A DNA stretch of 31,957 bases from a virus: positions 1 through 31,957 of IMG/VR virus record IMGVR_UViG_3300007533_000002; one strand, 5' to 3'. Within the stretch, counting starts at the first letter, position 1. Every line of letters begins with the position of its first letter. This document shows positions 1 through 31,957 of the stretch, one piece after another. The translations under genes and the position numbers were made by a program. Under the pieces are notes generated by a model, which searched no databases, was not told where the DNA came from, and saw only the letters and a list, made by a program, of their open reading frames with translations.

Positions 1-123
1 CTGCCGTGATCCCTTGATCACCAGCGGCAATTTGATGTTTAGCCCAAGGGGACTGTTGATAGTGCTGCATAAAGTTATTAATGAATTCATTTGGATCGGC
101 CATCTGTCCATAGGCGCCCCACA
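1..123. repeat. terminal direct repeat, left copy (circular closure)
   Basis: These 123 bases are identical to 31835-31957. The gp7-type gene is cut by both window ends and becomes one uninterrupted 201-aa frame when the copies are overlapped. The simplest reading is a circular molecule of about 31,834 bp written with an assembly overlap. That fits a headful-packaging P22-like phage, whose permuted DNA assembles as a circle. A true short terminal repeat is possible but less likely, because it would cut a gene. Confidence 0.95.
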
Positions 124-277
124 AAGCCGGCAATGCTTTTGTGCCGTAGGAAGCATACGGTTGTAATCGATTAACTGCTTGCTGATGGTATTGGTTTCGG
201 GCATCCATACCTTTTTGAATATCTTCATTCCAGTCATCATAACCACCAGCACCGCTGAGTGAGTCTAATATTCCCAT
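1..277 (-). CDS. gp7-type DNA ejection protein, N-terminal part (continues at the right end)
   Basis: This is the N-terminal piece of a 201-aa protein split by the linear window; the rest is at 31506-31834. The start is the ATG at 275-277, with AAGGA seven bases upstream, beginning MGILDSLSGAGGYDDWNEDI. It follows the 100-aa gene by 10 bases. The protein is rich in Gln, Asn, Gly and Ala and has no clear hydrophobic segment, like the small P22 ejection protein gp7 (about 229 aa). The call rests mainly on position: it is directly followed by gp20-like and gp16-like genes, as in P22. Internal virion proteins of this set leave the capsid with the DNA and help it cross the cell envelope. No specific motif proves this. 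Confidence 0.7.
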   Translation of the reverse strand, partial: MGILDSLSGAGGYDDWNEDIQKGMDARNQYHQQAVNRLQPYASYGTKALPALWGAYGQMADPNEFINNFMQHYQQSPWAKHQIAAGDQGITA

Positions 278-287
278 AATTTCATCC

Positions 288-590
288 TTAAAAATTTACA
301 AAGCCACTACCATTCCAGTATTGCGGGACACCGGTAGTGGTATTAAACAATACCATACCCGGTACCAGTTCCTTGGTATCCATCTTGCTAATATCATCGG
401 AGCTATAAGGGGGCAATTGCAACAATGGAATAGAGAAGGCACCAGTGGCATCCGTCGATAACGCCCCGACTAAAAAATCTCCAATAATTGTAGTCAATTG
501 GTTGAAAAATGTTTGTGCGGAGCCTGTCAAATGCCCATCAGGAGTAACGATTGCCTCCGATGCGTTTACATTTCTAATTAATTGACTCAC
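288..590 (-). CDS. 100-aa virion protein in the tail-needle (gp26) position
   Basis: The start is a GTG at 588-590 with GGGAG six bases upstream; the gp10-type gene ends three bases before it. The C-terminus (NTTTGVPQYWNGSGFVNF) is a short aromatic motif common at the ends of phage tail-fibre and neck proteins. In P22 the gene between gp10 and the ejection genes is gp26, the trimeric tail needle of about 233 aa. This protein is under half that length and lacks long heptad helices, so it may be a reduced tip or plug protein rather than a true needle. It is likely a structural protein; the exact role is unknown. Confidence 0.6.
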   Translation of the reverse strand: MSQLIRNVNASEAIVTPDGHLTGSAQTFFNQLTTIIGDFLVGALSTDATGAFSIPLLQLPPYSSDDISKMDTKELVPGMVLFNTTTGVPQYWNGSGFVNF

Positions 591-593
591 TGA

Positions 594-2030
594 TTACTCC
601 CTGTCAATAGCAATTGATGCGTTTTTTATAAAGAAAGGAATGTCGTTAAAATATTCCAATTTAGGCACAAAGGATCTCATATCACCAAGCTGACGCCATC
701 TAAGGCGCCGCTGATAATTCCCCGCTTCACCACTGTTTAACTTCACAAAGTTGCCAAAAGTGATGCCACCATCCCGTGAGAGCGCCAAAAACACTTGAGG
801 GTATATGTTGGGTTCTACCGTTTTTCCGAGCCCTGGTACAATTTGTAGTTGAAATTGAGATACTTTGAATTTTTCATATCCAGGAAATTCAATTTCTGGG
901 CCAATTAATTGTATTTTGATTGAATTTAAACCATTTGAGGTATATTCGTGCGCATAATCATAAATTCTGGGCACATTATAACCTCCTATATAATGTTTAT
1001 TATTAAAAAAAGCATGAGTAGCCCCTATATGTCTTCCATCATTTTCTTCTAAAATAGACCATTCTTTAGAGGAAAAGTTATACAGTAATGTCTTATCCGC
1101 TGTACTGGAGCTAAGTTGGTAAAACACATCCCCCCGTTCTCTATATAAAAAACCTTGCGCGTCTGAACCATCGCCAAATTCATCTTCCAACAAAATATTA
1201 ATAGATTGAGTGCTGATATTTTGGGGAGTAGCACCTTGAACGCTCACTTTTACGCCATCTAGACCATTTTTGTTTTTTGATAAATAAACCAATAGTCCAA
1301 ACTCTTGAGCTAACGATGCTTTAGAAGCTAAACCGTGCTCATACAGAATATTGGGGATTTCACGGAAGGGTATATTGCCGGAGCGCCCGGCATCAAACCA
1401 AATGCGAATGGAAAAATCACCGAATAAAAATATATGGCCATTAACATTTTGTATTCCACGTAGAACATCCCCCTTGATAGATAAAAATAATGCTTTGCGC
1501 GCAACATTGTCGGCATCTTCCCAGTTCAAGCCATTGTTTAGTTCACTTAGAAACCATTCAGATGTCCCTTCTCGAATAACAATCAAATAACCATCTAATG
1601 ACGTAACATCCGACGGGTTGGGAGGCACAAACGTACTAGTTGGCTCAGTAAAAGAGCTTGCAACTGTATCCCAAATCCAAATTTTTGCACCGTCTACAAA
1701 AGCAACTTGTGTTTCATTTGATGCTATTCCAACATAGCCCGTACTAGTAGTAATTTGGCCAATTTCATTCGGAACTAACCCAGAATCCAGTCTATAGACG
1801 CTATCACCGGAGACAACATACATCTCATCCTTAAATACATACTGAGCACGAATAGTCGGACCACTCCCAACAATTAATCCTTCATCGTGACCCATACAAT
1901 GCGAAATATAGCGCCGACCAGTATGGCTATCTAAGAAAACATAGGCATTCGTTAAACTTGTAGGGTTAAGAAAGGGAGATTGTAAACGATTATATCCCGT
2001 GACTATGGGATAATCGATAATCTTATCCAT
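594..2030 (-). CDS. gp10-type packaged-DNA stabilisation / tail plug protein
   Basis: Protein of 478 aa, close to P22 gp10 (472 aa). In P22 this protein joins the gp4 ring and plugs the portal channel to keep packaged DNA inside. The C-terminal third has the family pattern: LSRDGGITFGNF, then RRLRWRQLGDMRSF and a final short strand, matching the LSATTDGINYG and KRVLWKRVGRIR segments of P22 gp10 as I recall them. The frame is open to a GTG at 2042, but the ATG at 2030 (MDKIIDYPIVTG) is preferred because it overlaps the gp4-type stop as TAATG and has AGGTGG upstream. It follows gp4 and precedes the needle-position gene, as in P22. Confidence 0.87.
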   Translation of the reverse strand: MDKIIDYPIVTGYNRLQSPFLNPTSLTNAYVFLDSHTGRRYISHCMGHDEGLIVGSGPTIRAQYVFKDEMYVVSGDSVYRLDSGLVPNEIGQITTSTGYVGIASNETQVAFVDGAKIWIWDTVASSFTEPTSTFVPPNPSDVTSLDGYLIVIREGTSEWFLSELNNGLNWEDADNVARKALFLSIKGDVLRGIQNVNGHIFLFGDFSIRIWFDAGRSGNIPFREIPNILYEHGLASKASLAQEFGLLVYLSKNKNGLDGVKVSVQGATPQNISTQSINILLEDEFGDGSDAQGFLYRERGDVFYQLSSSTADKTLLYNFSSKEWSILEENDGRHIGATHAFFNNKHYIGGYNVPRIYDYAHEYTSNGLNSIKIQLIGPEIEFPGYEKFKVSQFQLQIVPGLGKTVEPNIYPQVFLALSRDGGITFGNFVKLNSGEAGNYQRRLRWRQLGDMRSFVPKLEYFNDIPFFIKNASIAIDRE

Positions 2031-2740
2031 TACCACCACCACCTAAAATTGGGCCGCATCAATAGAGGAGACGGTTGCAAAGATAAGTCCGGTATATTTA
2101 CCGCAGCCAGTGAGCGTTTAATTTTTTCGAGTTGCCTCGCATCGCTCGGTGATAAATGAGTATTATAAATAGGTGCTAAATCTTCCGCCAATTGTAATAC
2201 TAAGAATTTATGAAAATACCTAGGAACTTCTAATAAATTTGAATCCAAATCTACAGCACTCAAGATTTGTTTTACTAAAACGGTAATTGTATACGTCTGA
2301 TTAGGAATGGGATAAATGTTTACGTAAGACCGATCGGGCGAACCCGATAAATAAATAACACAGGGCCTGCCTTTCGTCGTATTCGTATAATAGCCGTTAA
2401 CAAATTCCATTTCGGACAATATTTTCATCACTTGGGTTTTATAACCATTCTCACTCACGTCGGCAGCTATAAGAGTAGAAATGGGATCGGTCGTAATATC
2501 TGCAGTAGCTAAATTAGATATTTCATATTTTATTTTTTCCGGCGTCGTATCAAAGTTAATTTCGCTTCGATGGCCGCCATGCCACCCAGTAGCGCTTAAA
2601 TCATCTAAAATTAGATTAAGATAATTGAGTCCCTGATTTATTTTTGCGGAGCCAATGTCATCATCATCAATAGCATACGCTCTGATTTTTTCTAAAGCCG
2701 CAATAATCAAATTTCTGGCAGTGCGATAGACTTGTGCCAT
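2030..2740 (-). CDS. gp4-type tail accessory factor (head-tail adaptor)
   Basis: Protein of 236 aa placed between coat and gp10-type genes, where P22 encodes gp4 (166 aa), the adaptor that docks on the portal ring. The N-terminal half is mostly helical (IIAALEKIRAYAIDDDD; INQGLNYLNLILDDL), as in head-completion adaptors, with a beta-rich middle. It is about 70 residues longer than P22 gp4, so the match is by fold type and position. The start ATG overlaps the upstream stop as TAATG. It ends in three tryptophans whose TGG codons also form the SD of the next gene. It would act in virion assembly, closing filled heads. Confidence 0.8.
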   Translation of the reverse strand: MAQVYRTARNLIIAALEKIRAYAIDDDDIGSAKINQGLNYLNLILDDLSATGWHGGHRSEINFDTTPEKIKYEISNLATADITTDPISTLIAADVSENGYKTQVMKILSEMEFVNGYYTNTTKGRPCVIYLSGSPDRSYVNIYPIPNQTYTITVLVKQILSAVDLDSNLLEVPRYFHKFLVLQLAEDLAPIYNTHLSPSDARQLEKIKRSLAAVNIPDLSLQPSPLLMRPNFRWWW

Positions 2741-3003
2741 TAGCTATCCTTAGAAGATTGCTTTTTGCTTTTTGCTTTCTTTCCGAGTGCTTCTATCTCA
2801 CGTTCTTTTGCACTTATACGTTCTTTAAGTGCTTTCTCACGACTTTCTTTAGCTAACTGTGGTTTATTGGTCCATTCGCCGGTCTGCAAATAAGATTCCA
2901 CTTCAGGAGCCGGCACAACAACTTTTAAATCTCGAGTGAGATGTAATAGCAATACATTATGTGGCTGTGGTTCCTTAATTTTAGGAGTGCTATAAATCGC
3001 CAT
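2740..3003 (-). CDS. 87-aa lysine-rich protein between coat and gp4
   Basis: Small protein starting MAIYSTPKIKEPQPHNVLLL, with SD AGGTGAAAT before the ATG. The first 50 residues look like a small beta domain. The last 35 are charged and predicted helical (KESREKALKERISAKEREIE), ending in a Lys/Ser-rich tail. It is translationally coupled to the gp4-type gene by TAATG. Nothing in P22 sits here, so it could be a decoration, head-completion or assembly protein; I do not recognise the family. A terminator-like hairpin separates it from the coat gene. Confidence 0.7.
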   Translation of the reverse strand: MAIYSTPKIKEPQPHNVLLLHLTRDLKVVVPAPEVESYLQTGEWTNKPQLAKESREKALKERISAKEREIEALGKKAKSKKQSSKDS

Positions 3004-3021
3004 ATTTCACCTATTTATTGA

Positions 3022-3046
3022 TAAAAGCAGGGGCAAAATGCCCCCA
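3022..3046 (-). terminator. partial Rho-independent terminator after the coat gene
   Basis: On the minus strand a perfect six-pair stem GGGGCA/TGCCCC with a TTT loop is followed by TGCTTTTATC. It follows the coat stop codon by about 40 bases. It likely makes coat mRNA more abundant than the tail genes downstream, by stopping some transcripts. Confidence 0.6.
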
Positions 3047-3048
3047 CT

Positions 3049-3092
3049 GTTACACACTAGTTACACACTAGTTACATTATGGTTACACTTGG
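3049..3092. repeat. four tandem 11-bp repeats at the coat 3' end
   Basis: The plus strand reads GTTACACACTA twice exactly, then two diverged 11-bp copies (GTTACATTATG, GTTACACTTGG). The last copy holds the coat stop codon. On the coding strand each copy carries TGTAAC, so the duplication places stop codons in all three frames just after the gene. Confidence 0.8.
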
Positions 3093-4321
3093 GAAATCAC
3101 TCGGATGCAGTAATCTTGCAAAGCGAGACTACCGACAAGGATACCGAGACGCATATAAGAGGTGCCCTTCAATGCATCCCCATCTACCCATAATGAAAGG
3201 GATAAACCGGTATCGGGATCGCTATAAGTAGCACCCATTTCCGCAATTTTCCCCGTTGCATTATCAAATTGATAAACTGGCTTCATCGGAGGAGCAGCTA
3301 AAATTATTCCACCTTTAGTGTAGGCAAGATTGATTTTGTGGCTGCCTACAACTGTAACCGCAGCAGTATCAGGAATAGCTACTGAAACATTCTTCCGTGG
3401 ACCGGTGGTAACGATTGAAGGTGAAACATTCAAGGTAGCAGCCCCAGCAGCGGCAGTAACATCTTGAGTGATTACAAACGACATAGTTTGTCCGCTATCA
3501 GTTTGTGTTAAAGGACTAACAGCGTTCACACCCTCTACAGTTATGATATCGCCAACTTTGAATGTAGCTGTACCAGCATTTGCCACCACAATTTGATTAC
3601 CAGAGGTGACCTCACCATTCACTGTAATGCCTGACTCAGCAGCAGCTGTTCCAGAAGTATGAGACCTCACACTTTGATTCTCATAAAGATCAAAACCAGC
3701 GATATTAGACAAAGCTCCATTAATCGAGATTTGTTTATTAAGAATCGAGTTGAAGTTATTTTGCAAAGAGGTTGCTGATTTAAGGTAAGCAGCATCAAAC
3801 GGATCTAAAGCAATGCAAGGATTCATCGTCATGGGCATCTCTAGCTTAAGCATTTTAGCTCTCGCAAGCGCCATTACTTCAAATGAATTAATAGTTGAAG
3901 AGGCGGACCCAGTAAAATAGTTAATATTTTGTTCAACTTTAGAATGAATATATTCCTCTACTTTCTTAGCTAAAGTTGGGATTTGGGGTTGTACAACTCG
4001 GTCAAATACCTCATCGCGTGGCAACTCATAGGTGCTTTCCAAAGCATTAAGTTCAACCGGTACAGAGATTACTTTTTCCAGTGTTAATGGAACAGTCGCC
4101 TCTTCAATTGATTGTACGTTAGACGAAACATCTAATCCCTCCACCGCTTCATAGCGATTACGCAAGCGAATCTTAATTGTATCGCCCACGCCATATCTGT
4201 TTTGAATAAAATCTTTTGTATAGTCTTGTGCAGCGGTCATGCACAGTGAGTTATTAGCATGAAATTCAGCAGTCGCTTTTTTTGCATGCCAGTCCGCGTC
4301 AAATGCAATAGTATTTGGCAT
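3083..4321 (-). CDS. P22-type major coat protein
   Basis: Protein of 412 aa (P22 gp5 has 430) that forms the icosahedral capsid shell with the HK97 fold. The N-terminus (MPNTIAFDADWHAKKATAEF) and the scaffold-coat order fit the P22 coat family. Residues of about 230-310 form a beta-rich insertion (VNGEVTSGNQIVVANAG; KVGDIITVEGVNAVSPLT) that matches the inserted I-domain of P22 coat proteins. The second of two adjacent ATGs is chosen because GAGGTG lies six bases upstream of it. It overlaps the scaffold stop by one base (TGATG). Downstream come four 11-bp repeats and a terminator. Confidence 0.9.
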   Translation of the reverse strand: MPNTIAFDADWHAKKATAEFHANNSLCMTAAQDYTKDFIQNRYGVGDTIKIRLRNRYEAVEGLDVSSNVQSIEEATVPLTLEKVISVPVELNALESTYELPRDEVFDRVVQPQIPTLAKKVEEYIHSKVEQNINYFTGSASSTINSFEVMALARAKMLKLEMPMTMNPCIALDPFDAAYLKSATSLQNNFNSILNKQISINGALSNIAGFDLYENQSVRSHTSGTAAAESGITVNGEVTSGNQIVVANAGTATFKVGDIITVEGVNAVSPLTQTDSGQTMSFVITQDVTAAAGAATLNVSPSIVTTGPRKNVSVAIPDTAAVTVVGSHKINLAYTKGGIILAAPPMKPVYQFDNATGKIAEMGATYSDPDTGLSLSLWVDGDALKGTSYMRLGILVGSLALQDYCIRVISQV

Positions 4322-5253
4322 CATTCACCTCGATTTTTACGCATAGCAGCTTCCTTTAGTGATCTGTATGAATCAGTATCAGTGCTGGAGTAGCTGCGTT
4401 GATTAGTACTGTGCCCAGTCGGAGGCGGTGCTTTGCTAAAAGCACGTCCGCCGGAGCCTTTCTTGTTGAATGCGTAATGAATGACCGCCTCGCGCTGTGT
4501 CATCGGATCAAGGGATTTGATGCGTTCCAGTTCACGTGGATTATTTTTTGCCAAGTCGTAAAGAACATCTGGACCGTTCGGCAAAAACTCAGCTGTATCA
4601 CGTACGATTTCTGGTACCGCGTAATCATTTACATAATCGTCAAAGTCATAATGACGTGATGCAAAATCAGAAACGCGTTTTTCGTAACGAGACTTATGCT
4701 GATTTTGAATTTGTTGTAGACGCTGTTGCTCGCGTTGCTGAGCTTGTGATTGCGTCAACGCTTGCATGCCAAGTGTGCTACGAACCGCTTCATATCTGAC
4801 AGAGCCTGGCTCTAATACGGAGCCGTCAATCGGATCGACTAGCGGTTGTTCATATCCGTGCGCTGGATAGCTTCCTTGCCCGTAACCCAATCCTTGGGCG
4901 CCAGCTTGATAACTATTTTTCTGACTTTGACCACTAATTGACCCAAGTTGCTTTTTGAGATCGTTAAGCTCTCGTTCAAGCTTGCGCTTATCTCGATAGT
5001 AACGATTTTTCCAGGCTGCAGCGTCATCATGCTGAGGGTCTGGTGGAGCATCTGTCTCATGTTGCTCTTGATTAGCTTCAGGAGCCGATTCTTGAGCACC
5101 ATGATCCTCCGCATAATCGTCATGCGCTTGGGTGTTTTCGCCTGCATCCGGCGTCGGATTTTGGGTATAGTCAGTATTATCAATAGTCATCACATTACCA
5201 TCCGTGGTTTGCATAGCTCCCGGCCTATGCGCCGCGCGTGTTAACCGAGGCAC
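4321..5253 (-). CDS. scaffolding protein (gp8-type)
   Basis: Protein of up to 310 aa, just upstream of coat, where P22 encodes gp8 (303 aa). Scaffolds co-assemble with coat inside the procapsid and leave before DNA enters. The composition fits: a low-complexity acidic N-terminal half, a helical Gln/Arg-rich middle (QREQQRLQQIQNQHKSRYEK) and a Lys/Arg-rich C-terminus that would bind coat. The start is uncertain. The longest frame uses a GTG at 5253, but the first residues look non-native, and ATGs at 5214 or 5190 (MTIDNTDYTQ) are more natural although none has a strong SD. Confidence 0.82.
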   Translation of the reverse strand: MPRLTRAAHRPGAMQTTDGNVMTIDNTDYTQNPTPDAGENTQAHDDYAEDHGAQESAPEANQEQHETDAPPDPQHDDAAAWKNRYYRDKRKLERELNDLKKQLGSISGQSQKNSYQAGAQGLGYGQGSYPAHGYEQPLVDPIDGSVLEPGSVRYEAVRSTLGMQALTQSQAQQREQQRLQQIQNQHKSRYEKRVSDFASRHYDFDDYVNDYAVPEIVRDTAEFLPNGPDVLYDLAKNNPRELERIKSLDPMTQREAVIHYAFNKKGSGGRAFSKAPPPTGHSTNQRSYSSTDTDSYRSLKEAAMRKNRGE

Positions 5254-5303
5254 GCTCTCGAACGTGGTAAGACACGACCTATATGCAAGTTAAGCGTTCC
5301 TAC

Positions 5304-7400
5304 TTAACTTGATTGTTCCCTGTAACGAGCTTCATCTTGTTTCAGCCTATCCATAGCCGAGACAATTTCTGCGCTAGCATCCATTTGAGCTTTATATTCT
5401 TCTGCTTGAGCTTTGCGGGTTGTTGCTTGTAGTCCGAGCAGCTCTTTTATGTAGTCTATTTCTTGTTCCATGTGTTTAAGTTGCAATTCTTGCTCTTTGA
5501 TTTGCAATTCCTTGGCTTCTAATTGCATTTTGTGCTGTTCGAGCATTAATTTAGGATTAGGTTTTTTCGGAGGAGGAGGTTTACCTTCCTCTTTCGCAAT
5601 AATCGCTGGGTCTGTAAGCATCCGCGCACGTTCAATAACTTCATCTTTATTTTCAACGTCAATCAATTTAGCAATGATGTCGCCCCATTTTTCTTGAACC
5701 GGAGGGGGAAGTTCAGCAAACTGCAGAATAAGTTTGATTGCATCCGCATGTTGAAGAGCAGTAGGTGCAGTGGGTTCTATGCGTACATAAAAATCACCTT
5801 TGGTGAAATCTAATGCGCCTGGATAATTGATAGGAAGTTTGTAGAATTTACCTTTTTTGTTGTTGAGATGAAGCACTCGTTCACTATCATAGACAGTTTT
5901 CATTACTTCAATGATGCAACGACCAGCATCTTCCATCGTTTGCAACAAGTTATCGTGAAAGATGTAAGTAGACCCTTCACCCTGTCTAATACGATTTTCA
6001 ATAGCTATACCAGAGCGTTCGTTACCCGGCGCTCCTAGATTAGCGCCGTATCTGCCGACTACGTTATCAATATTAGCAATCGACATTTCGAACTGTTGTA
6101 AAAGCGTAGGGGGGATTTCGCTCGGGGGAATTTTCTCAGCTTTTTGACCCGTTTCATCTCGTTTTGATATTTTTACCGGTCCTTGACGCTCTGGATTCGC
6201 CCAATGGGTTTCAAGCCCTTCTATGTTTTCCGGAGTAACGCTCCATTCTTCGCGAGAACGGTATTTAACGACCTGAGCCATATCAGACAGTAAAAAATTA
6301 GCATATTTCTGAATATCTCGCGCATAGTGTATATAAGAAGTAGTGAACTCTTGCTGTCCGATGCGATAACAATCTCCAAGTACCATCATGATTGGGAAAG
6401 TTCTAGCAGACCAGCGTTTCTTTTCTAATATTTTTCCTTTTACGAGCTTGTAATGCATGATGCGATAATCTTGGCTATGCCGAGTCATCTCAATGTTGGG
6501 AACGATAGGAACTTCATGAAAAGGTGTGAGCGCATCAAGCGCGCCATCTAGGATTGATTTATTATTTGATTCAGTAATTTTTTCGTTTAGCTCAAGAATT
6601 TCGTCGCGTTCTTTAATTCGTTTATTGTACTGCTTGCGCGTCATTGTTCGGCCATCATCGAGCAATACTAACTCAAATTTATAGTGTTCTTTCACATATA
6701 AATCTACGACAGCAACAGTATCCTTAGTTATCCAGTTGAATGCGCCCCCGGCTAAGGGCTGCACATAACTACTACCTTCAGGAGTAAATCCATAAATTTT
6801 TTCAAATTCATTTTTATCAATGTAGTAAAATTTACCAATATATTTTCCGTCACACTTGCTTGGCTTCTCAGCCATCGGATCAAAAAAAACTAAATCTGGG
6901 TCAAGAACCGGGTAGAGAAATATATCTTGATTAAATGCGTATGCATCTTCATAGTCTGTTGCAATTTCTATCGCACCATAACCGCGCGTCAACGCATCTT
7001 CTATAGCAGTTTGCCATACTCGATTCGCTTGAGAATGAAATAGAATATTATTTAAAGCGTCTTGTTTAGCATCAATAAGTTTTTGCTCGACTTCCAAGTC
7101 TTTTTCAGTCTGATTTTCTTGCTTTGGAGCGGGCAGAACAGTGAGAGTTGGCGTATTTTTTCTAAATTCACCGATTACTTTAGTTACATGATTATGCAAA
7201 ATATTGCACTGAAGAGCGGGTTTTTGCAGTTGAGCAAATTGTGCACGCTCTGATGATGTCCACATGTCTTGACGTAAGAAATATAAATCATCGTTACCTT
7301 TTTGCCTATTTTCGTACCAGTAAGCATTAAAATCGGCTATATATTGCTCAACTTTATTTAAAATATCTTGGTCTTTATCGCTATATTTGCGCTCGCTCAT
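5304..7400 (-). CDS. P22-type portal protein
   Basis: Protein of 698 aa (P22 gp1 has 725) that forms the dodecameric DNA-entry ring at one capsid vertex and docks terminase and gp4. Family features include the N-terminal segment with YFLRQDMWTSSERAQF, a central body, and a long charged helical C-terminus from about residue 600 (QHKMQLEAKELQIKEQELQL onward) matching the P22 portal barrel. The ATG overlaps the large-terminase stop as ATGA and has GGGAG eight bases upstream, so the two are translationally coupled. Gene order terminase-portal-scaffold-coat is canonical. Confidence 0.92.
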   Translation of the reverse strand: MSERKYSDKDQDILNKVEQYIADFNAYWYENRQKGNDDLYFLRQDMWTSSERAQFAQLQKPALQCNILHNHVTKVIGEFRKNTPTLTVLPAPKQENQTEKDLEVEQKLIDAKQDALNNILFHSQANRVWQTAIEDALTRGYGAIEIATDYEDAYAFNQDIFLYPVLDPDLVFFDPMAEKPSKCDGKYIGKFYYIDKNEFEKIYGFTPEGSSYVQPLAGGAFNWITKDTVAVVDLYVKEHYKFELVLLDDGRTMTRKQYNKRIKERDEILELNEKITESNNKSILDGALDALTPFHEVPIVPNIEMTRHSQDYRIMHYKLVKGKILEKKRWSARTFPIMMVLGDCYRIGQQEFTTSYIHYARDIQKYANFLLSDMAQVVKYRSREEWSVTPENIEGLETHWANPERQGPVKISKRDETGQKAEKIPPSEIPPTLLQQFEMSIANIDNVVGRYGANLGAPGNERSGIAIENRIRQGEGSTYIFHDNLLQTMEDAGRCIIEVMKTVYDSERVLHLNNKKGKFYKLPINYPGALDFTKGDFYVRIEPTAPTALQHADAIKLILQFAELPPPVQEKWGDIIAKLIDVENKDEVIERARMLTDPAIIAKEEGKPPPPKKPNPKLMLEQHKMQLEAKELQIKEQELQLKHMEQEIDYIKELLGLQATTRKAQAEEYKAQMDASAEIVSAMDRLKQDEARYREQSS

Positions 7401-8947
7401 ACCCAGACTCCCTGGGAGTAGTGGTCCGGAACTGAGACGGGCTTATCAGAAGCTTTACGAGCAAATGCTAAAGCTCCATATTGTAAAGCATCATGTATAT
7501 CTGAGTACGGGTGGTTCTTCTCGGGAACTTCTTTGATGCGTTCACCCGAAGAAGAATTCATTTTTGCAAAGTGATAGTAACCGTTAAAACCTTCACGCAA
7601 ATATTCACATTCACTTCTATCGATGATGAGTCCGGGATTACCTTCTACCATCATATTGAGAAAGCTTTTAACCGCATCTTGACGTGCAGTCGGGTCATTC
7701 GTCACCGCACGCTGGGGATTGAGTCCCATATCACGCAAAATTGAAGCAGGTGAAATACCTTTCGCTTGCCCGGACGTATTAGCTACATCATGAAATGTTT
7801 TAGTGACAGTGATGTTATGCAGATTTAGATAAGGTAACACAACATTTTGTGTTAGTTCGGCGGTTGAAGTACCAAATAATGAGGTGAACTCTTTTAGTAC
7901 TCTTAATTGCCCACGAACAAATTGAAATAAAGTTGCCGCAGGAGTAAGACCGAAATCCCACCCGAGATAAAACATATGATTAAAATCTGGTCGAACGTGG
8001 TCGGCTGAGTGAATATCATCGTTATACGAAGAATAAACTCTCTGACCTGCGCGATAAACGCCATATTCGCCACATAGCTGTACACGGATTTCTTCCATTG
8101 ATTTACCCGTTGCAGCATTGAGATAATATTTCTTTGGCAAATTCTCCAAATTCTCGGCATCTGGATTTTCACGATATTCACCTTTTTCATTAATTAGCAA
8201 GCCCGGTGGCTGGGATAATACTGCAACACCATCTTCACGTTTCTGTTCAAATATTCTGTACCACCAGTGCCGAGTAGAAGGGCCATTCGTATCGAGAACA
8301 ATGCCAAAATCAAAGTCTTCGGGGCACAAATACTTATCAGGAAAACGTCCAACTCTATCTTGTAGTGTGCTTAAAATACCATCAGGCTGAGCCCGAGCTT
8401 CATTCACATACGCATTTGTAAGTTCTACTGAAGCAAAATCGTCGAATTGATGTGGTCTATCGCATGCAAAGCCGTCAATTTCTAGCTGAATGATGCCGTT
8501 CTTGTCTCTGATAGTATGCTTCTTATACACCCATGGGCTAAGATGACCCGTGATATTGCCGACGCGATCGAACCACATCGACCAGGTCCTAAATGTAGAC
8601 GACAGCAAATCTTTATAAGTGTTACGCACAAATACAGTGCGTGAGCGTCTAACACCATCAATGCACATCGGCATTTTAATAGCTTTCAAATAGCAATCAG
8701 CGAGACACATCGTAGACTTGCCGCTGCCGACTGGGCCTTTAACGCCACGTATGTAGCAATCTGACTGATGGAATTTTAAACCGGTTGGGCTAGGGCGATA
8801 CGACTTAATGAGACGGCCGCTGTTATCATATAGATTGAAAGCAAACTCATCGACGAGCTCAATATGATGCACTGTCTGTGCTTGTTTAATAGCATTAGCA
8901 TCAGCTTGAACTTTGCGAGCTTCATGTAATAACTTTAAGCCATGCAT
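7397..8947 (-). CDS. terminase large subunit (packaging ATPase and nuclease)
   Basis: Protein of 516 aa, near the 499 aa of P22 gp2. It powers DNA translocation into the procapsid and cuts the concatemer. Walker A is GPVGSGKST at residues 71-79, and the probable Walker B glutamate is in AYVNEAR near residue 183. The RNase H-like nuclease begins at GWDFG (residues 329-333), and a further acidic pair lies in YSDIHDALQYGALA near the C-terminus. The start follows the 75-aa gene stop by three bases. With a P22-like structural set, headful packaging is expected, which agrees with the circular assembly. Confidence 0.95.
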   Translation of the reverse strand: MHGLKLLHEARKVQADANAIKQAQTVHHIELVDEFAFNLYDNSGRLIKSYRPSPTGLKFHQSDCYIRGVKGPVGSGKSTMCLADCYLKAIKMPMCIDGVRRSRTVFVRNTYKDLLSSTFRTWSMWFDRVGNITGHLSPWVYKKHTIRDKNGIIQLEIDGFACDRPHQFDDFASVELTNAYVNEARAQPDGILSTLQDRVGRFPDKYLCPEDFDFGIVLDTNGPSTRHWWYRIFEQKREDGVAVLSQPPGLLINEKGEYRENPDAENLENLPKKYYLNAATGKSMEEIRVQLCGEYGVYRAGQRVYSSYNDDIHSADHVRPDFNHMFYLGWDFGLTPAATLFQFVRGQLRVLKEFTSLFGTSTAELTQNVVLPYLNLHNITVTKTFHDVANTSGQAKGISPASILRDMGLNPQRAVTNDPTARQDAVKSFLNMMVEGNPGLIIDRSECEYLREGFNGYYHFAKMNSSSGERIKEVPEKNHPYSDIHDALQYGALAFARKASDKPVSVPDHYSQGVWV

Positions 8948-8950
8948 TGC

Positions 8951-9178
8951 TTATTTCTTTTTTGACATTTTAGAGAAAGTGCGTGCAAGTGAAGCGCGTT
9001 TGCGTGTAGTAGAGCTATATTTGCTCGGATTGTTCTCAACTTGTTTAGCAAATTGTTGAACAGACTTACCTGCGCGTTTTGCTTGTTTCGTAAATGCACC
9101 TTCTTTCATGTTCATTTTTTGAATCCAGCGCTTAGACGTTTTTTTCGATGACTTATTGTCGCTTTTCTTTGTCGCCAT
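8951..9178 (-). CDS. small basic phage protein between the terminase genes
   Basis: Protein of 75 aa with a very high Lys/Arg content (starts MATKKSDNKSSKKTSKRWIQ, ends LARTFSKMSKKK). The pattern of a Lys-rich start, WIQKMNMKEGAFTKQAKRAG and a C-terminal RASLARTFSKM matches a small protein often found in phage genomes, whose function is not established. Charge suggests nucleic-acid binding. It overlaps the small-terminase end by 26 bases and almost abuts large terminase, so a packaging role is plausible from context only. Confidence 0.75.
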   Translation of the reverse strand: MATKKSDNKSSKKTSKRWIQKMNMKEGAFTKQAKRAGKSVQQFAKQVENNPSKYSSTTRKRASLARTFSKMSKKK

Positions 9179-9743
9179 TTTCTTTCAAATCCTTTGAAAC
9201 ATTATTTAATAATTGAACAGCTTCATGAACGCTAGTCACATTCGCTAAATCAACAATGACTTTAGAAAGCTTAGATGCGTCTTCAGCAGAGAGAGCGCCG
9301 CGTTCAAACGCTTCTAAGAGCTGTGTAGACTGCTCAGCATAGTTCTTGCACTTAGAAAGCTCTGGAAGTTCTTCATGTCGATTCGGCTCATAGATACCGA
9401 AGCGTTGCTTTAAATTGACTATATATAGAGCAGTGTCGAAGTTTTTGTTTGGGCGTTCTAGCTGTTCGAGCGCGATTTGATGTAGATATGCTTTAGATTT
9501 TACTTCTGCTTCTGCGTATGCGAGCGCAAACTCGGGCTTATAATGTTTATTTTTTGCACCGTTCGCTAAGCGAGGCTGCTTCCATCTGTGCAAAGTCCGC
9601 TCAGTTACGCCAAATTCGGCAGCACACATCGCGACTGTATAAGCGCGACTCATCATCTTGATCAAACGCGCGGGAAAGTCGTCCTGGTATTTTTGATCGA
9701 AATGCTCAGGAAATTTATCTCTATCAATCTTGCGATTAGTCAT
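9153..9743 (-). CDS. terminase small subunit (pac recognition), putative
   Basis: Protein of 196 aa directly upstream of large terminase. Residues of about 36-55 (TVAMCAAEFGVTERTLHRWK) form a clear helix-turn-helix, as in small terminases that bind the packaging site. A helical oligomerisation region follows (KPEFALAYAEAEVKSKAYL), then a charged C-terminal tail. It is the first gene of the leftward late operon. P22 gp3 (162 aa) has no strong sequence match here, so the call rests on HTH, length and position. No good SD precedes the ATG. The pac site is probably within or near this gene, as in P22, but cannot be pinpointed. Confidence 0.82.
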   Translation of the reverse strand: MTNRKIDRDKFPEHFDQKYQDDFPARLIKMMSRAYTVAMCAAEFGVTERTLHRWKQPRLANGAKNKHYKPEFALAYAEAEVKSKAYLHQIALEQLERPNKNFDTALYIVNLKQRFGIYEPNRHEELPELSKCKNYAEQSTQLLEAFERGALSAEDASKLSKVIVDLANVTSVHEAVQLLNNVSKDLKENGDKEKRQ

Positions 9744-9772
9744 AATTAGAACAATTAAGAGTGTAAAAACGA

Positions 9773-9801
9773 GTTATAGCTGAATAAAATCATGTCAGCA
9801 A
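9773..9801 (-). promoter_or_regulatory. candidate late leftward promoter
   Basis: The minus strand has TTGCTG (9801-9796), a 17-bp spacer and TATAAC (9778-9773). Transcription would start near 9766, 23 bases before the small-terminase ATG. The -35 overlaps one arm of an inverted repeat (TGTCAGCA at 9793-9800, TGCTGACA at 9826-9833), a likely operator or activator site. Confidence 0.5.
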
Positions 9802-9993
9802 GATGACACGAGTCTTTTTTAATAGTGCTGACACGTGCGCAGGCGCGCGAAAGGGGGAAGGAGAGATATGAATAATAAAACAAGAAATCACTAAATAAAA
9901 GAATAAAATAAATAATCACTATTTTATAAGCAGAAATAAGCATAAACAGTTGAACTTAAATTTAAAATTTTAATATAGATTCGGATTTTATTG

Positions 9994-10022
9994 TTGACAA
10001 GAACACGCGATTATACTACAAT
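9994..10022 (+). promoter_or_regulatory. strong sigma70 promoter of the accessory (CRISPR-antagonist) operon
   Basis: Consensus -35 TTGACA (9994-9999), a 17-bp spacer and -10 TACAAT (10017-10022), one base from consensus. Transcription would start near 10029. The -35 sits in TTGTTGACAA, a short imperfect dyad whose core TGTTGACAA recurs beyond the operon's other end, so repression here is plausible. Such strong promoters are typical of early-expressed anti-CRISPR operons. Confidence 0.8.
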
Positions 10023-10079
10023 AAAAAAAGTGGTGAGAAGGAATCTACACTACAAAACACAAACACAAAGGTGAAAATC

Positions 10080-10547
10080 ATGAAATCTTTAAATACTGCT
10101 ACAGAAAATAATAATTTAGTTATAAGCATTTCTGAAGTGTCAGCTTTCTATCCAATGGATCCAGGTGGTTTAGAAGTTAGTTGCAAAATTGACAATAAAA
10201 ATTACAGACTTTTCTTGCAATTGCCTGACTGCCCAGATTCTAGGCATCATGTAATAGAAGGTGATGAATTATCAGACGATAAAATTCAAGAAGTTATAGA
10301 CATGATTGAAGAAGAATATAGCAGCTTGACATTAACAGCTAACGAACACGCAATTTACGACTTTGAAGTAAAAGAAGTTGAGCATGATGATGAAGACTAC
10401 ACAGTAATTATAGATAAAGATAAAGATAACCCCACACATCTAGTAGTACAAGAGAGCAAATTTTCTAGCTACTACAACGTAGAATTATATGAAGTAGTAA
10501 CAGAGAACAAAGACGAGATTATAGAAAAAGCACTCAATGAAAAATAA
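10080..10547 (+). CDS. acidic 155-aa protein, first gene of the accessory operon
   Basis: The ATG at 10080 (MKSLNTATENNN) is chosen over a GTG at 10071 because AAAGGTG lies six bases upstream. The protein is strongly acidic, with about 37 Asp/Glu and far fewer Lys/Arg. Two parts are visible. The N-terminal module of about 55 residues (SEVSAFYPMDPGGLEVSCKI) is shared with the next gene, and an acidic C-terminal half (EVEHDDEDYTVIIDKDKD) is its own. No TM segment, signal or known domain is seen. A small acidic protein just behind a strong promoter and upstream of a Cas homologue is a candidate anti-CRISPR or DNA mimic; this is inference from context. Confidence 0.78.
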   Translation: MKSLNTATENNNLVISISEVSAFYPMDPGGLEVSCKIDNKNYRLFLQLPDCPDSRHHVIEGDELSDDKIQEVIDMIEEEYSSLTLTANEHAIYDFEVKEVEHDDEDYTVIIDKDKDNPTHLVVQESKFSSYYNVELYEVVTENKDEIIEKALNEK

Positions 10548-10560
10548 AATCAAGCTGAGA

Positions 10561-10591
10561 TCGCCTTGGAGGTTTCATACCCCCAAGGTGA
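10561..10591 (+). promoter_or_regulatory. intercistronic stem-loop
   Basis: TCGCCTTGGAGG (10561-10572) pairs with CCCCCAAGGTGA (10580-10591) across a seven-base loop, with one mismatch and one G-U pair. No U-run follows, so it is more likely a partial terminator, RNA-processing site or stability element than a full terminator. Confidence 0.55.
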
Positions 10592-10617
10592 CTTAAAAGA
10601 AACCCAGAGGAGAAATC

Positions 10618-10875
10618 GTGAAATCTTTAATTACTACTAACGATCATATTGTGCCAATCTTAAGCATGGCTGACGTGTCATCTTTCAGCATATTAGAAGA
10701 TGGTGGTCTAGAAATTAGTTACAAAATTGACAATGGAGAATACAAGCTTTTTATTAAGCATCCTAATAGTCCAGATTATGAACACTATGTAATAGAAGCA
10801 AATAATGGTTTTTTTATTTATACAAATCTAGTTTGCAGAGATAAAATCATAAAATTTTTAAATACTATTAAGTAG
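10618..10875 (+). CDS. 85-aa paralogue of the first accessory-operon protein
   Basis: Begins with GTG preceded by AGAGGAG at good spacing. Residues of about 15-60 (MADVSSFSILEDGGLEISYKI; EYKLFIKHPNSPDYEHYVIEA) align with the preceding protein (SEVSAFYPMDPGGLEVSCKI; NYRLFLQLPDCPDSRHHVIEG), so the genes arose by duplication. The C-terminus then turns into an unrelated hydrophobic and basic tail (FFIYTNLVCRDKIIKFL) instead of the acidic domain, so it is either a minimal single-domain version or a shortened copy. Function unknown. Confidence 0.7.
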   Translation: MKSLITTNDHIVPILSMADVSSFSILEDGGLEISYKIDNGEYKLFIKHPNSPDYEHYVIEANNGFFIYTNLVCRDKIIKFLNTIK

Positions 10876-10921
10876 AAATATACATAAATGAACAAATTAA
10901 ATAATTAAATGGAGATGAGCA

Positions 10922-11446
10922 ATGAATAAAAATTTAAATCTAGGTCTACTAATCGAAGCATCAAATAATCGAGTTCAGCAGCTCGCATATGAAATTTATA
11001 AGAGCATATTAGAATATAAAGAAGAAAAAGGAGAAAATAAAAACGCATTCTCAGTAAATGCATCATATGAAGATGAAGAGTTCGAAGTAGAATGTAAGTT
11101 TGATGAAGATTACAACATGTCAATTCTATACTTTGAAGATAGCGACAATGAAACAGTTTTATTTTTATACAATATCTGGGAAGAAGAAGATATATTCGCA
11201 ACAGCATATCTAAAAGTAGAAGAAGAACTAATAGAAGAAGAAGAACTAATAGAAACAGAAAATGTAGACGAATATAGTTCATTTGAAAATTATTTAGCAA
11301 ATTATAAAAACGTAAAGAAAATTGAAGGGGAAATCTGGAAAACACTAGACAATGATAAAACATGGAGCTTATTAGTTGAGATAGCCAGCATTATGATCGA
11401 GAATGGATGGGTAAATGGTTTCAAATGGATAGATAGCAATATTTAA
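10922..11446 (+). CDS. very acidic 174-aa protein, unknown
   Basis: ATG with GGAG eight bases upstream. An N-terminal helix (NRVQQLAYEIYKSILEYKEE) is followed by a beta-type segment (EFEVECKFDEDYNMSILYF), then a Glu-rich stretch (KVEEELIEEEELIETE) and a C-terminal helical part with tryptophans. Overall charge is strongly negative. It belongs to no family I recognise. Its place between the paralogous acidic proteins and the solitary CRISPR-type repeat with the cas8/5f-like gene makes it another anti-CRISPR candidate. Base composition is AT-rich and poly-purine in this operon, unlike the virion genes. Confidence 0.75.
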   Translation: MNKNLNLGLLIEASNNRVQQLAYEIYKSILEYKEEKGENKNAFSVNASYEDEEFEVECKFDEDYNMSILYFEDSDNETVLFLYNIWEEEDIFATAYLKVEEELIEEEELIETENVDEYSSFENYLANYKNVKKIEGEIWKTLDNDKTWSLLVEIASIMIENGWVNGFKWIDSNI

Positions 11447-11463
11447 AGAGAAACATCACTTAA

Positions 11464-11491
11464 TTTTACTGCCGAAGAGGCAGCTTCATTT
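11464..11491 (+). CRISPR. solitary type I-F CRISPR repeat-like unit (SRU)
   Basis: One 28-bp unit with core ACTGCCGAAGAGGCAGCT. It forms the five-pair stem CTGCC/GGCAG (11469-11473 with 11479-11483) with a five-base GAAGA loop, the hairpin that Cas6f (Csy4) binds and cuts in type I-F repeats. Against the common I-F core ACTGCCGTATAGGCAGCT, as I recall it, the mismatches are three loop bases. The outer bases diverge (3' handle CTTCATTT rather than CTAAGAAA). No second copy exists about 60 bp to either side, so this is not an array. It lies in the leader of the cas8/5f-like gene. Solitary I-F repeats of this kind are known as RNA anti-CRISPRs (RacrIF1); whether this one is functional is untested. 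Confidence 0.8.
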
Positions 11492-11565
11492 AAAAACAAG
11501 AAGTAAAAGCTAGAGAGCTTGAAGAAATGACAAAAAAAGTAGTAAAACTGACCAAGGAGAAAAAA

Positions 11566-12831
11566 ATGATTGCTACGCATGCGCCCAAAATTTTTAACGC
11601 TAAGCTGAAAGCAAGCGGATTAACAGCAAGAATTGATGCTACAGTACCCGATCACATTATATGCTCAAAAACTACCACAATGCAACGCGAATTTTGGGGT
11701 TGTCCGGTAAGCGCGGGAGATATAAAACATTGGAGACAAGCTGCAGAGATATTACCAAAGAGCAAAAATTACACTCAAAATATACCGAACCTGACAGATA
11801 CACATTTGAAACAAATAATACTGCCGACAAATTGGGCAAAAAATGATTATGTAAGCGTTACACCCGTTGCGAGTATGGGAGTGCTACATGAGCTGCATCA
11901 TCGCGTGTATGAAATGAATCTACCCTACAAAAAATGGGTCATTCAGCCGAATAGTAGTGCATGGGCAAACCATGGAGAAGCAATATTGTCTCAAAAAGGA
12001 GCACTGAGATTACTACGGAGAGGAGCAAAAAAAAATCAAGAAAGCAACTGGACCGGCGATTTCGTGCAACTAACAGCTCGGTGTGAGCGAATGAATGTGT
12101 CGGGGGGGATGATATCGGTAGGCTTTCCTGCAATCACAGCAATCGGTGGATTGGTACACTCATTAGAGCGACTAATCGAAGCAGACATTGAGTTTGCGCT
12201 TGGAATTAAATATGCGCAATGGCTATCTGGAGTACCGAAAATAACAACTTACAAAAGATCGCAAGGAGCATTTCATGGAAGAACAAAAAGTGGAAAAATC
12301 GAAGTGAGGCCAGGATATATAACAGAAGAAATCGTAGCAAACTGCGAAATAGTACTACTTTTACGAACTAAAGCAGATAAACAAGCGCTAGCAAAAGAAC
12401 TGGAAAATAAACATAGATTAGCAGGTGGTGATTTGTTTGATGTAAAAATTGCGATTATTAAAAATGAAAAAGCACCGGTGGCTAGCTATCTAAGAGATGC
12501 ATCAATAGATTTAATTAAAAAACGCGAACAAGCACACGAACAAGAACAAATCGATACGCTGCAAACAGCGTTAGAAATGTACGGCATGCACGGAGAGTGG
12601 CGAAAAGGTAAATGGCACCAACCCGAGATAAGTTACACTTTAAACCAAACAGGCTATGCGTTTCTAGAAATACCGACCAGTCGAGAGGGGTCGCGCAATA
12701 ATTATCCGCACGCCTGGGCCGAACCAGTTTTTTCGTTAATTACACAAAATAGCATGAATGAGTCATGCTGGTGGGAAAGAAAGAGCGCGCCATTTGGCAT
12801 AATATGGGAAGGAAGACAGAGTGCCGAATAG
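11566..12831 (+). CDS. stand-alone compact Cas8f-Cas5f fusion protein (type I-F3-like), probable CRISPR antagonist
   Basis: Protein of 421 aa from the ATG at 11566, preferred over 11527 because AAGGAG lies six bases before it. The order of conserved segments matches the natural Cas8-Cas5 fusion of Tn7-like I-F3 elements (Tn6677, about 640 aa): ATHAPKI at 3-9 (HNPKF there), YVSVTPVASMGV at 95-106 (YISLSPVASLSM), GALRLLRRGAKK at 145-156 (GAFRMLKSGAKF), GFPAITAIGGLVHSLER at 186-202 (GIPSLTAFFGFVHAFER), RLAGGDLF at 284-291, and a C-terminal GYAFLEIP block. About 110 residues that form the Cas8 helical bundle are missing between the Cas8 and Cas5 parts, as is an N-terminal stretch. Cas8f and Cas5f hold the crRNA 5' handle and read the PAM. 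With no Cas7, Cas6 or nuclease nearby, it may act as a decoy subunit in a host I-F complex. Confidence 0.85.
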   Translation: MIATHAPKIFNAKLKASGLTARIDATVPDHIICSKTTTMQREFWGCPVSAGDIKHWRQAAEILPKSKNYTQNIPNLTDTHLKQIILPTNWAKNDYVSVTPVASMGVLHELHHRVYEMNLPYKKWVIQPNSSAWANHGEAILSQKGALRLLRRGAKKNQESNWTGDFVQLTARCERMNVSGGMISVGFPAITAIGGLVHSLERLIEADIEFALGIKYAQWLSGVPKITTYKRSQGAFHGRTKSGKIEVRPGYITEEIVANCEIVLLLRTKADKQALAKELENKHRLAGGDLFDVKIAIIKNEKAPVASYLRDASIDLIKKREQAHEQEQIDTLQTALEMYGMHGEWRKGKWHQPEISYTLNQTGYAFLEIPTSREGSRNNYPHAWAEPVFSLITQNSMNESCWWERKSAPFGIIWEGRQSAE

Positions 12832-13216
12832 ATTAAATTTACCACAATTAACAGTAACAAAAGAATGCAACTTAGACGCGCAGTACAAAGTATATGCGAA
12901 AGCTAAGACCAAAACAAAAGAATGTCCAATGTGTACTCAAACGGAAATCGTGAGATACGGAAAATACAAATCATATCTTCACGATATACCGATAAAAAAT
13001 AAACCAACAGTTATCATATTTGCACGGTCAAGATACCGATGTAATTCGTGTCGAAAAACATTTCTGGAAAGAGTCCCATATAGATATGAACAAAGAATGA
13101 TGACAGAGAGATTAATTGAATTCATTAAGATGGAAAGTGTCCGGAGAAGCATGTGCAGTATAGCAAAAGAAATCGGAGTGCATGAAAAAACAATCCGTGA
13201 CATCTTAAAGGAGTAA
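12821..13216 (+). CDS. zinc-ribbon plus HTH protein derived from an ISL3-type transposase N-terminus
   Basis: Protein of 131 aa overlapping the cas8/5f-like gene by 11 bases, so probably cotranslated. Residues of about 35-85 form a zinc ribbon (ECPMC and RCNSC) around RYGKYKSYLHDIPIKNKPT, the N-terminal pattern of ISL3 transposases. A helix-turn-helix follows (SMCSIAKEIGVHEKTIRDIL) and the protein then stops. The whole DDE catalytic domain, some 300 residues in real ISL3 transposases, is absent, and no remnant follows. It looks like a domesticated DNA-binding domain. As the last gene of this operon it may be its regulator, in the manner of Aca repressors; that role is inference. Confidence 0.78.
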   Translation: MPNRLNLPQLTVTKECNLDAQYKVYAKAKTKTKECPMCTQTEIVRYGKYKSYLHDIPIKNKPTVIIFARSRYRCNSCRKTFLERVPYRYEQRMMTERLIEFIKMESVRRSMCSIAKEIGVHEKTIRDILKE

Positions 13217-13223
13217 TAAATAA

Positions 13224-13266
13224 GAGATCCTAGAATTTTTTCCATTTTAGAAAATTCTAAGATCTC
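13224..13266 (+). terminator. long hairpin after the accessory operon
   Basis: Arms 13224-13239 and 13251-13266 pair over 16 positions with one mismatch (GAGATC... with ...GATCTC), enclosing an 11-base loop. It starts seven bases after the stop codon of the HTH gene. AT-rich inner pairs could serve as U-tract on either strand. Probably the operon terminator. Confidence 0.6.
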
Positions 13267-13331
13267 CCAGCGGCCCTATTTCTCATAAAATTATTTACAG
13301 AAAACGTAATTAGAATGTATAAAAGCAGAAA

Positions 13332-13463
13332 TTGTGGACGATCCGACGGAACGTATTGACAAAATGATGGATGAAATGTGGACAACATGTTGTCCACATT
13401 ATCAACCACAAATTTGTCAACACTTCGCCCACAATGTTTAATTTTGATACTACTACAAACTGT
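13332..13463. other. palindromic intergenic site with DnaA-box-like motifs (candidate origin or operator)
   Basis: Between two convergent genes lies a perfect 26-bp palindrome (13375-13400, half-site AATGTGGACAACA). Its arms carry inverted TTGTCCACA, one base from the DnaA box TTATCCACA. Further TGTGG/CCACA copies lie at about 13332 (TTGTGGAC), 13406 (CCACAAA), 13429 (CCACAAT) and 13458 (CTGTGGAG). TTGACAAA at 13356 and TTTGTCAA at 13413 stand almost symmetrically about the palindrome centre. Promoters are not needed between converging genes, so a replication, recombination or regulator-binding role is more likely. Confidence 0.55.
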
Positions 13464-13797
13464 GGAGATAAATAATAAGATCTTTATTATATTTTTTTGC
13501 TAACTCAATGGAATGAGAAGTACCTTTGCTCACACCGTCCCAAAATGCATGCACTTGGTCGGCCATTTTAATAATTTCTATGTTGCGTAAAATACCAGCC
13601 GACTTTCCATACTTTTGCCAATCAGGGTAGAATATTTTGGTAGGAAATCCGCGAGTTTTCGCACAATGCATTGCATATGCATCAACTCCACGCGCTCCCC
13701 CGGAAACTATCACTGTTCTATCTGGTAATGAATTAATAAGAAATTGTACGGCTGAAAGATCGGGATAATTACGCGAACCAACTATTGCTACGTTCAT
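13453..13797 (-). CDS. SLOG-family (YspA/DUF2493-like) Rossmann-fold protein
   Basis: Protein of 114 aa with the complete small SLOG pattern: N-terminal VAIVGSRNY, then IVSGGARGVDAYAMHCA with the glycine-rich nucleotide-binding loop, FYPDWQKYGKSAGILRNIEI, and AFWDGVSKGTSHSIELA. This family is related to DprA, LOG and YpsA and is thought to bind nucleotides or nucleotide-derived signals; biochemical roles are mostly unknown. It occurs in many phages and mobile elements. No strong SD precedes the ATG. It lies downstream of a promoter plus intrinsic terminator, so its expression may depend on read-through. Confidence 0.85.
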   Translation of the reverse strand: MNVAIVGSRNYPDLSAVQFLINSLPDRTVIVSGGARGVDAYAMHCAKTRGFPTKIFYPDWQKYGKSAGILRNIEIIKMADQVHAFWDGVSKGTSHSIELAKKYNKDLIIYLHSL

Positions 13798-13818
13798 TTA
13801 TTTTAAAGCGCTGGGGAA

Positions 13819-13871
13819 GAAAAAAAATAAAAAGGGGAGCTCTCCACAAAACAAGTCCCTTAGAGCTACCC
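13819..13871 (-). terminator. intrinsic terminator ahead of the SLOG gene
   Basis: Nine-pair hairpin with one mismatch and an 18-base loop, followed on the minus strand by TTTTTATTTTTTTT. It ends about 20 bases before the SLOG start codon, so it either ends a separate small RNA or attenuates the SLOG gene. Confidence 0.7.
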
Positions 13872-13928
13872 TTTCAGTAGTCAACACAAAGAGAATAAAA
13901 ATGGATCAAAATTCATATCCCCATTTCA
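13819..13928 (-). ncRNA. probable small RNA (about 110 nt) upstream of the SLOG gene
   Basis: A consensus sigma70 promoter on the minus strand is followed after about 55 bases by an intrinsic terminator. Its arms are GGGTAGCTCT and AGAGCTCCCC (13871-13862 with 13843-13834, one mismatch), followed by a U-tract of 14 bases with one interruption. No ORF over 12 codons lies between. The unit lies divergent to parA. It could be a regulatory RNA or an attenuated leader of the SLOG gene. Confidence 0.55.
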
Positions 13929-13934
13929 CTTATT

Positions 13935-13963
13935 ATTCTACCAACGCATGAGGTGTATGTCAA
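13935..13963 (-). promoter_or_regulatory. sigma70 promoter for the small RNA / SLOG leader
   Basis: On the minus strand, -35 TTGACA (13963-13958), a 17-bp spacer and -10 TAGAAT (13940-13935). It is a near-consensus promoter, back to back with the parA promoter 30 bp away. Confidence 0.7.
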
Positions 13964-13992
13964 CGTATTAACTTAAAATCTTAAATGAGTAA

Positions 13993-14020
13993 TTGCGTAA
14001 AAACTTATTTATGTTATTAT
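13993..14020 (+). promoter_or_regulatory. parA promoter with upstream AT-rich repeats
   Basis: TTGCGT (13993-13998), a 16-bp spacer and TATTAT (14015-14020), 33 bases before the parA ATG. Just upstream are AACTTAAA (13970) and ATCTTAAAT (13978), motifs that recur in inverted form after parG. These are probable operator sites for autoregulation by the ParG-like protein. Confidence 0.55.
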
Positions 14021-14053
14021 GCTGAGGGTTGATAAGCATAAAAGGAACAGAGC

Positions 14054-14707
14054 ATGATTATTGGAATGTTGAATCAGAAAGGAGGGGTGGGTAAAACTAC
14101 TCTTTCCGTTTCTATCGCTCATGAATTAGCTAGAGATGATAGAAATCGACCCGAAGACATTTTACTAATTGACGCCGATACACAACAAAGTGCATTAAGC
14201 TGGTCAGAAGTAAGAGAAAATGAGCTCCCATTCACTGTGATCGGATTAGCTAAAAAATCGTTACACCGAGATTTGCCAGCGATTGGGAAAAATTACAAGC
14301 ATATCATTATTGACGGTCCACCCCGAGTTGCTGAACTAACACGTTCGTGCATAATGGCCTCCGATATAGTTATTATTCCCTGCACTCCCAGTCCCTACGA
14401 TATTTGGGCGTCTGAAGAAACAATACAACTTGTAAAAGAAGCCACGATATACAAAGAAAAACTTAAATGCTTTTTTGCGATAAACCGTAAAATCGCAAAC
14501 ACGGCAATCGGGCGGGATGTGGTTCAAATTTTAAACAATAGGGATATGCCGCTATTATACTCATACGTTTGCCAGCGCGTGATCTTTGCTGAAGCCGCTG
14601 CATCAGGGAAAACCATATTTGACTTGGCACCCGACAGTAAAGCTGCTCAAGAAATAGAAAACTTGGTATACGAGATTTTAGGTATAAAGAGGATGATAGA
14701 TGGCTAA
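14054..14707 (+). CDS. parA: ParA-type partition ATPase (type Ib, ParF-like)
   Basis: Protein of 217 aa, the short ParA form without an N-terminal DNA-binding domain. The deviant Walker A motif KGGVGKTT is at residues 9-16, LLIDADTQQSALSW at 37-50 is the A' region, and HIIIDGPP at 83-90 is Walker B. ParA ATPases of this type bind nonspecific DNA and move plasmid copies apart when stimulated by a small centromere-binding partner. That partner is the next gene, overlapping by eight bases (ATGGCTAA). SD AGGAAC precedes the start. A partition locus in a phage with no integrase points to plasmid-like prophage maintenance. Confidence 0.93.
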   Translation: MIIGMLNQKGGVGKTTLSVSIAHELARDDRNRPEDILLIDADTQQSALSWSEVRENELPFTVIGLAKKSLHRDLPAIGKNYKHIIIDGPPRVAELTRSCIMASDIVIIPCTPSPYDIWASEETIQLVKEATIYKEKLKCFFAINRKIANTAIGRDVVQILNNRDMPLLYSYVCQRVIFAEAAASGKTIFDLAPDSKAAQEIENLVYEILGIKRMIDG

Positions 14708-14906
14708 AAAAATCACTATTAAAAATCCGAAGTGTAAAGCTGAATCTGCGGAAGAATGGATTTCAAGCCGGGAAGGAATGAAACGTCTAACCATTGATGT
14801 GCCTTTATCACTTCATTCTAAGCTTAAAATAGCCTCAGTTAAAGAAGGGCAACCCATGGGTGAATTAGTGAGAGATTGTCTTACTAAATATTTATCAAAA
14901 GAGTAA
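14700..14906 (+). CDS. ParG-like ribbon-helix-helix centromere-binding protein
   Basis: Protein of 68 aa. The last 40 residues have the ribbon-helix-helix pattern: a strand MKRLTIDVPLSLHSKL, then helices KIASVKEGQPMGELVRDC and LTKYL. The N-terminal 28 residues are basic and flexible, where ParG-type partners stimulate the ParA ATPase. The size and overlap with parA match the ParF-ParG arrangement. It would bind repeats at the partition site and repress its own operon. The AACTTAAAT repeats on both sides of the gene pair are the likely sites. Confidence 0.82.
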   Translation: MAKKITIKNPKCKAESAEEWISSREGMKRLTIDVPLSLHSKLKIASVKEGQPMGELVRDCLTKYLSKE

Positions 14907-14910
14907 CCAT

Positions 14911-15030
14911 AAAATCTTATTTAAGTTTTCACGATTTTAAGATAAATAAACTTAAATAGTCTTATTAAATATTTGATTTAAAAAGTTTAATTATGGAAAT
15001 GCTAAGCTAAGAAAGTTTAATAAGATTAAG
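14911..15030. repeat. AT-rich repeats after parG (candidate partition site)
   Basis: ATTTAAGTT (14919-14927) is the exact inverse of AACTTAAAT (14949-14957). TTTTAAGAT (14935-14943) is the inverse of ATCTTAAAA-type sequence found upstream of parA near 13978. AAGTTTAAT occurs twice (about 14983 and 15014). The same motif types flank the parAG pair on both sides, as expected for a centromere or operator array. Confidence 0.5.
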
Positions 15031-15033
15031 AAG

Positions 15034-15132
15034 TAGGACGCCCCCCACGAGCGTCCTACAATCCTGCTGTAAGCAGGATAGATACAAGCATAGAGAGTTG
15101 GTAAGTAAAACCAACATTCATTGAGCAATGAA
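15034..15132. other. cluster of four perfect hairpins between convergent genes
   Basis: Four consecutive perfect inverted repeats lie in 99 bp: TAGGACGC/GCGTCCTA (15034-15058), ATCCTGCT/AGCAGGAT (15061-15079), GTTGGT/ACCAAC (15097-15115) and TTCATTG/CAATGAA (15117-15132). A fifth, GCAAGT/ACTTGC (15189-15205), lies at the end of the nuclease gene. None has a U-run. This may be a structured RNA, a single-strand initiation site or part of the partition region. Confidence 0.55.
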
Positions 15133-15183
15133 CAAAATCAATTTTAGCAAATCAACGATGTAATGTCACGTAAATTCTGTCCT

Positions 15184-15510
15184 TTAGCGCAAGTGAGAAA
15201 CTTGCATAGGGGAGGGGGAGAGTAAAGCAGATACCTTTTTAATGAGCTTTAAAGCGCCCTCAGGGGATTCTACAAGCAAAACGGGGCTCCCCCCCCATCC
15301 ATCAGCAAAAGATTGCTGAGAAGCCCTTATTTTTCGTCTGCTGGGAGATCTACTACCATCTTTTATTTCTACAAGATGTGTAACGCCCAAAAATCCAACA
15401 ACTAAATCTGGAAATCCTTTACCCACATCTGAAGAATCAAATACCGAGGCACCCATTTGTTTTAAAGCTGCCACCACTTCTTTATGATTACTATCCTTTC
15501 TTTTGCGCAT
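15184..15510 (-). CDS. VRR-NUC-like PD-(D/E)XK nuclease
   Basis: Protein of 108 aa from the ATG at 15510 (AGGA five bases upstream; a GTG just before it is less likely). The catalytic pattern is plain: GKGFPDLVVGF with the PD aspartate, then HLVEIKDG supplying the E-x-K, and SQQSFADGWGG with the conserved glutamine. Small phage VRR-NUC and Holliday-junction-type nucleases have this layout and length. It ends the leftward replication operon, where it could process recombination or replication intermediates. The start overlaps the HTH gene stop by one base (TGATG). Confidence 0.85.
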   Translation of the reverse strand: MRKRKDSNHKEVVAALKQMGASVFDSSDVGKGFPDLVVGFLGVTHLVEIKDGSRSPSRRKIRASQQSFADGWGGSPVLLVESPEGALKLIKKVSALLSPSPMQVSHLR

Positions 15511-15896
15511 CACAATCCTAGTTTGTCACTTAATTCACTCAAGCTAATATTGAAGACAGTACAAAATCGCAGGATAAATTTAATCCCCGCCATTTGAGCA
15601 TCGTTTTCAATATTAGCAATCGTGATATAGGCGCACCCCATCATAAACGCTAATTCTTCACGACTGATACCGTGGGACTCGCGGTGCTTTTTCATGACTT
15701 TGGCAAACATTTTTTGAAAATACTCTGGGGTATATTTTTTTTTCCGTTTATTATTCATCTCTAGCTGTGAAATAAGTTTAATTACTTCCTCACGGCGCTC
15801 ATGTTTTGGAGTGCGGCGACGAACCGCCTTAGTTTCGTGATTTTGAGTCTTGGATTTCTTTTGCCCACTCCGGGAATTCTTTACACCTTTGCTCAT
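15510..15896 (-). CDS. HTH (XRE-type) DNA-binding protein with basic N-terminus
   Basis: Protein of 128 aa starting at MSKGVKNSRSG, fixed by AGGAG six bases before the ATG at 15896; the frame is open further upstream but overlaps the previous gene. The first 60 residues are strongly basic. The last 65 form an XRE/Cro helix-turn-helix (HRESHGISREELAFMMGCAY then ITIANIENDAQ). It may be a regulator of the replication operon or a repressor of lytic genes; it is the only Cro/CI-type domain in the window. It overlaps the loader-like gene by 68 bases. Confidence 0.82.
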   Translation of the reverse strand: MSKGVKNSRSGQKKSKTQNHETKAVRRRTPKHERREEVIKLISQLEMNNKRKKKYTPEYFQKMFAKVMKKHRESHGISREELAFMMGCAYITIANIENDAQMAGIKFILRFCTVFNISLSELSDKLGL

Positions 15897-16293
15897 ATAT
15901 GCTCCTGATTCTGCGTGCAACAATTTTCCCGGCCTCCATGCCATTTTTTTGTGCTTTCGCTTCTGCCTCGTCAAGATTATCCGATAATCGCACGAAGTCC
16001 TGAAATGTGAAAGTATCTTTTTGCTCTGGGAGAGCTCTATAAACCAGTTGAGTTGCTTTTCTTGCTTGTTCAACCCTTGTGATAAAATCAATGGGATATA
16101 AATATTTTCCGCGCAAAGATTCGCATTTTAATATATTCATCCACGCATGCCATAACTCATCGATTGTATATTTTTTAAGTAACTTTATCCATACATGCAA
16201 AGAAAACTTTGCCGTTTCATGATCATGGGTATACATGTTATGGAATTTAAATATTTTCGATAGAAATCTCACCAACTTCTGATTCGGGTTCAT
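15829..16293 (-). CDS. possible replicative helicase loader (P-like), low certainty
   Basis: Protein of about 154 aa following the O-like initiator gene, with which it overlaps by 47 bases. Mainly helical and rich in Lys, Trp and Glu: VWIKLLKKYTIDELWHAWMN, GKYLYPIDFITRV, then a charged C-terminus (DNLDEAEAKAQKNGMEAGKI). In lambda-like phages the gene after O encodes the helicase loader P, and a WxxxL...YPxxFI layout is loosely reminiscent. That is positional inference, with no P-loop visible. The start is uncertain: ATG at 16293 or at 16236, neither with a good SD. Confidence 0.6.
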   Translation of the reverse strand: MNPNQKLVRFLSKIFKFHNMYTHDHETAKFSLHVWIKLLKKYTIDELWHAWMNILKCESLRGKYLYPIDFITRVEQARKATQLVYRALPEQKDTFTFQDFVRLSDNLDEAEAKAQKNGMEAGKIVARRIRSIYEQRCKEFPEWAKEIQDSKSRN

Positions 16294-17287
16294 GCTCAAT
16301 TACCCCATCTTGCTCATACTCATTAGTGTTATATGTTTCAATCACTTCATTAACCATCGAATTAAACTCCTCACTTTTACGCTGTGAGGGAGACTTGGGA
16401 GGAGTTAATTCTTCAGTGGTCTGATTAATTTCCATAAAGTGTTCGATACGCTGCGCATCTCGCAGAATAAGTCCAATATCATTGTAGATTTTGCTTTGAT
16501 CGTTAAATCCCATGTGAAAAGAACTTTTAGCACATCCCTCAATAGCTGAACATAAATCTTCCTCAGAATACCCCAGCTTGAGTGCTTTTTGGATGGTACC
16601 GAGTCTCTTGTCATCTAAAGCTGCTTTCTTTTTCTTCATGACTGTACACCAATGATCAAATATCCCTCTTTCGCAGTTAGATTTAGATTTAGATTTAGAT
16701 TTAGATTTAGATTTAGATTTAGATTTAGATTTAGGGCGCACATTGAAATCACACTTAGACTCCCCTTCGTAAGGGCTTGCGTCATTAAGGCTAAGAAGCC
16801 CTTCTGGAGGGCTTGCGTCATGAGGTATAAGAAGCCCTTCTGGAGGGCTAGATAGATAGCGATTACACGTTAATTCAAAAGGGGAGACGTCTTTATAAAC
16901 TTCAAAAAACTCAGGTAGAAACTCTAGATTGGGCAAATGGGAGAAAATTTTCTGCAATCCCCGCGTCATCTTGTTGGTTGGAGTTAAATTCAATTCCTCG
17001 ATTTGTTGGTAGAAATAACTTTTTATCCAGATATAAGAGTTAAGCTCATCATAAGCACAAAAGTTGATGCTTTTCAGCTTTTCTAACGCTTCTGTTACTT
17101 CCTCTAACGTCAAATTTAAGCGGGAACCGCCGGCCAACAGATTGAGTTGGTAAATGCCGAGGTTATTAATGTCACCGTTGGTTAACAAATAAACATAAAA
17201 TAAGCGTTGTGCGGTGGTCAATTTCTTCATGATATGGGGAGTCTTCCCCAAATATAAATGTCGTGAAACCGGAATAAAGTTCGACAC
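16247..17287 (-). CDS. O-like phage replication initiator with embedded repeats
   Basis: Protein of 346 aa starting at a GTG with GGAG eight bases upstream. Residues of about 20-110 look like a winged-helix initiator domain (KLTTAQRLFYVYLLTNGDIN; LEEVTEALEKLKSINF). The middle has 12-residue repeats (SPPEGLLIPHDA, SPPEGLLSLNDA, SPYEGES) followed by a Lys-Ser dipeptide run of nine units. The C-terminal part (IFDHWCTVMKKKKAALDDKR, CSAIEGCAKSSFHMGFNDQS, IGLILRDAQRIEHFME) matches the end domain common to phage replication O/organiser proteins. It is the first gene of the leftward replication operon. The repeats in its DNA are a candidate origin, as in lambda O. Confidence 0.88.
   Translation of the reverse strand: MSNFIPVSRHLYLGKTPHIMKKLTTAQRLFYVYLLTNGDINNLGIYQLNLLAGGSRLNLTLEEVTEALEKLKSINFCAYDELNSYIWIKSYFYQQIEELNLTPTNKMTRGLQKIFSHLPNLEFLPEFFEVYKDVSPFELTCNRYLSSPPEGLLIPHDASPPEGLLSLNDASPYEGESKCDFNVRPKSKSKSKSKSKSKSKSKSNCERGIFDHWCTVMKKKKAALDDKRLGTIQKALKLGYSEEDLCSAIEGCAKSSFHMGFNDQSKIYNDIGLILRDAQRIEHFMEINQTTEELTPPKSPSQRKSEEFNSMVNEVIETYNTNEYEQDGVIEHEPESEVGEISIENI
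16681..16734. repeat. hexamer microsatellite (ATTTAG) x 9 in the initiator gene
   Basis: Nine perfect tandem copies of ATTTAG on the plus strand, plus a degenerate tenth at 16675-16680. On the coding strand they encode a Lys-Ser dipeptide run. The tract is 83 percent A+T and lies next to the iterons, so it could be the unwinding element of an origin. It is also prone to slippage in steps that keep the frame. Confidence 0.92.
16760..16850. repeat. three iterons with 36-bp period (candidate replication origin)
   Basis: Palindromic 19-mers recur at exact 36-bp steps: AAGCCCTTCTGGAGGGCTT at 16796-16814, the same with one end change at 16832-16850, and a diverged CTCCCCTTCGTAAGGGCTT at 16760-16778. 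Each is an inverted repeat of six to seven bases around a short centre, like lambda O-binding iterons. They lie just upstream (in gene sense) of the AT-rich hexamer tract, the same order as in lambda ori. Confidence 0.7.
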
Positions 17288-17465
17288 TTTTATTACTCCA
17301 TTATTGTAGAGACTTCATGTGTAATAAATTACCAATTAGTCCCGATTGTTTTGTGGACCTACATGGTAAATTTAAGATAACCAAGAAAGCAACTATTTAT
17401 AATAATCCTATCGCAACAATAGTTAATATCTCACAAATTGAGTAGTGAAAATGGAAGCATGTAAG

Positions 17466-17494
17466 TTGTATTATTTGAATTTATTTTATATAAT
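17466..17494 (+). promoter_or_regulatory. early rightward promoter
   Basis: TTGTAT (17466-17471), a 17-bp spacer and a consensus TATAAT (17489-17494), 30 bases before the first early gene. The 236-bp intergenic region 17288-17523 separates divergent operons. It also holds AACTATT/AATAGTT arms about 20 bases apart, a possible operator. I see no clear leftward promoter for the initiator gene. Confidence 0.65.
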
Positions 17495-17523
17495 TTTACA
17501 TGAACTAAAAAGGAGCATAAAAC

Positions 17524-17790
17524 ATGTTAAATAAATTTAATACTATAAAAACCTTGAAAGAAAAAACTAAGTGTGATACAAATATAAATGGCGCACAGGA
17601 GGTCGTAAAATATTCGGCAGAACAAGATATGTTTCCATACTATGCCGCCGCATTAAAAAAGATTTTCAATGAAAACTCACAGTTTGATGTGTTTAAACTA
17701 GAAAATGAATTACTTTTAAATGAGGAAGCATTAAAAATTGCCGCATATGAAAATGCGAATCTAAAGAAAAAACTAATAAGTAAATCTTGA
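17524..17790 (+). CDS. 88-aa protein, first gene of the early operon, unknown
   Basis: ATG with AAGGAG upstream at good spacing. Lys/Asn-rich start, then a helical C-terminal half (FDVFKLENELLLNEEALKIA then AYENANLKKKL) with heptad-like leucines that may form a short coiled coil. No recognised domain. Position directly behind the early promoter suggests a host-takeover or regulatory role, but nothing in the sequence shows it. Confidence 0.65.
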   Translation: MLNKFNTIKTLKEKTKCDTNINGAQEVVKYSAEQDMFPYYAAALKKIFNENSQFDVFKLENELLLNEEALKIAAYENANLKKKLISKS

Positions 17791-17827
17791 GCGGGAATCA
17801 AGAACGAATCAAGAAAAGGAGATGAGT

Positions 17828-18247
17828 ATGTTACAGGAAGATAATATGAAGCCCATAAAAAGTAGAACCTGGGATGGGGAAAAATGGATGTACTGTATGC
17901 GTTGGACTCACCAATTATTTACAGGTTTTTTAGATTCAAATAAAGAAGAAATATACGAGGGAGACATACTATGTGTGCAAGATTATTATTATCCAAACAA
18001 ATTCATGTGCATAGCTACCTGGTCCGATGATTTGGGGGCCTGGCGCGGGAATATTATCGAAGAAACAGAAGTAGATGGTAAGTTAAAAATTAATCGCACC
18101 GAAAAGTTTTTGTGGGAATGTTTAGAATATGAAAAATTATATATCCGACAAAATGTGGCACATTGTTCGTTAGATGAAGTTGCTTATCTAAGGAGATTAA
18201 TAGGGAAAATTGTCAAATCAACGGAAGGGGGAAGGAAACTCCCATGA
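17828..18247 (+). CDS. YopX family protein
   Basis: Protein of 139 aa. The family pattern is clear: MKPIKSRTWDGEKWMYCMRW near the start, then HQLFTGFLDSNKEEIYEGDI and a following ATWSDDLGAWRG segment. YopX proteins are common in phages of many hosts and their function is unknown. The ATG at 17828 is preferred over 17822 because AGGAG is six bases upstream of it. The end overlaps the next gene by four bases (ATGA). Confidence 0.85.
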   Translation: MLQEDNMKPIKSRTWDGEKWMYCMRWTHQLFTGFLDSNKEEIYEGDILCVQDYYYPNKFMCIATWSDDLGAWRGNIIEETEVDGKLKINRTEKFLWECLEYEKLYIRQNVAHCSLDEVAYLRRLIGKIVKSTEGGRKLP

Positions 18248-18591
18248 GATATACAAGCGTTGATATGGATAAAATTTATATACCATCGCGTAAATTAATA
18301 GGTGTAAGGGCAACTTGTAGTAATCGTAAAATGTTAATTCTGTATGTATTACGGTGTCCCAACTTATGCAAAAAATTGGAGATTTGGACGCAACAAACTG
18401 TCTTGATTTTACCTAATCTATTTGAGGAAAGAGGCTTTATTACAATTAATAAAAAGGAGATACATCGCGTATATTACAGGGATAAATTTAAAGTAATCCC
18501 TATTCATTATAAGGATATACACTTTCGTATCGTCACCCTACTTTACTCACATGATCTTGGGAGAGAGTTGCCGCTGAACCCACTAACATAA
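18244..18591 (+). CDS. 115-aa hypothetical protein
   Basis: Overlaps the YopX stop as ATGA, with AAGGAAA as SD. Basic, with alternating strand-like hydrophobics (MLILYVLRCPNLCKKLEIW; FKVIPIHYKDIHFRIVTLLY) and four cysteines, two in an RCPNLC pair that could bind metal with others. No known family recognised. Cotranscribed with the recombination genes. Confidence 0.65.
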   Translation: MRYTSVDMDKIYIPSRKLIGVRATCSNRKMLILYVLRCPNLCKKLEIWTQQTVLILPNLFEERGFITINKKEIHRVYYRDKFKVIPIHYKDIHFRIVTLLYSHDLGRELPLNPLT

Positions 18592-18627
18592 ATATAACTA
18601 TATAAACATAGATATAAGGAGAATTAT

Positions 18628-19524
18628 ATGTTAACAGAAGCACAAAAAAAAGCCCGTCAAAGAAAAATTGGCGGATCTGATGTGGCCGCCATTATGGGAT
18701 TATCAGAATTTTGTGATAATACCCCCTATGCCATCTGGTGTGAGAAAATATTGGGGAAACCCAGAGTATTTGACCCGGAAGGGTGGGGGCATAAATTAGA
18801 ACCCATCATTTTAGATACTTATACCCAAAAAACAGGGATTCAACTAAAGCGACCAAAGGAACCTTATTACCATGACAAGTATGAGTTTATGGTAGCGAAC
18901 CCGGACGGCGTGGGAATAGATAATAACATTATTATAGATGCTAAAACGGCCCATAATTACCGAAAATTTGGCTCCAGAAGTGATTTAACTTTACCCAGTG
19001 ACTACCTGCTACAACTAGCGCATTATTGTATCGTTTTGGATGCTGATTATGCAGAATGTGCTATTTTATTTGGGGGTAACGATTTTCAGATACTGAGATA
19101 TGACCGTAATGAAGAATTAGAAAAGTTAATCATTAGTAAAGAAAAGGAATTTTACGATAACTATATTATTACGGAAACCCCTCCCCCCGCGAAGAGCAAA
19201 GCAGATTTACTTCACAAGTATCAAAAGTTGTCTGATGGAGAGGTAAAAAAAGCAGATAGCAAAATATATGAAAAAGTTTGCGAACTTAAAAGTTTGTCCG
19301 CCACTATTAAAGAGATGGAGCGAGAAAAAAATGACCTAATTACAGAAATAGGCTGTTATATGAAAGATAGTCCAGTTTTATTGGATATGCAGGGGAAGAA
19401 ATTAGCAACTTGGAAGTTACAAAAACGAGAGAGCATCGACCGGGAGAAGCTCAAAACTGAGCACCCAGAAGTTTATAAAACCGTTGCTAAAGAGACCCAA
19501 ATTCGCGTATTTAGAAGCAAGTAA
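18628..19524 (+). CDS. YqaJ-family viral exonuclease (lambda Exo-like)
   Basis: Protein of 298 aa. The family start QRKIGGSDVAAIMGLSEF is followed by GHKLEPII (catalytic Glu58), VANPDGV (Asp93), IIIDAKTA (Asp104 and Lys106, the D-x-K part of the PD-(D/E)XK site) and LLQLAHY (Gln128). These are the active-site residues of lambda-Exo-type 5'-3' dsDNA exonucleases. A helical C-terminus follows (KSLSATIKEMEREKNDLITE), typical of longer YqaJ members. The next gene is RecT, so the two form a phage recombination pair: resection plus annealing. SD AAGGAG precedes the ATG. Confidence 0.94.
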   Translation: MLTEAQKKARQRKIGGSDVAAIMGLSEFCDNTPYAIWCEKILGKPRVFDPEGWGHKLEPIILDTYTQKTGIQLKRPKEPYYHDKYEFMVANPDGVGIDNNIIIDAKTAHNYRKFGSRSDLTLPSDYLLQLAHYCIVLDADYAECAILFGGNDFQILRYDRNEELEKLIISKEKEFYDNYIITETPPPAKSKADLLHKYQKLSDGEVKKADSKIYEKVCELKSLSATIKEMEREKNDLITEIGCYMKDSPVLLDMQGKKLATWKLQKRESIDREKLKTEHPEVYKTVAKETQIRVFRSK

Positions 19525-19536
19525 GGAGAAGTTATT

Positions 19537-20361
19537 ATGACGAATCAAGCCATCTCAACCCAAGAAGCATTGGGAAAATTTAGAAAACAGCTTAACTCAC
19601 GCCGGGAAGTACTCTTCAACATCTTGCCGACGCATATAGATGTTAAAAAGATTTCCGAAATGGCCGCCACCGAGGTGGCCAATAACCCCTATTTATTATC
19701 CCTGGATAGGGGGTCGCTATTGAGTTCAGTAGTACAAGCTGCCAAGTTAGGGCTAGAAATTGGGAACGGCTTAGGCCACGCCTATCTCGTGCCCTTTGGT
19801 AATAAATGCCAATTGATAGTAGGATATCGAGGTATGCTAGAATTAGCGCGCCGTTCTAAACAAATTAAGCAATTAACGGCTAATGTAGTGAGAGAAAAGG
19901 ACCTATTCGAATACGAGTATGGTTTTGAAACAAAACTGAAGCATATTAAGACACTTAAAGGCCCCGGAGAGGTTATTTGTGCATACAGTGGTATCGTAAC
20001 AACTGATGGGGGTAGATACTTGGAGGTAATGTCATTAGAAGAAATACGAAAGATCCAACTATTCTCTGAGTCAAAACGCAAAAACGTCACTTACAAAAAC
20101 CCATGGCGTGATTATTTTGATCAAATGGCAATTAAGACTGTCATAAGAAGACAGCTAAAATTTGCCCCCACTTCTATTGAAGTAGAAAAGGCAATCATCT
20201 TGGATGAATTAGGGGAAAGTGGGCAGCAACCCAACATCCTTGAAGGTGAATTTGATAATACGCAGAATGAGAAAGAAGCGCTTCCCTCATCTGAAAAGGG
20301 AACTCAAGAAATTATAGATAAATTAAAGGTATCTGAAACAGAGCCAACAACGGATAAATAA
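19537..20361 (+). CDS. recT: RecT-family single-strand annealing protein
   Basis: Protein of 274 aa (E. coli Rac RecT has 269). Diagnostic segments are the N-terminal FNILPTHIDVKKISEMA, then SLLSSVVQAAKLGLEIGNGLG, HAYLVPFGNKCQLIVGYRGM and the central WRDYFDQMAIKTVIRRQLKF. RecT coats ssDNA made by the exonuclease and anneals it to a complement, giving RecA-independent recombination and concatemer formation for headful packaging. It starts 13 bases after the YqaJ stop with SD TAAGGAG. Confidence 0.96.
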   Translation: MTNQAISTQEALGKFRKQLNSRREVLFNILPTHIDVKKISEMAATEVANNPYLLSLDRGSLLSSVVQAAKLGLEIGNGLGHAYLVPFGNKCQLIVGYRGMLELARRSKQIKQLTANVVREKDLFEYEYGFETKLKHIKTLKGPGEVICAYSGIVTTDGGRYLEVMSLEEIRKIQLFSESKRKNVTYKNPWRDYFDQMAIKTVIRRQLKFAPTSIEVEKAIILDELGESGQQPNILEGEFDNTQNEKEALPSSEKGTQEIIDKLKVSETEPTTDK

Positions 20362-20370
20362 GGTAAAAAA

Positions 20371-20790
20371 ATGTCCATATGTTTGAATGTAGTATATTTG
20401 ATGGGGTATGTAGGACAAGATCCCGTTTTTAATGATCGGTTTGGAGCCAGCACCATTCTTAATATATGCACTCGTGAACAGTTTAAAGATAAACGAACGG
20501 GTGAAATGCGCGCCGATGTTGAATGGCATGAAATTCGACTACGGGGCGCAATGGCCATTGCAGTAAGGGATTATGTTAGGAAAGGTGATTTCGTACATGT
20601 CCAAGGTAAAATTAAATCATTTAAAAAACGTCCTCTCTCCCCGGAAGATACCGAACAGTTCAAAAAAGGTGTACAAGGACTAAGGGTTACCTGGTTCAAT
20701 AATAAAAAATATGAAGAGAGTGAAAGTGAGGGAAATAGGAATAATAGCGACGATAACCCTCCTTGCCAGGATGATCCTTACTATTGGTAG
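20371..20790 (+). CDS. ssb: single-stranded DNA-binding protein
   Basis: Protein of 139 aa with an OB-fold of bacterial SSB type: VVYLMGYVGQDPVFNDRFGA, VEWHEIRLRGAMAIAVRDYV, then RKGDFVHVQGKIKS. A low-complexity linker leads to an acidic tip, CQDDPYYW, replacing the usual DDDIPF. The acidic, aromatic tip is kept, so partner docking is probably retained with changed specificity. It follows RecT by 9 bases and completes an Exo-RecT-SSB set. Confidence 0.9.
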   Translation: MSICLNVVYLMGYVGQDPVFNDRFGASTILNICTREQFKDKRTGEMRADVEWHEIRLRGAMAIAVRDYVRKGDFVHVQGKIKSFKKRPLSPEDTEQFKKGVQGLRVTWFNNKKYEESESEGNRNNSDDNPPCQDDPYYW

Positions 20791-20854
20791 AAAGACTCCC
20801 CTAACACGGCGCGTTATCTAGGATGAATAACCCCAATCAAGAAAAAGGAATTTT

Positions 20855-21376
20855 ATGTACACAAAGGATATAAAATTTATATTCAGTTATGACTGCATTA
20901 GTGAGCCGTACGAGCAAGAAAAAGTACTAGGATCGATTGATAATACATTTATGGGAAATGTGCAAATGTTGTATGACCCAAACCAATTAAGGCTATTCCT
21001 CCTCCTTGATTTAGGGGGAGATCCGCGTCCCATAAAAATATCTGAGAAAGAATGTAAAAAGAAAGTAATGAAGGCAATTAATAAGCATTTTCCAGCTGAT
21101 CCACAACATATAACCGAAGAGGTATTTAAATTTAATTTTAAATGGTTTGATGGAACGGAAGGGTTTACTAGCGCGCATAAAATTATCAATAATTATGACT
21201 TTATACCTTCTGAAGAAACTACCTTTTCATTTCTTAAATATATATTTGAAGGGATAAATCCTTCCGACAAGAGAATAAATATAGTAGCCGCCACCGATGA
21301 GGACCTTCCTTCTCAAATGTGGAAGATATGCGAAATTATGAATAATTTTAACAATTCACACACTAAACATATATAA
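20855..21376 (+). CDS. 173-aa hypothetical protein
   Basis: Has SD AAGGAA before the ATG. Mixed alpha/beta composition: KFIFSYDCISEPYEQEKVLG, RLFLLLDLGGDPRP, ECKKKVMKAINKHFPADP, and a Phe-rich middle. No membrane segment and no recognised family. Part of the early operon after SSB. Confidence 0.65.
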   Translation: MYTKDIKFIFSYDCISEPYEQEKVLGSIDNTFMGNVQMLYDPNQLRLFLLLDLGGDPRPIKISEKECKKKVMKAINKHFPADPQHITEEVFKFNFKWFDGTEGFTSAHKIINNYDFIPSEETTFSFLKYIFEGINPSDKRINIVAATDEDLPSQMWKICEIMNNFNNSHTKHI

Positions 21377-21399
21377 GTAAAGCAATTATAAGGTAGCTC

Positions 21400-21714
21400 A
21401 TGAACAAAGAGTTAGAGATAGTATTTGATTTAGCGGAAAAAATCTTCACTGATGAAGTAAGAAATGGAAGATATGAAAAGACTATGAGGAAGATGGGGGT
21501 TGAAGAAAATGAAATAAATCTTCTGAGCGAACTAATGCTAGAACAGGCCCTTAGCATCAGTAAGCAACATCTCACTACATATGTTGAGGTATATAATAGA
21601 GAAAATTGGGACAAGATGGCGTTAAGTCACTTGTGTAATGTTGTTATACCACTTGCATTTAATATGGGGTTAAATGTGTTTCTAGCGGCAAAAAAACGTT
21701 TTAATAAAAAATAA
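21400..21714 (+). CDS. 104-aa helical protein, paralogue of the next gene
   Basis: SD AAGG before the ATG. All-helical in appearance. The second half (LLSELMLEQALSISKQHLTT; CNVVIPLAFNMGLNVFLAAK) aligns in order and spacing with the following protein, suggesting an old tandem duplication. No known family; a small helical early protein of unknown role. Confidence 0.62.
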   Translation: MNKELEIVFDLAEKIFTDEVRNGRYEKTMRKMGVEENEINLLSELMLEQALSISKQHLTTYVEVYNRENWDKMALSHLCNVVIPLAFNMGLNVFLAAKKRFNKK

Positions 21715-21726
21715 GAGGGAAATTTT

Positions 21727-22050
21727 ATGAATGAACAACAAGAAGAAAATTTTTACAAAATAGCAGATGCATGGTATGAATATAGAAAAAACGACCCTTC
21801 ATTATTAGAACCATTCGGTTTTGGAGAAGATGAAGAAAAAACGAAACTTCGTTTTTATGTTTTAGAAAATGCTATTAATGTTGCTAAGGATAGACTACCA
21901 ACTGGCATATGGGGCTCTGATGCACCTGACGACATTGAAACACTGAGGAAAATAATAGTGCCATTTTTAGATACTGCACTTTCAGCAGGTTTGCACGTTA
22001 TGGCTGATGTAAAAAATGGGTTCGCCAAGCTTCCCTTTAACGAAGTATAG
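21727..22050 (+). CDS. 107-aa helical protein, paralogue of the previous gene
   Basis: SD GAGGGAAA. Acidic N-terminus, then helical segments (LRFYVLENAINVAKDRLPTG; IIVPFLDTALSAGLHVMADV) that match those of the 104-aa neighbour. No recognised domain. It lies just upstream of the holin-type gene but shows no membrane segment itself. Confidence 0.62.
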   Translation: MNEQQEENFYKIADAWYEYRKNDPSLLEPFGFGEDEEKTKLRFYVLENAINVAKDRLPTGIWGSDAPDDIETLRKIIVPFLDTALSAGLHVMADVKNGFAKLPFNEV

Positions 22051-22085
22051 TTAAATAATGTAACTCCTACAAACAAGAGGGAAAC

Positions 22086-22613
22086 ATGGATAGTTTAAAG
22101 AATATGGTCAGTTCGGTGGCTCCTTTTATTGGGAATATGGTAGGCGGCCCATTGGGGGGTGCTACCGCTAAATTCTTAGGCAATTTGCTGCTAGGCGATG
22201 ATAACGCGAGCGAAGAGGATATCAAAAACGCTATTAAAAATGCGACGCCTGAGCAACTTGTGGAACTTAAACGCATTGACAGCGAAGAACGTATCAAAGC
22301 AGCGGGATTACAAAAAGAACGGGAAGCATTGTTTTTACAGGATAGGCAAGACGCCCGAAATTTCTCGTCCACGATTGCGTATAATACGAGCCGAAACGTA
22401 GCCTATATTGTTATGATTGGGTTTTTTGCAACCCTAATCACCTTAATGTTGGTAGAGATTAATACTAAAATTCAACCGCTTATTGATGCTATGATAGGCT
22501 TTTTAGGTGCTTCCCTAGCTAAGATTGTCGATTTCTTTTATGGAAGTTCTTTAGGTTCAAAAATTAAAAGCATGTTTATTGAGCAAGATAAAAATAATAA
22601 GCTCTCCGCGTAG
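22086..22613 (+). CDS. holin of the three-TM gene-transfer-release type, putative
   Basis: Protein of 175 aa. The Gly-rich hydrophobic N-terminus (PFIGNMVGGPLGGATAKFLG) is followed by a charged helical region (EEDIKNAIKNATPEQLVELK) and two clear TM segments (VAYIVMIGFFATLITLMLV; DAMIGFLGASLAKIVDFFYG). This layout matches the family described as holin of 3TMs for gene-transfer release. It would permeabilise the inner membrane for the GH24 lysozyme. Unusually it is the last gene of the rightward early operon, while the lysozyme is on the opposite strand in the late operon. Its stop codon lies in the loop of the shared terminator. Confidence 0.72.
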   Translation: MDSLKNMVSSVAPFIGNMVGGPLGGATAKFLGNLLLGDDNASEEDIKNAIKNATPEQLVELKRIDSEERIKAAGLQKEREALFLQDRQDARNFSSTIAYNTSRNVAYIVMIGFFATLITLMLVEINTKIQPLIDAMIGFLGASLAKIVDFFYGSSLGSKIKSMFIEQDKNNKLSA

Positions 22614-22630
22614 GCGGGGAGCTATTTTTT
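22600..22630. terminator. bidirectional Rho-independent terminator between convergent operons
   Basis: AGCTCTCCGC (22600-22609) pairs with GCGGGGAGCT (22614-22623) with one G-U pair and a GTAG loop, followed by ATTTTTT on the plus strand. It ends the early operon. In the other direction it directly follows the last late gene, with a weaker A/T-rich tail. It separates the two main transcription units. Confidence 0.85.
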
Positions 22631-22936
22631 CTTAGGATTAGCTGGTGGAGAGGGGGTGTATAAACCTAGATGATAGGAAGTATAGGTTACTAAACCAAAT
22701 ACGATAGGGGTAAAAACGACGAGAATTCGAAGCCATTTTGCCAAGCTATCTCTAACCTCTTTCTTGTATGCATCCTCAATTTTTAACTTTGTAATGAATT
22801 CATGGTTAGATTTTGATATGGCCAGAATCTCATCTAATCTTTTTTCAAAATTGTCTAGGCGTGCTTCAAAAAGAAGTATTTCACTAGTTGGATTGCTGGC
22901 GAGCGAATCGCACGACTTCATCTGGCCATTCTCCAT
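22622..22936 (-). CDS. XhlA-like lysis-associated membrane protein
   Basis: Up to 104 aa. The N-terminal half is a coiled coil (EILLFEARLDNFEKRLDEIL, then AISKSNHEFITKLKIED). One TM segment follows (WLRILVVFTPIVFGLVTYTS) and a short Pro/Lys-rich tail. Coiled coil plus one C-terminal TM just after a lysozyme gene fits XhlA-type membrane proteins that help lysis; a spanin-like role is less likely because there is no signal peptide or lipobox. It overlaps the lysozyme gene by 53 bases. An internal ATG at 22921 has the better SD (GGAG nine bases upstream), so the true product may be 99 aa. Confidence 0.68.
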   Translation of the reverse strand: MENGQMKSCDSLASNPTSEILLFEARLDNFEKRLDEILAISKSNHEFITKLKIEDAYKKEVRDSLAKWLRILVVFTPIVFGLVTYTSYHLGLYTPSPPANPKKK

Positions 22937-23393
22937 CTCTCATCATTTGGGCGAGCATTTTACCGCGGGTACCAACTTGGTAATACCACTTACTATCTTC
23001 CATTTCATGGGCCGCCAAATCGTAATTTCCCATTTGGAGCGCCGAAATCATCCGGATGAATCTATTGATGCCTTTAATACCTAAGGTAAAGGTCATGCTT
23101 AGAATAACCCATTTTCTAACATAATCTAATTTGCGGAACCATTCCTCTTTAAGCAACAATTTTTTATAATGTTCAATATCATTGCGCATTAAATATGCGC
23201 CTTCTCTTTCCGTAAGAGGATTATCATCTAAATTACGGCCATATCCGATTGTGGTATGACCAGTTGGGCATTCATAAGGCTGACCTCTAAACCCTTCCCC
23301 GAGCATGATTAAGCTCTCACCAAACTTTAGGCTTGGTGTGGCTTTATGGGAGGCTGGGATGGTTTCCTCGGATGTATTTTCTTCCTTAATCAC
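22884..23393 (-). CDS. T4-type lysozyme (GH24 endolysin)
   Basis: About 169 aa from a GTG at 23393 (GGAG ten bases upstream); a TTG at 23402 is too close to that SD. It cleaves peptidoglycan to release virions. The GH24 motif is clear: catalytic Glu33 in GEGFRG, Cys42 where T4 lysozyme has Asp20, and Thr48 in HTTIGYGRN, at the T4 spacings of 9 and 6. Cys at this position is seen in other phage GH24 enzymes. The last part (MTFTLGIKGINRFIRMISAL, WPDEVVRFARQ) fits the C-terminal lobe. About 25 extra residues precede the domain with no signal or SAR segment, so a holin is needed for export. Confidence 0.92.
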   Translation of the reverse strand: MIKEENTSEETIPASHKATPSLKFGESLIMLGEGFRGQPYECPTGHTTIGYGRNLDDNPLTEREGAYLMRNDIEHYKKLLLKEEWFRKLDYVRKWVILSMTFTLGIKGINRFIRMISALQMGNYDLAAHEMEDSKWYYQVGTRGKMLAQMMRDGEWPDEVVRFARQQSN

Positions 23394-23463
23394 TTGATAC
23401 AATCTCCATATTAAGCAATAATACGTGCGGACACTCCCTGTAGTAACTTATCTCCATGTCCAC

Positions 23464-23483
23464 GGGGCCTCTTATGAGGTCCC
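23464..23483. other. hairpin between lectin-fold tail gene and lysozyme
   Basis: GGGGCCTC (23464-23471) and GAGGTCCC (23476-23483) pair over eight positions with one G-U and a TTAT loop. No U-run follows on the late strand, so it is not a clear terminator; it may be an RNA processing or stability element in the 145-bp gap before the lysis genes. Confidence 0.45.
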
Positions 23484-23538
23484 TTATATTTACTCCCATG
23501 ACTTCATAATGAGCGATAATCTCAGCAAATTAACCTTA

Positions 23539-24267
23539 TTAGATGGTGATATCATAATAGGTATATAAGAAATCCTTAATCTGCGCATGCAATAGATTAT
23601 TAGGATAAAAATTTACCCATATGACTGCTTTTAATCCACCGTAAAACCAACGGTCCTGAGTTGAGGGATCGCCCCCAAATAGATATCCTAGGTCGAAACC
23701 TGTAGTTTTATCAATGGTGGCACTTCCGATAGAGAGATTATTTAATTCGGCGGTGACGGCTCCCGCATTACTACGTAAGCTCATAATGTAATAAAACCCA
23801 TCATGAATAAGTGAATACTCAATTATCTGAGAAGTAGAAGTCCCAGTGCTGGGAACCTTAATATAAATACCTGGGTTACCTGGATAACGCAGCGCCATAC
23901 CGAACCCTCCAGAATCATCTCTGAAGGGCCCATCAACATGAGAAGATGCTAAGATAGGCCTTACAGCCGTAAAAGTATCGTCACCTATTTGTTCTGCATT
24001 TTGAAAGACTAAATAAATCCCGGTATTGTGAGTAGGCTGCATGTTGGCCGCACTCAAATACTCTTGATTGCCATTAAATAGGATAAGTGGTCCTTCTCCA
24101 TCACTGCTATAGGTAGGTTGATTGCCCGTCGTAGGCTGTCCGGCGGATGAGAGGTTATATTGGGTAATCCATTGGCTAACCAAATTACTGGTACTGGTGA
24201 CGTGGACTTTCGCATCCCACCATTTAGCCGCGGCCCGAATCGGATTAAAGCGAGATAGTGTATACAT
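23539..24267 (-). CDS. tail protein with concanavalin A/LamG-like lectin fold
   Basis: Protein of 242 aa. The pattern LVSQWITQYNLSSAGQPTTG, QPTYSSDGEGPLILFNGNQE and YLSAAN is the usual start of LamG/concanavalin-like domains in phage tail and surface proteins. The rest alternates strands typical of the jelly-roll (FYYIMSLRSNAGAVTAELNN, GGLKAVIWVN). It probably binds a surface sugar. It lies right after the large modular tail protein, ten bases from its stop with SD AAGGA, so it is likely a second receptor-binding component of the short tail. Confidence 0.75.
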   Translation of the reverse strand: MYTLSRFNPIRAAAKWWDAKVHVTSTSNLVSQWITQYNLSSAGQPTTGNQPTYSSDGEGPLILFNGNQEYLSAANMQPTHNTGIYLVFQNAEQIGDDTFTAVRPILASSHVDGPFRDDSGGFGMALRYPGNPGIYIKVPSTGTSTSQIIEYSLIHDGFYYIMSLRSNAGAVTAELNNLSIGSATIDKTTGFDLGYLFGGDPSTQDRWFYGGLKAVIWVNFYPNNLLHAQIKDFLYTYYDITI

Positions 24268-24276
24268 AAATCGTCC

Positions 24277-26310
24277 TTAAAGAATTTCTTCCACTGCATA
24301 ATCACCAGTAATATTAAAAACGGTGCTGGATATGCATCTTATTTGGACTTCAGAATAAGGGCCAATCGTATAAAAGGGTGCATCTCCAGGTTGCGTAGGT
24401 GAGCGTAGGGTAATCCCGTTTTGCCCCTGAATTTGCACAAATCCATCGCCTTCCTGAATGATAGTTAAAGTATCTCCCGGTTGAAAAACATCTTGATGAG
24501 AAATGTTAATCACTACCGAAGTATTAGGGGTGGTTTTAACAATTTGATTAACATACAGCACACCTACCGTATTATCTAGATTAATAGTACTGCTGCCCAA
24601 GTCCATAATTGGGGAGTAATTATTACGAGTTAGGATCTGCCATTCCCCACCTATGACTGCTAATGTAGCGGACTGTCCGCCCCAAAGGGGATATTTTTGA
24701 TACCCGCTAATTTTCTCGGTTCCATCAGGGGTGAGTGTGGTTACCGAACTAGTGGCTGGATAATTAATGATAGTACACCGAAAGCCTTCGGGATAACTGG
24801 AGACCATCCCCAAAGTGATGGTGATATTAGATGCTATGGTTTTATATAATATTTTACCGTTATCAGAAGGTTGGAGCGTATAACTTCCAGTTAGGTTAAA
24901 GGTGCTAGACGACGATGAAGTAGCTTGTCCGGTTTGCACTAAATAAGTATTAGCATCCACTTTGACAATCTTTAGACTTTCTCCCGCTGCGCGTGTGTGG
25001 AATACATTGCTTTCATTAATTAAGATGACTGCTGAGCCAGGGGATATATTAATAAGACCGCTGTCCACTTGAAAAAACTCTGTTTCAAATCCCACTGGCA
25101 AATCGTTTCCGGGTGTTCCCGTATCGTCTCGAATGCTCAGGGTTAATTCATTAGTGCTATTCCAAATACAGCGGCGCCTGTAATCATCAATACTCAAGTC
25201 ATAAGTAGTACTCGAAATCGTCTTATTAGATTCTTCCCCTAAATTACTCAGTGCAACTTCCCATGTTCCTGTGCTAGTGAGTGTAACCCGCGCAGTCGCG
25301 CCTGTCTCACCAGGCAAGAAAGTGGGACCCAGGATTGCAGTATCGCCTGCCCCAAGTGCGAAATTTAGGCGACTGTTACCAGCATTTTCTACATCTATCC
25401 AGTACCCATCTGGCAATGTACCGCTGACTTGATCTAGAGTAATGGTAACGAGATTGCCCGCACCATTAAACTGAAGACGGTTGCCCCAGTCGTTTAGAGT
25501 GGGCGTATAACCATAACCGCTGCCGGAAACATCAATAAACTCTACGGTGGCCTTTTTGAAGGTGGCGGATGCGGTTTGAATTAGCGTTCCATTTACATCG
25601 TCTAGTTCGGCTAAATTAGTGACATTAATATTTCTTAATAGTGTCCACTCCCATACCCCTGCTGGATCATCAAAATTAACACACGTAAATTGATACGCAT
25701 CCCCAGGCTGAAGTTGCCGAATAAGAGGAGGTGCACCTCCATCATTACTACCGTGCATGTCCAACACACCGTTAACGCCAGTATTTTGAATAATTACGCT
25801 CCTGGCACCAAACAGTTCTTGAGCATTTTGTAAATAAAACTTGCCGCTTCCTTGATTATCCACATCAACTTGGTAAAAAGTTGCCATGGGCGCAGTAACG
25901 GTATAATCAATGGCAAAGTCTGTCCCTTGGACAAGGGAGAGGGGACGGCTTAATTGTTCTTTAATCCAATTACCGCCGCCAGTAGCGGCCACCACAACAT
26001 TGCCATCCGCACTTGCGGTAGAAAGATCTCCAGTATTGTGATATTTATAAATCGCATTATTTTCAACCACCATTGCGATCAGTCCTTCGGGCGCATTGGT
26101 CATTGAATAAGCCGCTAATTCTGCCACCGTTGCGAAGGGGCCAACCATTCTCTCATCGTGAATGCTGCGAATGGCTGAATTAATATCATAACGTCGGTTC
26201 AACCACCCACCTGAGCCGTCCGGGGTGATTAATAAGCTATAATCAGTATCTTCAACGCTTGGTGCAATCGTTTGCGTCGACCACTTTTCATATGTATCTG
26301 GTGCTGGCAT
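24277..26310 (-). CDS. large modular tail fibre/spike-type protein
   Basis: Protein of 677 aa. The N-terminus (residues 1-120) has ATVAELAAYSMTNAPEGLIA and AIYKYHNTGDLSTASADGNV, a domain seen in phage fibre and spike proteins that links to the virion. The rest is made of beta-rich modules of about 90-100 residues with recurring ITLxxVSxxxPxGF and GxWEVAL/GEWQIL elements, probably trimeric. SD AAGGA precedes the start. No endosialidase or pectate-lyase catalytic motif can be recognised, so whether it cleaves its receptor is open. Confidence 0.75.
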   Translation of the reverse strand: MPAPDTYEKWSTQTIAPSVEDTDYSLLITPDGSGGWLNRRYDINSAIRSIHDERMVGPFATVAELAAYSMTNAPEGLIAMVVENNAIYKYHNTGDLSTASADGNVVVAATGGGNWIKEQLSRPLSLVQGTDFAIDYTVTAPMATFYQVDVDNQGSGKFYLQNAQELFGARSVIIQNTGVNGVLDMHGSNDGGAPPLIRQLQPGDAYQFTCVNFDDPAGVWEWTLLRNINVTNLAELDDVNGTLIQTASATFKKATVEFIDVSGSGYGYTPTLNDWGNRLQFNGAGNLVTITLDQVSGTLPDGYWIDVENAGNSRLNFALGAGDTAILGPTFLPGETGATARVTLTSTGTWEVALSNLGEESNKTISSTTYDLSIDDYRRRCIWNSTNELTLSIRDDTGTPGNDLPVGFETEFFQVDSGLINISPGSAVILINESNVFHTRAAGESLKIVKVDANTYLVQTGQATSSSSSTFNLTGSYTLQPSDNGKILYKTIASNITITLGMVSSYPEGFRCTIINYPATSSVTTLTPDGTEKISGYQKYPLWGGQSATLAVIGGEWQILTRNNYSPIMDLGSSTINLDNTVGVLYVNQIVKTTPNTSVVINISHQDVFQPGDTLTIIQEGDGFVQIQGQNGITLRSPTQPGDAPFYTIGPYSEVQIRCISSTVFNITGDYAVEEIL

Positions 26311-26335
26311 TGTTTATATCCTTATATAACATTTG

Positions 26336-26596
26336 TTAGCTGTCATAGCTCATGGCTATAGTTTCATCCTCAAATAGCATTCCCACATCATTTTCGTCTG
26401 CCATAACTACAATTTCGAAGGGGGGTAGGGAATCTTCATATTCCATACCAATGGTTGGATCTTCATATACCATACCAATCCCATCTTCATACAACATAAG
26501 AATCTCTTCAGATGGGGGAGGTGGTGGAACATCATGGGAATGATGTAATAGGGCCAATAATAATTTTTGATTATTGGGGGGGAGTTTATTCATCAT
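26336..26596 (-). CDS. 86-aa acidic protein with repeated YED motif
   Basis: The start is probably the ATG at 26596, overlapping the previous stop as ATGATG, which gives coupling; a longer frame to 26614 exists. After a Pro-rich segment (SHDVPPPPPSEE) it carries spaced repeats of the form GMxYEDxxI: LMLYEDGIGMVYEDPTIGME, then YEDS, GMLFEDETIAMSYDS. It is highly acidic with no Lys or Arg in the repeat part. I know no family for it. Position between tail genes suggests a virion or fibre-assembly role. Confidence 0.6.
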   Translation of the reverse strand: MMNKLPPNNQKLLLALLHHSHDVPPPPPSEEILMLYEDGIGMVYEDPTIGMEYEDSLPPFEIVVMADENDVGMLFEDETIAMSYDS

Positions 26597-26967
26597 TTGC
26601 CACCGAAAACCCAAATATCTACCGCAGTCGTAGTTTTGGCCGCGGTAGAGGTGCCACCATTAATTGGAACCTGGGCGCCATCAATAATCCGGCGCGCACC
26701 TCCGATAGGAATTAATTGTCCTACGCTAATAGCGGGATAGAAAATGAGGGAACCGTCGCGCATCTCAAAAATGATATTGCCGCCGGTGGTTTCCACAACT
26801 ACTTGATAAAATAACTTGATATCACCGCCTCCCGGAATAGTCCAAAAACCATCCCGTGAAGTTGGTGCGACGGGGGACATTTTGGTGCCCGCAGTAGGGT
26901 AGATAGAATAGTCCGTCGATGATTCGAACCGCGTGGTGGGTTGAACAGCTGCCCCTTCATTATACAT
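26593..26967 (-). CDS. small beta-rich virion-associated protein, unknown
   Basis: Protein of 124 aa from the ATG at 26967, fixed by GGAGG five bases upstream rather than the in-frame ATG at 26979. Beta-rich, Gly/Thr-rich: FWTIPGGGDIKLFYQVVVET, IIFEMRDGSLIFYPAISVGQ and C-terminal TAVDIWVFGGK. It resembles small phage tail attachment or fibre-cap domains, but no family can be named. Followed without gap by the YED-repeat protein. Confidence 0.62.
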   Translation of the reverse strand: MYNEGAAVQPTTRFESSTDYSIYPTAGTKMSPVAPTSRDGFWTIPGGGDIKLFYQVVVETTGGNIIFEMRDGSLIFYPAISVGQLIPIGGARRIIDGAQVPINGGTSTAAKTTTAVDIWVFGGK

Positions 26968-26991
26968 AATTGCCTCCATGCAATTGATGAA

Positions 26992-28479
26992 TTATTGTGC
27001 TTTAATTAACCAATATTCTGCCATATTATATGGACGTGTTTCCGCGTCTCCAGCTGCCCCAGTTTCCTTAGCACCTATTCCGGTATGAAAATAGTCACTA
27101 CCATCACTCACTTTTACAGCGCCTGCTTGAGCACCATTAAAAATATGGGTATGAGATTTAAATGCATCTGCTTGCAACGAACCGGGGTTACGAATGCCAT
27201 CGGGATCCACCCCCCCCAGATTTCTTCCGAAATAACCTCGTGTATCTGGAAAAGTAAAAGTGGTATCCGTAGTAGTATAACCTGGAGTCTGACTGGCCAA
27301 GTACCAAAGAACTGGGTAATCCTCTTTATTGTACGTATTTCCATTTATTGGAAGCCAATACGGTTCGTCCATATAAATACCTAATTCTTCATGGATGAGG
27401 GGATATTTCCATGGCCACAAGATTTTAGTTCCTGCTGGCATCGCATTTAAAAAGGCTAATTGATTGTTGGCATCTACCCCAATAAAATGGCCTGGTACCT
27501 TTTTTTGTATATAGGGTTTAGCCGGAATTAAATCCTTAATCAGTTCGGATGCCGGGACATCTTCAAATACGGGTACACTATCCCCTTTTTCAAACTGAAA
27601 CTGTGATAAATCAATTTCACATAAGGTATTGAGTGGCAATGCCAACCCTACCGAAAATATATCGTCGCCATTTGTACCACGAACTTTCCCAGCCGTCGAA
27701 TCAACCGTAAAGCTAAAAGTATATTTGGCCCATGATTGGGAAGTAGAAAAGGTGGTAACCACTTGGGTGACTGTTGGGCTCGGGGTGCCACCGGATCCAA
27801 AATCCTGTTTATATTTTAGTTCAACTAGGGAGGATGTGGAAGATTTCATCCAAACCGCAAAGGTTAATTGCGTATTTTGAAAGGTTCTTACATCAGGAAA
27901 TATATAGTATATCCACTTTTCAGTTTCGGTACCGGCTGAGACATTTTGAGTAATATATTTTAAATAGCGGTAAGGATTACTCTCTGGTGATTGCGCATCG
28001 ATGGGGAAGTCGTTGAATGAGAGCTCATCTTCAACCGAGGTATCGCTCTTTTCGAAGAACCAACTTGGATTAGCAAGTTTTTCCTCGGTAGAGGGATTAG
28101 TGAGGGTGTCAAATTCTGAAAACAAAAAACTGGGATTCTTTATATAATTATCCGTATAGTTAGATATATTAATTGTCCCCCCACCGTCACCACCGGGAGG
28201 TGTAACATTCTCGATAGAATCAATTAGATTATTCTCATTATCATAATATTCTATATAGTAAGGTTCATCGTCAGCTAAATAAAAAGGACCTTGCTGGCCG
28301 CTCGCATTAAAAACAATCTTTTCCGGCCATTCACGCGTACCAGCGGCATTGCGATAGATAATTTTTCTTTCACTTTTATTGTCTTGCCGAAAGGCGAGCA
28401 TATAATTTCCCGATAATTCTCCCGTTTTACCAATGAGAGTCCATAAAGGAGTAGGTGATAAGACGTAATTAATTGGCAT
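26992..28479 (-). CDS. tail fibre with C-terminal phage collar domain
   Basis: Protein of 495 aa. The first 100 residues (MPINYVLSPTPLWTLIGKTG; SERKIIYRNAAGTREWPEKI) form a virion-binding domain. The middle (TDNYIKNPSFLFSEFDTLTN, WIYYIFPDVRTFQNTQLTF) resembles a carbohydrate-binding beta-sandwich. The last 140 residues have the phage tail-collar pattern: WLPINGNTYNKEDYPVLWYL, FTFPDTRGYFGRNLGG, KSHTHIFNG and RPYNMAEYWLIKA. Its start overlaps the gp16-type gene by 11 bases. Probably the main host-recognition fibre. Confidence 0.85.
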   Translation of the reverse strand: MPINYVLSPTPLWTLIGKTGELSGNYMLAFRQDNKSERKIIYRNAAGTREWPEKIVFNASGQQGPFYLADDEPYYIEYYDNENNLIDSIENVTPPGGDGGGTINISNYTDNYIKNPSFLFSEFDTLTNPSTEEKLANPSWFFEKSDTSVEDELSFNDFPIDAQSPESNPYRYLKYITQNVSAGTETEKWIYYIFPDVRTFQNTQLTFAVWMKSSTSSLVELKYKQDFGSGGTPSPTVTQVVTTFSTSQSWAKYTFSFTVDSTAGKVRGTNGDDIFSVGLALPLNTLCEIDLSQFQFEKGDSVPVFEDVPASELIKDLIPAKPYIQKKVPGHFIGVDANNQLAFLNAMPAGTKILWPWKYPLIHEELGIYMDEPYWLPINGNTYNKEDYPVLWYLASQTPGYTTTDTTFTFPDTRGYFGRNLGGVDPDGIRNPGSLQADAFKSHTHIFNGAQAGAVKVSDGSDYFHTGIGAKETGAAGDAETRPYNMAEYWLIKAQ

Positions 28480-30175
28480 TTTGGTTTCCCCACATATTAG
28501 GTGAGTTGGCCAGTAATTCGGCCCTTAGTAAGGGATCTAAGGCTTTCCCGGCCTTAGGAATGGCGCCCCCGATAGCTTCGCTCCATTTTTCAATGGGAAG
28601 GGCTTTATTAAGTGCACGCATTACGCTAGGAGTGGCTTGGGCCCCGAAAATCGCCGCGGCCGCTTCAGCCAACTCAGAATCCAAAGGAGAAGTACGTATC
28701 CCGGCTAAACCTAGAAGGCCTCCCGATAGCTTTTGAGCCGTATTACGGCGTCCCAGTTGCTTACGCATTAATTCCATAGTTCCGTGCACTTGTGGAGTAA
28801 TTAAGTGACTTAATCCTTGTTCGTCTAGCTTATCATAAGCACGTAATAATGCTTCCGGGGATTGGCGATTGGTATATTTACCTAATACACTATATAAAAT
28901 CTTGTGATGAGTTTCAGGTTTTAAATCGCGCAAAATTTTACGCAGATTTTTATCAGGATTTTTGAATATAGTAGCTAGAGAAGGCCGTCCCCGTTCTCCT
29001 TGTTGTGCCATTTTCCATAAGTTCTTTGCTTCGATATAAGGGACATAATTCTCTTGGTAATTATCCATTGCGCGTCGGAACTGATGGAGAAGATTTCCCG
29101 AGGGGTCTTCATGTACAAGGAAATTATGAATGTCGGCGTCAATAGCTTCATGTGCTAAACCATAGTTGCGCCATAGTTTATTTTGACTAGAACTAAGAGG
29201 ACCTTGTGCGTCGCGCTTATCTTTAAACGCGCGTAAGATACGTTTTAAATCACTGTGTAAATTTCTGGCATTTTCGAATGAGGGGTCTTCTGTAAAACTA
29301 ACGTGTAAATCAGCCAAAGTAGGCTCGAATCCTTCATGGGTTCCTTTAGGTAAGTTGGGATATGCCCCTATTTTTTTATTGCCTGATAGGGCATCTTGAA
29401 GACTGTCACCGGTTATCCCGCTGTGATAAATAGGACGATCACGAAGACGATTATGGAAAATATTAAAAAGCCCATCTGCTTCCCCTTTCCGTGCATTCTC
29501 TGCTTTCTGTATATCATTAATAATGGATTCTTCATTTTCTGAGAGAGTGCGCCCCCCTCCAATTTTATTTAGAAACCATCCCAGCGTTTTTTTAGGTCTT
29601 ATCATTCTAGCACCACGCGTGGCTGCATTAAAGACCGCCGGTACCCCAACATCTAACGCACCGGAGAGCGCCGCACTCTTCGCTCCTGATTTCAGTCTAT
29701 TACCTGGATTAGATAGGGCGCTATAGCCCCCCATGCCTATGGCCCGTCCTAAGATATCACGCCCAGCTGTGCCACTAATCATATTAGCAGCTTTCCCCAC
29801 TAACCCTGGTGCGCTCCTGGCAGCCGCGAGCTCGGGCGCAATTGCGGCTCCCGCTAACCCATATCCTAAAACATCGCCGCCTATGCCCCCTATGTTATAG
29901 GCCGTCCCCGAGCCCCACTGTGGAAGTTTATTTTTAAAGCCAGCAGCACCAAGTATCGGATTAGCAACAAAATCTCTAAAATGGTCGCCTAGACCAAGAG
30001 TAAATTGTACCGGGGCACTCTGTGCAAGTTTCTCTACCACTCCCTGGCGCGGAGGAGAAGAGGGAGGTTTTCCTAGATATTGTTCTAGAACAGCGGCTTC
30101 ATCCTGGGGAAGGTTAGCCTCATTTTGATTCGGCGCCCCAAGATACGCTTCTAATGCTGCTAAATCATTAGCCAT
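28469..30175 (-). CDS. gp16-type DNA ejection protein
   Basis: Protein of 568 aa (P22 gp16 has 609). After a short charged start with a repeated LEAYLGAP/LEQYLGKP motif comes a long Gly/Ala-rich stretch (GGIGGDVLGYGLAGAAIAPE; RDILGRAIGMGGYSALSNPG) of membrane-active type, then a helical body. In P22 gp16 enters the cell with the DNA and helps cross the inner membrane. Third in the gp7-gp20-gp16 order. The ATG overlaps the gp20-like stop by eight bases. Confidence 0.75.
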   Translation of the reverse strand: MANDLAALEAYLGAPNQNEANLPQDEAAVLEQYLGKPPSSPPRQGVVEKLAQSAPVQFTLGLGDHFRDFVANPILGAAGFKNKLPQWGSGTAYNIGGIGGDVLGYGLAGAAIAPELAAARSAPGLVGKAANMISGTAGRDILGRAIGMGGYSALSNPGNRLKSGAKSAALSGALDVGVPAVFNAATRGARMIRPKKTLGWFLNKIGGGRTLSENEESIINDIQKAENARKGEADGLFNIFHNRLRDRPIYHSGITGDSLQDALSGNKKIGAYPNLPKGTHEGFEPTLADLHVSFTEDPSFENARNLHSDLKRILRAFKDKRDAQGPLSSSQNKLWRNYGLAHEAIDADIHNFLVHEDPSGNLLHQFRRAMDNYQENYVPYIEAKNLWKMAQQGERGRPSLATIFKNPDKNLRKILRDLKPETHHKILYSVLGKYTNRQSPEALLRAYDKLDEQGLSHLITPQVHGTMELMRKQLGRRNTAQKLSGGLLGLAGIRTSPLDSELAEAAAAIFGAQATPSVMRALNKALPIEKWSEAIGGAIPKAGKALDPLLRAELLANSPNMWGNQNAN

Positions 30176-31496
30176 TATTGGCCCTCCTAGCGAGCATGTT
30201 TTTTACTTGAGGAATCGTCATATTGTATTTTTTTGCATACGAGCGGATTGCACTATCAGAGAATTGGGGAGTACGCGCCGGTGCCACTCCAGGGGAGGCA
30301 GATGCACCGGATCCACTTAATGAACGTGGATTTTGAAGATAGAAATTGGCATCTATATTAGACTGGCGGGTATTTTGAATTTCCCACTGGATGATTTTCT
30401 TAAATTCATTAAATTGATCAGTCGCTATTTTTGGATTGGAAAGCCAGTACTCTGGTTTGGTTAACTCTTTAAGTTCTTCCTGCTTTTCTTTTTTAACAGA
30501 ATCCCCTAAATATTGGCGAACTTGTCCCGCTGCCAATGAAGCTTTCGTTACTTCATTCATATAATCATGGTATGCCTGTGATTCACTTCCCGGAACAAGA
30601 CCGGCCAATGCTGCCTGAGCCCATTTTTTCCCTTGTCCCAGCACCCCAGAATAGTGAAGCATTTTTTGTGGGTTCACATTATTTACTGTCGTCAACACAT
30701 TTACCCCGTACCGATACCGTTTGCGTGATTCCGCATCACCACTCTTTTTTAATTCTTCTAATTTAGTTTGATTTAACCATCGTTTAATTTCGGGACTGAT
30801 GCTAATTTCTTTTTGATTGCGTGGTTGAGCAAGAGAGGGATCAGATGGCACCTGAACTGCATTGGTATCGGTCCCAATTCCACGAGACTTCCAGGGAGTT
30901 AGGCCCCATAAAGGGCTAGTTGGAATAATCCCCTGGGACAGTTGCGTCTCCTCATGGGCAAGCTTTCCTTGGTCGGTGGAGTAGCGCTTTCCTGACGTGT
31001 CGGTAAGCATTTTATAATATTGTGCTCTAAGATTCTTGTTTTGCAAATCGGCCTTGAATGCATTAATTGCATGCTGATAAGTCTCCGGTGGTACAATTCC
31101 TCTATCCACCGCTGTTTTTAATCTTTGTAAAGCTAATGCTTTGCCGGCCGCACCCGGTAAATTAACGGATCCACCATATTTAGCTTTTTCCTTCATCATA
31201 TTCAATTTAGCTTGATTAATTGGATCCAAATATCGATTGTTAATCTCTTGAGCTATATTTCTATCACGCGCACTTAAAATGTTTTCTTGTAGTTGTTGTG
31301 GCAAATAACTATTTTGTATTTGACGAGCTGCCGTATTCGCTGCCAATTGCTGTAACCGTGCATCGTTCATTTTAGGTGCATATCTATTGGCAATCCTCTG
31401 AGCTCGCATTTTATTAAGATTACCCCACATATTAATGGCGCTATCAAACACATCAGGGGCGACATTTAATCTATCGGAAATTGGAATAAAAGCCAT
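30168..31496 (-). CDS. gp20-type DNA ejection protein
   Basis: Protein of 442 aa (P22 gp20 has 471). Rich in Gln, Asn and Arg with long helices (RIANRYAPKMNDARLQQLAA, YLPQQLQENILSARDRNIAQ), a disordered Ser/Gly/Pro part near the end and a final short helix (IRSYAKKYNMTIPQVKNMLA). Placed second in the ejection set as in P22. SD GAGGGTG precedes the ATG. Sequence alone does not prove the function; order, size and composition support it. Confidence 0.72.
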   Translation of the reverse strand: MAFIPISDRLNVAPDVFDSAINMWGNLNKMRAQRIANRYAPKMNDARLQQLAANTAARQIQNSYLPQQLQENILSARDRNIAQEINNRYLDPINQAKLNMMKEKAKYGGSVNLPGAAGKALALQRLKTAVDRGIVPPETYQHAINAFKADLQNKNLRAQYYKMLTDTSGKRYSTDQGKLAHEETQLSQGIIPTSPLWGLTPWKSRGIGTDTNAVQVPSDPSLAQPRNQKEISISPEIKRWLNQTKLEELKKSGDAESRKRYRYGVNVLTTVNNVNPQKMLHYSGVLGQGKKWAQAALAGLVPGSESQAYHDYMNEVTKASLAAGQVRQYLGDSVKKEKQEELKELTKPEYWLSNPKIATDQFNEFKKIIQWEIQNTRQSNIDANFYLQNPRSLSGSGASASPGVAPARTPQFSDSAIRSYAKKYNMTIPQVKNMLARRANNG

Positions 31497-31505
31497 ATTT
31501 CACCC

Positions 31506-31957
31506 TCACAGCCATGAGGTAAGCGCATCGGCCGCCATACCTGCTATATTACCCCACGTGTGAGATTTGCTAGCAGCTTTATCAGCCTCGTTTTTACCCA
31601 TCTGATTATACATATTAGCTATATCACCACCCGTCGCTTCATCCCATGAGCCTTGTTGGGTAGCCGCTTGTTGTCCTCGCCCAGCAAAGCCAGTCAATCC
31701 ACCAAGATATTGATTCCATACGCCAAATAAATTATTTAAATAATTTTGTTGATCTTGCTCGGCTATATTTTGATTAAATTGGGCTAGTCCTTCCTTCTCA
31801 TCGTTAGACCCCAACATCCCACTCGCAGCATCGGCTGCCGTGATCCCTTGATCACCAGCGGCAATTTGATGTTTAGCCCAAGGGGACTGTTGATAGTGCT
31901 GCATAAAGTTATTAATGAATTCATTTGGATCGGCCATCTGTCCATAGGCGCCCCACA
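31506..31957 (-). CDS. gp7-type DNA ejection protein, C-terminal part (start lies at 277 across the junction)
   Basis: C-terminal part of the protein that starts at 277. Reading as an independent gene from the internal ATG at 31937 (MADPNEFINN) would miss the first 58 residues, because the frame stays open to the window end and continues in the left copy. The tail is Ala/Gly-rich and ends in MAADALTSWL. The gp20-like gene starts 10 bases further on with SD GAGGGTG, so both are probably translated from one late mRNA. P22 gp7 is the nearest known counterpart by size and order. Confidence 0.7.
   Translation of the reverse strand, partial: WGAYGQMADPNEFINNFMQHYQQSPWAKHQIAAGDQGITAADAASGMLGSNDEKEGLAQFNQNIAEQDQQNYLNNLFGVWNQYLGGLTGFAGRGQQAATQQGSWDEATGGDIANMYNQMGKNEADKAASKSHTWGNIAGMAADALTSWL
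31835..31957. repeat. terminal direct repeat, right copy (circular closure)
   Basis: Exact second copy of bases 1-123. It lies inside the coding region of the gp7-type ejection protein, whose start codon is only found in the left copy at 277. Confidence 0.95.

Follow-up and report, generated by a model that had tools for sequence, protein, structure and literature searches.

A predicted theta-type replication origin within the initiator gene of an uncultured phage

The initiator gene and its genomic setting

The window analysed here is the whole of the IMG/VR virus record IMGVR_UViG_3300007533_000002, a stretch of 31,957 nt that begins and ends with an exact 123-bp direct repeat (positions 1-123 are identical to 31835-31957); the genome, about 31.8 kb in length, is therefore probably complete. 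It encodes a P22-type portal (PF16510), a RecE/RecT/SSB module, and an initiator whose gene contains the repeats described below (Table 1). PHROG 1701 (DnaD-like helicase loader; 1e-15) covers residues 1-139 of the initiator and PHROG 16167 (replication initiation protein; 3.6e-24) covers residues 186-314; the protein hence combines a PHROG 1701 N-terminus with a PHROG 16167 C-terminal domain. An AlphaFold2 model built from 28 aligned sequences predicts with confidence a winged helix at residues ~20-140, in which a helix-turn-helix and a wing are visible, and a C-terminal domain at residues 200-290; between these two confident domains, residues 150-198 are predicted to be disordered, with pLDDT below 50. 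Structural matches of this model to winged-helix proteins in the PDB were weak (best E = 0.045).

Table 1 Features of the initiator locus. Positions are those of the window.
Feature	Position	Strand	Description
Initiator gene	16247..17287	minus	346 aa, GTG start
Parts of the initiator			N-terminal winged helix, disordered linker, C-terminal replication domain; based on PHROG matches and AlphaFold2 model
36-bp repeat 1	16815..16850	minus	palindromic core CCCTccagaAGGG; encodes SPPEGLL
36-bp repeat 2	16779..16814	minus	perfect 19-bp palindrome AAGCCCTCCAGAAGGGCTT; encodes SPPEGLL
Repeat 3, degenerate	16743..16778	minus	core CCCTTacgAAGGG; encodes SPYEGES
AAATCT hexamer tract (TTAGAT tract)	16677..16734	minus	encodes (KS)n; candidate DNA-unwinding element
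156-aa gene in P (helicase loader) position	15829..16299	minus	assigned by position only

The end of the initiator gene is overlapped by the 156-aa gene, whose product has no Pfam or NCBIfam match, only a weak PHROG match, and no detected homology to lambda P or to the loader of a relative. Its single-sequence structural model is weak, all-helical and, with a pLDDT of 57, too poor for use. The window proteins scanned include no other initiator, no polymerase and no DnaB, no second iteron array beside A+T-rich DNA was seen within the window, and the window has 1 DnaA box where 3.9 are expected. GC skew was considered as a pointer to the origin and set aside; it tracks gene direction and marks no origin.

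Several other genes of the window were recorded in passing. A ParA partition ATPase (NF041546, 6.5e-74) is encoded with a small downstream protein at 14054-14906 on the plus strand and, as no integrase was found among the window proteins scanned, the phage may persist as a plasmid. A 434-aa protein encoded at 11527-12831 on the plus strand matches Csy2 (Cas5f; PF09614, 9.4e-7, above gathering) and weakly matches Csy1; no further cas gene was seen, and an adjoining ORF at 12821-13216 is of the Zn-ribbon/HTH, ISL3 type.

Palindromic repeats and a hexamer tract in the linker-coding DNA

Three palindromes of the form CCCT-N5-AGGG follow one another in the initiator gene at a step of exactly 36 bp, and both this array and the hexamer tract beside it encode the disordered linker. 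The arms of repeat 2 are 7 bp long and free of mismatches, repeat 1 has a single mismatch in its outer arm, and repeat 3 retains CCCTT/AAGGG alone, such that the symmetry of its core is preserved while its centre is altered. The earlier note on this DNA had described three 19-bp palindromic iterons at 36-bp steps; the step is exact and the description fits repeat 2 perfectly and repeat 1 nearly so, but it is slightly generous for repeat 3, which keeps only the core. Repeats 1 and 2 are identical at 21 of 22 positions in the palindromic core and at 10 of 14 in the spacer, and use the same codons at every identical residue.

The motif CCCTN5AGGG occurs four times in the window, where base composition predicts 0.18 sites, and three of the four lie in the array; the array's 22-bp motif has no match elsewhere in the window. 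We also used a synonymous null, in which the protein was held fixed and codons were redrawn from the phage's own usage. Three palindromes were recovered in 0 of 20,000 redraws (mean 0.037) and the match at an offset of 36 within the array (52/84) had P = 1e-4, although both values must be interpreted cautiously, given that the null assumes independent copies and plain tandem duplication would inflate their significance.

The hexamer tract comprises 58 bp, or 9.7 copies with a 100% match. Its 54-bp core is 83% A+T, which reproduces the base composition reported earlier; the tract forms the least stable 54 bp of the initiator gene and belongs to the 0.1% of the window with the lowest stability. 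All nine Lys codons are AAA and all nine Ser codons are TCT (P about 7e-8 under window codon usage), a uniformity consistent with a DNA repeat that was expanded by slippage or retained as DNA. Because the initiator gene lies on the minus strand, the iterons precede the tract in the reading direction, as they do in lambda.

Iterons in the genes of distant relatives

Single-sequence scans recovered no near relatives of the initiator, its 156-aa neighbour or the portal, no full-length relatives of the initiator above about 31% identity were found, and an HMM search of the genomes of RecT relatives found no related initiator. In IMG/VR, profile searches yielded 364 sequences related to the winged helix; in GTDB genomes they yielded 59 related to the full initiator or to one domain of it, mostly in prophage-like loci of Burkholderiales and Enterobacterales. 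About 100 of the relatives, from proteobacterial phages and prophages, have a winged helix, a block of DNA repeats, a hexamer tract and a swappable C-terminus; the winged-helix domain keeps its repeat block and tract even where the C-terminus differs, and the next gene encodes DnaB, a DnaC/IstB-like protein or a P-like protein. C-terminal homologues with unrelated N-termini gave an alignment too diverse to serve as a search query.

We counted iterons in the linkers of 77 non-redundant relatives, allowing at most one mismatch and considering both strands. These linkers hold 176 copies of an 11-bp unit, AAGCCCCTT/AAGGGGCTT, compared to 31.4 +- 4.8 under synonymous resampling, a six-fold enrichment, and 97 of the 99 spacings between neighbouring units are 11 bp. 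Since a step of 11 bp shifts the reading frame, consecutive units are translated in different frames (EAPS, KPLR, S...); across the relatives the units occur in all three frames and both orientations, with some phages carrying them on the opposite strand (EGASKGL) and others in mixed orientation. The earlier note had held that DNA function probably shapes the encoded repeat, and had pointed to synonymous conservation in relatives as a check. As the window has no near kin, the comparison was made on the equivalent block of the 77 wider relatives, where the iteron codons proved near-invariant: in a per-codon analysis the excess of synonymous identity was 0.50 in iteron codons vs 0.07 elsewhere (P = 1.4e-10), which supports the proposal. 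At the level of sequence, these results show that the relatives' repeats are preserved as DNA, which the protein would read through as a floppy linker.

Pairs of units are largely confined to the initiator gene: the related loci, 769 kb in all, contain 168 within it and 3 elsewhere. The three outside pairs (L034:4963, L132:4966 and L134:4974) lie 27-38 bp before the initiator start codon and possibly serve autoregulation.

A second cluster is found further upstream in the gene. In 73 of the 77 relatives an additional 11-bp unit is present at gene nt 150-240, nearly always at 180-210, in the DNA that encodes EGASKGL; the region holds 146 units vs 29.3 +- 4.8 under synonymous resampling, whereas 7 and 1 units were counted in two control segments from other parts of the N-terminal coding region. 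Its synonymous codons are almost invariant (relatives L012-L197, e.g. L049, L041, L013 and L017), and alignment to the predicted model of the window's initiator places it at the likely recognition helix, residues 61-73. The window's own initiator gene lacks this second cluster.

The hexamer tract of the relatives is usually (CARGAR)n, encoding (EQ)n, and has an A+T content of 55% vs 44% for the gene, a value low enough to make a role in melting less clear in these phages. The PHROG 1701-type initiators of Klebsiella ST974-OXA48phi18.2, Escherichia phage Fraca, Acinetobacter phage A3926.3 and prophages of Duganella and Janthinobacterium share with the window the winged helix, iteron block, hexamer tract and variable C-terminus. 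They differ in having direct 11-bp units, a (CARGAR)n tract read as (EQ)n and a second pair of units in the recognition-helix DNA, whereas in the window the half-sites form inverted pairs every 36 bp, the tract is (AAATCT)n read as (KS)n and a second cluster is missing.

The window's repeats can nonetheless be related to the family unit. Each 36-bp repeat parses as AAGCCCnnnnG + AAGGGnnnTCT + a 14-bp spacer, and the linker contains the related half-sites AAGCCCT / AAGGGCTT, although it has no exact AAGCCCCTT units and arranges its half-sites differently. When an iteron matrix derived from the relatives was applied to the window, linker sites took ranks 6, 10, 11, 27 and 47 among some 64,000 positions, those at 11 and 47 being the half-sites of repeat 2; this weak match is suggestive only, as two of the ranked sites are identical copies. 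Given that the family iteron is an 11-bp unit, the 19-bp palindrome of the window is better read as two inverted units, and by these sequence comparisons the window looks like a divergent member of the family.

Interpretation as an origin and alternative explanations

We infer that theta-type replication of the phage starts from this segment, located within the linker-coding part of the initiator gene, and we place the probability of this reading at about 0.84 from the computed layout, its significance, the predicted disorder and the conservation of the repeats as DNA in relatives. It is further supported by the apparent completeness of the genome, in which no other initiator gene was found among the proteins scanned and no second iteron array was seen, and the lambda-type layout that the earlier note had proposed fits well with the disordered linker, the low duplex stability and the relatives' synonymous conservation. 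In the mechanism we envisage, the winged-helix domain would bind the repeats, read here as 11-bp-type half-sites in three inverted pairs that recur every 36 bp, and form a nucleoprotein complex, strain from which would open the adjacent AAATCT tract; the C-terminal domain, the 156-aa neighbour or both would then deliver the host replicative helicase. As the linker is unstructured, the protein would tolerate any peptide that the DNA dictates.

One may postulate instead that the array is an ordinary in-frame tandem duplication beside a slippage-expanded (KS)n linker, with no function as DNA. Disordered linkers readily acquire both a 12-residue repeat and a perfect hexamer run, and the codons shared by repeats 1 and 2 at identical residues resemble those of a recent duplication. 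The palindromic core is better conserved than the spacer, however (21/22 vs 10/14), repeat 3 retains its symmetry with a changed centre, and the relatives hold DNA repeats in the same slot with near-invariant synonymous codons, such that we regard this scenario as unlikely. A similarly low probability is assigned to the repeats being an operator, for autoregulation of the initiator or for copy number, with the true origin elsewhere. Iterons of plasmids often serve both as origin and in autoregulation, and in three relatives additional units sit immediately 5' of the start codon; the window's array, however, lies mid-gene and adjoins the least stable DNA of that gene, and the window offers few DnaA boxes and no other iteron array beside A+T-rich DNA. 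Finally, each copy could form a short stem, as expected if the palindromes were mRNA hairpins (a terminator or attenuator) or a selfish palindromic element, but predicted RNA folding is not better than that of shuffled sequences (z = -0.78), no terminator-like site is listed at the array and the 22-bp motif is unmatched elsewhere in the window, which leaves this explanation very improbable.

The inferred origin has its closest precedent in lambda, where O dimers bind inverted-repeat iterons and open an adjacent A+T-rich region (PMC5043065; see also PMC7466680). In both phages the iterons lie in the middle of the initiator gene and are followed, in the reading direction, by the gene's least stable DNA; in our lambda control the iterons are at O nt 349-433 and the least stable 54 bp begin at 436, 3 bp past the last iteron. 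The lambda iteron also has CCCT...AGGG inverted arms, with an arm spacer of 6-7 bp in the lambda matches vs 5 bp in the window, and the iterons number four in lambda, spaced at 20-24 bp, compared to three at 36 bp in the window. The helicase-loader gene stands next to O in lambda, a slot occupied in the window by the 156-aa gene, which is a loader candidate by position only. The resemblance is one of analogy: the window's initiator has no Pfam match to PF04492 (Phage_rep_O, the lambda O family), which the lambda O control matched at 5.7e-36, and an hhalign comparison of the two initiators gave a probability of 0.1%; by profile comparison there is no detectable homology, and the label "O-like" used in the earlier note holds only by analogy.

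Repeats inside the gene of an origin-binding protein are established for lambda and have been reported for P22 and phage L, whose gene 18 origins lie within the coding region of that protein and, in phage L, consist of six imprecise repeats of the 11-bp unit TGTCCAACGGA (PMC8022706). This 11-bp period is that of the window's relatives, although the repeat sequences differ; the second gene in P22 and L is a DnaB-type helicase, which was not found in the window. The window does have a P22-type portal. An origin of the PICI type, in which iterons flank an A+T-rich region 3' of rep (PMC6092414), was considered and rejected, given that the window's repeats all lie within the gene and on a single side of the tract.

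Further origins within initiator genes are those of TP901-1, r1t and SPP1. In the literature searched we found no description of iterons conserved across frames and strands or of a second cluster in recognition-helix DNA, and nothing on the EQ-linker family. Taken across the family, the evidence leaves evenly poised the proposal that winged helix, iterons and hexamer tract form a single travelling initiator-origin cassette that swaps helicase-recruiting C-termini, in which the recognition-helix DNA is itself an iteron pair in most relatives and the two clusters lie about 255 bp apart; the window would then be a divergent member that has lost the inner cluster and whose linker units were rearranged into inverted pairs at 36 bp.

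For the window, the analysis provides a predicted origin for an uncultured and apparently complete phage. Its relatives offer a large-scale demonstration that the sequence of a protein can be set by origin DNA, with one 11-bp unit read in all three frames and on both strands inside a protein linker, and 11-bp units together with a hexamer tract supply a ready marker for origins in many proteobacterial prophages whose initiators are annotated only as hypothetical or DnaD-like. In Vibrio phage D478 (L002, 2896-3639), the initiator shares only the C-terminal domain with that of the window and its linker contains different, short repeats of the TGCTAGCA type at 10-bp steps, which suggests that linker-embedded repeats recur with other N-termini.
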